The notes: a model not told the origin generated them from the letters alone. 64,000 nt of DNA from an uncultured Litoreibacter sp. (GCA_947493265.1 CANLQL010000004.1:372001-436000), one strand, 5' to 3'. Shown: positions 1 through 64,000, numbered from the stretch's first letter. Numbers and translations are program-made.

Positions 1-972
1 GGGTTTGATCCGCGTTGGCGAGACCCGCCTGAATACATACTTGGGATCACCAAGGACATCTGGGAAGATCGCGGGATCGACACCTTGCTGAAATACTATG
101 GCGAGGATTTGGTCGTCCGTTCTCCAGCCTCAATAGTCCAGGGAAACGAAGGAATTATTGCGGCGACGATGGCCACGCTGGCGGAATTCCCGGACCGGCA
201 GCTTTTCGGGGAAGACGTCATCTGGTCCGAGGTTGAAGGGGCCGAGACATACAGCTTCCTGTCCTCACATCGGTTGATCTGTACAGCCACACATACAGGT
301 TTCGGGGCGTATGGTCCCGCGACAGGCCGGAAATTGTACTACCGGATCATTGCGGATTGTTTTTGCGCCGAAAACGCCGTGAAAGATGAATGGTTGGTGC
401 GGGATCAGTCCGCAATTGCCCGTCAAATGGGGCTTGATCCAAGGCAGTGGACCCAGGACTTGATCGCCCGCGAGGGGGGACCAGACCTTTGTGTTAAACC
501 GTTCAATCCATCAACGGATATTGCAGGGCCGTATCAGGGGCACGGCAATTCATCTGAATGGGGTGATCAGCTGGAAGACACCATATCTCAGCTCATGTCC
601 GCGGATTTTTCTGCGATAGCTCAGCGATATGATCGCGCGGCAGAACTACACTACCCAGGCGCGCAATCAGGCCATGGCCACGCGTTCGCTGATCGTTTTT
701 GGCTTGGACTTCGGTCTTCATTCCCATCCGCGGAATTCGCGGTCCACCATAAGATGGGTCAGCAAACCACCGGTTTACCACCGCGCGCCGCACTACGTTG
801 GTCACTGACCGGAACGCATTCCGGCAACGGCCTGTTTGGGGCACCCACGGGCGCGCAGGTTCATGTCATGGGAATAACCCATGCGGAGTTCGGTCCATTT
901 GGGGTCCGACGGGAATGGACCTTGATCGACGAGACCGCAATCTGGAAACAGATACTTCTTCAAACAGGATAG
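1..972 (+). CDS. SnoaL-like / NTF2-fold protein, 5' partial
   Basis: Frame is open from base 1 (GFDPRWRDPPEYILGITKDIWED...) into the listed ORF; two SnoaL-like halves. Confidence 0.65.
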   Translation, partial: GFDPRWRDPPEYILGITKDIWEDRGIDTLLKYYGEDLVVRSPASIVQGNEGIIAATMATLAEFPDRQLFGEDVIWSEVEGAETYSFLSSHRLICTATHTGFGAYGPATGRKLYYRIIADCFCAENAVKDEWLVRDQSAIARQMGLDPRQWTQDLIAREGGPDLCVKPFNPSTDIAGPYQGHGNSSEWGDQLEDTISQLMSADFSAIAQRYDRAAELHYPGAQSGHGHAFADRFWLGLRSSFPSAEFAVHHKMGQQTTGLPPRAALRWSLTGTHSGNGLFGAPTGAQVHVMGITHAEFGPFGVRREWTLIDETAIWKQILLQTG

Positions 973-990
973 CGCGCGCAGAACCTGCGC

Positions 991-1683
991 TTAATTCGCC
1001 AGTTTTTCCTGATCGTACCCGTTGATTTGCGATTTCGCCTTGTCGCGTTCAAGTGCGTCAGTTCGGCAGCCCGCAACATAGCGTTGCAGTAAGCCAATGT
1101 AGAAATTGATCTCGTCCTGGCGGGATGAAATTCTTCCTAAGCGCTGTTCGATGGCGCGGTGGTTGCGGTCGATATCCTGCGATGGGGCCGCTTGGCTGAA
1201 AGCCACGACGTCAAATAGTGGCGTGACGATGTCGCGCAACACTTCCACCGCGATTTTTTCCCGCATGGACGCGCTTTCGACAGCCATCGCAGGATCAAAT
1301 TTAAAGGCAGATTTGATCGCCCCGATATAGTGCCGAAACCGCATCATAATCGCTTCCGCCCCATCTTCGAGACGGGTCACAAGAATGCGCAAACCAGAAA
1401 TGATCACGCTGTTTGTTGACACTTCAAAATCCGGCATGGATATCAGGCGGTCTGTGTTGCGAACGCTTGTCAGTGCAGACTGAACCTTGCTCGCCAACTC
1501 CACAGAGAAAACGTCTTCCACCAGCTGACCGGCTTTGAAGGAATATCGGTTGCGCAGATCAGTCATAATTAGCTCCACAGAGGTGACTTTTACCGCGCCG
1601 GTCGTTCCACGCATTAAGTGAATGACAAATGTATCTTTGTCACCGCCGTCTGCATTTTCTTTTGCAAGTTCGTTGCTGGACAT
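991..1683 (-). CDS. Hypothetical protein, 230 aa, divergent from a CheB/CheR hybrid
   Basis: Long ORF with plausible start; no family recognised. Confidence 0.6.
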   Translation of the reverse strand: MSSNELAKENADGGDKDTFVIHLMRGTTGAVKVTSVELIMTDLRNRYSFKAGQLVEDVFSVELASKVQSALTSVRNTDRLISMPDFEVSTNSVIISGLRILVTRLEDGAEAIMMRFRHYIGAIKSAFKFDPAMAVESASMREKIAVEVLRDIVTPLFDVVAFSQAAPSQDIDRNHRAIEQRLGRISSRQDEINFYIGLLQRYVAGCRTDALERDKAKSQINGYDQEKLAN

Positions 1684-1873
1684 TCTGACCCCAACTCTCC
1701 CCAGTTTTTACCCATCCCGCTCCGAAAGACTAAGCGCTGAGAGTATTAACAAAACGTTTAATTTTTCCAAAAATCAAAAAATTTCTGGAAAATGCTGCTG
1801 AAAAAATTAAAGATACTTCCAATTTAGTTAATTAGATTTATACAACCTGTGATTGTATTTTAAGGCTGTTTTA

Positions 1874-4800
1874 GTGACCGAAGAATCGTCTGCTGCGTCC
1901 AGCAATTTCATCATTGGTATTGGCTCCTCTGCCGGGGGACTGGAAGCAATTCGTGAGCTCGCCACGAACTTGCCGACGGATAATGGCTGCGCCTACATCA
2001 TCGTCCAACACATGTCGCCTCAGCACAAAAGTCTTATGACAAATCTGATCGCAAGCGAGACCCAGCTTGATGTCAAAGATATTGCAGATGGGATGGTGCC
2101 CGAACCTGATGTGATTTACGTGACCCCTCCGCGCGCGGACGTCATAATTAAGAAAGGGGTTTTACACCTTGTTGAACCAAGTCTGCATGTCGGCAAGCCA
2201 AAACCCTCCGTTGATCGCTTTCTGAAAAGTCTCGCCGAGGATCAGGGTGAGAAATCAATGGCGATCATCCTGTCGGGAACCGGGTCGGATGGTGCCTACG
2301 GTGTGCAGGCCATTCGCGAAGCGGGCGGCATCACGATCGCACAGGATGACGTTTCGGCGAAATATGACGGGATGTCGAATGCTGCGATTGAGACCGGTTG
2401 TATTGATTTGGTCCTTCGCCCTAGCCAAATTGGCACGCATCTGAAGAAAATCCTTTCGTCGCCCGGTACGCTCGACAAGCTCAAGGAAAGCAGTGAAATC
2501 ACCACGCCGATTACGGGCATTCTTCAGATCGTGTTGGCACGAACGCGGGTGGATTTCAGGGAATATAAGCAGACCACGGTTCAGCGACGGATTGAACGGC
2601 GCATGACCGCGTTGGGCATCCAGACAATCGAAGAATACATGTCCCACTGTCGCAACAACCCACCCGAGGTTGATGCGTTGTTCAAAGATCTGCTGATTTC
2701 GGTCACACGGTTTTTCCGCGATCGGGAAGAATTCAACCAACTGCGCGAACCAATCGAATCTTTGGTCAAGGAACGCAAAGACCAACCTTTGCGAATTTGG
2801 GTGGCAGGATGCGCGACGGGGGAGGAGGTCTATTCGATTGCGATCATGCTTGCCGAAGCTATGGGCGGGCCGGCTGAATTGCTGCGGTCAAAAACTCAGA
2901 TTTTTGCGACAGACATCGACCGGGCTGCATTGGAATCCGCACGACGCGGGCAATATTCCCAAGGTGCATTGTTCGACGTGCCGTCCGAACTGGTCTCAAA
3001 ATACTTCATCCAGAAATCCGATGGTGTCGCGGTCATCGAAGCGCTCAGATCGGTTATTCTTTTTTCCGATCACAACCTTTGTCAGGATCCGCCGTTCCTG
3101 AACATGGATCTGATCTGCTGCCGGAACCTGCTGATTTACTTCGGCCCAAAGCTGCAATCGCGAGTTCTGTCCCGCCTGCACTACGCGATGAAATCCCACG
3201 CCTATCTGTTCTTGGGGACTGCAGAAAGTGTGGCCGGGTCTGATCAGCTGTTCGTCCCATTGAACGAACGGTCGCATATTTTCAAACGTCGCCTTCTGCA
3301 GAAGAAGGACCGGTATGAGCCGAATTCTTTGACCAGCGCTTGGTCGAAGCCGCGCCTGCAACTGCCCGCGACGACGAAAGCGGTCGAGACCGAAAATGCA
3401 ACGGAACGGATGCTGTTTGACGCATTGGCCCGGTCCTTAGGCGACAATTCCGTTCTGGTGTCATCTGATCATTCGTTCTTGCGGGTTTACGGCGATCTCA
3501 CGCCATTTGTAGATTTCTCCGAAGGATCGTCTCTCAACCTGCAACTCAGCTTGTTGAAATCGCCTTACAAAGAAGAAGCGCGATCGTTGGTGACACTTGC
3601 GTTGAAGCACGACCGGCGACGTTTGGGGATCAGGCACATTACCAATGCCGAGACCAAAGAAGTCGTGCGCCTCGAAGCCATGCCAATCGTGGCACCGAAG
3701 ATCGAAGAAAAACTGGCGCTTCTGATCATCAATCGGTGGACGGCCGAGGAATATGAGGCGCTGAACCTCGGGTCACAATCCGATTCAAGCGTTGATCAGA
3801 TCACCGACAATCACCTGCGCGAGTTGGACAATGAACTGGCCTCCACGCGAGAGGCATTGCAGCAAACAATCGAAGAATTGGAAACCTCCAACGAAGAGCT
3901 GCAAGCCCTGAACGAAGAGCTTCAATCGACAAACGAAGAACTGCAGGCAACGAATGAAGAGTTGGAAACCTCAAATGAGGAACTGCAATCGACCAACGAA
4001 GAACTGATCACGGTCAACGAAGAACTGCAGGTAAATTCCTCCGAATTGACGGCGTTGAATGCGGAGCTGGGATCAATCCTTGGCAACGTTCCGATCCCGC
4101 TGATGGTGCTGGATAACGCGCTCCAGATTTCTCGGGCGAGCCGCGCCGCGATGGAGCTGTTTTCGATCTCGCAACCGCTTACCAATCCGCATCTCAGCCA
4201 GATCAATCTGCCTGACGGGTTCCCGCGGCTGGTCGATATCTGTTCGCAAGCGCTTCAGATGGGAGAACCAGTTCTCACTGATTTCACATCGCTCGGCGTG
4301 ACTTACACGATGCAATGCGCGCCATTTACAGGAAATTCCGGGCAGCTCATCGGGACGACAATTGTCTTGTTCCGCAATCCGGCGATGCAATCGATCAGTA
4401 ACGAATTTACCCAAGTATTGGATCACGCGCCGCTGCACCTCATTCGCTATGACGATGAAGGCAACATCAATCGGATCAGCGCGGCGACCGCAAATGCCGT
4501 GGGCCTGTCCCCAGACGAGGCGATCGAAAAAAACATCGCTGAGATTATGAAAATCAGCGTCGAAGACCGGGATTCCGGGGATCTGAAAAACATACTGCTA
4601 AAGCGCAAACGTTCTGGGATCGTTGGACTTTATGCCCCAACCCGCGCGACGCCTGTTTGGGTGTCGACCAACCGGTTTGAATTCCGCGACATGCATCTGG
4701 ACCAATCTTTCAACGTGCTGGTTGGGTCTGATATCTCGCAACTCACAGAAAGTGAGCGAGATTTGCAGCAGACCAACAAATCGCTCGAACTGATCCAATC

Positions 4801-5515
4801 GATGTCGCGGATCGGATATTGGCGGATTGATATGGACGAGCGCGAACTGTTCTGGTCCGATGTGGTTTACGACATTCATGGTCTGGACAGCTCAAAATAT
4901 AAGCCAGAGCTCAGCACCGCGATTGATGCGTACCACCCTGAAGACAGGCCGATGGTCACCAAAACGGTCAATGAAAGTATCGCAGCTGGTCACGGTTGGT
5001 CTTTCAAAGCCCGGCTTGTGCAACCTACGGGCGACATCATCTGGGTCGAAGCCTTGGCCGACGTAACGAAAGATCATAGCGGCAAAGTTCTTACAATTGT
5101 CGGATCGTTCCGTGACATCACCGATGAGAAGATCATCGAAACACGCTTTTCGCAGATCGAAAACCTTCGCAAAGAACAGCAAACCGGCTTCTTTAGCTTC
5201 GAAACCGGAACCAACCGCGTCTATTGGAGCCCGAATATCTGGCCGATGTTGAACCTGGACAAGAACGCGACGGGTGGCTTTGAAACCGTCCTGCGGCTGA
5301 TCCATCACGAAGATCGCGGTCGTTTTACAAAAGCGCGAAATGACCTGATGAAATTCGGCAAGGCGTTCAAGGACGAATACAGGATCAAATGCCCTGACCG
5401 GGAAGAGCAACTTATCCGGTTCCAGACCATGGCAACGAAAGACCAGAACGGGCGCGTCACGGACTATTTCGGGCATCTTCGATTGGTGGATGAAGACGAA
5501 AACAAACCAAGCTGA
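1874..5515 (+). CDS. CheB-CheR fusion with signalling coiled coil and PAS domains (no kinase domain seen)
   Basis: CheB motif GIGSSAGGLEAI, CheR motif WVAGCATGEEVYSIA, heptads (EELQSTNEELQATNEELETSNEELQ), then PAS/PAC-like repeats. GTG at 1874 follows AAGG; the ORF track uses TTG at 1853. Confidence 0.88.
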   Translation: MTEESSAASSNFIIGIGSSAGGLEAIRELATNLPTDNGCAYIIVQHMSPQHKSLMTNLIASETQLDVKDIADGMVPEPDVIYVTPPRADVIIKKGVLHLVEPSLHVGKPKPSVDRFLKSLAEDQGEKSMAIILSGTGSDGAYGVQAIREAGGITIAQDDVSAKYDGMSNAAIETGCIDLVLRPSQIGTHLKKILSSPGTLDKLKESSEITTPITGILQIVLARTRVDFREYKQTTVQRRIERRMTALGIQTIEEYMSHCRNNPPEVDALFKDLLISVTRFFRDREEFNQLREPIESLVKERKDQPLRIWVAGCATGEEVYSIAIMLAEAMGGPAELLRSKTQIFATDIDRAALESARRGQYSQGALFDVPSELVSKYFIQKSDGVAVIEALRSVILFSDHNLCQDPPFLNMDLICCRNLLIYFGPKLQSRVLSRLHYAMKSHAYLFLGTAESVAGSDQLFVPLNERSHIFKRRLLQKKDRYEPNSLTSAWSKPRLQLPATTKAVETENATERMLFDALARSLGDNSVLVSSDHSFLRVYGDLTPFVDFSEGSSLNLQLSLLKSPYKEEARSLVTLALKHDRRRLGIRHITNAETKEVVRLEAMPIVAPKIEEKLALLIINRWTAEEYEALNLGSQSDSSVDQITDNHLRELDNELASTREALQQTIEELETSNEELQALNEELQSTNEELQATNEELETSNEELQSTNEELITVNEELQVNSSELTALNAELGSILGNVPIPLMVLDNALQISRASRAAMELFSISQPLTNPHLSQINLPDGFPRLVDICSQALQMGEPVLTDFTSLGVTYTMQCAPFTGNSGQLIGTTIVLFRNPAMQSISNEFTQVLDHAPLHLIRYDDEGNINRISAATANAVGLSPDEAIEKNIAEIMKISVEDRDSGDLKNILLKRKRSGIVGLYAPTRATPVWVSTNRFEFRDMHLDQSFNVLVGSDISQLTESERDLQQTNKSLELIQSMSRIGYWRIDMDERELFWSDVVYDIHGLDSSKYKPELSTAIDAYHPEDRPMVTKTVNESIAAGHGWSFKARLVQPTGDIIWVEALADVTKDHSGKVLTIVGSFRDITDEKIIETRFSQIENLRKEQQTGFFSFETGTNRVYWSPNIWPMLNLDKNATGGFETVLRLIHHEDRGRFTKARNDLMKFGKAFKDEYRIKCPDREEQLIRFQTMATKDQNGRVTDYFGHLRLVDEDENKPS

Positions 5516-5584
5516 CGCAAATTTTATGAGGCGTTGATTTGGATTGGGGCTACGCTGCGCGCAAGTCAGTCGAATAGGTCAATA

Positions 5585-6391
5585 ATGCAAAAACTTGTTC
5601 TTGCGGCGTTTGCGCTTTTTTGCGCGACGCAAGCGTTTTCCCAAACAGCAGAGGTCGTCCCAGAATGTCTGGAACAGATCCCGTGTCAGCTGGGAGAACG
5701 GTCCTACCACATCAAAGCCCCCGATGATTGGGACGGGGTCACCCCATTGCCCGTGATGCTGCATTTTCACGGCTGGGGTCGGCAAGGCACGTTGATCGTC
5801 AAGCACGGCAGAATTTCCGGGGCGACCCGCAAGCGTGGTGTCTTGTTGCTTGCGCCCAACGGTCGCGGCAAGACCTGGGACTTTTGGGACAGCGACAGCG
5901 CAGACACAGACTTTGCTTGGGATGTGATCGAAGATGCCGCCAAACGCTTTCCGATAGACCGCTCAAAGATTTTTGTATCGGGCTATTCCTACGGGTCGGC
6001 GATGGCCTGGCGGATGGCGTGTGATCGCGGACAAGGTATTCACGCACTTCTTGCCGTTTCGGGCACTCTGCGCCAGTCGGAGGTTTGCGAAACCGCGCCT
6101 GAAAACATCCGCCACGTGCATGGCACGTCTGATACGGTCATGGGCTTTCCTTTTGGACCAGGCGGGGATGAAACCTACCCTGTCCAGCTTTGGCGCGATC
6201 TGAAAGGATGCGCCGAAAAAACCGAGCTTGGCTTCTACAACACGACACAGAAAGATCGGTTTCGCCGGACCGAATGGTCTTGTGGCGATGGCGGTAAGGT
6301 CACACTGGACGTGCATCCGCGCGGGCATTTTATCCCGAGAGGCTGGATTGCTCAGCAAATCGATGAATTGTTGACGGACGCTAGTTCTTGA
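5585..6391 (+). CDS. Secreted LpqC-like polyhydroxybutyrate depolymerase / esterase
   Basis: Signal peptide [34 protein letters not shown] nucleophile elbow; internal ATG preferred over 5534. Confidence 0.75.
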
Positions 6392-7142
6392 TCTTGTAGC
6401 CGGTTTTGAAAATCCAGCCGATAATCGCCAGACAAGCGAGCGTGAACCCCGCAATCGCCAAAAGACTGATCGTGATCGGCACGTCAGAGACCCCGAAAAA
6501 CGCCCAGCGAAACCCAGAGACTAGATAAACGACAGGATTGAACATTGTGATCGTTTGCCAAATCGGCGGCAGCATCGAGATTGAGTAGAAACTACCCCCC
6601 AAGAACACCAGCGGGGTAATCACCAATAACGGGATCAGCTGCAATTGTTCGAAATTGCCCGCCCAGATACCGATAATGAAGCCCAAGAGACTAAAGCTGA
6701 GACAGGTCAGCAGCAAGAATGCGATCATCGTCAGTGGGTGCAGAATCGTTAAATCGACAAAGAAATAGGATGTTCCTAGGATCACCAGCCCGATGAAAAG
6801 AGCTTTTGTGGCGGCAGCCCCGACATATCCGATGATGATCTCAAGAAAGCTGATCGGCGCTGAAAGCACTTCATAGATAGTGCCGATAAACTTTGGAAAA
6901 TAAATCCCGAAAGCCGCGTTTGAGGTGGCTTGTGTCATGACCGTCAGCATGATCAGTCCCGGAACAATAAACGCCCCGTAGCTGACGCCATCAACCTCGT
7001 TGATCCGACTCCCGATCGCGGTCCCGAAGACGACAAAATAAAGCGATGTCGACAGCACTGGCGAAATGAAGCTTTGCGCGATTGTTCGAAAAAACCGTTT
7101 CATTTCAGAGATGTAAATTGCCTTGATCGCGTAGAAATTCAT
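6381..7142 (-). CDS. ABC-2 type transporter permease
   Basis: Multi-TM protein overlapping the upstream ATPase gene by 4 nt. Confidence 0.85.
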
Positions 7143-8059
7143 GATGCATCCTCCACCAACGTAACGAAAATCTCTTCCAGAGAGGATTGTCGCGTCGATA
7201 CGTCTTTCATGACCAACCCAGCGTCAGACAACGCGGCCAGCAACTTGGTAATCCCGGTACGTTCGGCGTTGGTGTCATAGGTATAGATCAACGCGCCATC
7301 TTCGATCCGAAGGTCATAAGACGACAAACTTTCCGGTACGGCTTCTGGTGGCACCTGAAGTTCGATCCGAAGCTCTTTTCGGCCCATCTGGGTCATCAAC
7401 TCGGCCTTGTCTTTCACCAAAAGGATAGAGCCTGCATTGATCACACCCACACGGTCCGCAATGGCTTCTGCTTCTTCGATGTAGTGTGTGGTCAGAATTA
7501 TCGTCACGCCATCAGCCTGAAGCTCGCGCACAACGTCCCACATGTCTTTGCGAAGCTCTACGTCGACACCTGCGGTCGGTTCGTCCAGAAAAAGTACCCG
7601 GGGTTCATGGCTCAGCGCTTTGGCGATCAAGACACGGCGTTTCATGCCACCGGACAGCTCGTTTACGCGGGCGTCGCGCCTTTCCCACAAAGACAACTGA
7701 CACAAGATTTTTTCGACAAGTGCATCGTCAGCGGGTTTGCCAAACAACCCGCGTGAAAAATTCACAGTGTCGATGACCTTCTCAAACGGCTCCAGCGTGA
7801 TTTCCTGCGGGACCAATCCGATCTGGCTGCGCGCCGCGCGAAAGCTTGTAACGATATCATGACCCGCAACACTTACCGCCCCACTGGATGCGTTCACCAT
7901 TCCGCAAATGATGGAAATCAGGGTCGTTTTCCCAGCACCATTGGGCCCCAACAGCGCGAGGATTTCCCCCGCCTCGATCTCAAGATTGACGTGTTTGAGC
8001 GCTTCGAAGCCGCCATCATAGACCTTCGACAGGTCCCGTATCGTGACAATTGCAGGCAT
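7139..8059 (-). CDS. ABC transporter ATP-binding protein
   Basis: Walker [10 protein letters not shown], signature LSGGMKRR, Walker [11 protein letters not shown]. Confidence 0.93.
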
Positions 8060-8178
8060 GGAACATCTCCTCTTGCCTATCAGCTATGCGAAAGGGCGCG
8101 GGGTTTCTAGGTTGGGTTTTGTGCGTCAACGCACATGTAAAACGCGTTCAGGAAAAGGCGCGCCCGAATGAACCTGTG

Positions 8179-8853
8179 TCAAATAGCGTCGCGAATGGCG
8201 CGGATATTTTGCCCGTAGACGTCTGGGTTCGACACAGAACCGCCTTTGAAAACGGCTGATCCTGCGACAAGCACATCGGCACCGGCAGCCACACAGCCAG
8301 GGGCCGTCGCGGGCGTCACACCACCATCGATTTCGATATGAACCTCCCGGTCGCCGACCATGTCGCGAAGCTTTGCGATCTTGTTGGCAAGCGGGATAAA
8401 CTTCTGCCCCCCGAAACCGGGATTCACGGTCATCACGCAGATCAAATCGATATCATCCATCAAATCCTCAATGGCCGAGGCTGGCGTCCCTGGGTTCAAC
8501 GCAACCCCTGCCTTTGCGCCGGCACCACGGATGGCTTGAAGTGTGCGGTGGATATGTGGACCCGCCTCAACATGGGCTGTGATGAAATCCGCACCAGCTT
8601 GTGCGAACGCGTCAATGTATGGATCAACGGGGGCGATCATCAGATGCACATCCATCACCCCCTTGATATGGGGCCGTATCGCCGCGCAGGTTGCGGGACC
8701 AAAGGTGATGTTGGGCACAAAATGGCCGTCCATGACATCGACATGCACCCAATCAGCGCCTTGCGCTTCAATCGCTTCGCATTCCAGACCAAAATTTGCG
8801 AAATCTGCCGACAGAATAGACGGTGCGATTTTTACAGAACGATCAAATGTCAT
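8179..8853 (-). CDS. rpe: Ribulose-phosphate 3-epimerase
   Basis: IAPSILSADFANFG, HVDVMDGHFVPNITFGP, MTVNPGFGGQKF. Confidence 0.97.
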   Translation of the reverse strand: MTFDRSVKIAPSILSADFANFGLECEAIEAQGADWVHVDVMDGHFVPNITFGPATCAAIRPHIKGVMDVHLMIAPVDPYIDAFAQAGADFITAHVEAGPHIHRTLQAIRGAGAKAGVALNPGTPASAIEDLMDDIDLICVMTVNPGFGGQKFIPLANKIAKLRDMVGDREVHIEIDGGVTPATAPGCVAAGADVLVAGSAVFKGGSVSNPDVYGQNIRAIRDAI

Positions 8854-8983
8854 GGCAGACCCCTTTGGTTTGATCCGTTCCTAACGGCTCCGCTCCGCGA
8901 GGGAAACTAGATTTACGAGGCCTGCCGCTTGCACGCGCGCAGCCACCATGCGAGTTTTGCGTAGTCGTGATTGAAAGCCCTCC

Positions 8984-9979
8984 ATGATGCCTCAGACAGC
9001 CAAAATGATCGAAACCGCGCAATTGCCGCAAGTCCATCTGCCTCGCAACGATGGAATGGCGTTGGATTTGGACTGGGTTGCCCGTGTTCAAGCCAACACG
9101 TCGGCGATTGAACGGCGCGCCAAAACCTTTCCGGGCAGACGTTCGGTCAAGAAAGATCACCAGGCGGCGTGGCTTCTGAAGGCCATCACCTGCATCGATT
9201 TGACTACACTGTCTGGCGACGACACGGTCGGCCGGGTCAAACGGCTCTGCGCCAAGGCGCGTCAACCCGTGCGCGCAGATTTGATGGATGCATTAGGCAT
9301 GCCAGCGATCACGACCGGCGCTGTCTGCGTCTACCATGACATGATTGAAACCGCCGTCGACGCATTGGAAGGGACCAATATTCCCGTGGCCGCAGTATCG
9401 ACCGGGTTCCCGGCGGGGTTAAGCCCGCTTCATCTGCGCGTGGCCGAGATTGAGGAAAGCGTCAAATCCGGTGCGCGTGAGATCGACATCGTTATTTCCC
9501 GCAGACATGTCCTGACCCAGAATTGGACCGCGCTCTATGACGAAATGCGGGCGTTTCGTCAGGCCTGCGGGGATGCACATGTCAAAGCAATCTTGGCCAC
9601 GGGCGAGCTTGGGTCGCTCAGAAATGTTGCGCGGGCTAGCTTGATTTGCATGATGGCGGGTGCCGACTTCATCAAAACCTCAACCGGGAAAGAAAGCGTC
9701 AATGCCACCCTGCCCGTCAGTCTGGCGATGATCCGAGCGATCCGTGACTACTACGACGCGACGGGCGTTCATGTGGGCTACAAACCTGCAGGTGGCATTT
9801 CAAAGGCGAAAGACGCAGTGACTTATCTGGCGCTGATGAAGGACGAATTGGGCGACCGGTGGTTGCAGCCTGATCTGTTCCGGTTTGGGGCCTCATCACT
9901 GCTCAACGACATTGAACGTCAGCTCGAACATCACGTGACAGGCGCGTATTCCGCCGGCTATCGCCATCCGCTGGCTTAA
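8984..9979 (+). CDS. deoC: Deoxyribose-phosphate aldolase
   Basis: DeoC family protein with GADFIKTSTGK and VGYKPAGGI motifs. Confidence 0.92.
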   Translation: MMPQTAKMIETAQLPQVHLPRNDGMALDLDWVARVQANTSAIERRAKTFPGRRSVKKDHQAAWLLKAITCIDLTTLSGDDTVGRVKRLCAKARQPVRADLMDALGMPAITTGAVCVYHDMIETAVDALEGTNIPVAAVSTGFPAGLSPLHLRVAEIEESVKSGAREIDIVISRRHVLTQNWTALYDEMRAFRQACGDAHVKAILATGELGSLRNVARASLICMMAGADFIKTSTGKESVNATLPVSLAMIRAIRDYYDATGVHVGYKPAGGISKAKDAVTYLALMKDELGDRWLQPDLFRFGASSLLNDIERQLEHHVTGAYSAGYRHPLA

Positions 9980-9989
9980 GGGGACAGAC

Positions 9990-12299
9990 ATGACCGTCAA
10001 AGAAAATTTCGACACAATGGATTACGGCCCCGCCCCGGAAAGCAAGACGGAGGCGATGGGTTGGCTGGCAACACATAAATCCAAATTTGGCCACTTCATT
10101 AACGGAAGTTTCACAAAGCCTGCCAAATCCTTTGCGACCAAAAATCCGGCCACAGGTGAGGTTTTGGCCAAGATCAGCCAGGCAAGTCAGAAAGACGTCG
10201 ACAGCGCTGTGAAAGCCGCACGCGCAGCGCAGCCGAAATGGGCGTCTCTGTCCGGGTTTGATCGCGCGAAATACCTGTATGCGCTGGCCCGCGCACTTCA
10301 AAAGCACTCCCGGCTTTTTGCGGTTCTTGAGACGCTTGATAATGGCAAACCTATTCGCGAAAGCCGAGATATCGACATCCCACTGGCCCAGCGCCATTTC
10401 TACTATCACGCTGGCATGGCGCAGCTTATGGCGTCCGAGCTGCCAGACCGGGCGCCGCTTGGCGTTTGCGGACAAATCATTCCGTGGAATTTCCCTTTGC
10501 TGATGCTCAGCTGGAAAATCGCGCCCGCATTGGCGATGGGCAATACAGTGGTGTTGAAACCTGCTGAGTACACGTCCCTGACTGCGCTGCTCTTTGCCGA
10601 GATTTGTGCGCAGGTCGGTCTGCCCAAAGGGGTTGTGAATATAGTTACTGGCGACGGAGCAGTGGGCGAAATGATCGTTGGCGCGCAGGTTGATAAGGTG
10701 GCTTTCACTGGCTCCACATCAGTCGGCAAACGCATTCGGGAAGCGACGGCAGGCTCCGGGAAATCCTTGACTTTGGAACTTGGCGGCAAGTCGCCTTACA
10801 TCGTTTTTGACGATGCTGATCTGGACAGTGCTGTTGAAGGACTGGTCGATGCGATCTGGTTCAATCAGGGCCAGGTTTGTTGTGCCGGGTCGCGTCTGTT
10901 GGTCCAGGAAGGCGTGGCTGAGGTGTTCTACCGCAAGCTAAAGCGCCGGATGGACGGGCTGCGCATCGGCGATCCTTTGGACAAGTGCATCGATGTCGGA
11001 GCCGTGGTTGATCCAGTGCAGCTAAATACTATTCAATCCCTCGTAGACGCCAATCAAGACGGCGAAACCTATGTCGCAGCAACGCCCCTGCCCGACGGAT
11101 GCTTCTATCCCCCGACCTTGATAACGGGCCTCAGCCCTGCTGCTGTTCTGATGCAGGAAGAAATCTTCGGCCCGGTTCTGGTCTCCACCACGTTCCGCAC
11201 CCCGAAAGAGGCGTTGGAGATCGCAAACCAGACCCGCTACGGATTAGCGGCGACGGTCTGGACCGAAAACATCAACCTTGCCCTAGAAATCGCCCCAAAG
11301 CTTGTGGCGGGCATTGTTTGGGTGAATGGAACCAACATGTTTGACGCAGCCGCAGGGTTCGGCGGTGTACGTGAAAGTGGCTATGGCCGAGAAGGCGGTT
11401 GGGAAGGTCTGAGCGCATACACCAAGCCGAAGACATCGCCAAAGGCCGCAAAACCTATCGCGGCTTTCGCGGGCAAAGGCACCCTCAGTGATCCGATTGA
11501 TCGGACTGCGAAGCTCTACATTGGCGGCAAACAGGCCCGGCCAGATGCTGGATACTCGCACCTAATATACGGTCCGAAGGGGGACGCGCTGGGGGAAATC
11601 AGCCTTGCCAACCGCAAGGATGTTCGAAATGCCGTTGAAGCAGCAGGTTCGGCAAAATCCTGGTCACAGACAACAGGTCATCTGCGCGCGCAAATCCTTT
11701 ACTATATCGCTGAAAATCTGTCGGCGCGGGCCGATGAGTTTGCCAAGCGGATCAAGGAAATGACCGGCAAACCCGGGATGGCCGAGGTGCAATCAACACT
11801 GGAAACGTTGTTCACGCATGCGGCATGGGCCGACAAATTGGACGGCCAGGTTCATAACGTTCCAATTCGCGGCGTTGCGTTGGCGATGAAAGAGCCTGTC
11901 GGCGTGATCGCCGCCTTGTGCGATGTGCGGCCACTGGCAGGGCTTGTTGAGTGCATCGCCCCGGCCATTGCCATGGGAAACCGGGTGATTGCGGCCGCGT
12001 CAGAGCCGTTTCCGCTGTCAGCAACAGATTTCTACCAAATCCTCGAAACCTCGGATGTGCCGGGCGGTGTTGTGAACATCCTGACCGGACCGCATACCGA
12101 TATTGCATCACATCTGGCTGCGCATAACGACATCGACGCGATGTGGAGCTTTTCTGAAACCGCGCCTGCGCAAGTGATCGAAGCGGCCTCCGCTGGCAAC
12201 CTCAAACGGACCTTTGTGGCCCCCAGACCGGGCACCGCAAAGGAAATGCTCAGCCATGCCACTGAGGTCAAAAACATCTGGGTGCCCTACGGCGAATAG
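9990..12299 (+). CDS. Two-domain aldehyde dehydrogenase, ALDH16-like
   Basis: First domain complete (LTLELGGKSPYIVF, NQGQVCCAGSR); second ALDH-like domain lacks a recognisable catalytic Cys/Glu. 769 aa, adjacent to deoC. Confidence 0.85.
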   Translation: MTVKENFDTMDYGPAPESKTEAMGWLATHKSKFGHFINGSFTKPAKSFATKNPATGEVLAKISQASQKDVDSAVKAARAAQPKWASLSGFDRAKYLYALARALQKHSRLFAVLETLDNGKPIRESRDIDIPLAQRHFYYHAGMAQLMASELPDRAPLGVCGQIIPWNFPLLMLSWKIAPALAMGNTVVLKPAEYTSLTALLFAEICAQVGLPKGVVNIVTGDGAVGEMIVGAQVDKVAFTGSTSVGKRIREATAGSGKSLTLELGGKSPYIVFDDADLDSAVEGLVDAIWFNQGQVCCAGSRLLVQEGVAEVFYRKLKRRMDGLRIGDPLDKCIDVGAVVDPVQLNTIQSLVDANQDGETYVAATPLPDGCFYPPTLITGLSPAAVLMQEEIFGPVLVSTTFRTPKEALEIANQTRYGLAATVWTENINLALEIAPKLVAGIVWVNGTNMFDAAAGFGGVRESGYGREGGWEGLSAYTKPKTSPKAAKPIAAFAGKGTLSDPIDRTAKLYIGGKQARPDAGYSHLIYGPKGDALGEISLANRKDVRNAVEAAGSAKSWSQTTGHLRAQILYYIAENLSARADEFAKRIKEMTGKPGMAEVQSTLETLFTHAAWADKLDGQVHNVPIRGVALAMKEPVGVIAALCDVRPLAGLVECIAPAIAMGNRVIAAASEPFPLSATDFYQILETSDVPGGVVNILTGPHTDIASHLAAHNDIDAMWSFSETAPAQVIEAASAGNLKRTFVAPRPGTAKEMLSHATEVKNIWVPYGE

Positions 12300-12310
12300 T
12301 TATGCGACGA

Positions 12311-12339
12311 AAAACGCCCCGAAATATCGGGGCGTTTTC
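12311..12339. terminator. Bidirectional intrinsic terminator
   Basis: AAAACGCCCCGAAATATCGGGGCGTTTTC between convergent ALDH and aquaporin genes. Confidence 0.85.
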
Positions 12340-12367
12340 TAACTTTTAACAGTGCTCAAGAATAGGC

Positions 12368-13069
12368 TTACAGCGCTGTGATGCGTGCTTTGTGAAGCAT
12401 CCCGCCAATCGCTCCGCCAAGGAGCGGCGCAACAATGAAGAGCCACAATTGACCTATCGCAGTGCCCCCTACAAAGAGGGCTGGACCGATTGATCGCGCG
12501 GGGTTCACGGATGTCCCGGTGACGGTAATTCCGACAAGATGGATCATTACCAGCGTCAAACCGATCACAAGTCCAGCCACGATAGGGGCCGCTGGGGTTT
12601 CTTCCGTTACCCCCAGAATGACCACTAGGAAAACCGCCGTTGCAACAACCTCAAAGATAAACGCAGAGATCATAAAGAACTCCCCACCATAGCCTTCGCC
12701 CCAACCGTTTTGACCCAGACCGTTGGCCGCGATGTCGTAGCCCCCAACAGTATTGCTTGCCATTGTCAGGATTAGACCTGCGGCGATGATGGCCCCGATG
12801 GTTTGGGAAATGGCGTAACCGATGAAATCAGCGCCCGACATCCGCCCTGCAACCAATGCACCCATCGAAACGGCCGGGTTCAGATGCGCGCCGGATACCT
12901 GACCGATGGAGTAGGCCATTGCCACAACAGCGATGCCAAAGGCGAAACTGATCCCTGTAATGGAGATCGCGTCAGCGACACCAATGCCACCACCCGCCAA
13001 GACCGCAGACCCAACACCAAAAAAGACCAAGGTGAAGGTGCCGATCATTTCAGCAAAATATTTTTTCAT
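12368..13069 (-). CDS. aqpZ: Aquaporin Z / MIP family channel
   Basis: MKKYFAEMIGTFTLVFFGVGSAVLAGG; SGAHLNPAVS and GTSVNPARSIGPA NPA motifs; internal ATG preferred. Confidence 0.93.
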   Translation of the reverse strand: MKKYFAEMIGTFTLVFFGVGSAVLAGGGIGVADAISITGISFAFGIAVVAMAYSIGQVSGAHLNPAVSMGALVAGRMSGADFIGYAISQTIGAIIAAGLILTMASNTVGGYDIAANGLGQNGWGEGYGGEFFMISAFIFEVVATAVFLVVILGVTEETPAAPIVAGLVIGLTLVMIHLVGITVTGTSVNPARSIGPALFVGGTAIGQLWLFIVAPLLGGAIGGMLHKARITAL

Positions 13070-13177
13070 AAATTCTCTCCCTCTCTGCCGATTGAATTCG
13101 GCCTTTGCGCTTTCTCTATGGATCACAGGAATGCGCAAAGTTATGGGAGAATCGAGCCGATCTTCCCCGACGCTTGC

Positions 13178-13852
13178 TTAAACGCGGGGTTTGCCCCTCC
13201 ATGTATCCAGCCACGCTTTGAAGCGGCCCCAAACACCTGTTGCTTGATCACGGGCCGCATCGGCACGCGCGTCGACGGCATCCCAGGTCTCACCGGCATC
13301 TTCTAAAAGCGGGTCGATTTTCGAGCGGCGAAACCACTGCGTCAAACGATAGAACCCAAGACAGAGGCCTGCGAAAATGATCAGGATCAGGATGTTGAAC
13401 CACGGGATCAGGCGTTGTTCCGGGTCATCGATCGGGCGCACACCGACAGCGTTTGGAAAAATCGACAGGAATTCATTTCGCCAACCGTAATGCGTGACAA
13501 CAACCCATTGTGGCGTCCCTTTCGGACTGACAAGATCAGCAGCCTCGGTTTGCAGGTTCGACGAGTCGAGCTTGAAATAAGGCGGCCAGCCCCAGCCAGT
13601 ATCTTCGTTGCGGTAAACCATGACACGGCCATTCGTGCGCACAGTATTGATGAAGCGCACATCACGATTTGCACCTGTTGCCTCCTGACCCGTGTCCGCC
13701 CCCGCCCAGAAGATAGAATTCTCGCCGAAGTCGACACGACGCACTTCTGTTTCGACAATTCGCGCGATATCGCGCTGCGGCAACGTGTAGTGAAAGAAGC
13801 TGGCGATCAGCAGCCAGAAGATAATCCAAAAGGTCCATTTGACATAACGCAT
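13178..13852 (-). CDS. DUF1523-like membrane protein, nine-gene operon member I
   Basis: N- and C-terminal TM segments; resembles DUF1523 proteins of Rhodobacterales. Confidence 0.7.
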   Translation of the reverse strand: MRYVKWTFWIIFWLLIASFFHYTLPQRDIARIVETEVRRVDFGENSIFWAGADTGQEATGANRDVRFINTVRTNGRVMVYRNEDTGWGWPPYFKLDSSNLQTEAADLVSPKGTPQWVVVTHYGWRNEFLSIFPNAVGVRPIDDPEQRLIPWFNILILIIFAGLCLGFYRLTQWFRRSKIDPLLEDAGETWDAVDARADAARDQATGVWGRFKAWLDTWRGKPRV

Positions 13853-13862
13853 GGCAGCTTCC

Positions 13863-14132
13863 TTACATAAAGTTCATGACATAGACCAAGACCGCGATAA
13901 CCGCGTAAGGCACTATGAAAACGCCAAAAATCAGCTTCCGACGGAGGGAGCCGTCATAGTTTGAAAGTCCGGTTTCGATGAACGCGTCGCGGTCGCCCGT
14001 CATACCTTCTTCGTCCCATTCTTCACCAAGCTTGGTCCGCCTGACAGAGCGCGACCACGCCGATAGCACAAAATAGACGACCAGCATGACGAGGAAGGCA
14101 AAGAAGGCCAACCTGAGTATTCCGATGATCAT
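13863..14132 (-). CDS. Small membrane protein, operon member H
   Basis: MIIGILRLAFFAFLVMLVVYFV..., two TMs; ATGA overlap with upstream gene. Confidence 0.65.
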   Translation of the reverse strand: MIIGILRLAFFAFLVMLVVYFVLSAWSRSVRRTKLGEEWDEEGMTGDRDAFIETGLSNYDGSLRRKLIFGVFIVPYAVIAVLVYVMNFM

Positions 14133-15469
14133 TTGCCCCTCCTGATACTGCCCCAAGGGCCCACAACGTCAACTAAATCAACTTCGTCCGGTCCGGTCAT
14201 CGAGGCCTCCCGCCCGAACAAGGCTTCGCGCGCTCCGGCCTTGTCGACCTGATATTCCCGTTCAAGGAAATCTGCCACGAAGGCCTTCTTTGGATCAGGC
14301 CAGCTACGATACAGCGCATAGAATAACTCTTTATGGCAAATGAACAATTGGCGGATATCCAACGGTGTCAGTTCTGCCAATAGACGGTTCACCAGATCGC
14401 GGTCAGCATGCGGCTTCGCACGCAGCGTGTAGAAGTACGCCGGATGCTCTGACGTGATGCGCGGGAAGGAACCGCCACCTTCCGCCCAGCGCAACAACCT
14501 ATTCAGGCCGTGGAAGGCTTCCGGCAATTCGCTGCTATAGCGGCGCGCAAGTTGGCGCAGATCCCGTCTGTTCGCACCTTCCAACGGTGCCCCCAGAGAG
14601 GCCGCCACATCAACCGTGACGAAGTCCATTTTCTGGCGGATGATCGCCGCCGCATCCAGACCTTTGATACCGATAATCGGCTCTGCCAGGTCGTTCATTT
14701 CCAGAAACGCCGCAATCTGGTTTCGATCATTCAAATCCATCATGAACGGGATCGGCAATTTGCCAAGCGCGTCCTTACCACCGACAGAAATTGCGGCCGG
14801 ATGTTCGGCTTCACGGAAAACATAGAGACCACCGAAATGTTCGGTCCAGAAATTCTTCTGCTCAAAACTGGTCTCTTTCAGTGTAATCGGCGCGCGTGTG
14901 ACATCCCCGGTTTTCCGGGCAAGACCAATCATTTCCGCAATCAGCACGTCGTCCCACCAGGCGTCCTCGCGGGTTTTGAAATCCTCGATCATACGGGCCA
15001 ATTTCCCAGCCTGAGAGACATGCGCCTCCGTTGTGTCCGCTTCGACCGTGATCTTGCGAATGTCGAACAGATCAGCGGCCTCACTTACGCGGTAGACAGA
15101 GTTTAACAACTCGCCCGCAACCGCATCGCGCGCCGTCAGTGCAAAAAGCTGGTTTTCATTGTCTTCGATAAACTGGCGCAGAATACCGCGGGACGTGGAA
15201 AACTTCGCCTCTAGCAGAGGTGCAGTTTTTTGTTCCGTCGACAAAAGAATGAACTGACGATTGCAACCATTTGGGTTGAGATAGAGCGGATCGCCCAACT
15301 CATCCCCGACCTCCGGTGCGAACCCAGAGATATCGATGTGAAAATCGGTCAGGTTGGTGGTTTTGCCCGTCAGATGTTTCAACGCGCGATTATAGCGTTC
15401 CACCAAAGAGGGGCTGCTGACATGAAACAGGTTGCCATACATCAGGCCTTTTCGAATCAATCGCATCAT
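14129..15469 (-). CDS. Conserved hypothetical protein, 446 aa, operon member G (possibly DUF6638)
   Basis: Start MMRLIRKGLMYGNLFHVSSPSLVERYN; 4-nt overlaps on both sides. Confidence 0.7.
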   Translation of the reverse strand: MMRLIRKGLMYGNLFHVSSPSLVERYNRALKHLTGKTTNLTDFHIDISGFAPEVGDELGDPLYLNPNGCNRQFILLSTEQKTAPLLEAKFSTSRGILRQFIEDNENQLFALTARDAVAGELLNSVYRVSEAADLFDIRKITVEADTTEAHVSQAGKLARMIEDFKTREDAWWDDVLIAEMIGLARKTGDVTRAPITLKETSFEQKNFWTEHFGGLYVFREAEHPAAISVGGKDALGKLPIPFMMDLNDRNQIAAFLEMNDLAEPIIGIKGLDAAAIIRQKMDFVTVDVAASLGAPLEGANRRDLRQLARRYSSELPEAFHGLNRLLRWAEGGGSFPRITSEHPAYFYTLRAKPHADRDLVNRLLAELTPLDIRQLFICHKELFYALYRSWPDPKKAFVADFLEREYQVDKAGAREALFGREASMTGPDEVDLVDVVGPWGSIRRGK

Positions 15470-15702
15470 GAGCGGCGGGCCTTCGCGAGTTTCAACGTCA
15501 AGGCGATAAAGCCCCCGCCGATCCAGATGGCAATGGCGAACATGATCAGGAAGCTGAAATAGACCTCCCAGTAACCATCTGATGCATGGAAGCAATTGAT
15601 ATCGCGTGCTGTCCAGAACCCGCAGACAGACCCCGCTACAAGCCAGGCAACCACAAATGGTGCCAGCACCACCAGAACCGCTATGGCATGCAGCTTCGTC
15701 AT
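15466..15702 (-). CDS. Small membrane protein, 78 aa, operon member F
   Basis: MTKLHAIAVLVVLAPFVVAWLV..., two TMs, ATGA overlaps on both sides. Confidence 0.65.
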   Translation of the reverse strand: MTKLHAIAVLVVLAPFVVAWLVAGSVCGFWTARDINCFHASDGYWEVYFSFLIMFAIAIWIGGGFIALTLKLAKARRS

Positions 15703-16010
15703 GAATTCAACACACGTTTTGCGCGCACGATATAGGCAATCACCATGATCGGCACCCAAACCATTGCCGTGATCCAGGTCCAATACCAGGCCCAGCTTCC
15801 CAATGCAGCGACACCGCCATCATTCATCATCACAGCACCAAGCCACAGCATGTGAACGGCAAATATGCCTGCACCGGCCCAGATTATGCAATAGACCATC
15901 GCCATGCCGAACTCCGCGGGCGACGTCGCGGGGCGTTTGGCAAACCACAGCCCCATCGCCAGTCCGATCAACATAGGCGCAAGCCAGGCAAGGCTAATGG
16001 CAACAATCAT
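15699..16010 (-). CDS. Small membrane protein, 103 aa, operon member E
   Basis: MIVAISLAWLAPMLIGLAMGLWF...; three predicted TM segments. Confidence 0.65.
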   Translation of the reverse strand: MIVAISLAWLAPMLIGLAMGLWFAKRPATSPAEFGMAMVYCIIWAGAGIFAVHMLWLGAVMMNDGGVAALGSWAWYWTWITAMVWVPIMVIAYIVRAKRVLNS

Positions 16011-16026
16011 GACAGGCTCCGATTGC

Positions 16027-17973
16027 TCACGATTTGCTCTCCAGATAGCGCCGCTTCGCTTCTTCGGTCCGGCCAAAATCGCGGATCATGTTCTCAATCG
16101 CCACTTCGTCAGATTTATCCGCATAGCGGAATTCGCTATCGGCGTAGCGGTTGATCTCCTGAATTACCATTTCCACCGTGATTGGCTGGCGCAACTCTTC
16201 GATCATACCGCGTTTTTCGTCGTAATTCTTGAACAGGAAAAGATCCGGGTCATCCATCCACTCATCCGGCAATTCGAAATCCATCGCGCGGACTTTAACC
16301 GCATCTGTGATGTTCTTGATCGCCCGCCCTGTGAAACGTTCATCGGCTTCCTGAATACCCTTGAGATACGTTCCCAGCTTGGCAATCGTATCCAGCTTGC
16401 CGATATCTTTGGACACACGATCGAACACCCGCTCCAACCCGGCTTCATGAGGACGTGCATGGCTTTCAAAACTGGCCGCAACAGCTTTCTTGATTTCCTG
16501 AGCGGCAAAGACCTCGTGCTCACCCACAGGGATGTCGTGGTTCTTGCCCATCAACAGATAGAGAATGTCGATATAGTCATCCCGCGTAATTGGCCCATCG
16601 ACCAGGAAACGTGCACCAGCGCGCTGGCGAAGCGCGTCGTCCACATTCTCCGGATAGTTTGAGAACATCCCGAACGTGCAGTTGCCACGCACCACCGTAT
16701 TGGCTCCCGCGAAACTCTCCATCAGCACAGCCGTGATCTCCAACTGGCCCGCGCTGGACTGACGGTCGCCCCGCTTGCCGGCCAACTGATCGATATCGTC
16801 GATGGTTCCAAAACCGATCACATTGGGATCAATGATGTTGTTGATAAAGGCCTTGGCGTTCTGACCGGATTTCCCTTGATAACTGTCTATATTATCCGTG
16901 CTGAGGTTCTGGTACCGAAACGCGTAGCCAGCCGTTTCGCAATACCCTTGGATCAACCCTGCCATCATCTGAATAAGCGTGGTTTTCCCGGTCCCGGGCT
17001 TGCCATCGCCCATGAAGGTGAAAATGAAGCCGCCGAGTTCGGCAAACGGGTTCAGTTTGCGCTCAAAATCATAGGCCATCAGCATCTTCGACAGCTTCAT
17101 CGCCTGATATTTGGCAATATGGTTCCCCACAACCTCGTTGGGCTTTTTGAAGGTCATCGTCAGGGTCGATCCTTTGCCCCGTGCCGCTGGTGTGAAGCCG
17201 CTGATTGTCAGATCATCTGCCTCAATCCTGTACGCTGACGAATGGAACGCTTCCAGACGAGGCGCGTTTTGTGCGCGCAATGCAACCTTTTCCATCAACT
17301 GCTCGGCATAGGCCAAAACTGTCGCCACCAGTTGACCATCATCACCGGCAAATAACGCAAGGTCCTGGTCCAGCTCCCACAAACTTCCATGCAGCGCCAA
17401 CAAGGCATTGTCCGTCAAAACCTCTTCGACAGCGCCGATTTCCACGGTCACTTCTGACGCATTTGACGCCAGCAAGAAGGCCACCGCATTGCCAAACGCA
17501 TAAGTGCTCGCCAAGGCTTCCGCCGCCAACAGCTCGCCAAACTCAGCCTTTTTTGCATCACTCAGACGGCCCGCAAGATTTTCGCGTTTCAACTCCGCCA
17601 GCCCCGTGGCTTCCGAATAGGCCTCCCCGATCGCCAACCCGATTGCCAAGGCGCGCCGCAGCCCCTGCAAAACCGACGCCTGCACCGCTGACGGCAATGC
17701 GTCTTCGCCAACAGCCTCGATCCGCTCGATCAAACGCACACCTTCTGGCCGTGCGGTCGACCGTGTTACAAGACCGGGTGTCGTCGATCGGAACCGCCGA
17801 CGGGTGCCCAAGCCCGAAGACCTCTCAGCAGCTGCCACCTCCGTCGATGGCGCGTCCTTGGCCTTTGCAATGCGCGGCGTATGGTCCACGCCTTCCAACA
17901 TCGCCACCGCAGCACCGTAATGGGCGCGGATTTCATCTTCTTTCAACTCCATCAGATCAGCGGATACACTCAC
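16027..17973 (-). CDS. AAA+ ATPase, 648 aa, operon member D
   Basis: Walker A GDGKPGTGKTTL, Walker B FGTIDDID, sensor-1/Arg-finger region FGMFSNYPENVDDALRQRAGARF; GTG start. Confidence 0.9.
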   Translation of the reverse strand: MSVSADLMELKEDEIRAHYGAAVAMLEGVDHTPRIAKAKDAPSTEVAAAERSSGLGTRRRFRSTTPGLVTRSTARPEGVRLIERIEAVGEDALPSAVQASVLQGLRRALAIGLAIGEAYSEATGLAELKRENLAGRLSDAKKAEFGELLAAEALASTYAFGNAVAFLLASNASEVTVEIGAVEEVLTDNALLALHGSLWELDQDLALFAGDDGQLVATVLAYAEQLMEKVALRAQNAPRLEAFHSSAYRIEADDLTISGFTPAARGKGSTLTMTFKKPNEVVGNHIAKYQAMKLSKMLMAYDFERKLNPFAELGGFIFTFMGDGKPGTGKTTLIQMMAGLIQGYCETAGYAFRYQNLSTDNIDSYQGKSGQNAKAFINNIIDPNVIGFGTIDDIDQLAGKRGDRQSSAGQLEITAVLMESFAGANTVVRGNCTFGMFSNYPENVDDALRQRAGARFLVDGPITRDDYIDILYLLMGKNHDIPVGEHEVFAAQEIKKAVAASFESHARPHEAGLERVFDRVSKDIGKLDTIAKLGTYLKGIQEADERFTGRAIKNITDAVKVRAMDFELPDEWMDDPDLFLFKNYDEKRGMIEELRQPITVEMVIQEINRYADSEFRYADKSDEVAIENMIRDFGRTEEAKRRYLESKS

Positions 17974-17982
17974 GCAAATCTC

Positions 17983-18016
17983 CTTCTTCTTGCAAAAAAT
18001 ACCTCCGCCGGAGGCG
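17983..18016 (-). repeat. Palindrome-plus-tail intergenic repeat, copy 1
   Basis: Minus strand GCGCCTCCGGCGGAGGTATTTTTTGCAAGAAGAAG; hairpin followed by T-run, between genes C and D. Confidence 0.7.
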
Positions 18017-18039
18017 CACTTACGTCAAAATCAATCCTG

Positions 18040-19170
18040 TCATCGATAGCTGACGACCCGGCCTGCCGGGCTGACAACAAATTTCCGCACTGTTTCAAAC
18101 CCTGCCGGGCGCTTTTCTTCCAGAACTTGAAAGGGTTTCTGTGGCAAAATCAATGAGCGCGAGATCGACGTCGCCCCCGTCTCGGCCCCGCGTCCAGCAA
18201 ACGGATCAAGCTTGAATATCTCCCGCTCCACCTGCCCGAACCAGCCTTTTTTTTCCATCTCTACCCGCTCGGAATGCAAGTCCTCTACTGTCCAGGCCAA
18301 CGCCCAATCTTCCCCTGGCGCGCCTTGCGCTTCTTCCAAAACACCCCGGATCGGGCCGGATTGGCGCGTGAATGTGTGGCTGTACATCGGACCCAGATGG
18401 ATGCGCCGCAACCGTTTGGGATGCAGGTCATCAAAATCGCGATCAAAGCCTTGCGCAATGGTCAGAAGTTTCAATCCACCCGTTGCCTGCGCGCTCAGAT
18501 GGGCCTGTACAGCAGGCCAGCGCCGCGCATCTTTCGGCAAACCTGTTTCGCCGGTATCTTCCAAATCCATCAGGTAAAGCGTTGGCACATTTTGCTGTGT
18601 GTCATAGACCGCCCAATGCACCAGATACGTCCGGCGATCGTCTTTGTTTCCCGTCCAAAGTGTCTCAGGATCATTGGTTGGCCAAAACAGCTTTCCGCGC
18701 GCCAAAGCCTCATAGTATAGCCGCTGCGACATCGCAAATTGCAATTTCGTGGGGATCTGCAACTGCCCAACAATCTCGCGGATCATTTCGTCTTTCAACT
18801 CGGAGGCTGAGCGCATCCCCTTCAGGTGGCGTTCCGCCTGCTGTGCGTCATTGGCCATCTTGATGACCTCGGCAAATACCGGGAACCCGCTTTCGATCTT
18901 GTCAATTGTAAGGGAGCCGAAAAACTGCCCCGTATCACGCCCCGTCAGCAAATACTTGTGGCTGAGCGCCCGAAATGTCCGCGCGATCCGTGCAACATAG
19001 TCCGAGATGATCGACACATCGGTTTTAGAAAAAACCCGCTCCGCCTCCATCTCAGCCGCCACACGGCCCAAATGCCCGGTAATACGCTCAAACTTTGCAA
19101 AATAGCGGCGCGCTGCCAGGTCATCAGTGATGCCTGCATGGTCTTGGGTAAGGTCTATTTCTTCACTCAT
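18040..19170 (-). CDS. Hypothetical protein, 376 aa, operon member C
   Basis: Long ORF in a co-directional operon; no family recognised. Confidence 0.7.
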   Translation of the reverse strand: MSEEIDLTQDHAGITDDLAARRYFAKFERITGHLGRVAAEMEAERVFSKTDVSIISDYVARIARTFRALSHKYLLTGRDTGQFFGSLTIDKIESGFPVFAEVIKMANDAQQAERHLKGMRSASELKDEMIREIVGQLQIPTKLQFAMSQRLYYEALARGKLFWPTNDPETLWTGNKDDRRTYLVHWAVYDTQQNVPTLYLMDLEDTGETGLPKDARRWPAVQAHLSAQATGGLKLLTIAQGFDRDFDDLHPKRLRRIHLGPMYSHTFTRQSGPIRGVLEEAQGAPGEDWALAWTVEDLHSERVEMEKKGWFGQVEREIFKLDPFAGRGAETGATSISRSLILPQKPFQVLEEKRPAGFETVRKFVVSPAGRVVSYR

Positions 19171-19479
19171 CTATACTTCTTTGGACAGCCAAGCTTCCAT
19201 GCGCACATGCACCTTTCGAAGCTTTTGAGGCGCAGCATCCGTGCTATTTCTCAAGATGTAGGTCAGCAGGAAAAACATCGCCGACCAGATACCCGCAAAA
19301 AGCCCATACCACATCGCTTGATTGATCAACGGTGAGACGCTGTCACCGTAATTCGTAAGAAAAAAAGCACTCACCAAAATCAGCCCCAAACCCCCGAAGA
19401 AAAGGTAGAAACGTCGGTCAAACCGTTTGAGTGGGCTGAGCTGCCTGAACCTATCGTGCTGTCTTGGATCAAGCGCCAT
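19171..19479 (-). CDS. Small membrane protein, 102 aa, operon member B
   Basis: MALDPRQHDRFRQLSPLKRFDRRFYLFFGG..., two TMs; overlaps gene A end. Confidence 0.65.
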   Translation of the reverse strand: MALDPRQHDRFRQLSPLKRFDRRFYLFFGGLGLILVSAFFLTNYGDSVSPLINQAMWYGLFAGIWSAMFFLLTYILRNSTDAAPQKLRKVHVRMEAWLSKEV

Positions 19480-20545
19480 ACAGGTTCTTGTCATGCTTCT
19501 CGACGATCTTCTCAAACCGGCGGGCGAAACGCTCATCGGCTTTGGCTTTCTGCTCCAGCACTTTGCGGGCAAAGACCATCTGATCCTCATGCGCTTCCAT
19601 CATTTCAGCCATCCGCGTATTCGTGGCCACCCCGATACCCGCCATCGCCGTCTGGGCTTCCTGATCAGTTTTCACGCCAATTTCGTTGATCTGGTGCGCC
19701 ACGTCCTGCTGTTGCGCGGTTTTCAATGACTTGGTCAGCGCATCATACAACACAACCCTCTGCTTGGTGTCTGTTTCAAGCTTATTGATTAGCACCATCT
19801 GCGTCGCGGCCTGGTTTTGCAGGGAGTCGATCCAGGTCTTGCCCTTCTCGATGTAGCGTTCCAAGGTCTGGGATTTCGCGATCTTGACCTGTTCTTCCTG
19901 CACCATCTGGTTATAGCGCGTGTTCACCGCGGCAAGCTCAGTTTCCAGCTTGGTCCGAGCCGCTGCATCCTGTTCTGTGGAAATCTTGTTTTCCAGTTCG
20001 ATGATCTTCGGATCCATCCCTAAAATCTCGGCGCGCAACCCCTCCAGTTCGGTCACGGTCATCTCACGCTCATCCAAAGTTTCGGACAGGTTACCTTCAA
20101 CCTTTGTCTTTTGCTCGTTCAACACGTTCAACTGGCCTTGAAGCAACGCCACAATCGTATCGGATTTGCCGATCAAGTCCTGCAGTTTGTCGTCAATGGA
20201 GGCTGTGCGCATCCGCTCCTGACGCATCGATTCCGATTTCCCCTTGGAGAAAATTCCAACAAAGCTTTCCCAGCCCGTCTTGTCGCGCATGGCAGAAAAA
20301 TCTTCGGAAAATCCGGATGTTACATCATCCAGACCCATGATCAGCTCGGCAATATTGGAGTTCATTAACTCGGTATGCGCATGCACCTCTTCCAAGGTCG
20401 CATTCTCGATATCCATAGAGATATCATCACCGGCCTTCATCTTTGCGCGCGCCGTTTCAATACGGCTGGTCAACTCTTCTATCTTTGATTGCGCCTCTGC
20501 CACTTGGCTTTGGCTTTCCCGGACCTGCGCGTCAAAATCGGCCAT
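19469..20545 (-). CDS. Cytosolic coiled-coil protein, 358 aa, operon member A (TelA-like architecture, tentative)
   Basis: Almost entirely helical/coiled coil, no TM or signal peptide. Confidence 0.7.
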   Translation of the reverse strand: MADFDAQVRESQSQVAEAQSKIEELTSRIETARAKMKAGDDISMDIENATLEEVHAHTELMNSNIAELIMGLDDVTSGFSEDFSAMRDKTGWESFVGIFSKGKSESMRQERMRTASIDDKLQDLIGKSDTIVALLQGQLNVLNEQKTKVEGNLSETLDEREMTVTELEGLRAEILGMDPKIIELENKISTEQDAAARTKLETELAAVNTRYNQMVQEEQVKIAKSQTLERYIEKGKTWIDSLQNQAATQMVLINKLETDTKQRVVLYDALTKSLKTAQQQDVAHQINEIGVKTDQEAQTAMAGIGVATNTRMAEMMEAHEDQMVFARKVLEQKAKADERFARRFEKIVEKHDKNLYGA

Positions 20546-20807
20546 AATATCTCCCTCGTTTTTAATGTTATGCGTATTTACATAAGTATCGATGCGACAT
20601 TTTTAAAGAGTTTGCCACGCAATTTGACGGAAGGCCAAAGGAAAAAGCGATCAGCAGACTGAACCCTGGCGATATCACTCAGCACTTTGATTTCTGCAAC
20701 AAAGTTTCAGCCTTTCATCTGGTTTCCGTTGCTTCTGCAAGTTGCAGGCCCTTGCTCAAGCGCACCAATCTGACAAGATGACCCATACAAATGACGGAGA
20801 TACCCCC

Positions 20808-21785
20808 ATGAACCCTGGACCCCGCAATCTCATCACGGATGTACCGGGCTTTCTGGTAGGGAATGCCAGTGATGCGGCGGTGAAAACTGGTGTCACAGTG
20901 TTTTGCGCTGAAACATCCTTCACGGCAGGCGTCAGCGTTATGGGCGGCGCACCGGGGACCCGTGAAACGGACCTGCTGGCCCCGGACAAAACTGTCCAAG
21001 AAGTTGATGCCTTGGTTCTGTCCGGCGGTTCAGCCTTCGGGCTGGCTGCGGCAACCGGTGTCGCGGATCAATTGGCGTCGCAAGGTCGGGGGTTTCCGGT
21101 CGGTCCGCACACGGTTCCAATTGTACCCGCCGCGATCCTTTTTGACCTGATGAATGGTGGGGCGAAAGACTGGGCAGAAAACCCCTACCCGAAACTGGGA
21201 AAAGCTGCACTGAAAGCCGCACAGGAAGGGTTTGATCTCGGAACTGCAGGGGCAGGAACAGGGGCGACGACAGCCAATCTGAAAGGCGGCCTTGGCTCGG
21301 CTTCGCTCGAATTGCCTTCGGGACATATGGTGGGCGCGTTGGTCGCTGTGAACCCCCTCGGCTCCGTACTGAGTGGCAACGGGCCACATTTTTTCGCAAG
21401 CCCGTTCGAGATCGAAAATGAGTTTGGCGGCGTGGGTTCCGCAACAGGATTTGACCCTGCCCGTCCTCCAGAAACCAAACTTGCCAGCCCGCAAAATACC
21501 ACGATCGCGATTATCGCAACGGATGCAGCTTTGGACAAGGCAGGCTGCACACGGCTTGCAACAGCTGCGCAAGACGGGATCGCCCGTGCGATCTGGCCCA
21601 GCCACACACCGATGGACGGCGATCTCATCTTCGCCGCCACAACGAACCAAAAGCCAAACGCAGACCCGCTGCTTTTGGGCCATGCCGCCGCACTATGCCT
21701 CAGCCGTGCGATCGCCCGCGGGGTCTTTGCCGCAACCCCTGCCCCAGATGACCCGCACCCAACCTGGCATCAACGCTTTTCGTAG
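20808..21785 (+). CDS. P1 family peptidase (DmpA/BapA-like, Ntn-type fold)
   Basis: LITDVPGFLVGNA, GGSAFGLAAATGV, GTGATTANLKGGLGSAS; ATG with upstream GGAG. Confidence 0.88.
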   Translation: MNPGPRNLITDVPGFLVGNASDAAVKTGVTVFCAETSFTAGVSVMGGAPGTRETDLLAPDKTVQEVDALVLSGGSAFGLAAATGVADQLASQGRGFPVGPHTVPIVPAAILFDLMNGGAKDWAENPYPKLGKAALKAAQEGFDLGTAGAGTGATTANLKGGLGSASLELPSGHMVGALVAVNPLGSVLSGNGPHFFASPFEIENEFGGVGSATGFDPARPPETKLASPQNTTIAIIATDAALDKAGCTRLATAAQDGIARAIWPSHTPMDGDLIFAATTNQKPNADPLLLGHAAALCLSRAIARGVFAATPAPDDPHPTWHQRFS

Positions 21786-21789
21786 CAGG

Positions 21790-21825
21790 CTTCCTTTTGC
21801 CAAAAATACCTCCGCCGGAGGCACC
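21790..21825 (-). repeat. Palindrome-plus-tail intergenic repeat, copy 2
   Basis: Minus strand GGTGCCTCCGGCGGAGGTATTTTTGGCAAAAGGAAG, between convergent genes. Confidence 0.7.
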
Positions 21826-21827
21826 GG

Positions 21828-22619
21828 TCAGTTGCCAAACAAGGCCGACATCAGCGTGGAGTTCGGATCTTCCAGCCCGTCGATCACATCAAAATGGTGC
21901 CTCCCAGGCAGGATGATCTCGGGACAATTCCAAGCCTCCGCCAACCAGCGGTTCTGATCCAGAAAGACCGGGCGCTCTTCCGCTCCGACAAGGGCAGTCA
22001 CAGCAATATCTGGGTGTTTTTGTCCTGATACCGGGCTTTCTATCGCGGCCTCAGCTGGATCAATCCGAAGCTCATCGTTCATGCTCAAGCCAATCAAGGG
22101 CCGCAAATCTGACACGCAGGATATCGGCAGGACACGCGTGACGCGCTTCGCCACCTCATCAGGCAGAACCTTAGGCATTGCCATGCGTGCCACCAGATGC
22201 CCCCCGGCCGAATGGCCTGCCAGAACGATCGGCCCATCTATTCGTTTGGCAATGTCAGTGCAGGCCTGCGCGACATGGCTGGTGATCTCAGATATCCGCA
22301 CCTCCGGGGCCAACGGATACCCCACCAGCGCCACAGCGTATCCGCGTTCTAACCCACCACGCGCGAAATGCGACCAGTCGGATTTTGAGCGCATGCGCCA
22401 ATAGCCACCATGCACGAAGATCATCAACCCTATGGGCGGGTTCCTTGGGAAAAACAAATCGGATCTCGCCCGGGGATGCGCCCCATAGGAGATGTCCAAT
22501 TCACATGGGGTAGTTGCACGAAAAGCAGCGGCAGCCGCCTCCCAACGCGGGCCATAGCTGGCCCCATCCGGGATGAACGCGCCGTTTTCATACGCCAGGT
22601 CCAATGCAGCCTGATCCAT
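21828..22619 (-). CDS. Alpha/beta hydrolase, kynurenine formamidase / BD-FAE-like
   Basis: FVHGGYWRMRSKSD oxyanion motif, VLAGHSAGGHL nucleophile elbow. Confidence 0.85.
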   Translation of the reverse strand: MDQAALDLAYENGAFIPDGASYGPRWEAAAAAFRATTPCELDISYGAHPRARSDLFFPRNPPIGLMIFVHGGYWRMRSKSDWSHFARGGLERGYAVALVGYPLAPEVRISEITSHVAQACTDIAKRIDGPIVLAGHSAGGHLVARMAMPKVLPDEVAKRVTRVLPISCVSDLRPLIGLSMNDELRIDPAEAAIESPVSGQKHPDIAVTALVGAEERPVFLDQNRWLAEAWNCPEIILPGRHHFDVIDGLEDPNSTLMSALFGN

Positions 22620-22655
22620 CTTACCCCCCAAGTTAAGTTCATCACATACTGGCAC

Positions 22656-22684
22656 AAAAAAACCCGGCACGAAGCCGGGTTTTC
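22656..22684 (-). terminator. Intrinsic terminator of the ATP synthase F0 operon
   Basis: AAAACCCGGC-TTCGT-GCCGGGTTTTTTT on the minus strand. Confidence 0.85.
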
Positions 22685-22707
22685 GAAGAGTTTTTGAACG
22701 CTGCGTT

Positions 22708-23262
22708 TCAGTGCAGTTTGCTTGCAACCTGGTCGATGGCCTCATCGATCAAGCTGCCTTGATCTTTCGCCGTCGTTTTGGCCGACACAACATCGCCTGC
22801 CGCTGCAATCGCCACAGAGATCGCACGATCCCGGATGCTTTTGACAGCCGCTGCTTCCGCAGATGCGATCTGGTCTTCCGCTGCTGCGAGGCGACGCGCG
22901 ATAGAGGTCTTCAGATCCTCCTTTGCTTGCGCAGCCGCAGCTTCAGCGTCTTTCTTGGCCGTTTCAACGATCCGCTCAGCCTGCTCAGCGACTTCTTTTT
23001 GCTTCCGCTCATAGCTGGCCAGAATGGTTTGCGCTTCTTCACGCAGCGCCTTGGCTTCGTCCAGTTCGGCTTTGATCGTCTCTGCCCGCTTGTCGAGCAT
23101 CCCCATCAGCAAGCCAGGGACTTTGAAGTACAAGAGCACGCCGATGAACAGCAGGAACGCGATCAGAACAACGAAATCAGTATTGCGAAGTGAGAAGAAC
23201 ACGTCACCCGCCGCGAAGGCCGGTACCGGTGTCAGTGCCAGAAGGGCAATCAGCTTTTTCAT
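22708..23262 (-). CDS. atpF: F0F1 ATP synthase subunit B
   Basis: N-terminal TM plus long charged helix; position in F0 cluster. Confidence 0.95.
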
Positions 23263-23267
23263 ATTGC

Positions 23268-23828
23268 TTACCCTTTGATCTTGGCGGTTACAGCCGCGGT
23301 GATGGATTTTGCATCGATCTTGCCCGGTGCGACAGCGGCAACGATATCTTTGGCGATATCCTTTGCGACCTCTGCTGCGCTTTCGGATGCGCTTGCGCGG
23401 ATTGCGCCGATGGCTTTTTCAGCCTCTGCGGATTTCGCTGCAATCTCGGCATCTGCCACGGCAATGGCTTTGTCCAGGTCTGCTTTGATCCCGGCTTTGG
23501 CGTCTTCGACGATCCGGCTTGCTTCTGCACGCGCGTCGATCAGCGCTTGGTTGTAAGCCGCTTCCGCTTCGACCGCCTTCTGCTTGAGATCTTCCGCAGC
23601 CGCGATGTCATTGGTGATCGCACCCTGGCGGTCTGCCAGAACTGATCCAATCCGTGGCAGCGCAATGCGCGACAGAACGAAGTAGATCACGATCATGGTG
23701 ATCACCAGCCAGAAAATCTGGTTGGAGAAGGTCGAGAAGTCGAGCTGCGGCATGCCGGGTGCTTCAGCCGCCGTTTCCGGCAGACCAGACCCGTGACCGA
23801 GTTCTGCGGTTGTTGTTTCTGTTGCCAT
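23268..23828 (-). CDS. F0F1 ATP synthase subunit B'
   Basis: Subunit b-like protein preceding atpF; start MATETTT after GGAGG. Confidence 0.93.
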
Positions 23829-23905
23829 AGTGGCCTCCAAATAACCTAGTTACATTGGACGGAACCCCAGGGGCTCCGCCCAAGCGTAAGGATGGCTAAT
23901 TTGGC

Positions 23906-24142
23906 TTATACAGCGAACATCAGCAGCAGTGCGACGAGGAACGAGAAGATCCCGAGAGCCTCGGCAAACGCAATACCGATGAACATTGTAGCAGTTTGGC
24001 CTGCAGCAGCAGATGGGTTGCGCAGAGCGCCGGACAGGAAGTTACCTACCACGTGACCCACACCGACAGCAGCGCCGCCCATGCCAGTACATGCCAGACC
24101 TGCGCCGATATATGCGCCCATTTGTACGATATCGCCTTCCAT
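23906..24142 (-). CDS. atpE: F0F1 ATP synthase subunit C
   Basis: [29 protein letters not shown]...; 78-aa proteolipid. Confidence 0.97.
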
Positions 24143-24187
24143 GGTGTTTTCTCCTTACGATGGAATTCAGTGATTAAGTTTCAAACC

Positions 24188-24949
24188 CTAGTGGTGAGGA
24201 TCGCTCACCGCGTCTTTCAGATAGACGCAGGTCAGAATTGCGAACACGTATGCCTGAATGAAGGATACGAGAACTTCGAGTGCGTAGATGGCGGTGATCG
24301 CCACAATCGCGAAAGGTGAAATCGCCAGCACCGCAGCGAAGGCCGCGAATACTTTAATCACCGCGTGGCCCGCCATCATGTTGCCCGCCAAACGAATGGA
24401 GTGGCTGAGAGGACGCACGAAATAAGAGATAATCTCGATCAATGCCAAGATCGGCCGCAGCACCAATGGCGCGGAAGTGATCCAAAAGATGCCCAAGAAA
24501 GACAGACCGTGCTTCCAGAACCCCAGAAGTGTTACGAAAAGGAAGACCGCCATCGCGAGGACCGCCGTGACGGCGATATGCGAGGTTGTTGTGAAGGACA
24601 TCGGCAGCAGGCCGAGGAAGTTTGAAAAGACGATGAACATGAACAATGTCATGACCGCCGGGAAATAGGGAATTGCGTCCTTGCCCGCGACGTCTTCAAC
24701 CATTTTGTAAATGAAGCCATAGGCAAGTTCGGCGACCGATTGTGTTCGTGACGGGATCGTGGCGCGCCGGGAAGTACCCAGAACCAGAAGGGCAACAATG
24801 CAAAGAACCGTGATTGCCATCCACAGTGTTACATTCGTCACCGTGAACATGCCAACCGCACCGTCGCCAAACAGTGGCTTGACGATGAACTGATCCATTG
24901 GGTGGAAAACGAGGCCACCTTCTTCAGCGCCATGAGCTTCTTCTGCCAC
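24188..24949 (-). CDS. atpB: F0F1 ATP synthase subunit A
   Basis: Includes [22 protein letters not shown]. Confidence 0.97.
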
Positions 24950-24950
24950 G

Positions 24951-25292
24951 TTACTCGTCCTTCTCGCTTCGTGACCCGTGCCGCGCGGCGTGGGCCTCTT
25001 GATCTTGCTGAACTTCCGTGGCGGTCCGCATCATCGATCTGACGCCGCCGGCAAAGCCCAGCATTATAAAAATCACCAGAAATATCGGCAGTGTGCCGAA
25101 GAGCCAATCAAGCCCGTATCCGATGCAAAAGCCGATCAAAAGACCAGCCACCAATTCAATTACCATTCGCCAGGCAAGATGTGCCTGAGAGTAGTGTTCA
25201 TCCATCCGCGGTTCCGGGTCCAAAGTGCCCTTGAGGTCTTTGATGCGATCATCGAGTTGGCTGAGCCGTTTGCGATCCGCGTCATTGACCAT
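24951..25292 (-). CDS. atpI: AtpI family protein
   Basis: Two-TM protein upstream of atpB; start [17 protein letters not shown]. Confidence 0.88.
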
Positions 25293-25404
25293 AGAAACAC
25301 CCCCAAATCCTCGGTGGAATGATGCTTGTGTGATAGGAAAGCTGGCCGGGTGAGTCAATTGGACTTCTTCGCGGATGTTGCGCTTTTAAAGTTCTGTTTT
25401 TATT

Positions 25405-25426
25405 GAGTATTTTTAGCAAGAAGAAG
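25405..25426 (+). repeat. Degenerate copy 3 of the intergenic repeat (tail only)
   Basis: GAGTATTTTTAGCAAGAAGAAG matches the tails of copies 1 and 2 without the GC stem. Confidence 0.5.
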
Positions 25427-25517
25427 TAGAGAGCCATTGGTCGCATGCGCACAGGGCGCAAAAACGATATTCAACCATTTGGTTGACGAATTAAATTGTC
25501 GCTGCCAGTAGAGCGCT

Positions 25518-25841
25518 ATGAGTGATGCGCTTGATCTTGCTTTTGCAGCCCTTGCCGATGCGACTCGTCGCCAGATTCTGACGATGTTGTTAGAAGATGA
25601 TATGGCCGTGACCGATGTGGCCGAGCCGTTTGAGATGTCACTGGCGGCAATTTCGAAGCATCTGGGAATATTGACCCGGGCTGGATTGATTTCGCAAGAA
25701 AAGCGCGGACGGGTAAAATGGTGCAAGCTGGAGCCTCAGGCGATGCGGGGCGCGATTGTCTGGATCGAGAGCTTTGGTCAGCTGGAAACGCTCAACTACG
25801 ACGCGTTTGAGGCGTTTTTGGATCAGGAATTGCAGGGCTAG
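25518..25841 (+). CDS. ArsR-family winged-helix regulator
   Basis: LAFAALADATRRQILTMLLEDDMAVTDVAEPFEMSLAAISKHLGIL. Confidence 0.92.
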   Translation: MSDALDLAFAALADATRRQILTMLLEDDMAVTDVAEPFEMSLAAISKHLGILTRAGLISQEKRGRVKWCKLEPQAMRGAIVWIESFGQLETLNYDAFEAFLDQELQG

Positions 25842-26734
25842 GCCGGTTCTGATTTCAAGAGCATGGCAAGTGCGACAAATGTCAACGCAATGCCGCCCAG
25901 TGTCACCAAGGGTGGCAAGCCTTTTCCCAAAGCCAACTCCCAGAGGATGACCCAGCTTGGGGTCAGATACGTGTAGGCCATGACTTTCGCGGACGGCAGC
26001 CGCATGGTTGCGTATTGCAACAGCACGAAGGTCATGGAGGAGGCGCAGATCGAGACATAGAACAAGGTGATCCAAACAATTGGGGCCAAAGAGGACCATT
26101 GCGTGGCTCGTATGTCTGACCAACCCCAAACCATCAGGATCGAAAATCCCGCCAGAAGCATTCCGAAGGTGAAGACAATCGGCGACTCGCCCCTGTTCAG
26201 CTTTCGCACCAAGGGCGTGTAGACCGCATGTGCGATGCAGCCCCAGAAATAGACAACCTCACCTCGACCCAGATTGAACGCCAGCATTTCATCAATATTG
26301 CCGCGAAAGATCACCCAAACGGCACTGCATGCGCCAACCGCAAGGGCGAGCGCCATCCAAGGTGTCGTCACTTGTCTGAGCAGGATATATCCGGCAATCC
26401 CGGACAGGATCGGGGTTAACGTGAAGATCGCGCTTGTCGAAACAGCGCTTGCGGTTTTCAGCCCCTCGAACATCAAGACGAAATAGGCCGCAAAAATTCC
26501 GCCCAATACCAGATAGCGCCATGGGGCGCGGGCCGCAGATTTCGGAATGCCTGTCGTCAGGTGCGCGGCAAGACCGATAACGCACATGGCGATGAAGAAG
26601 CGAACAGCATTCAGCGCCGCCGGCGAGATGTCATTGGCAACGATCGAGCCCAGAGAGAAAGACCCCGCGACCAATAGCGAAAACAAAAGCATCGCAAGAT
26701 GCCCGCGGGTCGCCTGCGACGCTGGCTGGGTCAT
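25838..26734 (-). CDS. DMT/EamA family transporter
   Basis: Ten-TM EamA-like protein. Confidence 0.88.
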   Translation of the reverse strand: MTQPASQATRGHLAMLLFSLLVAGSFSLGSIVANDISPAALNAVRFFIAMCVIGLAAHLTTGIPKSAARAPWRYLVLGGIFAAYFVLMFEGLKTASAVSTSAIFTLTPILSGIAGYILLRQVTTPWMALALAVGACSAVWVIFRGNIDEMLAFNLGRGEVVYFWGCIAHAVYTPLVRKLNRGESPIVFTFGMLLAGFSILMVWGWSDIRATQWSSLAPIVWITLFYVSICASSMTFVLLQYATMRLPSAKVMAYTYLTPSWVILWELALGKGLPPLVTLGGIALTFVALAMLLKSEPA

Positions 26735-27621
26735 CAGAGTGTGGGCCAGCTCTTGGCCTCTTCTTTAAGGAAGGTCACGAAGGAATGCACTTTCGCAGTG
26801 CGGTGCAGATCAACATGGGTGACGCACCAGAATGTTGAAAACCAGGACGGGTCCGGCGGCATGACCTCAACCATGAAATCGCGCTCATGGCCCATATAGC
26901 CCGGCAAAAACCCGATCCCGGCCCCGGCAAGAACCGCGTCCTGAACCGTATTGGTATCGGAACATTTATAGACAACGTTTTCTTCGGGCACCATTTCACC
27001 GATCCATTTCATGAACGGCGCACGCGGGTCCAGATTGGAAACCCGGCAGAAACGGTGATTGGGAATGTCTTCGAGGCCGTTTAGCGGGCCATGGCGGAAA
27101 ATGTAGTCCTTATGGGCAAATAGCCCCATAGGAAGCTGGCCCAGTTCCTGAACGATATTGTCCAATTCGTCCCCTGGAGCGCCCGCACGCAGGGCGACAT
27201 GGGCCTCGCCATATTCCAGCTTCAGAGGGCGCGTGTCGACGATCAGCTCTGCACGGACTTCGGGGTTGTCGGCCTGATATTTGGCGAGCGTCCGGGCCAG
27301 CAAGGGTGACATCTGCGGCAAGCAAGTGACAATCAGGTTGCCGGAAACTGACGCACCGCGTCCGTGAATTCGACCGGCCAGCTGGGTCAGTTGATCTTCT
27401 GTCGTGCTAGCAACCTTGAGAAGGTCTTCACCAGCTTCAGTAGGCGTGTAGCCGCGGGCATGGCGCTGGAACAGCTTGGCCCCAAGCTTGCCTTCCAGCG
27501 AGTCGATATGGCGAATAACTGTTGCGTGGTGAACGCCGAGCGCTTCTGCAGCGCCAGAAACGGTGCGCAACCGCGCGACCTGGTAAGCCGTTCGAAATTC
27601 ATCCCAGTTATCAATATCCAT
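26734..27621 (-). CDS. LysR-family transcriptional regulator
   Basis: MDIDNWDEFRTAYQVARLRTVSGAAEALGVHHATVIRHIDSLE; divergent from the enamidase-like gene. Confidence 0.9.
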   Translation of the reverse strand: MDIDNWDEFRTAYQVARLRTVSGAAEALGVHHATVIRHIDSLEGKLGAKLFQRHARGYTPTEAGEDLLKVASTTEDQLTQLAGRIHGRGASVSGNLIVTCLPQMSPLLARTLAKYQADNPEVRAELIVDTRPLKLEYGEAHVALRAGAPGDELDNIVQELGQLPMGLFAHKDYIFRHGPLNGLEDIPNHRFCRVSNLDPRAPFMKWIGEMVPEENVVYKCSDTNTVQDAVLAGAGIGFLPGYMGHERDFMVEVMPPDPSWFSTFWCVTHVDLHRTAKVHSFVTFLKEEAKSWPTL

Positions 27622-27773
27622 TTCTGTGCACCTGTTCACATTGATATGGCAAAAGCTTTCCTTACGTGTTTCAACGCATATTGGCCGCGATTGCAAGAAA
27701 TCATTCCCCCTCTCGTACGCAAGCAAGGAAATTCCCGCAGGTTTAAGGGGCCGCACTCCCACCGTAAGGGGGT

Positions 27774-27787
27774 TTTATTTGCATCAA
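27774..27787. promoter_or_regulatory. Candidate operator upstream of the enamidase-like gene
   Basis: TTTATTTGCATCAA resembles TTTGTTTGCATACAA at 36616-36630. Confidence 0.3.
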
Positions 27788-27870
27788 GTCATACGCATAC
27801 TAACGATCAAAGACTCAGGGCAGTTTTGGCAAAGTGCCGGAGGTCAGGGTCGTACAAGGGGGACCGCGCC

Positions 27871-29037
27871 ATGGGCACGAAATTGGTTGTGAAAAATATC
27901 GGGATGATCCTGTCCGGAAAGCTGGAGGAGCCGATATTTGATGGCGATTGCATGGTCTGTATCGATGGAAAGATCACCGCATGGGGTGCAGAAAAAGACC
28001 TTGATTGCGACGGGGCTGACACGGTGGTCGATGCGCATGGTGTGACATTGGCACCGGGCTTGATCGACAGTCACATTCACCCGGTTGTGGGCGACTACAC
28101 CCCACGCCAGCAACAACTTCACTGGATCGACAGTACCTTGCATGGTGGTGTCACCACGTTGATTTCAGCCGGTGAGGTTCACATGCCGGGGCGGCCCAAA
28201 GACGTAGTTGGTCTGAAGGCCATGGCGATTGCGTCCCAGCGCTGGTACGAGAATTTCCGCCCCTCTGGCGTCAAGGTTCATGCAGGCGCGCCGGTGATTG
28301 AGCATGGGATGGTGGAACAGGACTTCAAAGACCTCGCAGATGCGGGCGTGAAGCTGCTGGGGGAGGTCGGACTAGGCACGGTCAAGGACGGCAAGACCGC
28401 GCAGCAAATGGTCGGCTGGGCCCAAAAATACGGCATCCAAAGCACGATCCACACGGGTGGGCCGTCGATCCCTGGCTCCGGGCTTATTGATGCGGATATG
28501 GTCATGGAAACGGGAACGGACGTAATTGGCCATATCAATGGCGGGCATTCGGCTCTGCCCGATGATCAGATCATTTGTCTTTGCGAAAGCTGCACCGCGG
28601 CGTTCGAGATCGTCCACAATGGCAATGAGCGGGCGGCGGTTCTGACCGTCAATACTGCGCGCGAGTTGGGCAAGCTTGATCAGGTTATTCTGGGCACGGA
28701 CGGCCCCGCAGGATCGGGTGTTCAGCCTTTGGGCATCCTGCGCATGATCGCGATGGTGTCGTCCTTTGGCAACGTCCCAGCCGAGCAGGCATTCTGTTTT
28801 GGAAATGGCAACACGGCGCGCCAACGTGAATTGGACACAGGTCTGATTGAGGTCGGAAAATGTGCTGATTTCGTTCTGATGGATCAGGCACAACACGCGC
28901 CGGGTAAAAACCTGTTGGAGTCAGTTCAGCTTGGCAATCTACCAGGTGTCGGAATGACGATCATTGACGGTGTTGTGCGTACGGAACGGTCCCGAAACAC
29001 TCCACCGGCGCAAAAACTGCCCGAAGTTGTGGTCTGA
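27871..29037 (+). CDS. Amidohydrolase, enamidase-like (nicotinate pathway)
   Basis: Amidohydrolase motif GLIDSHIHP; 388 aa; clustered with 6-hydroxynicotinate reductase. ATG preceded by AAGGGGGA. Confidence 0.8.
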   Translation: MGTKLVVKNIGMILSGKLEEPIFDGDCMVCIDGKITAWGAEKDLDCDGADTVVDAHGVTLAPGLIDSHIHPVVGDYTPRQQQLHWIDSTLHGGVTTLISAGEVHMPGRPKDVVGLKAMAIASQRWYENFRPSGVKVHAGAPVIEHGMVEQDFKDLADAGVKLLGEVGLGTVKDGKTAQQMVGWAQKYGIQSTIHTGGPSIPGSGLIDADMVMETGTDVIGHINGGHSALPDDQIICLCESCTAAFEIVHNGNERAAVLTVNTARELGKLDQVILGTDGPAGSGVQPLGILRMIAMVSSFGNVPAEQAFCFGNGNTARQRELDTGLIEVGKCADFVLMDQAQHAPGKNLLESVQLGNLPGVGMTIIDGVVRTERSRNTPPAQKLPEVVV

Positions 29038-29054
29038 CCGATCCTGTAATGGGC

Positions 29055-29489
29055 TCAGGAAATTTTCTTGAGTAATCGCAGCAGGGTCGAACGCTCATCC
29101 GGCGACAAGGGGGCAAGCGTTGCCTCCGTAATATCTCGACCGTTTTCTTTGAGCTTTTCGATCAGCTCTCGCCCCTGAGCAGTTAGCGAGATCAGTGTCC
29201 GGCGTTTGTCGGTTTTGTCCGCGCTGGTCTCAATCAGCTTTTTCGCTTTCAAACGGTCGACGACGCCTTTGATTGTCGCAACATCCGTCGCCGCCAGACG
29301 CCCAAGATGGTTTTGTGACACTGCCCCGTGCTGGGAAATGCGCAGCAAGGTTGAAAACTGCGCTGGGGTCAGGTTTCCGATGACGTGTTTCTGGAACAGG
29401 ATCGCATGGCGCTGGCTGGCCAGCCGCAACACATATCCAACCTGATCATCAAGCACATACTCGGTGACAGGCTCTGCGGTTTCAGCCAT
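29055..29489 (-). CDS. MarR-family transcriptional regulator
   Basis: MarR-type wHTH (LTPAQFSTLLRISQHGAVSQNHLGRLAATDVATIKGVVDRL). Confidence 0.92.
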   Translation of the reverse strand: MAETAEPVTEYVLDDQVGYVLRLASQRHAILFQKHVIGNLTPAQFSTLLRISQHGAVSQNHLGRLAATDVATIKGVVDRLKAKKLIETSADKTDKRRTLISLTAQGRELIEKLKENGRDITEATLAPLSPDERSTLLRLLKKIS

Positions 29490-29520
29490 GGGCGGTCTCC
29501 TTCATTGGGTCAGGCGGAGC

Positions 29521-30105
29521 TTAGCGTAGTCCGTCTTTGCCTTCTGCATCCTCATGGGTCAGCCCACCAACGCGCGGCAGCGGGCGACCACTATCTGTTA
29601 CCGCGACAGCAACCATGATCTCGTTGGCTCTCGGCGCGTCGTTGAGACAAACTTCGATCCCGTCAAAATGGCTTCGGACGTAGGCGGCGTCCTTGTGACC
29701 AAGCGGGACATCTAGAACTTGGCCCGGGCTGCCCATCTTCTTTGACGATGCCACCAGGGCTGCGCCCTTCTCGACGGCCTTGCGAAGTGGCGCACCCAGT
29801 TTCGGGTGCAAGATCGCTGCGGCATGTTCCAATTCGCCATTTTCGCCGACCATCGCGGACTTGCCGTAGCTTTCCGCCTGCGCAGGTGTGATCCCCAAAG
29901 CCTGGACACATTTGTCACCCAGCAACGTACCGAGCTCTGCGCCAATATCCATCAGGGCGGACAAGTCTTCCTGATAACCCCCTGCGAACGGGTTCTCGAT
30001 CACTGCGACGGCCACCGCTTTTCGTGTCGGGGGCGAGATTTCGCGCCCAATTTCAATATGAGTTTCTTCGACATTTACCGCTATTTTTCTGATCTTCGCG
30101 CTCAT
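29521..30105 (-). CDS. AA_synth / DUF1185 family protein (paralogue 1)
   Basis: Homologous to the next ORF (AVAVIENPFAGGYQEDL vs SVLAIIENPFSGKYVEEI). Confidence 0.78.
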   Translation of the reverse strand: MSAKIRKIAVNVEETHIEIGREISPPTRKAVAVAVIENPFAGGYQEDLSALMDIGAELGTLLGDKCVQALGITPAQAESYGKSAMVGENGELEHAAAILHPKLGAPLRKAVEKGAALVASSKKMGSPGQVLDVPLGHKDAAYVRSHFDGIEVCLNDAPRANEIMVAVAVTDSGRPLPRVGGLTHEDAEGKDGLR

Positions 30106-30683
30106 CTCAGTCCATCCTCGCCTTTGATATCTGCCGCGTCCAACCCGCCTGCGCGGTTATGGATGCGTGCGCCCGTGCTCATCACCAAGGCCAAAGCCAT
30201 CTCACCGGCTTTGGGCGCATCGTTGCAGCCGACTTCCATCGCATCAAAATGGCCGCGCACATAGGACGCGTTGGTATGTGTGATCGGAATGTCCAGCCGC
30301 GCACCAACGCCGCCGACCTTCTTTGTGGACGGCACAATCGCTTTCGCGTCGCCCAGCAATTCGCGCATCGCATAGCCACCGGGCGCATGCCACAGCGCGC
30401 CATGTTCAACCTCTCCGGCGGCTCCGACGATTGCGCCTTTGCCGTAACCTTCGATCTTGTCCGCGCCGCCAAGCGCTGCGGCAAGTTTTGTCGCCATCTC
30501 AAGACCCAAAGGCTTCAAAACTTCCATGAAGCTTTGAATTTCCTCGACATATTTGCCTGAAAACGGGTTTTCGATGATCGCCAAGACGGATCCGCGCAGC
30601 AGTGGTTTGTCCGCAACCGGCCCTCCTTCATGAAAAACCTCTTCAACAGAGATGACGGTTTTTCGCAAGATGACTTTATGCAT
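30102..30683 (-). CDS. AA_synth / DUF1185 family protein (paralogue 2)
   Basis: Start MHKVILRKTVISVEEVFHEGG; 4-nt overlap with paralogue 1. Confidence 0.78.
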   Translation of the reverse strand: MHKVILRKTVISVEEVFHEGGPVADKPLLRGSVLAIIENPFSGKYVEEIQSFMEVLKPLGLEMATKLAAALGGADKIEGYGKGAIVGAAGEVEHGALWHAPGGYAMRELLGDAKAIVPSTKKVGGVGARLDIPITHTNASYVRGHFDAMEVGCNDAPKAGEMALALVMSTGARIHNRAGGLDAADIKGEDGLR

Positions 30684-31536
30684 TTTGAAGACTTCCTTTT
30701 GAAAGGGCTGAACGGCTATCGCCGACGATGCTGGTCTGGGTGCCAAGCGCGAGAAACGCTGCATGAACTTGTCCGGCATGGATAAACTGTTGTGCGCGGG
30801 CTTCGCCGTTTTTCAAGGCTCTCAGCGCATCTGTGCGGGACAGGGCTGCGCATCCTGTGACAACTTTTTGCGATGACAGGTCGGTGCTTTCATCAAGCAA
30901 CTGCGCGGCTTCGCGCTTGATCGCCGGATGGCCAGGCAAATCGACAGCGTTTGCAATTAGCGTGGCCGACACATCGGCAACCGCCGCGGTTCGCGCCAGA
31001 ACAGTTACACTATCGGCAATGCCGAGGCTTAGGCTGCGGCCATGGCGGCCACTGGTGGCGATCCCCCGAACTGGATCGTCAAACCCGATATCAATGTCGC
31101 CCAGCCTGTACCCATCATGGCGCGCCACAGCCATTTTGAACCGCTGCCCTTTCGACAAATGCAGTGCGATATCGCCACCATTATTGACATAGGCGCGGCT
31201 TAACTCTGCCTTCTGCGTCATTGCAGCAAGGACCGTTTGCGCCACGGCCCCGGCAACAGCGGCCATCGCTGTTAAATACCCAGTACGAAAGAACGGGATT
31301 GCTGCGTCATGCATTTGCTTTGCAATCTTTCCTTTTGGAGGAACAGAGCCCGCTGTCAGAGGCGCGCGCAATATCGCAAGCTCTGTGACCAGTTCATCAA
31401 GGATCGTTTCAAACCGCTCGCTCGCTGCGGCAAAAGCATCTACCCGATCCCCATCAGCGCCAATGATCAGATCGATAGGCCCATGCTGCAAATGCAACCT
31501 TGCCCCGTTTGATAGCATGGCGGCCACTGGTCCCAT
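30676..31536 (-). CDS. UPF0280 family protein (ApbE-superfamily related)
   Basis: N-terminus MGPVAAMLSNGARLHLQHGPIDLIIGADG; resembles COG2122. Confidence 0.7.
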   Translation of the reverse strand: MGPVAAMLSNGARLHLQHGPIDLIIGADGDRVDAFAAASERFETILDELVTELAILRAPLTAGSVPPKGKIAKQMHDAAIPFFRTGYLTAMAAVAGAVAQTVLAAMTQKAELSRAYVNNGGDIALHLSKGQRFKMAVARHDGYRLGDIDIGFDDPVRGIATSGRHGRSLSLGIADSVTVLARTAAVADVSATLIANAVDLPGHPAIKREAAQLLDESTDLSSQKVVTGCAALSRTDALRALKNGEARAQQFIHAGQVHAAFLALGTQTSIVGDSRSALSKGSLQNA

Positions 31537-33038
31537 CAGGTTTCTCCGCCTTTTGACCAGCGATAGTTTGCGGCAGACATTGGGTCATGCGCGCGGCCAG
31601 ATCGGGCGACCTTTCGGGTTTCGGGCGTCGCGATATCGCTGACGCGCCGGATCTCCGTCATATGCCCGCCCAGCGCGCCGTAGTCGCTGCGGCGCAATGT
31701 AAATTCAACGGGGGCGACCAGCGCCGGGGTTGGCACGTAGCCAAACGACCCAATGGGCATGTCCAGAACATCGACCATCACCGTTATGCCGCCGCCGGGC
31801 CAGACATAGGCTTGCGCACCGCCGCAGGACACATGGGTCAGCGCATCCTTGACCGACCGGGTCAGACGCACCGGGTTTTCAGTCACGCCAGCGCGTAGAC
31901 TGCCACCGGCCCCGCCCATAAACAGAACCGAACAGACGGAGGGCTCACAGTTTTCCGCAATCAGCTCTGCTGACTTTTGCAGGGGCTCGGGCATTTTCGC
32001 AGGCTGCGGCTCAAGCGCGTCATCAAGTTCGAAATAGGCGAATTGTTCGCCGGTGGTCGACACCATCAACAATCGCTGCCCGGACCAAGCGGTTTTACTG
32101 TTGAAGGGCCCCAGAATTTGCAATGGATCGTCGATATTTGTCCCGCCCCACCCGGTTCCGGGCTCGGCGACCTGAAAATACCGACCTGGGGTAGATCGAC
32201 GCCCCATAATCTTGATCCCTGTGGCGGGCACATCCAATTGTTTGCCAGCTTCGTGTTCCGACAAAACCCCGGTGATATGATCATCGACCACCACGACTTC
32301 GTCCGCATGTCCAAGCCATTGTTTTGCGAACATTCCGATCGTGGCAGAGCCGCAGCCGACACGCATCAAACGCTCTTCCACACCGTTGATCACGGGCGCT
32401 TTGCCCGCTTGCACGGTGACATTGATCAGATCATTTTCAGGACCGATTTGCAGGTCGACAGCTTCTCTGTTGCACAGCCGCAATAGCGCATCGCAGGTCA
32501 CGCGACCTTCTTTCTTCGACCCACCTGTCAGATGCTCCACCCCGCCAAGAGACAACATCTTGGAGCCGTATTCGGACGTCATGACGTGACCGATAGGCTC
32601 CCCCTCGACCCAGACCACATCACGCTCGTGGCCAATATGGCGGTCCGTGTCGATTTTCACCTTCACACCGCAATAGGAAAAGATCCCTTCGGTGACGACC
32701 GTCACCATGTCGACGCCCTCAATCTCCTGACTGACGATAAATGGCGCGGGTTTATAGTCGGGATATGTCGTGCCCGCCCCCACAGCCGTTACAAACGGCC
32801 GGTCGCCTTTGACGATGTCACCGTTCCAAGCCGGTTCGTCCAGATTGTCCTGATCTGTTTGCAGAAACGGCACCAGCTTCTGGTCCGAACTTTCGAGGAT
32901 GGTCAGCGCATCCAGCCGGATCAAATCCCCACCGTGATTGGCATAGCGATCACAGGCCCCGGATTTTCCGTCAGCGATATAGCACATCACCGGGCAGGCA
33001 TCGCAGCGGATCTTTTCGGGCTTTTCAGGTTTTGTCAT
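31536..33038 (-). CDS. 6-hydroxynicotinate reductase-like Fe-S protein
   Basis: Cys motif IRCDACPVMCYIADGKSGACDRYANHGG; 500 aa, start/stop overlaps with neighbours. Confidence 0.8.
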   Translation of the reverse strand: MTKPEKPEKIRCDACPVMCYIADGKSGACDRYANHGGDLIRLDALTILESSDQKLVPFLQTDQDNLDEPAWNGDIVKGDRPFVTAVGAGTTYPDYKPAPFIVSQEIEGVDMVTVVTEGIFSYCGVKVKIDTDRHIGHERDVVWVEGEPIGHVMTSEYGSKMLSLGGVEHLTGGSKKEGRVTCDALLRLCNREAVDLQIGPENDLINVTVQAGKAPVINGVEERLMRVGCGSATIGMFAKQWLGHADEVVVVDDHITGVLSEHEAGKQLDVPATGIKIMGRRSTPGRYFQVAEPGTGWGGTNIDDPLQILGPFNSKTAWSGQRLLMVSTTGEQFAYFELDDALEPQPAKMPEPLQKSAELIAENCEPSVCSVLFMGGAGGSLRAGVTENPVRLTRSVKDALTHVSCGGAQAYVWPGGGITVMVDVLDMPIGSFGYVPTPALVAPVEFTLRRSDYGALGGHMTEIRRVSDIATPETRKVARSGRAHDPMSAANYRWSKGGET

Positions 33039-35773
33039 GTGCCAAGCGCCTTGATGGCCGCTCTGACACGGCTTGGTGTTGCAGGAACACTGGTTATCCT
33101 TGCCTCGGTGGCTGCATAAATCGCGTTGAGCAGCGCAGGCGCTGTTGGGATCAAGACATGCTCCCCCAATCCTTTGGCGCCGTACGGTCCATGCTCGTCC
33201 GGATCTTCAATGATAATCGTTTCAATCGGGGGAATGTCACCGATTGTCGGGATCAGGTAATCATGCAGGTTTTCTGTTCGTCCAGGGATGTATTCCTCCA
33301 TCAAAGCCATGCCGAGACCTTGCGCGATACCGCCTTGGACCTGACCTTCGACCAGCATCGGATTGATTGCTTTTCCGACATCATGCGCGGCCACAAATTT
33401 CTGCGCTTTCACGGTGCCAAGCCTTGTATCAACCTCAACCACCGCCAGATGCGCCGCATATCCAAATTGCGCATAGGGGCTGCCCTGCCCGTTTTCGTCC
33501 AACGGTTTGGTGGGCGGGTCATAGGTTTCCTCTGCCCGGAACACGAAGCCGTCCTGATCAGGGTCAAGACCGGCTAGATCAAGCCGGTGCGTCCCTCCTG
33601 CATCTGACGCCGTGATAACACCATCCTCAAAGCGCAGCTCCGCATCATCTGCGATATTCATCCGCTCTAATATGCGCGCGCGCAGTGCCGCCCCGGATAG
33701 TTTGGCGGCAGCCCCGGAGACATAGGTTTGGCGGGAGGCGGAGGTTTTTCCGGCGTCAGGGGTTACATCAGTATCCGCGCCAACCAACAAAACAGATTGG
33801 GCGGCCACACCCAAGGCCGTTGCAAATATCTGCGCAATAACGGTGTTGGCCCCTTGTCCAATGTCCATCGCGCCCTGATGCAAGACCACGCGCCCATCGG
33901 GCCGAATGCCGGATTTGATCGTTGATGGGTTTGGAAGGGACGTGTTGCCACACCCATACCAGCCAGCCGCTATCCCGACCCCGCGCTTGAGGACGTCATT
34001 CTTTGAATTGAATGCCTCCGCGGCTTTACGTTCCGCCGCCCAGGCCGGTTGCAGGCTTTTCAAACATTCGCGGATGCCGACGCCTTGCGAAAACACCTGC
34101 CCGCAAACGGTCGGCACATTGTCTTGCAGTGCGTTTTCAATGCGGAACGCCAACGGGTCCATACCCAGTTTTTCGGCCAACGCGTCGAACAGGCTTTCTT
34201 GTGCAATGGCCGATTGCGGCACACCGAACCCGCGAAATGCCCCGGCTGGCGGATTGTTCGTATGAATGCCCTGAGAGCGGGCCAGATAGTCTGTGATACG
34301 GTAGGGGCCTGACGCATGTACGGGCACCCGGTTGGCCACTGTTGGGCCCCAACTGGCGTAAGCGCCCGTGTCAAACGCCCCAAAAAATGAAAACCCGGAG
34401 ATTTTGCCCGACGCGTCCGCGCCGATCTTCAAATGTATATCTGATGGGTGGCGCTTCGTTGTACTTTGCATGGATTCCGTGCGGGTGTAGGTCAAACGCA
34501 CGGGCTTGCCGGTTTTCATCGCTGCCAGGGCCAAGAACGGCTGCAATGAAATGTCGAGCTTGGAGCCGAAACCACCACCGACACCCGTTGGAACGACGCG
34601 AATTTTCTCACGCGTGCAACCCAGGATGATCTCCAACGCTTCGAGGTCCATCACCGGGGCTTGCGTGCCGGCATAGACCTCTACGCGGCCGTCAACCATG
34701 CGTGCGAAACCGGCTTCCGGCTCTATATAGGCGTGTTCCACGAAACCGCTGGTGAAATGGCCCTCTACAGTGACCGCAGCTTTGTCCAACGCATCTTCTG
34801 CATTACCGCATTGCACAAAACCACCGCACATCACGTTGCGGTCGCGACCTTCATGAAGGATCGCAGCCTCGTCTGATTGGGCAGTGTGGATATCTGTTGC
34901 CGCCGGAAGTTCGGTCCAGGTCACCGGAATATCTGCGGGATCAAGCGCTTTGATTGCCTCTGGTGTGCCGATGACTGCGGCCACGGCTTCGCCCCGAAAC
35001 CGCGTCTCGCCTTCGGCAAAAACCGGTTGATCGACGAATTGCGGGATCACGCCAAATGCGTTGCGGCCCGGAATGTCTGCGGCGGTCAGGCTGGCCTCCA
35101 ACCCGTCTGCATCGCTGATGAATGTATCAATGTCGCCGAATACGAACGCCGCGCGGGGGAACGGCGACCGGATCACAAGGATTTCCAACGTGCCGGGCGG
35201 GGCAATATCGTCGCTGAACAGCTCCTGCCCGCTGGTCTTCTGTGCGCCGTCCAAGCGCCGGATGAAACTACCAACTTGCCCCTTTGGATCGTCCGTCAGG
35301 CCGGGACGGGCCATAACCGCGTCGATGATCTTTCGGTATCCTGTGCAGCGGCACAAGACCCCCCCAAGCGCATCCTGCACCTCGGCCTCGGTGGGGGTTG
35401 TTTTTTCCCGCAGCAGCGCCGTAGCCGAAACCATCATGCCCGGCGTGCAAATTCCGCATTGCGCGGCCCCATGATCCTCAAACTGCTGCGCAAGCCGGGC
35501 TGTCATCGGATCGTTTTTATGCAGTCCTGCAAGCGTTTCAACATGAGCGTCTGCGGCTTGATGCGTCGGGGTCAAACAGGCGCAAACCGGCGCGCCGTCC
35601 ATCAACACGGTGCACGCCCCACAATCACCGGCGTCACAGCCGATTTTGACATCTCTGCAGTCCAGTCTTTCGCGCAATGTTTCCGACAAGCGCTCCCCAA
35701 CCTCGGGGAACACATCGACAGATGCGCCGTTCAGCTTGAAACGGGTCCCAGATTTCAGGTCGAGCTTATTCAT
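33035..35773 (-). CDS. Xanthine dehydrogenase-family Mo hydroxylase with fused [2Fe-2S] domain
   Basis: GCDAGDCGACTVLMDG and CGICTPGMMVSA...GVLCRCTGY clusters; Mo-domain motifs GVGGGFGSK, AFRGFGVPQ, DIGQGANTV. Confidence 0.92.
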   Translation of the reverse strand: MNKLDLKSGTRFKLNGASVDVFPEVGERLSETLRERLDCRDVKIGCDAGDCGACTVLMDGAPVCACLTPTHQAADAHVETLAGLHKNDPMTARLAQQFEDHGAAQCGICTPGMMVSATALLREKTTPTEAEVQDALGGVLCRCTGYRKIIDAVMARPGLTDDPKGQVGSFIRRLDGAQKTSGQELFSDDIAPPGTLEILVIRSPFPRAAFVFGDIDTFISDADGLEASLTAADIPGRNAFGVIPQFVDQPVFAEGETRFRGEAVAAVIGTPEAIKALDPADIPVTWTELPAATDIHTAQSDEAAILHEGRDRNVMCGGFVQCGNAEDALDKAAVTVEGHFTSGFVEHAYIEPEAGFARMVDGRVEVYAGTQAPVMDLEALEIILGCTREKIRVVPTGVGGGFGSKLDISLQPFLALAAMKTGKPVRLTYTRTESMQSTTKRHPSDIHLKIGADASGKISGFSFFGAFDTGAYASWGPTVANRVPVHASGPYRITDYLARSQGIHTNNPPAGAFRGFGVPQSAIAQESLFDALAEKLGMDPLAFRIENALQDNVPTVCGQVFSQGVGIRECLKSLQPAWAAERKAAEAFNSKNDVLKRGVGIAAGWYGCGNTSLPNPSTIKSGIRPDGRVVLHQGAMDIGQGANTVIAQIFATALGVAAQSVLLVGADTDVTPDAGKTSASRQTYVSGAAAKLSGAALRARILERMNIADDAELRFEDGVITASDAGGTHRLDLAGLDPDQDGFVFRAEETYDPPTKPLDENGQGSPYAQFGYAAHLAVVEVDTRLGTVKAQKFVAAHDVGKAINPMLVEGQVQGGIAQGLGMALMEEYIPGRTENLHDYLIPTIGDIPPIETIIIEDPDEHGPYGAKGLGEHVLIPTAPALLNAIYAATEARITSVPATPSRVRAAIKALGT

Positions 35774-36599
35774 CGCCACACGCCTTCCTGATCGCCCGCC
35801 CGCAAAGCTCCGTGACCGCGTCAAGACGGTAAGCAGCACTGCCCCGCACGTCATCAATTGGTGTCAGTTCGGAAAGGTGATCCGGTTTGACGGCAACCTG
35901 GTCGGGGTGCTTGCCAAGGCAATCTGCCTCCAACACCCGAAGGCGTTGTGCAACGGCCGAGCATGATCCGACGGCGATCCGTGCGTCATCGATCCGACCA
36001 TCAGCGTTCTGACGGATAATTGCCGCGACCATCGCGATGGAGATTACCAGATAGTCCCGACTTCCAAGCTTTTCGAAGGATGATCCCGCACCCGCTGGCG
36101 GCGTTGGCACGATGATTGCCGTCAGCAGCTCATCAGGTCCAAGTGCAGTTTGGCGCACGCCTTTCAGAAAGTCAGACAATGGCAAGGTGCGTATACCTCG
36201 TGCCGCACTTGCCAATTCAACCTGCGCATCCAGAGCCAAAAGCGGTGGCACGCCATCTGCCGCCGGTGAGGCATTGCACAAATTGCCCGCCATTGTCGCG
36301 GCGTTCTGGATTTGCACACTGCCGACCTGACGACCCGCTTTTTTGAGCGTATCAAATGCCGCTGGAAGGTCTGCACGAATGATATCGGACCACCGAAGTG
36401 CGGCACCAAACCGGATCGCCTCTGGGCCTTTGGTCAGGCTTTTCAGCTCCGAGATTGCCGTCACATCCAGTACGGTTTCGGCCTGCTGACCTTGGCGCTT
36501 TGCCGGGAAATAGTCGGTGCCGCCAGCAAGGATCGTCCGCGCCGGCTGGGAGGCGATTTCAAGCGCGTGAGCCAAGTCCGTCGGACGATGATATGACAA
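35766..36599 (-). CDS. FAD-binding subunit of Mo hydroxylase (CoxM-like)
   Basis: ARTILAGGTDYFPAKR and ATMAGNLCNASPAAD FAD motifs. TTG at 36599 has GGGAGG 5 nt upstream; the track uses ATG at 36626. Confidence 0.88.
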   Translation of the reverse strand: MSYHRPTDLAHALEIASQPARTILAGGTDYFPAKRQGQQAETVLDVTAISELKSLTKGPEAIRFGAALRWSDIIRADLPAAFDTLKKAGRQVGSVQIQNAATMAGNLCNASPAADGVPPLLALDAQVELASAARGIRTLPLSDFLKGVRQTALGPDELLTAIIVPTPPAGAGSSFEKLGSRDYLVISIAMVAAIIRQNADGRIDDARIAVGSCSAVAQRLRVLEADCLGKHPDQVAVKPDHLSELTPIDDVRGSAAYRLDAVTELCGRAIRKACGDE

Positions 36600-36615
36600 G
36601 ACAACCTCCCGCTGT

Positions 36616-36631
36616 TTTGTTTGCATACAAA
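36616..36631. promoter_or_regulatory. Candidate operator upstream of the Mo-hydroxylase operon
   Basis: TTTGTTTGCATACAAA containing palindrome TTTG-CATA-CAAA; similar sequence upstream of the enamidase gene. Confidence 0.35.
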
Positions 36632-36753
36632 TGATATGAAGAAGGCCCGTCGCTTGTCAATGAAACAACCGCACGAAAAGTCATTGAAAAACACGTTCAA
36701 CTGCGTGCTGTGCTTGACTCTGATTACACCTCCGCCTAAACGCACACGAACAT

Positions 36754-36861
36754 CCGGAAGCATTGGTCTTCCGGTCCTCGGCGCGGCCGGGGATCGCCTC
36801 CTACCAGCGCGTTGCGCCCGTAGGAGCGTTTGTCGTTTGAGCGGTCTGCACTTATGTAGAC
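36754..36861 (+). ncRNA. Candidate structured 5' leader of ffh (four predicted hairpins)
   Basis: CCGGAAG/CTTCCGG; CCTCGG/CCGGGG; CTCCTAC..GCGC/GCGC..GTAGGAG; GTCTGCA/TGTAGAC, about 30-140 nt upstream of the ffh ATG. Confidence 0.5.
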
Positions 36862-36891
36862 TTTGGTGAAACTGAGAAAGGGCCGAGAGCC

Positions 36892-38391
36892 ATGTTTGAA
36901 AATCTGTCCGAACGTCTCTCTGGCGTCTTTGATAAGTTGACCAAGCAAGGTGCGTTGTCGGAAGATGACGTCAAAACAGCGCTGCGCGAAGTTCGTGTTG
37001 CATTGCTTGAAGCCGATGTTTCCCTGCCTGTGGCTCGCGATTTCGTCAAAGCGGTTCAGGAAAAGGCCACCGGTGCTGCGGTTACCAAATCGGTGACACC
37101 CGGCCAGCAAGTTATCAAGATCGTCCATGACGAATTGCAACATGTGCTGGCAGGCGATGACGACGAACCGGGTGAGTTGAAAATCGACAGCCCCCCTGCG
37201 CCGATCCTGATGGTTGGCTTGCAAGGGTCCGGTAAGACGACCACGACCGGGAAACTGGCCAAACGCCTGACCGAGAAGAACAACAAACGCGTCCTGATGG
37301 CGTCTTTGGACGTGAACCGTCCCGCTGCGATGGAACAGCTGGCCATTCTGGGCGCACAAATCGGTGTCGATACGCTGCCGATCGTCAAAGGCGAAAAGCC
37401 AACAGACATTGCGCGCCGCGCCAAGCAGCAAGCGACATTGGGCGGCTATGACGTGTTCATGCTGGATACGGCTGGACGTCTACAGATCGACCAAGTTTTG
37501 ATGCAGGAGGTTGAAGATGTCCGCGACATCGTCAAACCCCGCGAAACACTGCTTGTTGTCGACGGTCTGACTGGCCAAGTCGCCGTTGAGGTCGCTGAAG
37601 AATTCGACGGCAAGATCGGCATCTCTGGCGTTGTCCTGACCCGGATGGATGGCGACGGGCGCGGTGGTGCGGCGCTTTCCATGCGCGCGGTGACCGGCAA
37701 ACCCATCAAGTTCGTGGGTCTTGGCGAAAAGATGGACGCGCTTGAAACGTTCGAGCCGGACCGGATTGCAGGCCGCATCCTGGGTATGGGCGACATCGTC
37801 TCGCTTGTCGAAAAGGCGCAGGAAACCATCGAGGCCGAGCAGGCCGAACGGATGATGAAGCGCTTCACCAAAGGTCAGTTCAATATGAACGACCTGAAGA
37901 TGCAGCTTGAGCAAATGATGAAGATGGGCGGCATGGAAGGCCTCATGGGCATGATGCCGGGCATGAAGAAAATGGCGGGCCAAGCCAAGGATGCCGGGAT
38001 CGACGACAAGATGCTCAAACAGCAGATTGCGCTGATCCAATCAATGACCAAACGCGAACGCGCGAACCCGCAAATCCTGCAGGCATCGCGCAAGAAGCGG
38101 ATCGCCAAAGGTGCGGGGCTTGAGGTCTCGGATCTGAACAAACTTCTGAAAATGCAGCGCCAGATGGGTGATGTGATGAAGAAGATGGGAAAAATGGGCA
38201 AAGGCGGCATGCTGAAACAAGCCATGAAGGGCATGTTCGGCAAAGGCGGTATGCCCGATATGAATGACCCCGCCGCCATGGAAGAAGCCGCCAAGAAAAT
38301 GGGCATGGGAATGCCTGGTGGCGGTATGCCAGGTCTAGGTGGCGGCATGGGCCTGCCCCCTGGCTTGTCCGGGTTTGGGAAGAAAAAATGA
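36892..38391 (+). CDS. ffh: Signal recognition particle protein
   Basis: GLQGSGKTTTTGKLAKRL, DTAGRLQID, Met-rich M domain. Confidence 0.98.
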   Translation: MFENLSERLSGVFDKLTKQGALSEDDVKTALREVRVALLEADVSLPVARDFVKAVQEKATGAAVTKSVTPGQQVIKIVHDELQHVLAGDDDEPGELKIDSPPAPILMVGLQGSGKTTTTGKLAKRLTEKNNKRVLMASLDVNRPAAMEQLAILGAQIGVDTLPIVKGEKPTDIARRAKQQATLGGYDVFMLDTAGRLQIDQVLMQEVEDVRDIVKPRETLLVVDGLTGQVAVEVAEEFDGKIGISGVVLTRMDGDGRGGAALSMRAVTGKPIKFVGLGEKMDALETFEPDRIAGRILGMGDIVSLVEKAQETIEAEQAERMMKRFTKGQFNMNDLKMQLEQMMKMGGMEGLMGMMPGMKKMAGQAKDAGIDDKMLKQQIALIQSMTKRERANPQILQASRKKRIAKGAGLEVSDLNKLLKMQRQMGDVMKKMGKMGKGGMLKQAMKGMFGKGGMPDMNDPAAMEEAAKKMGMGMPGGGMPGLGGGMGLPPGLSGFGKKK

Positions 38392-38816
38392 TCTCCAGCG
38401 ACTGGATATATGGCCTGATTGGCGGTCTGATGATTGGCAGTGCTGCGGCGCTTTATCTGCTGGTCTCTGGTCGGATCATGGGGGCTTCAGGTCTTCTGGG
38501 CGGTTTGATCGATGGCACGGGACGCGCCAACCTCGCGGAACGTGCTCTGTTCATCGCAGGTGTGATCGGTGCCCCCCTGATTTATGGTGCCCTCTTCGGT
38601 TTCCCTGAAACAAATCTGACAACAAACCTGGCGCTTTTGGTTATTGGCGGTCTTGTGGTGGGCGTCGGCACCCGTATGGCCAATGGCTGCACATCTGGGC
38701 ACGGTGTCTGCGGGATATCGCGCTTTTCCCTTCGCGGGATCGTCGCGACGTTTGCTTATCTATTTGCCGGTTTTGCGACGATGGCGGTGCTGCGCCCGTG
38801 GTTGGGAGTGGTTTGA
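38388..38816 (+). CDS. YeeE/YedE family protein
   Basis: Multi-TM protein with [21 protein letters not shown]. Confidence 0.88.
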
Positions 38817-39223
38817 TGCGCCTCGTGATTTCCATGGCTGCCGGGCTGCTCTTTGGGCTTGGGCTGACAGTGTCGGGCATGACCGATACGGCAAAAGTTC
38901 AAGGTTGGCTTGATCTGTTTGGCAATTGGGACCCGACACTGGCCTTTGTTCTGGGTGGCGCGATCCTTCCAATGCTGCTGGCCTGGCGGATCGCTGATCG
39001 CCGCGAAACTGCGGTTCTGGGAACGCCTATTCCTGCCCGCTCTGAGCCTGTGATTGACCGCAAACTGCTTGCAGGATCGGCCTTGTTTGGCTTCGGCTGG
39101 GCGCTGGTTGGCCTGTGCCCTGGCCCCGCCATGGCCGTGCTGGGGTATGGCGGCACAGGCGCGATCATCTTTTTTGCCGCAATGGCCACAGGAATGTTTG
39201 GATATGGGAGGATTGCAACATGA
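38816..39223 (+). CDS. YeeE/YedE-like membrane protein, second half
   Basis: GFGWALVGLCPGPAMAVLGYGG; overlaps the previous gene by 1 nt. Confidence 0.82.
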   Translation: MRLVISMAAGLLFGLGLTVSGMTDTAKVQGWLDLFGNWDPTLAFVLGGAILPMLLAWRIADRRETAVLGTPIPARSEPVIDRKLLAGSALFGFGWALVGLCPGPAMAVLGYGGTGAIIFFAAMATGMFGYGRIAT

Positions 39224-39513
39224 GCGATGCTGTGACCCGCGCGGCTGAGGTGCTGAAAGAGCACCGCGCCTCCATCGACCGGTTGGATGCAATCCTTGTC
39301 TACACATTGGGCGAGCGGTTCAAACACACGCAGGCCGTGGGCAAGTTGAAAGCTGAACACGACCTGCCGCCAAGCGATCCTGCGCGCGAAGCGTCCCAAA
39401 TAGAACGCCTTGAAGATCTGGCAAAGCGCGCCGATCTCGACCCCGAATTCGCCAAATCCTTCCTGAATTTTATAATTCGGGAAGTCATCCAGAACCATAA
39501 AACGTTTCAATAA
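39220..39513 (+). CDS. Chorismate mutase
   Basis: AroQ-type helical protein (IDRLDAILVYTLGERFKHTQAVGKLKAEHDLPPSDPAREASQIERL). Confidence 0.9.
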   Translation: MSDAVTRAAEVLKEHRASIDRLDAILVYTLGERFKHTQAVGKLKAEHDLPPSDPAREASQIERLEDLAKRADLDPEFAKSFLNFIIREVIQNHKTFQ

Positions 39514-39555
39514 TTTCCGGGGTATCCCGGTCCAGCCATCTTAGGAGAATACACA

Positions 39556-40029
39556 ATGGCAATGAAAATTCGTTTGGCCCGCGGTGGGTCCAAGAAACGC
39601 CCTTTCTATCGCATCGTCGCATCTGACTCGCGCATGCCGCGTGATGGTCGCTATGTTGAAAAACTGGGCACATATAACCCTCTTCTGCCGAAAGACAGCG
39701 AAGACCGTGTGAAAATGAACATGGAACGCGTTCAGTACTGGTTGGGTGAAGGCGCACAGCCAACTGACCGTATTTCGCGTATGCTGGAAGCCGCTGGCGT
39801 TCTTGAAAAGAAAGAACGTGCGAACATGCAGAAAGCTGTTCCAGGCCAGAAAGCGCAAGATCGCGCCGAAGAGAAAGCCGCAAAAGCAGCGGCAGCCGCC
39901 GAAGCTGCAGCCGCACCTGCCGAAGAAGAGGCACCAGCGGAAGAAGCACCTGCAGAAGACGTCGCGGAAGACGCACCAGCTGAGGACACACCGTCCGAAG
40001 AGGCCGCTGCGGAAGAAAAAGCCGAGTAA
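39556..40029 (+). CDS. rpsP: 30S ribosomal protein S16
   Basis: [43 protein letters not shown]; Ala/Glu-rich C-terminal tail. Confidence 0.97.
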
Positions 40030-40094
40030 TTGGCCATCACGGGCGCGCCTCACGGCGCGCTCGTTCTTCTCGATGACGCGCGAAAGTTGGTCAC

Positions 40095-40241
40095 ATGATC
40101 CGGCGTACGATTAACCTTGTTTTGCTTGGGCTTGCCTTCTATGGCGGCATCAAAGTGGAGCGCGGCATCCTTGCGGCGCGCTGCACAAATGCGGGCGGTG
40201 AGGTCAATGCACGCGACATCTGTGTAGGGCTTGAGAAATGA
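40095..40241 (+). CDS. Small predicted membrane protein, 48 aa (not in ORF track)
   Basis: [48 protein letters not shown]; stop overlaps the rimM start as ATGA. Confidence 0.6.
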
Positions 40242-40789
40242 GTGGACGTGAAGATCGGATTGTCGTTGGCGTGATCGCGGGCGCGTTCGGTGTCAAAGGG
40301 GAAATCCGCCTGAAATCCTTCTGTGCGACACCAGAAGACATCGCGACCTACAGCCCGCTTTTCACCGAGCAAGGCACTGAATACACAGTAAAAATCACCC
40401 GATCCGTCAAGAATGGTTTTGCCGCGCGGCTGTCTGGCATCCGCTTCAAAGACGAAGCTGATGCGCTTCGGGGGGAAAAGCTTTTCGCTGATCGGGACTT
40501 GCTGCCTGTTCTGCCGGATGACGAGTTCTATCACACAGATCTTATGGGGCTGGAAGTGCTGGATACCGGCGGCACCTTATTGGGGAAAGTCGCGGCCGTT
40601 CAAAACCACGGCGCAGGTGACATCCTGGAGATCCGGGGGGCGGCGTTGAAAGGCTCCCTGCTGCTCCCGTTTACCAAGGACGCCGTACCAACCGTTGATC
40701 TGAGCGCTGGCCGGATCATCGCAGACCCGCCCGACGGGCTGATGGATGCGGGCAAAGCGCCTAAGGGCTCTGAGACAGAAAACACCTGA
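40238..40789 (+). CDS. rimM: Ribosome maturation factor RimM
   Basis: [31 protein letters not shown]. Confidence 0.95.
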
Positions 40790-41726
40790 TCGCAGTGCGT
40801 ATCCTGTTGGCGGCTTGATCATTGGTGTGATCCAGAACCAGATAGTCATAAAGCCTGTCACCAACGAAAAACGGCAATGTCGTGTCCCACTCGTTTTTCG
40901 GAAGCACCCCGGACGACAGGAACGCTTGCCAATCCGCCGCGTTCACTCCGAAATTCTGCGCGGGCAGCGCCGCTTGATCATGGATTTGCTGCCAGACCAA
41001 AAACCGGGCGGCATCCCGCGCCATGGGTTGCCGACATTCGCCCTGCACATCGATCCCGGTCAGTGTTCCCCCTTGAATATGAAGGTTCAGACCAGAGAAA
41101 TCTCCGTGGATCGAAGCTTGGGTTACGCTGCACCCTTTCAGCTTGTCTGACCAACGACCTAAAGCCATACCCAACGCTGCCAAGAGCGTTTGATCCGCCG
41201 AAGACATACGGGCCGTGTCGGCGGAAAGGCGGCGCTGCAGCCAATGCTGCGGGCCGAAATGCCCCAGCTTCTGTCGACCATTTGTATATGTCGCCAGCCA
41301 ATTGCCGCTTTCGCGCATCAACCGCACACGTTTTTGATGGCCTGACAGGCTCAGCACATCCGTAATCCGTTTGCCTTTCGCAAAACTCAGCACGGCAAAC
41401 CCAAGTTCGGGACGTGCTTGAATACAGCGGTTGATCTGATACGGCCCTTCAGACATCGTTGGCGCAAGCGTGCCCAGTTCGCGCTCCAGGTTTTCGACAA
41501 TTGCCTCTGGCGCGGGGCCTTTCCGGCCAAGAAACCGCTTCAAAACGGCTTTCTCACCGTTAAATCGCACCAGGAAAACCTGACGTCCGGGCGCAAGTTT
41601 CAAGACTTCTTTGACCTTGATCCCGGCAATTTCAGGATCGTTTTGCAAGATCGTGATCAAATCCGTCATCGCGCGTTGGCGCTTTGGCAGATCAGAAAGC
41701 CAGTGCGAGGATGTCTTGGCGGTCAT
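40761..41726 (-). CDS. Phosphotransferase (APH/choline kinase-like)
   Basis: [25 protein letters not shown] (Brenner-like HGD..N and D motifs). Start may instead be 41669. Confidence 0.78.
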
Positions 41727-41819
41727 GGGGCGAATGAACCATCCGCAGCGGCGTTGCACAATGATGGCTCACAAAGAAACCTGTTTCGCCGGGGCATTTG
41801 CTGATCTAAAAGCCGCGTC

Positions 41820-42623
41820 ATGGCCAAAACACCGCCCACCAAATCTCATGGTCGCTTGTCGATCAGCGCCTCCTTGCAACCACGCGATCTGATGGTTGAT
41901 AGGCCGCGCCTGAAAGGGGCGTGGTGCGCCAAAGTGATTACCTTGTTTCCAGATGCCTTCCCGGGTGTTTTGGGGGCTTCATTAACAGGCAAGGCGTTGC
42001 AGGACGGTTTGTGGCGACTCGAGCCGATTGACCTGCGCCCGTTTGGCGAAGGCAAACATCGCAATGTTGACGATACACCAGCCGGGGGCGGTGCAGGCAT
42101 GGTGCTGCGCGCGGACGTCGTTGGCAAGGCTTTGGACAAGGCCGCGCAAGGCACACCAGATCGCACGAAATGGCCCGTCATCTACCTTTCCCCACGTGGC
42201 AAGCCGTTCACACAGTCAATGGCGCAAAGCTGGTCGCAAGCCGAAGGATTAACCATGATCTGCGGACGCTTCGAAGGGGTCGATCAAAGAGTTCTCGATG
42301 AATACCAGGTCGAAGAGGTCTCGCTCGGTGATTTCGTTCTGACCGGCGGGGAAATTGCAGCGCAAGCAATGATCGACGCGACCGTTCGGCTCTTGCCAAA
42401 TGTGCTGGGCAATGCAGCCTCGACCGAAGAGGAAAGCTTCTCAAATGGGCTGTTGGAGCATCCGCAATATACCCGCCCTGCCACTTGGAAAGGGCGCAAT
42501 ATTCCCGATGTTTTGATGTCCGGCCATCACGGGGAAATTGCAAAATGGCGCAAGGAACAGTCTGAAAAACTAACAAAAGAGCGTCGGCCTGATTTAACTG
42601 GAAAAGACGCAGACGACGCATAG
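41820..42623 (+). CDS. trmD: tRNA (guanosine(37)-N1)-methyltransferase
   Basis: DDTPAGGGAGMVLRADV, LTMICGRFEGVDQRVLDEY; short N-terminal extension. Confidence 0.97.
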   Translation: MAKTPPTKSHGRLSISASLQPRDLMVDRPRLKGAWCAKVITLFPDAFPGVLGASLTGKALQDGLWRLEPIDLRPFGEGKHRNVDDTPAGGGAGMVLRADVVGKALDKAAQGTPDRTKWPVIYLSPRGKPFTQSMAQSWSQAEGLTMICGRFEGVDQRVLDEYQVEEVSLGDFVLTGGEIAAQAMIDATVRLLPNVLGNAASTEEESFSNGLLEHPQYTRPATWKGRNIPDVLMSGHHGEIAKWRKEQSEKLTKERRPDLTGKDADDA

Positions 42624-42768
42624 CGCGCCGCTACCCCCCCGCGTGATCGCGCTGCCACGAACGGGAAATCTAAATTCGCGAAGCGGCTTGATCCATACGC
42701 ACTGCTCGACGCAGCAATCCAGTATTGTTATTGAAACAATGAAGTTTCGATAGAAATGGTGGATCGTA

Positions 42769-43647
42769 GTGACCTTTGATCAAATCCGAACATTTCTCTG
42801 GGTTGCCCGTTTGGGTGGTTTCCGCAAAGCGGCCGAGCGTTTGCACCTGTCGCAGCCCGCCGTGTCCACACGCATCTCCAATCTGGAGGATGAGCTGCGC
42901 GTCCCGCTATTTGAACGCGGCCCGGGGGAGCTTGTGTTGACCAAGCACGGCACGTTGCTTTTGTCCTACGCAGAGCAGATGTTGTTCGTCGAAGAAGAGA
43001 TCAAGCAGCGGGTTGCCAACCCGTCCGAAGCAGAGGGTCTTTTTCGCGTGGGGGCCTCTGAGACGATTGCCCAAGCGTGGTTGCCGGAATTTCTCAAAGC
43101 GTTCAGCGAACAATACCCGCGGGTGAACTTGGACCTGACCGTCGATATTTCTTTGAATCTTCGAAGTTCCCTTCTGGACCGCCGCCTGGATCTTGTTTTT
43201 CTGATGGGCCCTGTGTCCGAATTCACCGTGGAAAATGTCGATTTGCCGCCCTTCGATCTGCACTGGTACCGGTCAGCCCAAAACCCGCAGACCGATCTCA
43301 GCGAGATACCGGTCATTTCATACGCAAGCCAGACCCGCCCCTACCGGGAATTGATGTCGGAGTTATCCCGGCGAATTGGGCCGAAGCTGCGGGTCTATTC
43401 CTCTGCGTCGCTCTCGGCCAGCCTGAAGATGATCGCGGCTGGAATCGCTGTCGGGCCTTATCCTCGCGCGCTGGCAGACGACTTTCTCGAAGCTGGTCAG
43501 ATTGTGGAGTTTGATCCAGGGCTTGATCTTCGACCGCTCGCTTTTACGGCATCCTACCTGTCCGAGCCACGCAGCTTTCTTGTTGAAAACAGTGCAGAAA
43601 TTGCTCGTGAGATCGCTATTAAGTGGGACCAAGTCCATCCGAAGTGA
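42769..43647 (+). CDS. LysR-family transcriptional regulator
   Basis: MTFDQIRTFLWVARLGGFRKAAERLHLSQPAVSTRISNLEDEL. Confidence 0.93.
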   Translation: MTFDQIRTFLWVARLGGFRKAAERLHLSQPAVSTRISNLEDELRVPLFERGPGELVLTKHGTLLLSYAEQMLFVEEEIKQRVANPSEAEGLFRVGASETIAQAWLPEFLKAFSEQYPRVNLDLTVDISLNLRSSLLDRRLDLVFLMGPVSEFTVENVDLPPFDLHWYRSAQNPQTDLSEIPVISYASQTRPYRELMSELSRRIGPKLRVYSSASLSASLKMIAAGIAVGPYPRALADDFLEAGQIVEFDPGLDLRPLAFTASYLSEPRSFLVENSAEIAREIAIKWDQVHPK

Positions 43648-43743
43648 TTAAGTATTTCTATCACTAATGATCTAAAATGATAATTTGCGTGAAACTATGT
43701 GGCCGTGTGATGTTTTGTTAACACTGCGGGGGCTGCTTCCACG

Positions 43744-44568
43744 ATGCCAAATTCTGTTTCGCATTCCGATCTGATCGGTTCGCCCGCCACAAAGGTGCGC
43801 GCTGCGATCCGCGCGGGGCTATATGACGGGCATACAGCCGGGCTTGCGGCTGGGAAGCTTCAATGCAACCTGGCCATTCTGCCGGAACGATTTGCCTTGG
43901 ACTTCCTGCGATTTTGCCAGCGCAACCCCAAGCCCTGTCCGATCGTTGGGGTCAGCGACAGCGGCAATGCGAAACTGCCAACGCTGGGCCGCGACATCGA
44001 TATCCGAACGGATGTTTCGAAATACCGCGTGTTCCGCGACGGCGCGTTTTCTGAAGAGGTTACCGATATCTCGACCCATTGGGCAGACGATCTTGTCACG
44101 GTTGCGTTGGGATGCTCGTTCACCTTTGAAAACGCGTTGCAACGGGAAGGCATTCCGGTTCGCCACATCGAGACCGGCAAGAACGTACCGATGTACCGTT
44201 CAAACATTGATTTGGTGCCAGTTGGTCCATTTGGCGGACAGATGGTTGTGACGATGCGGCCGATCCCGCACGCACAAGTTGATCGCGCCAGAGACATCAG
44301 TGCGCGCTTTCCGCAAGCGCACGGCTCCCCGATTATGGTCGGTGATCCGGATCAGATCGGCATTTCGGACCTCAGCCAGCCAGATTGGGGCGACAGCGTC
44401 GAAATCAAGGACGGCGAAGTGCCGGTTTACTGGGCCTGCGGTGTGACGCCCCAGAATGTCCTGCTGGCCGCTGGCCTGCCAATTTGCATCACCCATTCGC
44501 CCGGCCACATGCTGATCGCGGATGTAGCGGAAGACGCAGAAACAACAATCCTACCAACAGACAATTGA
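43744..44568 (+). CDS. DUF1445 putative hydro-lyase / D-glutamate cyclase-like
   Basis: AGLAAGKLQCNLAILP, DLVTVALGCSFTFENAL, CGVTPQNVLLAAGLPICITHSPGHMLI. Confidence 0.85.
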   Translation: MPNSVSHSDLIGSPATKVRAAIRAGLYDGHTAGLAAGKLQCNLAILPERFALDFLRFCQRNPKPCPIVGVSDSGNAKLPTLGRDIDIRTDVSKYRVFRDGAFSEEVTDISTHWADDLVTVALGCSFTFENALQREGIPVRHIETGKNVPMYRSNIDLVPVGPFGGQMVVTMRPIPHAQVDRARDISARFPQAHGSPIMVGDPDQIGISDLSQPDWGDSVEIKDGEVPVYWACGVTPQNVLLAAGLPICITHSPGHMLIADVAEDAETTILPTDN

Positions 44569-44589
44569 AATCCAACAAGGAGACAAACA

Positions 44590-45621
44590 ATGAAAAAAGC
44601 ACTCTCACTACTGATCGCGACAACCGCCCTGGCGACCCCGGTGATCGCCGAAGACCTGGCCGTCGTCGGCAGCTGGTCCAGCCTGCCACTTCACAAGCAG
44701 TATGAGGCACCGTTCTGGGGCACGACATTGCCTGAGGCCTCTGGCGGCAAGATTAATGTTGAGCTGACCACCCATAACCAGATGAGCCTTGGTTTGGGCG
44801 ATATCTATCCCCTCCTCGGACAAGGCGTATATGATGTGGCGATGACCGTGGCAGATTATGCCGTGGCCGATGCGCCGGAACTGGAAGGTCTTGATGTGCC
44901 GTTATTGGCGCTGACAGCCGATGAGGCCCGCGCGATGGTCGATGCGGCCCGCCCAATGGTATCTGATATCTACCGCGACCGGTTCAATTCCCATGTTTTG
45001 GCGATTGCGCCCTACCCACCCCAGGTGGTTTTCTGCAACGCCGAGATTGCGAACCTGTCCGATCTGGAAGGTCTGAAAGTCCGCGCGTCAGGCCGGATGA
45101 CCGCCAAGCTGCTTGAGGCCTTGGGGGCCGAAGGTGTGAACGTGTCCTTCTCGGAAGTGCCGGGCGCATTGCAAAATGGCGTCGTTGATTGTGCTGTCAC
45201 AGGTGCAGGATCAGGCTACAGCGCGGGTTGGTGGGAAGTGTCCACGCATCTTCTTCCGATCCCACTTGGCGGATGGGATTCCGTGGTCACCGCGATCAAT
45301 ATGGACAAGTGGAAGGGTCTGGATGCAGACACACAAGCCCTGATCACAGAACAAGTGGCCAGCGGCTTTGAAGACCCTGCTTGGGACAGTGCACAAGACG
45401 CACTGGTCAATGACATTGCCTGCTTGACTGGCAATGGCGATTGCCCGGCGGGCGAGGCACGCTCCATGACCTTGGTTGATGTCAGCGAGGCCGATTTCGA
45501 TCGCGCGCGGGATATTCTGACGGGTGAAGTTCTGCCTGATTGGGCGGAACGCGCAGGTGGCGACTGGGCCGAGCGTTGGAATGCAAGCGTCGGTCAAGTT
45601 GTTGGCGTGACAATCAACTAA
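44590..45621 (+). CDS. TRAP transporter substrate-binding protein (DctP family)
   Basis: Signal peptide, DctP-like fold, followed by DctQ and DctM genes. Confidence 0.9.
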   Translation: MKKALSLLIATTALATPVIAEDLAVVGSWSSLPLHKQYEAPFWGTTLPEASGGKINVELTTHNQMSLGLGDIYPLLGQGVYDVAMTVADYAVADAPELEGLDVPLLALTADEARAMVDAARPMVSDIYRDRFNSHVLAIAPYPPQVVFCNAEIANLSDLEGLKVRASGRMTAKLLEALGAEGVNVSFSEVPGALQNGVVDCAVTGAGSGYSAGWWEVSTHLLPIPLGGWDSVVTAINMDKWKGLDADTQALITEQVASGFEDPAWDSAQDALVNDIACLTGNGDCPAGEARSMTLVDVSEADFDRARDILTGEVLPDWAERAGGDWAERWNASVGQVVGVTIN

Positions 45622-45646
45622 AGCCAAACTCAAGGACGTGCCGATC

Positions 45647-46195
45647 ATGGAACTGAAAATGATAGAAAGCCTTCGCGCCATCAACAAAGGCGTTGCCCTT
45701 GTTGTTGGCTTTGGCTTGCTGCTGTGTGCTGCCTTTGTGCTCACAGATATTATTATGCGCCAGATCGGCACATCGCTTGGCGGGACTGAAGAAATCGCAG
45801 GCTACGCGATGGCGTTGGCAACCTCTTGGGGGATGTCCTACACGCTGGTTGAGCTTGGACATGTTCGAATAGACTTGCTCCGTTCCCGGTTCAGAAGTTT
45901 TGGCAAGGCCATGTTCGATGTGTTCTCAATGATCGTGATGACGGGCGTTGTGGTCACAATCGCGATCAAGGCATGGCCGGTCGTCAACCGGTCACTGGTC
46001 AATGGATCGACCGCAAACACACCGCTGGAAACACCGCTGATCTGGGTGCAACTGCCCTGGTTTGCAGGATGGGTCTGGTTTGCCTGCATGTCGACACTGA
46101 CGACACTCGCCGCGTTGAGCTTGCTGCTGAAACGCCGTCACGCAGAAACGGAAAGCTTCGTCGGCGCATTCGCAGAACAGGACACTTTGAAATGA
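45647..46195 (+). CDS. TRAP transporter small permease (DctQ)
   Basis: Four-TM protein overlapping DctM. Confidence 0.88.
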   Translation: MELKMIESLRAINKGVALVVGFGLLLCAAFVLTDIIMRQIGTSLGGTEEIAGYAMALATSWGMSYTLVELGHVRIDLLRSRFRSFGKAMFDVFSMIVMTGVVVTIAIKAWPVVNRSLVNGSTANTPLETPLIWVQLPWFAGWVWFACMSTLTTLAALSLLLKRRHAETESFVGAFAEQDTLK

Positions 46196-47475
46196 TCGGT
46201 TATGTTTCTGTCGGGCTTCTTGGGCTGCTCGCTCTTTCGATCCCTGTTGGCATCGTCCTTTTCCTTCTTGGCTTCGGCATCGATACGTTTTTTTCCAGCT
46301 TTCCGCTGACCCGTGGTCTGGGAAACATGGTTTGGTCATCGTCAAACTCGGCGACGCTTATCGCGATCCCGTTCTTCGTTCTGCTTGGTGAAATTCTGGT
46401 GCGCAGCGGCGTTGCAACCCGCACCTATGCCGCGCTGGATCGGTGGGTGTCCTGGCTGCCCGGTGGCTTGGTTCACGCCAATGTCGCAACTGCCACGATG
46501 TTTTCCGCAACTTCCGGTTCGTCAGTGGCGACCGCCGCGACCGTCGCAACTGTTGCCATGCCGCAAGCCGAAAAACTGGGCTATGATCCCAAGTTGTTTT
46601 CAGGCGCGATCGCGGCAGGCGGCACGTTGGGGATCATGATCCCACCGTCGATCAACTTGATCGTCTATGGTTTCCTGACGCAATCTTCTATCCCGCAACT
46701 CTTTCTTGCAGGGTTGGTCCCGGGCATTTTCCTGGCGGTCGCATTCATGGCCGTCACAGCAATCATCTGCTTGATCCGCCCGAACCTCGGCGGGGTGCGG
46801 CGCACGTTTCCTTTCCCCCAAATGCTGCGCGCTTTGGTCGATCTGATCCCGATCCTGATCCTCTTCGGGCTGATCGTGGGCTCCATCTATCGCGGCTGGG
46901 CAACCCCCACCGAAGCAGCGGCTGTTGGCGTGGCCGGGGCCTTGCTTATTGCTTTGGCCTTTGGTGGCATATCCTGGTCAATGCTGACCCAAAGCCTGAC
47001 TGGGACCGTCAAAATCACCTCAATGATCATGCTTATCGTGATCGGCGCATCGTTTCTGAACTTCACCTTGGCCTCCGCCGGATTGGGACGCGCGCTGACC
47101 GATTTCATGACGGGGCTTGGTCTCACACCGCTCAAAACCATCCTGGTGGTCGTCGTTCTCTACATTGTTCTGGGGTTTTTCATCGAAACCCTGTCGCTGA
47201 TGGTGGTCACGATCCCGATCATCGTGCCTTTGGTCGTGGCGCAAGGCTATGATGTGATCTGGTTTGGCATTCTGATGATCGTCCTGATCGAGATGGCCCT
47301 GATCACTCCGCCGGTCGGGCTCAACCTCTATGTGGTTCAGGGCGCGCGAAAGTCGGGGAGCTTGAATGAGGTCATGCTGGGCGCACTTCCCTATTGCCTG
47401 ACGATGTTGGCAATGGCGTTCCTGTTGATCGCATTCCCGAGCATCGCTCTGTTTTTACCCAACGCCTTGAAGTAG
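46192..47475 (+). CDS. TRAP transporter large permease (DctM)
   Basis: MIGYVSVGLLGLLALSIPVG..., GGTLGIMIPPSINLIVYG. Confidence 0.95.
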   Translation: MIGYVSVGLLGLLALSIPVGIVLFLLGFGIDTFFSSFPLTRGLGNMVWSSSNSATLIAIPFFVLLGEILVRSGVATRTYAALDRWVSWLPGGLVHANVATATMFSATSGSSVATAATVATVAMPQAEKLGYDPKLFSGAIAAGGTLGIMIPPSINLIVYGFLTQSSIPQLFLAGLVPGIFLAVAFMAVTAIICLIRPNLGGVRRTFPFPQMLRALVDLIPILILFGLIVGSIYRGWATPTEAAAVGVAGALLIALAFGGISWSMLTQSLTGTVKITSMIMLIVIGASFLNFTLASAGLGRALTDFMTGLGLTPLKTILVVVVLYIVLGFFIETLSLMVVTIPIIVPLVVAQGYDVIWFGILMIVLIEMALITPPVGLNLYVVQGARKSGSLNEVMLGALPYCLTMLAMAFLLIAFPSIALFLPNALK

Positions 47476-47512
47476 CGGTTTCGCCGCTGACATTCAGACA
47501 GGACTTTCGGAC

Positions 47513-48277
47513 ATGACCAAGATTGATCTGAACGCGGACCTTGGGGAAGGTTTCGGCCCTTGGAAAATGGGGGATGATGCGGCCATGCTGTCGCTGGTGA
47601 CGTCAGCAAATATCGCCTGTGGCGGACATGCCAGCGACCCGGAAACCATGTTTCAAACCCTGATGCTTGCCCGCGAAAACGGTGTCACCGTCGGTGCGCA
47701 TCCTGGATTTAACGACCGGGAAGGCTTCGGCAGGCGGGTCATTCCGATGTCCCCGCCAGAGGTCGGCAGGATGTGTGCCGCACAGATCGGGGCGCTGATC
47801 GCGGTCGCAGCGCAAGCGGGCGTTCCGGTTCGCTATGTCAAACCGCATGGCGCGCTTGGAAATCTTGCAGCCCAAAACCGGGACGTCGCCGAGGCAATCG
47901 TCATGGCAGTTCAGAATATTGACCCCAAACTGGCGATATTGGCCATTTCGGGCACACAGATCGAACATGCTGCGCGCGCCGGCGGCTTGCAGGTTTTTTC
48001 GGAGATTTTTGTCGACCGCGGGTATCAGTCAACGGGCCATCTGGTCCCGCGCGGACGGGATGGCGCAATGATCGATGACCCGAAAGGCGCCACCGCGCGG
48101 CTGATCTCTTTCTTCGACACGGGGCTTATGCCTGTCATAGACGGGGATCCGATCCCGCTTTCCGCCCATTCAATCTGTGTGCATGGCGACAGCCCTCAGG
48201 CCGTTGCCATGGCGCGTGAAATGCAGGACAGTCTGACGGCTCATAGCGTGCAAATCGCCCCATTTCTCCAACAGTGA
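47513..48277 (+). CDS. pxpA: 5-oxoprolinase subunit PxpA (LamB/YcsF)
   Basis: KIDLNADLGEGFGPWKMGDDAAMLSLVTSANIACGGHA. Confidence 0.95.
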   Translation: MTKIDLNADLGEGFGPWKMGDDAAMLSLVTSANIACGGHASDPETMFQTLMLARENGVTVGAHPGFNDREGFGRRVIPMSPPEVGRMCAAQIGALIAVAAQAGVPVRYVKPHGALGNLAAQNRDVAEAIVMAVQNIDPKLAILAISGTQIEHAARAGGLQVFSEIFVDRGYQSTGHLVPRGRDGAMIDDPKGATARLISFFDTGLMPVIDGDPIPLSAHSICVHGDSPQAVAMAREMQDSLTAHSVQIAPFLQQ

Positions 48278-48285
48278 TCTGACCG

Positions 48286-48975
48286 ATGTTTCCACAGTTC
48301 AAATTCATTGCAGACCATGCCCTGTTGGTTAGTTTCTCCAGCGAGATCGACCCGGAAGCACATGCAAAAGTCCTTGCCTTAGACGCAGCGATTGCGGCCA
48401 CTCCACCACCGGGGATCATCGAAACGGTTCCAGCGCTCGTAAACCTGATGGTGACCTTTGATCCTGTCGAAACAGATCACGCCACGCTTGAAACCGCGAT
48501 CCGCGACTGTCTCAGCAAGATGCAGGTGCAATCCGGTGCGGGCATTAAGCGGCGGGTTGAGGTGTGCTATGAAGCCCCCTTCAGCCCTGATATTGAGGCT
48601 GTGGCGACATCTGTTGGGCTATCTGCCGAGGCCGTGATCAACGCCCATGTCAGCGGGGATTTTCATGTTTTGATGTATGGGTTTGCCCCGGGTTACGCGT
48701 ATTTGTCCGGCGTTCCGGACAGCATTCAAGTCCCTCGCAAAGCAACCCCTGTTCGCGATGTCCCTGCGGGTAGCGTCATCATAGCCGGTCCGCAATGCCT
48801 GATCACGACGTTGCTGATGCCAACCGGCTGGTCGATCATTGGGCGATCCCCAACGCAGGTTCTAACCGGTGATCCTGACCAACCATTCCTGTTCGATGTC
48901 GGGGACCACGTGGCGTTTGAACGGATTGACGTCGCGACTTACGAAAAACGCAGCAAGGGAATGGCGCATGTCTGA
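48286..48975 (+). CDS. pxpB: 5-oxoprolinase subunit PxpB (KipI-like)
   Basis: CYEAPFSPDIEAVA, MYGFAPGYAYLSGVP. Confidence 0.94.
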   Translation: MFPQFKFIADHALLVSFSSEIDPEAHAKVLALDAAIAATPPPGIIETVPALVNLMVTFDPVETDHATLETAIRDCLSKMQVQSGAGIKRRVEVCYEAPFSPDIEAVATSVGLSAEAVINAHVSGDFHVLMYGFAPGYAYLSGVPDSIQVPRKATPVRDVPAGSVIIAGPQCLITTLLMPTGWSIIGRSPTQVLTGDPDQPFLFDVGDHVAFERIDVATYEKRSKGMAHV

Positions 48976-49969
48976 CGCGACCTTCACCATTTCCTTTGCC
49001 GGTCCGCTGGTGACGTTGCAGGATGCCGGACGCCCCGGCAATATGCGCTACGGCGTCTCGGCGTCAGGTCCAATGGACCGTTTGGCCTTCGATGCGGCGC
49101 ATGCCGCACTTGGCAATCAACCCGGGCAAACAGCCTTGGAGGTGTCTCTTGGCGGCTTGAGCTTGCTCTGCAAGGACGGAGCAGTCACGGTCGCGATCAC
49201 TGGCGGCGACTTTCTGGTCGAACATAATGGCCAGAAGCTGACGTCCTGGGCTGTCCTGACCGTCAAAACGGGGGAGCGTCTCACAATCCGGGCCGGTCCT
49301 TCCGGAAGTTGGGCTTATCTGGCCTTTGCGGGGCAAGTTACGTCCGACATGTGGCTGGGCAGCCAATCGACACACTCCACATCCGGTTTCGGGGGCGGGG
49401 CGTTGCAAACAGGCCAGTCGCTGAAAATTGCTGACGCCAAAATTCGCGACGACCGCTTGGGATCGTTCCCGAAACCGGATTTTGCCAAGACAGGGGCGTT
49501 TGACGTGGTTCTCGGTCCGCAAGATCAGCATTTCGCGGACGGTGCGGTTGATCAGTTTTTGACCGAGACCTTCACTGTTACCGATGCCTACGACCGAATG
49601 GGTATGCGACTTGCCGGGCCGGTGCTGGATCTGGATGGCGCGCTTTCCATCCCGTCTGAGCCTATCTTGCGCGGCGCAGTCCAAGTCTCAGGTGACGGGG
49701 TACCAACTGTGCTTCTGGCCGATCACCAGACCACCGGAGGATACCCCAAGATCGCCACCGTAATCTCTTGTGATACAGACCGGCTGACGCAGCTTCGGGC
49801 GGGCGAGACGCTTCGGTTCAACGCGGTATCCCATCAGCACGCTGTTGATCGCGCGAGGGCGTTTCAAACCAGCAAGGCTGCGTATCTTGATCAGATTTCC
49901 GTCGCGCGTGGATCATTGGAGCAGCGTTTGATGCGGGAAAACCTGATCCATGGCTGTATCTACGATTAG
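48968..49969 (+). CDS. pxpC: 5-oxoprolinase subunit PxpC (KipA-like)
   Basis: TLQDAGRPGNMRYGVSASGPMDRLAFDAAHAALGN; overlaps pxpB. Confidence 0.94.
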   Translation: MSDATFTISFAGPLVTLQDAGRPGNMRYGVSASGPMDRLAFDAAHAALGNQPGQTALEVSLGGLSLLCKDGAVTVAITGGDFLVEHNGQKLTSWAVLTVKTGERLTIRAGPSGSWAYLAFAGQVTSDMWLGSQSTHSTSGFGGGALQTGQSLKIADAKIRDDRLGSFPKPDFAKTGAFDVVLGPQDQHFADGAVDQFLTETFTVTDAYDRMGMRLAGPVLDLDGALSIPSEPILRGAVQVSGDGVPTVLLADHQTTGGYPKIATVISCDTDRLTQLRAGETLRFNAVSHQHAVDRARAFQTSKAAYLDQISVARGSLEQRLMRENLIHGCIYD

Positions 49970-49993
49970 CCGCCCCAAGAGGACTAGCGCAGT

Positions 49994-50497
49994 TTAGCTC
50001 CGGTATGGCTCAATATTGTCCGCCGACAAGGCGTAGCCGATCTGCGCAAGATGGGTCGACATTGCCGCGACGCCAAACATCCCTGTGACATTCACAGGCT
50101 CGTAAAGGCCCTTGCTTTCGTAAGGTATCTCAGTGGTGACAAACACTAACTGGTTGGCGGGGGGCGGAGGCACGTGAATGCAGGCACCCGCATAGGGCAC
50201 CAAGATGAACGCGCTAACCGCTGTGCCGACATAGTCGATTGGCACGATAAAGCCCGGAAGGCGCACGATCGCGCCATTCCAGTCCGACCGAACGCCGGTT
50301 GAAACAGGTTGTTGGTTGGACAGGTCTGGGCCGTCATGGCTTACGAGACCTTGGAGTTCGCGTGGAATGACGACCTCCCCCTCGGGGCGCAGATCGGTCC
50401 AGTCCAGATCGATAAAATCTTCTGCCAATGCGGCCTGGGGCAAGAATGGCAAAGCCGACAGCGCCAGCAGCATGTCCCTGCGTGACAAGGCTACCAT
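49994..50497 (-). CDS. DUF3299-like secreted protein (paralogue 2)
   Basis: Twin-Arg-like leader MVALSRRDMLLALSALPFLPQAALA; LPGFIVPIDY and LVPYAGACIHVPPPPANQLV. Confidence 0.78.
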   Translation of the reverse strand: MVALSRRDMLLALSALPFLPQAALAEDFIDLDWTDLRPEGEVVIPRELQGLVSHDGPDLSNQQPVSTGVRSDWNGAIVRLPGFIVPIDYVGTAVSAFILVPYAGACIHVPPPPANQLVFVTTEIPYESKGLYEPVNVTGMFGVAAMSTHLAQIGYALSADNIEPYRS

Positions 50498-50994
50498 ATA
50501 TAAGTCTCCATCGTGTCCGCCGACAAAGCATATCCCGTCTGGGCAACTTCGGTCGATTGAAGCCGCGTGCGCATCGTCCCAACGACCCAGACCGGGTCCC
50601 AAAGCTTATCATCCGGCCAAGGGGTCTTTGCTGTGACAAACACCAGTTGGTTCGGTGGCGGCGGTGGCGTGTGAATACACGCGCCGACATAAGGCACGAG
50701 GATAAATTCGGACACGCCCTTGGTGCCAATTTCAAGTGGAATGACAAAGCCCGGCATCCGGATATACGCGCCGTCCAAAGCGTCGTTCAGCTTTGTGGCA
50801 TTCTCGTCAAAGATCGGGCTCCACAGGTCATTGACCTCATCCAGTTCGCCTTCGCCGATAATTTCCGAATAGGGCACGCCGGGAGGGATCAGATCATCCC
50901 ACGTGATCTCTTTGGCCGATGTCGCAAGTGCCGGCCGGGCAAGGGACGCAGACGCAAGTCCGCCAATAATCATATGTCGTCGCGTGAATGTCAT
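50491..50994 (-). CDS. DUF3299-like secreted protein (paralogue 1)
   Basis: MTFTRRHMIIGGLASASLARPALA; MPGFVIPLEI and LVPYVGACIHTPPPPPNQLVFV shared with the neighbour. Confidence 0.78.
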   Translation of the reverse strand: MTFTRRHMIIGGLASASLARPALATSAKEITWDDLIPPGVPYSEIIGEGELDEVNDLWSPIFDENATKLNDALDGAYIRMPGFVIPLEIGTKGVSEFILVPYVGACIHTPPPPPNQLVFVTAKTPWPDDKLWDPVWVVGTMRTRLQSTEVAQTGYALSADTMETYIW

Positions 50995-52241
50995 GTCCGC
51001 ACCATCATACCATCGGCCAGCGACAAACGGTAGGCCCGGATCGCGGGAACCATGCTCACAATTGCGCTAGCTGCGATCACGCCAAGCAGAACCCACAACT
51101 CGCGAAGGCTTGGCGCTTCAATGGGCAACCAAAGTCCATATGCGCTGTCGATCACAGGCTGGGCAATGATCAGGCCGAGATACAAAAGCAAGATACCGAT
51201 CAAGGCCCCGACAGCCGCCGTTACGACAGCTTCCAAGACCAGCAGCCCCATCACTGTTCTGGGGCGCGCGCCCATCGCGCGGAAAATCGCCATCTCGCGG
51301 CGGCGTTCGTTCAGGCTGGAGAAAATCGTTGCCATCATCCCGATCAAAGCGGTGACAACCACCATGGCCGAAACGCCCAACAACGCCGTTTCGGCAACCC
51401 CGACGATTGCCCAAAGCTCTTGCAGGGCAACGCCCGGTAGGACAGCCATCACCGGCTCTTCGGGGTATTGGTTGATTGCCCGTTGAAGCCCGAACGTTTG
51501 CAACCGGCTTTCCACCCCAACAAGTGCTGCCGTCACCGCTTTGGGCGTCAAAGTCATCTGCCTGAGCACGTCTGCTGGCGTTGATTGTCCCGGCACCTGC
51601 GCCCCGTTTTGCCAATCGACATGGATCGCCTCAATTGCTTCCATACTGACGATGACGGTTCTGTCGACCGGCGTTCCGGTTTTCTCCAATATGCCAGAGA
51701 CGCGGAAGGGCTGGTCTTCGTGTTCCGTAAAGGAAGCGATGCCATGTGCGACGACAATCGGATCGCCAACGGTGTAGCCCAGCGCTTGCGCCACATCTGC
51801 GCCGATCACCGTGTCGAACAGATCGGCCATCAGCGCGCCATCCGCGACCTCCAATCCACGGCCTTGGCGGAACTTATAGTGCTCAAAAAACTCAAGGGTG
51901 GTTCCCATGACACGGAATTGCCGGTGGCTATCCCCCAGAGAGATCGGCACGATCCACGCAACCTCGGGGCGTTCCGCAATATCCTGATAGGTCTCCCAGG
52001 ATACATTGTTGGTGGCATTGCCGATCCGAAACACCGAATACAGCAGCAGTTGGACCGACCCTGTGCGCGCGCCAACAATCAGGTCAGTGCCATAGATTGT
52101 GTCCGCGAAACTGGCTTTCGCCCCGGTGCGTACTTTTTCGACGCCAAGAAACAGCGCCACGGACAGCGCGATTGCCAGCACCGTCATGCTGACCGTCAGT
52201 GCCCTCGCAGCCAGGGATCCTAGGGCAAGTCGAAGGATCAT
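50991..52241 (-). CDS. FtsX-like ABC transporter permease
   Basis: MacB/FtsX topology: N-terminal TM, periplasmic domain, three C-terminal TMs. Confidence 0.9.
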   Translation of the reverse strand: MILRLALGSLAARALTVSMTVLAIALSVALFLGVEKVRTGAKASFADTIYGTDLIVGARTGSVQLLLYSVFRIGNATNNVSWETYQDIAERPEVAWIVPISLGDSHRQFRVMGTTLEFFEHYKFRQGRGLEVADGALMADLFDTVIGADVAQALGYTVGDPIVVAHGIASFTEHEDQPFRVSGILEKTGTPVDRTVIVSMEAIEAIHVDWQNGAQVPGQSTPADVLRQMTLTPKAVTAALVGVESRLQTFGLQRAINQYPEEPVMAVLPGVALQELWAIVGVAETALLGVSAMVVVTALIGMMATIFSSLNERRREMAIFRAMGARPRTVMGLLVLEAVVTAAVGALIGILLLYLGLIIAQPVIDSAYGLWLPIEAPSLRELWVLLGVIAASAIVSMVPAIRAYRLSLADGMMVRT

Positions 52242-52933
52242 GCGTCTTGTCTTTCCAGCTGAACGATATCTTCCATCCGCAGAACACGGTCGAACCGGTC
52301 ACTCAGACGCGGATCGTGACTGACCATCACCAAGGCGGTGCCGTGCTGCCCGACCTGGTCAAACAGCAGATCAAGAAACGCAGCCTGGCTGGTTTCATCC
52401 AGCGCCGAGGTCGGTTCATCCGCGATGATGATCGGTGGACGTCCGATCATCGCACGGGCAACGGCGACGCGTTGTTGTTGCCCCACCGAAAGCGCGGAGG
52501 CTTTCATTTCCAGCACATCGGGAATTCCAAGTGCCTCGCAAAGCGCGCGCGCCTCGACCTTTGGGTCACCAACACGGCCCCGCCGTTCCGGCGCGAAGCG
52601 CAGCGGCAGAACGATGTTGTCTAAGACGGAGCCGAATGGCAGCAAGTTGAACTGCTGGAAGATCATGCCGATCTGTTCGGCCCGCAAGGTATCCCGGCGA
52701 CCCCCGGAAAGATCCGACATCCTATTTCCGGCAACACTCACCGAACCGGCATTTGCGAGGATCGTACCGCAGATCAACGACAGGAGCGTAGATTTCCCCG
52801 ATCCACTTGCCCCCAACAACAAGACTGTCTGGCCTGCAGCCACGGACAGGTGAGGTATGGAAAGCGCGAAAGCGCCCGCCCCCGGCCACCGGAAGCGGAC
52901 ATCCTGCAAGTCCAGGATTGCGCCTTCCGCCAC
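52238..52933 (-). CDS. ABC transporter ATP-binding protein (LolD-like)
   Basis: GASGSGKSTLL, LSVGQQQRVAVARA, PPIIIADEPTSALD. Confidence 0.93.
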   Translation of the reverse strand: MAEGAILDLQDVRFRWPGAGAFALSIPHLSVAAGQTVLLLGASGSGKSTLLSLICGTILANAGSVSVAGNRMSDLSGGRRDTLRAEQIGMIFQQFNLLPFGSVLDNIVLPLRFAPERRGRVGDPKVEARALCEALGIPDVLEMKASALSVGQQQRVAVARAMIGRPPIIIADEPTSALDETSQAAFLDLLFDQVGQHGTALVMVSHDPRLSDRFDRVLRMEDIVQLERQDA

Positions 52934-53563
52934 TTAGAACATGCCGCGCAGGTCTAGAACGGGTGCGTCACGCGGAACTTCAAAGGCTTGGGCACCTGAG
53001 TTGTTCAGGATTTGCACGTCCAGCTCCAGCGGGTTCTCGAATGCTGCAAAGTAGGCGAACTCGATCTGGTTGATTGCGTCTGGGTTACCGCAGGTCAAAA
53101 CATATTCGGCGTGGAATTCAGTGTGCCCCTGCTCTGCGTCTGCGTGGTCGCTGTGATCGTCGTGATCGGCATGGGCGTCTTCTTTGGCATGATCGTCATG
53201 TTCATCATGCTCATCATGATCGTCGTGGCCATGTTCGGCGTGGTCTTCGCTTTCAAGCTCCAGACCTGCGCTGGCTTTGGTCACGCTGCATTCTGCTGTG
53301 GCCGGAAATACAAAAAGATCCAGCGGCTTGGCCAATGTGGCCACGGCGGCATCGATTGCGGCGCGATCTTCCGCGGTTTCGGCCTCATATTCAAAGCCTA
53401 CAATATCAGCCCCCGGCGCGTGGAATTCCATCGCGATGGTGCTGCCATCAACTGCGATGTTCAAAGCGCCTAGCCCGTGTTCATGGGCGCCCTGTTCGCG
53501 TGTACCTTCAGCAAACACTGGTGACGCCAGAAGCGCGATTAATGCAGGAAATGCGTATTTCAT
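52934..53563 (-). CDS. ZrgA/DUF2796-like His-rich periplasmic protein
   Basis: Signal peptide, GAHEHGLGALNIAVDG, then HAEHGHDDHDEHDEHDDHAKEDAHADHDDHSDHADAEQGH. Confidence 0.85.
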   Translation of the reverse strand: MKYAFPALIALLASPVFAEGTREQGAHEHGLGALNIAVDGSTIAMEFHAPGADIVGFEYEAETAEDRAAIDAAVATLAKPLDLFVFPATAECSVTKASAGLELESEDHAEHGHDDHDEHDEHDDHAKEDAHADHDDHSDHADAEQGHTEFHAEYVLTCGNPDAINQIEFAYFAAFENPLELDVQILNNSGAQAFEVPRDAPVLDLRGMF

Positions 53564-53715
53564 AACAATCCTTTCAATTTTTGGCCGCAAACCACGGCGC
53601 ATTCAAGACAATTGGACGCGCGGGATTTTCCGATTTGCTGCCCGTGGAGTACCGGGAACCGAGTTTTCTGCAAATCCTTATGGTGCCCACACCTGTTCGA
53701 GTCGGGTAATTGATA

Positions 53716-53730
53716 TGTTATAAGATAACA
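53716..53730. promoter_or_regulatory. Zur-box-like palindrome
   Basis: TGTTATAAGATAACA: perfect 6-bp inverted repeat with 3-bp centre, about 150 bp upstream of the ZrgA-like gene. Confidence 0.6.
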
Positions 53731-54075
53731 GAGTTCAAGTGCGACACCCTGCCCACCTGAACATGGTTGCTGCCCGCGTCTTGGCGTCGCTTGCCGTGCC
53801 GACCCGCGAAACCCTCTTGATCCACGCGTTAATCCCTCCTATACCCCGACAATCTGGAATCAGAAGACTGACCAGAGCCTTGTTTTATTGGTTTTTGCAG
53901 CGCTTTCTTCGGTGCAATCGGTGAAAACGAAACGGGGCATTCAAAGCAATGACGACCTGACCTCTGGCGGGCGCTCCCGAATGGGAAGAAAGCGGACCCG
54001 GAAGAAGACCGAGAGCTCTTGGGACGCGCGAAACATTCACCGGGTAAACCGGGATCATATGAAGGAGTGTGTCAG

Positions 54076-54459
54076 ATGGACCTGATTGCACAGATTGAAG
54101 CGGAACAAATCGCCGCTTTGGGAAATGACATTCCCGATTTTAAAGCGGGTGACACCATCCGCGTCGGTTACAAAGTGACCGAAGGCACGCGCTCTCGTGT
54201 GCAAAACTATGAAGGTGTGTGCATCGCACGCAAGAACGGCAAAGGCATTTCCGGCTCCTTCACAGTTCGCAAGATTTCTTTTGGTGAAGGCGTTGAGCGG
54301 GTATTCCCACTGCACTCCACCAATATCGACAACATCACCGTTGTCCGTCGTGGCCGTGTTCGCCGCGCCAAACTGTACTACTTGCGCTCACGTCGTGGTA
54401 AATCCGCACGTATCGCAGAAGTGACAAACTACAAAGCGCCTAAGGGCGCAGACGCGTAA
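54076..54459 (+). CDS. rplS: 50S ribosomal protein L19
   Basis: [35 protein letters not shown]. Confidence 0.98.
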
Positions 54460-54470
54460 GGATATCAGTC

Positions 54471-54692
54471 ATGAAAAAAGAGACGCATCCAGAATACCAC
54501 CTCATCGATGTCAAAATGACAAATGGCGACATCGTTCAGATGAAATCCACTTGGGGCGCCGAGGGCGACCAGCTGGCATTGGACATCGACCCATCCGTGC
54601 ACCCAGCATGGACAGGCGGCAACCAGCGCCTGATGGATACAGGCGGTCGTGTTTCCAAGTTCAAAAACAAATACGAAGGTCTGGGCTTCTAA
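54471..54692 (+). CDS. rpmE: 50S ribosomal protein L31 (no Cys zinc ligands)
   Basis: [29 protein letters not shown]...; no cysteine in the 73 aa. Confidence 0.96.
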
Positions 54693-54714
54693 AGCCTTCC
54701 ACCTTTTTCAAGAA

Positions 54715-54751
54715 CAAAACGCCATGCTGGAAACAGCGTGGCGTTTTTTGT
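54715..54751 (+). terminator. Intrinsic terminator after rpmE
   Basis: AAAACGCCATGCTGGAAACAGCGTGGCGTTTTTTGTT. Confidence 0.9.
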
Positions 54752-54975
54752 TGGCCGATCGCATTTTCTGTCAGGAGCTTTGTCAGGAGATTGGGCCGCG
54801 GTGAAAAAATCCGCCCGCGCCCCGTTCAAATTTTTGTGCCCTGCCCCCATATCTGTTCGACGGAAACACGCCACATGCGCGTTATAGACAGTATCCGCAC
54901 CTGAATTTTCATGCGGCAAAGACCAATTTCTTACGAGTGCGCTGAATTTCCGTCACACAAAGAGAGGTCATTAAA

Positions 54976-55848
54976 ATGGGAGTGTTTTCCAGAAAACATA
55001 TTCCAACAAGCCCGTTCCCGCCTGTGCTGTCTCGCAGCAATTCGATTATGACATTTGAATATCGCGACTCGGGGCCCGGACATCGTCCCGCCGAGATTTA
55101 CCAGTATCATTGTCTGGTCATCCCTGTTCAAACAGAGGCGATCCGCATCATCACCACCCAGAATGGGGAGGCCAGACGGCTGACCCTGCATCAAAACGAC
55201 ATCGCGTTGGCATGGGCCGGGACCGATGCCGCTTGGACATGGCTTGATCCGGCGCGCGTTATCCTGATCTGGATCGATCCCGACGCATTTGATGCCTTCC
55301 TTGAGATTGAGTTGCGTCTGCTCCTGCCGGACCGGGACCAGATTGCAGAGCGCATTATCACTGATCCTGACCTGCGCGGTGCGGCGGAACGCATTCGCCA
55401 GGCGGTGGAAAATGCCGGGATCGGCTCGGACATCATATTCGATGCCTTGGCGCGCGTGTTCCTCGTGCTATTTGCCCGCAGACATCTGGGAAATACCCAA
55501 TTGCGCAGCCGGTCGATGCCAGAATTTGGCGTGGGCGAATATACCCGGATCGTCGACTATATCGAAGCCCATCTGGATACGAAAATCACCCCATCCGAAC
55601 TGGCAAAACTCGTCGGGATGAGCGAGGCGGTGTTTTCGCGGAAATTCAAACTGAAAGTGGGAAAATCACCCATGCGCTTTGTCAAAGAGGTCCGGTTGGA
55701 AGCTGCGACAAAGCAGGTTCTTGGGGGTGTGATGGGTTTTTCGGAAATTGCCATGGCATGCGGGTTTTCGGATCAGGCGCATTTCTCGCGCAGCTTCAAA
55801 GCGCATCACGGTGTGTCGCCAAAGCAGTTTCGCAGATCCAGGACTTAG
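54976..55848 (+). CDS. AraC-family transcriptional regulator
   Basis: C-terminal HTH: LAKLVGMSEAVFSRKFKLKVGKSPMRFVKEVRLEAA...IAMACGFSDQAHFSRSFKAHHGVSPKQFR. Confidence 0.93.
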   Translation: MGVFSRKHIPTSPFPPVLSRSNSIMTFEYRDSGPGHRPAEIYQYHCLVIPVQTEAIRIITTQNGEARRLTLHQNDIALAWAGTDAAWTWLDPARVILIWIDPDAFDAFLEIELRLLLPDRDQIAERIITDPDLRGAAERIRQAVENAGIGSDIIFDALARVFLVLFARRHLGNTQLRSRSMPEFGVGEYTRIVDYIEAHLDTKITPSELAKLVGMSEAVFSRKFKLKVGKSPMRFVKEVRLEAATKQVLGGVMGFSEIAMACGFSDQAHFSRSFKAHHGVSPKQFRRSRT

Positions 55849-55913
55849 GGATGAAGCTGCGCAAACTTGCGACCAACACAGGGGGGATGGCCGCAAGTTC
55901 GCTGCGTACGTGG

Positions 55914-56222
55914 TTAGTCGTATTCGCCGATATACATCTTGGCCAGTTCTGCCATCGTGTAGTCGTTCGGGTCCACGTTCATCGCTTGCGCAAGTTGCTG
56001 GATACCAGCGGTCATGCCGCGCGACCGTGTAACGACTTCGTTCTGGCCGAGGGTGATAACCTCCCCGACGCTGTCACCAGACAAAACGTCGACCGCCTTG
56101 TTCAAGGATGCCGGGCTCGAGGATTCCGTTTTCATTTTCTCACCGAAATCCTCAGCCGGGCTGGCAATAACCGGGGTCGCCAAAACAGCTGCAAGAGCGG
56201 GCAATATAAAAAACCGTTTCAT
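55914..56222 (-). CDS. Small secreted/periplasmic hypothetical protein
   Basis: Signal peptide MKRFFILPALAAVLATPVIASPAED; RBS-like AAGGAG upstream. Confidence 0.65.
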   Translation of the reverse strand: MKRFFILPALAAVLATPVIASPAEDFGEKMKTESSSPASLNKAVDVLSGDSVGEVITLGQNEVVTRSRGMTAGIQQLAQAMNVDPNDYTMAELAKMYIGEYD

Positions 56223-56554
56223 AAAAATCTCCTTTGGTAGGTGGTAACATGCTGCAAATATGGACCTTTTGCGGGTCCGCTGCTTGCATCCCGGCCTCAG
56301 TTTTTTGAACCATACCGTTCAGTTTAGTTTCTGAGGTTCAAAATTCCGCGCCCAATGATTAATTTGCAGGCGCATGTGGGAGGCTGGTTCTGTTCCAATC
56401 CCGTTTCGGCCAGGCGAATCCGCAATGCAACATGACGCGATAAAATCGCTGAAACCTCCGTAAATCCGCTTCTTATCAGCGGGCCGTGTGCCTATAGTCC
56501 GGCGCAACGAAGAGCCGGAAAAATTACCGGTGCAGTGAATTACAGGATCCCTGA

Positions 56555-57367
56555 ATGGCAGCGCATATTATCGTTTTCGGCAATGAAAAAGGCGGGTCGG
56601 GCAAATCGACCAATTGCATGCATGTCTCAACCGCTCTGGCGCGAATGGGGTTCAAAGTCGGTGCACTGGATCTTGATCTGCGTCAGCGCAGCTTTTCGCG
56701 CTATTGTGAAAACCGGATCCGTCATTCTGACAAAAACGACCTAGGTCTGGCCTGCCCCGAAGTGGTTGAGCTTCCCGAAATTGATCCGGCAATTCTGGCC
56801 CCTGGCGAAAATATCTATGATCGTCGTTTGACCGAAGGCGTCGCGATGATGGACGGGCAATACGACTTCATCGTGATCGATTGCCCCGGTTCGCACACAC
56901 GGCTTAGCCAAGTGGCGCATTCGCTGGCCGACACGCTTGTGACACCGCTAAATGACAGCTTTATCGACTTCGACCTGCTGGCCCGGATTGATCCCGAAAC
57001 CCAAGAGGTCAAAGGCCCCTCTGTTTACGCTGAAATGGTCTGGCAAGCCCGTCAGTTGCGCGCGCAAGCCGGTTTGAAACCAATTGACTGGGTCGTTGTG
57101 CGCAACCGCGTCGGCACCCAGCGCATGCACAACAAAAAGAAGATCACCGATGCTGTCGACGCTTTGGCCAAACGCATCGGATTTCGCGTGGCACCCGGCT
57201 TTTCCGAGCGGGTGATCTTCCGCGAACTGTTCCCACGGGGACTGACATTGCTGGATTTGGCAGATATCGGGATCAAGAACCTCAATATCTCCAACATCGC
57301 CGCACGCAATGAAGTGCGCGAATTGTTGAAGGCGTTGAACCTCCCAGGCGTCGCGATCGAGGTCTGA
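56555..57367 (+). CDS. mipZ: Division-plane positioning ATPase MipZ
   Basis: IIVFGNEKGGSGKSTNCMHVSTALARMG, ParA/MinD superfamily. Confidence 0.95.
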   Translation: MAAHIIVFGNEKGGSGKSTNCMHVSTALARMGFKVGALDLDLRQRSFSRYCENRIRHSDKNDLGLACPEVVELPEIDPAILAPGENIYDRRLTEGVAMMDGQYDFIVIDCPGSHTRLSQVAHSLADTLVTPLNDSFIDFDLLARIDPETQEVKGPSVYAEMVWQARQLRAQAGLKPIDWVVVRNRVGTQRMHNKKKITDAVDALAKRIGFRVAPGFSERVIFRELFPRGLTLLDLADIGIKNLNISNIAARNEVRELLKALNLPGVAIEV

Positions 57368-57655
57368 TTACTGCTGCACGCGTTGGCGGGCTTTCAGCGC
57401 GTCGAGGCTGCTTTGCGGCAAGGCGGCAGTTTCTTCCGGTGTCAGTGTCGCGGTCTGATATCCCATCCGCTCAAGGCTCCAGGCCATGATCTCGGGGTGG
57501 TTTTCCAGGTATTGCGACGTGTGCTGCATGATCGACAGCTGAATATCCGTACGGGTAAAGCTGCCCGCCATGATCCCAGCCCACATCAGGCATGTGACAG
57601 CAAAAACGAAGCTGACCCAAAACAGGCGGATGCTTCTGAGAATTGTCCAAATCAT
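57368..57655 (-). CDS. Hypothetical membrane protein, 95 aa
   Basis: Single N-terminal TM; convergent with mipZ. Confidence 0.55.
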   Translation of the reverse strand: MIWTILRSIRLFWVSFVFAVTCLMWAGIMAGSFTRTDIQLSIMQHTSQYLENHPEIMAWSLERMGYQTATLTPEETAALPQSSLDALKARQRVQQ

Positions 57656-57750
57656 TGCTCACCTCAAAATTTGATACGGCAGAGCAAACAGCGACAATCA
57701 GGCGAAATCAGGACGCCATTGTGCCAGTTCCAAGGATTTTAGACGTTTTT

Positions 57751-57787
57751 GAGGTTCGGCCATATCGACCGAACCTCTTGTTTTTAG
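57751..57787 (+). terminator. Hairpin/terminator next to the formate dehydrogenase alpha stop
   Basis: GAGGTTCGG-N9-CCGAACCTC then TTGTTTTT on the plus strand. Confidence 0.5.
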
Positions 57788-57790
57788 GAC

Positions 57791-60559
57791 TTATTCTGCT
57801 GCAATTTTTGCGCTTGCCGGTTCAACACGAACCGCAGAAAACTTGAATTCCGGAATTTTCCCAAAAGGATCCAGCGCCGAATTTGTCAGAATATTTGCAG
57901 CCGCTTCAACATAGGCAAAGGGCAAGAAGACGTTGTCTTCCGACACAGCCCGGTCGGCGCGCGCCATCACTTCTAACGACCCGCGACGGGTGGTCAGACG
58001 CACTTTGCCGCCCGGCTCCACGCCCATTTTGCGCAAGGTCCGCGGGTGAAGGGAGCAATTGGCCTCTGGCTCAAGACCATCCAGCACACTGGCCCGCCGG
58101 GTCATCGACCCTGTGTGCCAATGCTCCAGTTGACGGCCGGTGATCAGAATGAACGGGTATTCTGCATCCGGGCTTTCATCCGGTGCAATCACGCTCGCTG
58201 GTGTAAACCGTGCCCGGCCGCCTGCGCGCGGGAAGCCATCCCCGAACACAATCGGTTGGCCCGGATCATCCTCAGACAGTGACGGGTAGGTCACGGCGGT
58301 TTTCTCCAAACGGTCCCACGTGATGTTGTCGAGCGAGCCCATATTCAGCTTCATCTCGGCAAACACTTCGGACGGATGCGTGTAGGTCCAGCCAAGATCA
58401 AGGCGTTTTGCCAGTTCCGTTTCGATCCACCAGTCTTCGCGCGCATCCCCGGGAGGGGCCACGGCCGCCCGGCCCATTTGAACCTGACGGTTGGTGTTGG
58501 TCACCGTGCCGTTCTTTTCTGCCCAAGCAGAGGCTGGCAGGATCACATCCGCGTAGTTCGCTGTTTCCGTGAGGAAAATATCCTGCACAACCAGATGATC
58601 AAGCATCGCCAGCGCATCACGGGCATGACCGACATCCGGGTCAGACATGGCCGGGTTTTCGCCCAGAACATACATGCCCTTGATGTGGCCGTCATGGATC
58701 GCATCCATGATCTCAACCACGGTCAGCCCCTTCTCGTTGGAGAAATCTTCCGACCCCCAGACATCCGTAAATGCGGACCGCACACCATCATCGGTGACGC
58801 TCTGGTAGTCCGGCAGAAACATCGGGATAAGCCCCGCATCTGACGCCCCTTGAACGTTGTTTTGCCCCCGCAGCGGGTGCAGACCCGCACCAGGACGCCC
58901 GACATGGCCACACATCAGCGCAAGACTGATCAGGCAACGCGAATTGTCGGTTCCGTGAATGTGCTGACTGACACCCATGCCCCAGAAGATCATCCCGGCC
59001 TTTGCATTTGCAAAGTCCCGCGCAACAGCACGCAATTGATCCGCCTCAATGCCGCAAATCGCCGACATCTTTTCGGGCGTGAAGGCCTTGAGATGCTCTT
59101 TCATCGCATCCCAGTTTTCGGTGTAGCCCTCGATATACTGACGGTCGTACAATTCTTCTTCGACAATCACATTCATGATCGCATTCAGCATGGAAACATC
59201 CGCACCGGGCCGGAATTGCAGCATATGGGTCGCGTGGCGTTTGAGCCCCTGACCGCGCGGATCCATCACGATTAGCTTGCCGCCACGCTTGGCGAATTGC
59301 TTGAAATACGTCGCCGCGACCGGGTGGTTTTCCGTCGGGTTCGCACCAATGACAATCGCGACATCCGCGTTCTCGATCTCGTTAAAGGTCGCCGTCACCG
59401 CACCCGAGCCCACATTCTCCAGCAACGCAGAGACCGAGGACGCATGGCAAAGCCGTGTGCAGTGATCGACATTGTTGTGCTTGAACGCCTGACGGATCAG
59501 TTTTTGGAACAGATAGGCTTCCTCGTTCGAACATTTGGCGGAGCCGAAGCCCGCGATCTCGCGACCGCGGCCTTTCATGCCGTTTGCCGCGAAATCCAAA
59601 GCCTCGTCCCATGTGGCTTCGCGGAAATGCGTCATCACATTGGACGGATCGACGTTCAGGCCCTTCGCAGGTGCATCTTCGCGCCGGATCAGCGGTTTTG
59701 TCAGACGGTGCGGGTGGTCGATATAGTCGAACCCGAAGCGACCCTTCACGCAAAGTCGATTTTCGTTCGACGGACCTTCGATCCCGTCCACATATTTGAT
59801 TTTGTTGTCTTTAATCTTGAACGACAGTTGGCAACCAACCCCGCAATATGGGCAGACAGACTTCACTTCTTCGTCGTAATCCTTCAGGTCGCCGACCTGG
59901 TTTTCGTCAACAGCGGTGGCCGGCATCAGTGCCCCCGTGGGGCAGGCTTGCACGCATTCGCCGCACGCCACACAAGAAGACGCGCCCATTGGGTCAGACG
60001 TGTCAAACACCGGGAAGGACTGATGTCCCCGACCGGCCATTCCGATCACGTCATTGACCTGAACTTCGCGACACGCGCGCACGCACAGGCCACATTGGAT
60101 GCAAGCATCCAGGTTCACCCGCATCGCAACATGGCTGTCATCAAGCAGCGGCACGTGGGCCGCTTCCATCTTTGGGAACCGGCTTTCAGACACATTGTTT
60201 TCCGCCGCCATGTCCCAGAAATGCGAGGACGCGTCATGGGCTTCTTCCGGCTGATCGGCCACCAGCAGTTCCATCACCAGTTTGCGCGATTTTTCGGCCC
60301 GCTCACTGTTGGTTGTGACGACCATGCCATCCGCTGCATCGCGAATGCACGAAGCGATCAACGTCCGCTCGCCTTCAACCTCGACCATGCAGGCCCGGCA
60401 GTTGCCATCAGGGCGGTAGCCCGGCGCAGGCTTGTGGCACAGATGCGGGATCTTCAGGCCTTGCCCGTTTGCCGCTTCCCAGATCGTGGTGCCCTCGGGC
60501 ACAGTGACGTCCTTGCCATCCAGTGAAAACGTAACGGTTTTTGTTGTGGAATCCAGCAT
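57791..60559 (-). CDS. fdsA: NAD-dependent formate dehydrogenase alpha subunit
   Basis: N-terminal 2Fe-2S and ferredoxin-like clusters, VCPYCGVGCQL, DHCTRLCHASSVSALL. Confidence 0.94.
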   Translation of the reverse strand: MLDSTTKTVTFSLDGKDVTVPEGTTIWEAANGQGLKIPHLCHKPAPGYRPDGNCRACMVEVEGERTLIASCIRDAADGMVVTTNSERAEKSRKLVMELLVADQPEEAHDASSHFWDMAAENNVSESRFPKMEAAHVPLLDDSHVAMRVNLDACIQCGLCVRACREVQVNDVIGMAGRGHQSFPVFDTSDPMGASSCVACGECVQACPTGALMPATAVDENQVGDLKDYDEEVKSVCPYCGVGCQLSFKIKDNKIKYVDGIEGPSNENRLCVKGRFGFDYIDHPHRLTKPLIRREDAPAKGLNVDPSNVMTHFREATWDEALDFAANGMKGRGREIAGFGSAKCSNEEAYLFQKLIRQAFKHNNVDHCTRLCHASSVSALLENVGSGAVTATFNEIENADVAIVIGANPTENHPVAATYFKQFAKRGGKLIVMDPRGQGLKRHATHMLQFRPGADVSMLNAIMNVIVEEELYDRQYIEGYTENWDAMKEHLKAFTPEKMSAICGIEADQLRAVARDFANAKAGMIFWGMGVSQHIHGTDNSRCLISLALMCGHVGRPGAGLHPLRGQNNVQGASDAGLIPMFLPDYQSVTDDGVRSAFTDVWGSEDFSNEKGLTVVEIMDAIHDGHIKGMYVLGENPAMSDPDVGHARDALAMLDHLVVQDIFLTETANYADVILPASAWAEKNGTVTNTNRQVQMGRAAVAPPGDAREDWWIETELAKRLDLGWTYTHPSEVFAEMKLNMGSLDNITWDRLEKTAVTYPSLSEDDPGQPIVFGDGFPRAGGRARFTPASVIAPDESPDAEYPFILITGRQLEHWHTGSMTRRASVLDGLEPEANCSLHPRTLRKMGVEPGGKVRLTTRRGSLEVMARADRAVSEDNVFLPFAYVEAAANILTNSALDPFGKIPEFKFSAVRVEPASAKIAAE

Positions 60560-60562
60560 GGC

Positions 60563-62272
60563 TCAGATCTCCTCCGGGAAGTGCTTCATCGTCAGGCGGA
60601 TCGGGTTCGGGGCGGCTTGGCCCAGACCGCAGATCGACGCGTCGCCCATCACGGTGCAGAGGTCTTCCAGCAGCTCCTGATCCCAGGTTTCAGCCTGCAT
60701 CAGCTTGACCGCCTTTTCGCAACCCGTGCGGCAGGGCGTGCATTGCCCGCAGCTTTCATCCTCAAAGAATTTCAACATATTCAGCGCGGCGTCCCGCACC
60801 TTGTCCTTGTCCGACAGGATCACAACAGCCGCTGAGCCAATGAAGGAGCCATGGGGCTGCAACGTGTCGAAATCCAGCGGGATGTCATCCATGGACGCTG
60901 GCAACAGACCGGAAGACGGCCCGCCCGGCTGATAGGCTTTGAAGCTGTGGCCATCTATCATGCCGCCGCAAGCGGCGATGATATCGGTCACCGTGGAGCC
61001 AGCTTCCAGCAGATAGACGCCCGGATTTTTCACCCGACCCGACACCGAATAGCTACGCAGCCCTTTGCGGCCGTTCTTTTCGTGCTTGGACAGAATCTCT
61101 GGACCGTCCTGCGCGATCTTTGCGATCCAATAAAGCGTTTCGACATTGTGGACTAGGGTCGGGCGGTTGAAGATGCCCACTTGCGCCACGAAAGGCGGAC
61201 GGTGCCGCGGCAGGCCTCGCTTGCCTTCGATGCTTTCGATCATCGCGCTTTCTTCGCCGCAAATATAAGCCCCTGCCCCACGCCGCAGATCGATATAACC
61301 GGGCGCAACGACGCCAGCAGCCTCAAGTGCTGCGATTTCTGTGGCAAGGATTTCCAAAACGGCAGGGTATTCGTCGCGCATATAGATAAAGCAGGTCTCC
61401 GCCTCGACAGCCCACGCGGCGATCAACATGCCTTCAAGGAAAACATGCGGCTCGCGTTCCAGGTAGTAGCGATCTTTGAAAGTGCCCGGCTCCCCCTCGT
61501 CGCCGTTCACGGCCAGATAACGCGTTCCTTCATTGGCGCGCACAAAGGACCATTTGCGACCAGACGGGAACCCTGCCCCGCCAAGGCCGCGCAGGCCTGA
61601 GGCCAGCATTTCATCTTGCACCTGATCTGGCGTTTTCGCGCCATCCCGCAAGGATTTCAGCGCGCCATACCCACCATTTTCCACATAATTATCATAAGTT
61701 TGATAGTCCGGCATCTTGTGATGCGTGTCTTTGGACGCGACCGCTTCAGCAACTTTTTCCGGGGTCGCGAAGTCAATATGGTTGTGACCAAGTTCAAGCG
61801 TCGGCGCAGTATCGCACCGCCCCATGCAAGGCGCGCGCAGCACACGCACTTCACGGCCACCATTATACTGCGCGGTCAGTTTCGCGATCAGTTCCTGCGC
61901 GCCGGCAAGCTCGCAGGACAGGCTGTCGCAAACGCGGATGGTCAAATCCGGTGGCGTGTCTTCGCCTTCTCTCACCACGTCAAAATGCGCGTAGAAGGAC
62001 GCGACTTCGTAGACCTCCGCCTGCGACATCCGCATTTCACTGGCCAAGGCGCAGATATGATCTGCCGACAGATGTTTGTAGCGGTCCTGAATGAGATGCA
62101 GAAATTCGATCAAAAGGTCACTGCGGCGGGGCTTATCGCCCAACAGGGCCTGCACCTCTTCCAGCGCCCGATCAGAGGGCTGACGGCCCTTCGGTGTCTT
62201 TCGCCCCTTCCCCGGAGCTGATTTCCAAACGCCTTTGCGGTCGTCGGCATTGCGCGTATCAAGTGGTGCCAT
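60563..62272 (-). CDS. Formate dehydrogenase FdsG-FdsB fusion (NuoE-NuoF-like)
   Basis: NuoE-like N-terminus (VCDSLSCELAGAQEL...APCMGRCDTAP) fused to NuoF-like region (GLRGLGGAGFPSGRKWSFVR, CGQCTPCRTGCEK). Confidence 0.93.
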   Translation of the reverse strand: MAPLDTRNADDRKGVWKSAPGKGRKTPKGRQPSDRALEEVQALLGDKPRRSDLLIEFLHLIQDRYKHLSADHICALASEMRMSQAEVYEVASFYAHFDVVREGEDTPPDLTIRVCDSLSCELAGAQELIAKLTAQYNGGREVRVLRAPCMGRCDTAPTLELGHNHIDFATPEKVAEAVASKDTHHKMPDYQTYDNYVENGGYGALKSLRDGAKTPDQVQDEMLASGLRGLGGAGFPSGRKWSFVRANEGTRYLAVNGDEGEPGTFKDRYYLEREPHVFLEGMLIAAWAVEAETCFIYMRDEYPAVLEILATEIAALEAAGVVAPGYIDLRRGAGAYICGEESAMIESIEGKRGLPRHRPPFVAQVGIFNRPTLVHNVETLYWIAKIAQDGPEILSKHEKNGRKGLRSYSVSGRVKNPGVYLLEAGSTVTDIIAACGGMIDGHSFKAYQPGGPSSGLLPASMDDIPLDFDTLQPHGSFIGSAAVVILSDKDKVRDAALNMLKFFEDESCGQCTPCRTGCEKAVKLMQAETWDQELLEDLCTVMGDASICGLGQAAPNPIRLTMKHFPEEI

Positions 62273-62359
62273 TTCGGTGCCTCCCCGGACTTAATTTCCG
62301 GGACAAGACCATTTGCGAGGCGAATGATCAAATCGGATTTATCAATAAAGCGATTTGTT

Positions 62360-63244
62360 TTACTTATTGCTCAGAAGCGTTTTTCTAAGCGCTTCGACCA
62401 CCGGCAACTGCGGCTGCCTGCGGGCAAATATCAGGTCGATTTCCTTGGCCAATTCCGGCTCTTCAAGCGGCAAGACCACTGCCCCATTCAGGTTCCCGGT
62501 AAATTCTGCCAAGACCTCTGGAATGATGGTCGCGGCAAAGCCTTCTCGCACTTGGACCAGCGCGGCCGTGAAGACATTGGTCTCCGAGACGATTTTCGGG
62601 GTCTCCCCAAGTTCCTGAAACATCCGGTCCAGAATACGGCGGTTCAACATCCCCGGCTCCAGAAGGCTCAGCGGCAAGGCAGCGGCCTCTGACCAAGAGG
62701 CAGAGCCAGATTTGCGGGGCGCGATATCCTTGGGGGCCACAAGCACGTAGCGCTCCTGATATAAAGGCTCCGCATCCATCAGATCGTTGGAAACACTGTC
62801 ACTATAGGTAATCCCGGCATCCAGCGTATCATCCTCAATACCCTGCAGGATTTGTAGGGACGACGCGGATCGGATCGACACTTCAATGCCCGGATAGTCC
62901 TCGGCCAGCAATGCCGGGATGCGGCCTGCGTAAACCAGTGCGGTCGGCACCACGCCGATATTCAAACCGCCAGCGACATTGCCTTTGGCTGATTGCACTT
63001 CCTGCTGAAGCGTCTTCGCCTCATCCAGCATCTTGCGCCCCCAGCGCAGGACCGTCTCGCCTTCGTCGGTAAAGCCTTGAAACCTGTTGCCGCGTTTGAC
63101 AATGGACACGTCCAGCTCGGTTTCCAGCTTGCGAATGCGCATTGAAAATGCGGGCTGCGAGATGCCGCACTCCGCCGCTGCGCGGGCAAAATGGTGATGC
63201 CGCGCCAAAGCCAGAAGCAGTTGCATGTCCCGAAGATCAATCAC
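62360..63244 (-). CDS. LysR-family transcriptional regulator
   Basis: MIDLRDMQLLLALARHHHFARAAAECGISQPAFSMRIRKLE; GTG start preferred. Confidence 0.9.
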   Translation of the reverse strand: MIDLRDMQLLLALARHHHFARAAAECGISQPAFSMRIRKLETELDVSIVKRGNRFQGFTDEGETVLRWGRKMLDEAKTLQQEVQSAKGNVAGGLNIGVVPTALVYAGRIPALLAEDYPGIEVSIRSASSLQILQGIEDDTLDAGITYSDSVSNDLMDAEPLYQERYVLVAPKDIAPRKSGSASWSEAAALPLSLLEPGMLNRRILDRMFQELGETPKIVSETNVFTAALVQVREGFAATIIPEVLAEFTGNLNGAVVLPLEEPELAKEIDLIFARRQPQLPVVEALRKTLLSNK

Positions 63245-63383
63245 GCGTTCAACCCTGTATCGTCTCAGGGCGCTATCTTGCCCGGATTTCGGCGGATGGA
63301 AACCCCTTTGACGGACTTCGCCTTGCAACCAAACCGACAGGCAGCTTAGATCGTGCCAAACCAGCATTTTCCGGGGGATACAA

Positions 63384-64000
63384 ATGACACTGCCAAGCGA
63401 AATGACAGCGATTGATATTCGCGAACCCGGTGGCCCGGATGTCCTGCAGCCCGTGCGCATCGCAGTTCCAGAGATCAAGGACCATGAAGTTCTGATCAAG
63501 GTCGCAGGTGCCGGGGTGAACGGGCCGGATTTGTTGCAACGCCGCGGACATTACCCTCCGCCCAAAGGGGCCTCCCCCTTGTTGGGGTTGGAAGTCGCAG
63601 GCCAGGTGGTCGCCGCGGGCGGCAACACCAGCTGGACGGTCGGTGACAAGATTTGTGCGCTGACCAATGGCGGCGGCTATGCAGAATATGTTGCCGTGGA
63701 TGGCAGCCATTGCCTGCCGATCCCGGACGGTGTGTCAGAGGTCGACGCCGCCGGGCTGCCCGAAACTTACTTCACCGTATGGAGCAACGTTTTCCACGGC
63801 CATGACGTCGCGAAAGACAGCCTTTTGCTGGTCCATGGTGGTGCGGGCGGCATCGGCTCGACCGCTATCCAGATGGGCCGGGCGATGGGGCTTCGGGTTT
63901 TTGCCACAGCGCGCACACCAGAAGCCTGCGCGTTTTGTGAAGACCTTGGCGCGGAACGGGCGATCAATTTCACGGACGAAGATTTCGTTCCGATCGTGCG
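63384..64000 (+). CDS. NAD(P)H quinone oxidoreductase (zinc-type ADH superfamily), 3' partial
   Basis: MTLPSEMTAIDIREPGGPDVLQPV...LLVHGGAGGIGSTAIQMGRAMG; open to the window end. Confidence 0.88.
   Translation, partial: MTLPSEMTAIDIREPGGPDVLQPVRIAVPEIKDHEVLIKVAGAGVNGPDLLQRRGHYPPPKGASPLLGLEVAGQVVAAGGNTSWTVGDKICALTNGGGYAEYVAVDGSHCLPIPDGVSEVDAAGLPETYFTVWSNVFHGHDVAKDSLLLVHGGAGGIGSTAIQMGRAMGLRVFATARTPEACAFCEDLGAERAINFTDEDFVPIV

Follow-up and report, generated by a model that had tools for sequence, protein, structure and literature searches.

Here, I show that nine co-directional genes in a 64,000-nucleotide stretch of DNA from an uncultured Litoreibacter sp. (the window) are organised around a conserved core of four, named A, C, D and G, in which D carries the motifs of a classical AAA ATPase, the four proteins co-evolve, and a fixed slot between D and G, commonly joined to both neighbours by short overlaps, exchanges its content rapidly. 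The reading preferred here, with a probability of about 0.45, is that of a threading AAA+ core controlling an exchangeable effector in a stress or anti-phage response, the effector role and the defence function being suggested by the kind and the position of the slot genes.

All nine ORFs which the original prediction had placed on the minus strand at 13178-20545 are present and run in the same direction. In the order of transcription they are gene A (19469-20545, 358 aa), which encodes a cytosolic coiled-coil protein and has an SD; gene B (19171-19479, 102 aa, two TM helices); gene C (18040-19170, 376 aa); gene D (16027-17973, 648 aa), the ATPase; gene E (15699-16010, 103 aa, three TM helices); gene F (15466-15702, 78 aa, two TM helices); gene G (14129-15469, 446 aa), a DUF6638 protein; gene H (13863-14132, 89 aa, two TM helices); and gene I (13178-13852, 224 aa), with two predicted TM helices. 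Eight of the predicted lengths stand, H being 89 aa long from its ATG and not 90. The tight packing that had been claimed is borne out for most of the block by overlaps of 11 nt (A/B) and of 4 nt each (E/F, F/G and G/H), by the abutment of B and C (0 nt) and by gaps of 16 nt (D-E) and 10 nt (H-I); it is interrupted by a C-D gap of 66 nt, which holds a terminator-like hairpin, so that the operon may be two transcription units. Above the Pfam cut-offs there are matches for three proteins only, namely D (AAA, PF00004, E=2e-11), G (DUF6638, PF20343, E=1.7e-225) and I, whose expected likeness to DUF1523 is confirmed (PF07509, E=1.2e-69); the same scan found no family for A, B, C, E, F or H. Searches of the nine proteins against NCBIfam, PADLOC and PHROGs added nothing specific, and the PADLOC system models matched the core proteins weakly, through generic AAA (TRIP13, IetA) and coil similarity; the claim that the gene set has no known function agrees with all four scans.

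The AAA domain of D spans about residues 322-460, and no relatives of the N-terminal ~290 aa were found in searches of Pfam and the PDB. The features of a classical AAA protein (PF00004) are all there: a Walker A motif (G-x-PGTGKT), a Walker B motif, the arginines of the SRH (DDALRQR) and an aromatic pore loop (SYQG, which reads [ES]YQG in Sinorhizobium and Vibrio). These motifs are conserved, and the Walker B sequence GFGT[IV]DDID, with Asp-Asp in place of the usual Asp-Glu, occurs in 150 of 152 loci. A single-sequence search of the PDB returned an i-AAA protease, a fidgetin-like protein and Vps4 as the nearest solved relatives, unlike a profile search with a 12-row alignment of D, which returned no match. 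By analogy with classical AAA proteins, D is predicted to be a hexameric threading ATPase.

The partners of D are less easily placed. The coiled coil of A is conserved, and hmmscan against Pfam gave no PspA/Snf7 match in it and, at E<0.1, no TelA match (PF05816). In profile comparisons with hhalign the probability of a relation between A and TelA was 0.9% and 7%, to be set against 1-6% for a reversed-TelA control, diverse alignments included; the TelA-type identity, considered because A and TelA look alike, is thus rejected at the sequence level, its score being no better than that of the control, and any relation would be a remote one. A genuine TelA gene lies elsewhere in the same genome (G000:C2:503271-504263, locus L134; PF05816, E 4e-102). 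The AlphaFold2 model of C (pLDDT 87) has no match at E<=0.001 among PDB and viral folds; several T-fold enzymes (QueF-like, GTP cyclohydrolase, DHNA) are among its weak matches, which are non-significant (E about 0.5-1.3), and the viral matches, to ssRNA phage maturation proteins, have a TM of about 0.1 and are meaningless. G scores 749 bits against PF20343, for a curated cut-off of 27, and its structure model (pLDDT 84) has no PDB match at E<=0.001. DUF6638 is not mentioned in the literature searched, which takes in a minority of subscription journals and no bioRxiv preprints, so that an earlier description of the system may exist. Publications on DUF1523 appear unrelated, judging by their titles and abstracts.

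The conservation of the locus was assessed in a sample of about 150 loci. Of 72 loci, almost every one from a genus of its own, 70 show the order A-C-D-G-H-I, far more than chance would give; one of the two exceptions, from a genome outside the family (G427), yielded no H, and the other (L183) is split by a large insertion. Likewise, nearly all of 18 relatives of the window genome and 80 named Rhodobacteraceae loci keep this order, with B, E and F mostly absent or different; degenerate loci among the named ones are L064 (Roseovarius), which keeps A-C-D without G-H-I, and L088, a solitary D. Across genera, only six of the genes are conserved (A, C, D, G, H, I), and B, E and F are particular to their locus: the family of E occurs in just four sampled loci, F is missing from most relatives, and other genomes carry replacements at all three positions, so that the place in the machine which the original prediction had given to these small TM proteins is not supported.

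Genomes have either one, nearly full-length copy of D or none; D is found in 84 of 200 genomes of the family Rhodobacteraceae (42%), in 5 of 289 genomes of the class, exactly the five that also encode G, and in 26 of 399 genomes of the phylum. The core keeps its gene order in Rhodobacteraceae, Rhizobiaceae and Vibrio alike, A, like the others, having relatives in these distant loci. The Vibrio operon, whose D is 42% identical, consists of A-C-D-G with no slot gene, and neither H nor I was matched there; in Sinorhizobium the arrangement is A-C-D-[endonuclease, IS]-G-DUF2333, the DUF2333 protein replacing I after G. Twelve more genomes, mostly of one rhizobial family, fit the A-C-D-G pattern. 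H, a conserved neighbour of G in Rhodobacteraceae, is an addition of this family, and I mainly so.

Pairwise distances among A, C, D and G are correlated, with r ranging from 0.77 to 0.83 and permutations reaching at most 0.43, and those between I and the four core proteins less so (r 0.53-0.62). On the strength of lineage distribution and distance correlations, A-C-D-G are taken here as the machine and H-I as a family-specific membrane extension of it. The expectation of one coupled machine around the AAA+ ATPase is therefore upheld by the fixed order, by the co-occurrence of D and G in loci of many genera, which was the gene-neighbourhood check proposed at the outset, and by correlations of about 0.8. 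Median pairwise identity across Rhodobacteraceae is 80% for A, 76% for D, 66% for C and 64% for G. D follows the phylogeny: with genomes ranked by Ffh, 23 of the 25 closest have it, compared with 14 of the 50 most distant, and the core is mainly inherited vertically. Neither D nor G was found in 50,697 phage records, on which ground a phage origin was rejected.

Insertions into the operon are confined to few junctions. Across 141 loci, each with a different D protein, the stretch between D and G measures 706 nt at the median, reaching at least 150 nt in 90% of these loci and at least 600 nt in 59%; the A-C junction, occupied by B in the window and usually by an unrelated small TM ORF elsewhere, reaches at least 150 nt in 63%, the C-D junction in 10%, and the G-H and H-I junctions, never invaded, in none. 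In one locus (L071) the C-D gap holds at 8401-9966 an inserted 521-aa ORF with about ten TM helices.

The ORFs of the D-G slot, called with a home-made caller so that exact counts are approximate, belong to many unrelated families, and most encode small membrane proteins. Besides proteins of about 100-130 aa with 2-4 TM helices, the cargo includes a 2TM family of 15 members, two of them putAbiC proteins; HEPN-like proteins with an R-x5-H motif, six in number and with a clear motif in five; a double-HEPN type (RNNLYH and RNAVVH); 2TM-plus-helix proteins; Mrr, HNH and DUF559 endonucleases; AbiJ_NTD4 and DUF2971 proteins; and a GHKL-type ATPase. Pfam and PADLOC are the basis for calling Mrr, HNH, DUF559, putAbiC, AbiJ_NTD4, PIN+DUF433, DUF2971 and HEPN-type cargo. 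A probable toxin-antitoxin pair, DUF433 plus PIN domain, occupies the slot of one locus (L091, 11995-13094), and the largest insertion seen, of about 5.9 kb (L183, genome G213), comprises a sulfotransferase-like gene and a gene for a 1314-aa repeat-like protein. Other cargo is not of a defence type, such as the thioredoxin-like protein in the slot of two loci (L116 and L149). Rhizobiaceae carry a DUF559 gene as the insert, in one case beside an IS; in that locus (Sinorhizobium meliloti, L219, 10106-11851), on a record labelled pSymB yet 3.7 Mb long, the neighbour of the endonuclease gene is an IS4-like transposase gene. Among three cargo types searched for plasmid relatives, the double-HEPN type has them on Leptospira plasmids at 42% and the HEPN-like 259-aa type has none that were found.

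A case of exchange is provided by 13 Ruegeria loci, whose D proteins are 94-98% identical and whose slot content differs between strains: Mrr in two and a HEPN-like, a putAbiC-like and a 2TM protein in one each, the remaining loci having ORFs that are small TM or unclear. Since near-identical D proteins adjoin different cargo, turnover at the slot is fast beside a fixed core. The GC content of cargo genes of at least 140 aa lies 11 points below that of their own core genes (p 2e-11), and that of small cargo 4 points below. The commonest spacing of cargo is a 4-nt overlap, with D and with G alike. As a control, 64 flank genes of the same loci were examined: their leading Pfam families are metabolic or regulatory, and one PD-(D/E)XK family appears among them (best 25 of 123 families in both statements). 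PADLOC families number 24 in cargo and 21 in the flanks, where the matches are mainly regulators and generic ATPases; the difference is one of kind, not of number.

The preferred reading can be formulated as follows. A, C, D and G would form one ATP-driven protein-remodelling machine, in which a hexamer of D may pull clients through its Y-Q-G pore loop and A, C and G would be its dedicated adaptor, substrate and sensor proteins, with H and I probably tethering it to the inner membrane in Rhodobacteraceae. The gene or genes between D and G would then provide the exchangeable effector, be it a nuclease, a HEPN-type RNase, an Abi-type or a small membrane protein, which the core would hold inactive, or activate, once envelope or infection stress, the presumed trigger, alters it. 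The outcome would be a stress-triggered growth arrest or an anti-phage system with a swappable output, the output in the window genome being putatively the two small TM proteins E and F. A bolder version, to be held more tentatively, is that A-C-D-G represent a new and widespread chromosomal machine for immunity or stress suicide, which joins a classical AAA+ threadase to three protein families that have no known relatives. Gene exchange at a single internal position would keep supplying this machine with new effectors, and one sensor could then have nucleases, HEPN RNases, Abi proteins or small membrane-active proteins as its interchangeable outputs.

What favours an effector is the type of gene carried, its constant position, the overlaps at its junctions and the speed with which it is exchanged. 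Nearly as likely is that A-C-D-G are a housekeeping AAA+ machine, acting for instance in envelope proteostasis or the assembly of membrane complexes, and that the D-G spacer is a tolerated landing site, where the operon provides expression for accessory genes of the defence, toxin and small-membrane-protein kinds. Defence genes do reside in the spacers of other operons. Such a machine would explain a core that is stable, slow-evolving, mainly vertical, absent from phages and at times free of cargo, the very points that count against an effector: the slot is empty in Vibrio, in a second genome outside the class (L265) and in several Rhizobiaceae, so that cargo is not obligatory, and A and D evolve slowly, unlike typical defence sensors. 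The DUF559 insert of Rhizobiaceae, once beside an IS, and the thioredoxin-like and sulfotransferase-containing cargo also fit a landing site, and the effector is further disfavoured because the core matches no defence model beyond generic AAA similarity, because cargo and flanks hold similar numbers of PADLOC families, and because most slot genes are small membrane proteins without an assigned role. Mere tolerance, however, does not readily account for inserts that fall almost wholly into D-G (small TM genes also into A-C) and never into G-H or H-I, nor for tight overlaps on both sides, which suggest selection for co-expression with D and G.

Two further explanations carry less weight than an exchangeable effector or a landing site. 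In a remodelling system of the Psp or ESCRT type, A would polymerise through its coiled coil, and D would remodel the polymer where H, I and the small TM proteins create a membrane site; A is indeed a coiled coil, H and I are membrane proteins, Vps4 and fidgetin-like proteins are among the solved relatives of D, and gene pairs of PspA and AAA+ proteins are known (PMC11237479). This is nonetheless improbable, given that A matches neither PspA/Snf7 nor TelA, that E, F and B are replaceable, that H and I have no Vibrio counterpart and that nuclease cargo would be left unexplained. Even less probable, and indeed very unlikely, is that A-B-C and D-I are two adjacent transcription units of separate machines sharing a neighbourhood. 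In its favour is the terminator-like hairpin between C and D (17994-18016, minus strand; GCCTCCGGCGGAGGT-ATTTTTT). It coincides with a repeat, CCTCCGGCGGAGGTATTTTT, of which the window has two minus-strand copies, at 21802-21821 and, in the C-D gap, at 17994-18014, and the genome 7 matches at up to 1 mismatch; among relatives, a similar element occurs in 15 of 140 C-D gaps and at none of the operon's other junctions. Separate machines are nevertheless hard to reconcile with a gene order that keeps A and C together with D and G in all the distant lineages examined, or with the co-evolution of the four, and the element is missing from most C-D gaps.

If the slot genes are effectors, the locus would be a defence or stress system absent from the models of current detectors, present in 42% of the sampled genomes of Rhodobacteraceae, abundant marine bacteria, as well as in rhizobia and vibrios, and new effectors could be found simply by reading the genes between those of the ATPase and the DUF6638 protein. 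Even if the core has a housekeeping role, it would be a conserved and unstudied AAA+ machine, with two confidently predicted proteins lacking a match to a solved fold and a sharply defined hotspot for defence genes inside its operon.

Among known systems, the closest are the MoxR-vWA ternary and GTPase-centred NTP-dependent conflict systems, in which an NTPase core of strict order is accompanied by continually displaced effector genes (Kaur et al. 2020, PMC7159879). The conserved NTPase core and the fixed gene order are shared features, and the slot genes, which may be effectors, are exchanged between closely related Ruegeria strains. The MoxR-type AAA, vWA, VMAP, iSTAND and EAD domains of those systems were not found in the present locus, where D is a classical AAA protein; in particular, the MoxR-vWA system combines a MoxR-type AAA with a vWA protein, whereas only PF00004 passes the cut-off in D and vWA is found in none of the nine proteins. 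Their cores are also fast-evolving, in contrast to the slow A and D, and here, unlike there, the putative effector is encoded by a gene of its own, always at the same place inside the operon. The PspA/Snf7-Vps4 systems, of the Psp or ESCRT-like type (Ravi et al. 2024, PMC11237479), resemble the locus in coupling a classical AAA ATPase to coiled-coil and membrane proteins. Differences are the lack of a PspA/Snf7 match in A, proteins C and G without a counterpart there, and the variable nuclease/Abi slot of the present locus. TelA stress operons share a coiled-coil helical protein of a size comparable to A, which has no significant profile match to it. CBASS with TRIP13 combines an AAA ATPase with a menu of nuclease and TM effectors, a likeness to which a weak, generic match of D to the TRIP13 model (E=1.2e-4) may be added, but none of the nine genes is a CD-NTase, and no solved fold, that of HORMA among them, is matched by C or G. 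Accessory defence genes also lie between conserved operon genes in type I restriction-modification and BREX loci, as they do here, but the core of the present locus is no known defence system. The logic of effector exchange is already known; what sets this locus apart is its core proteins, which are not.
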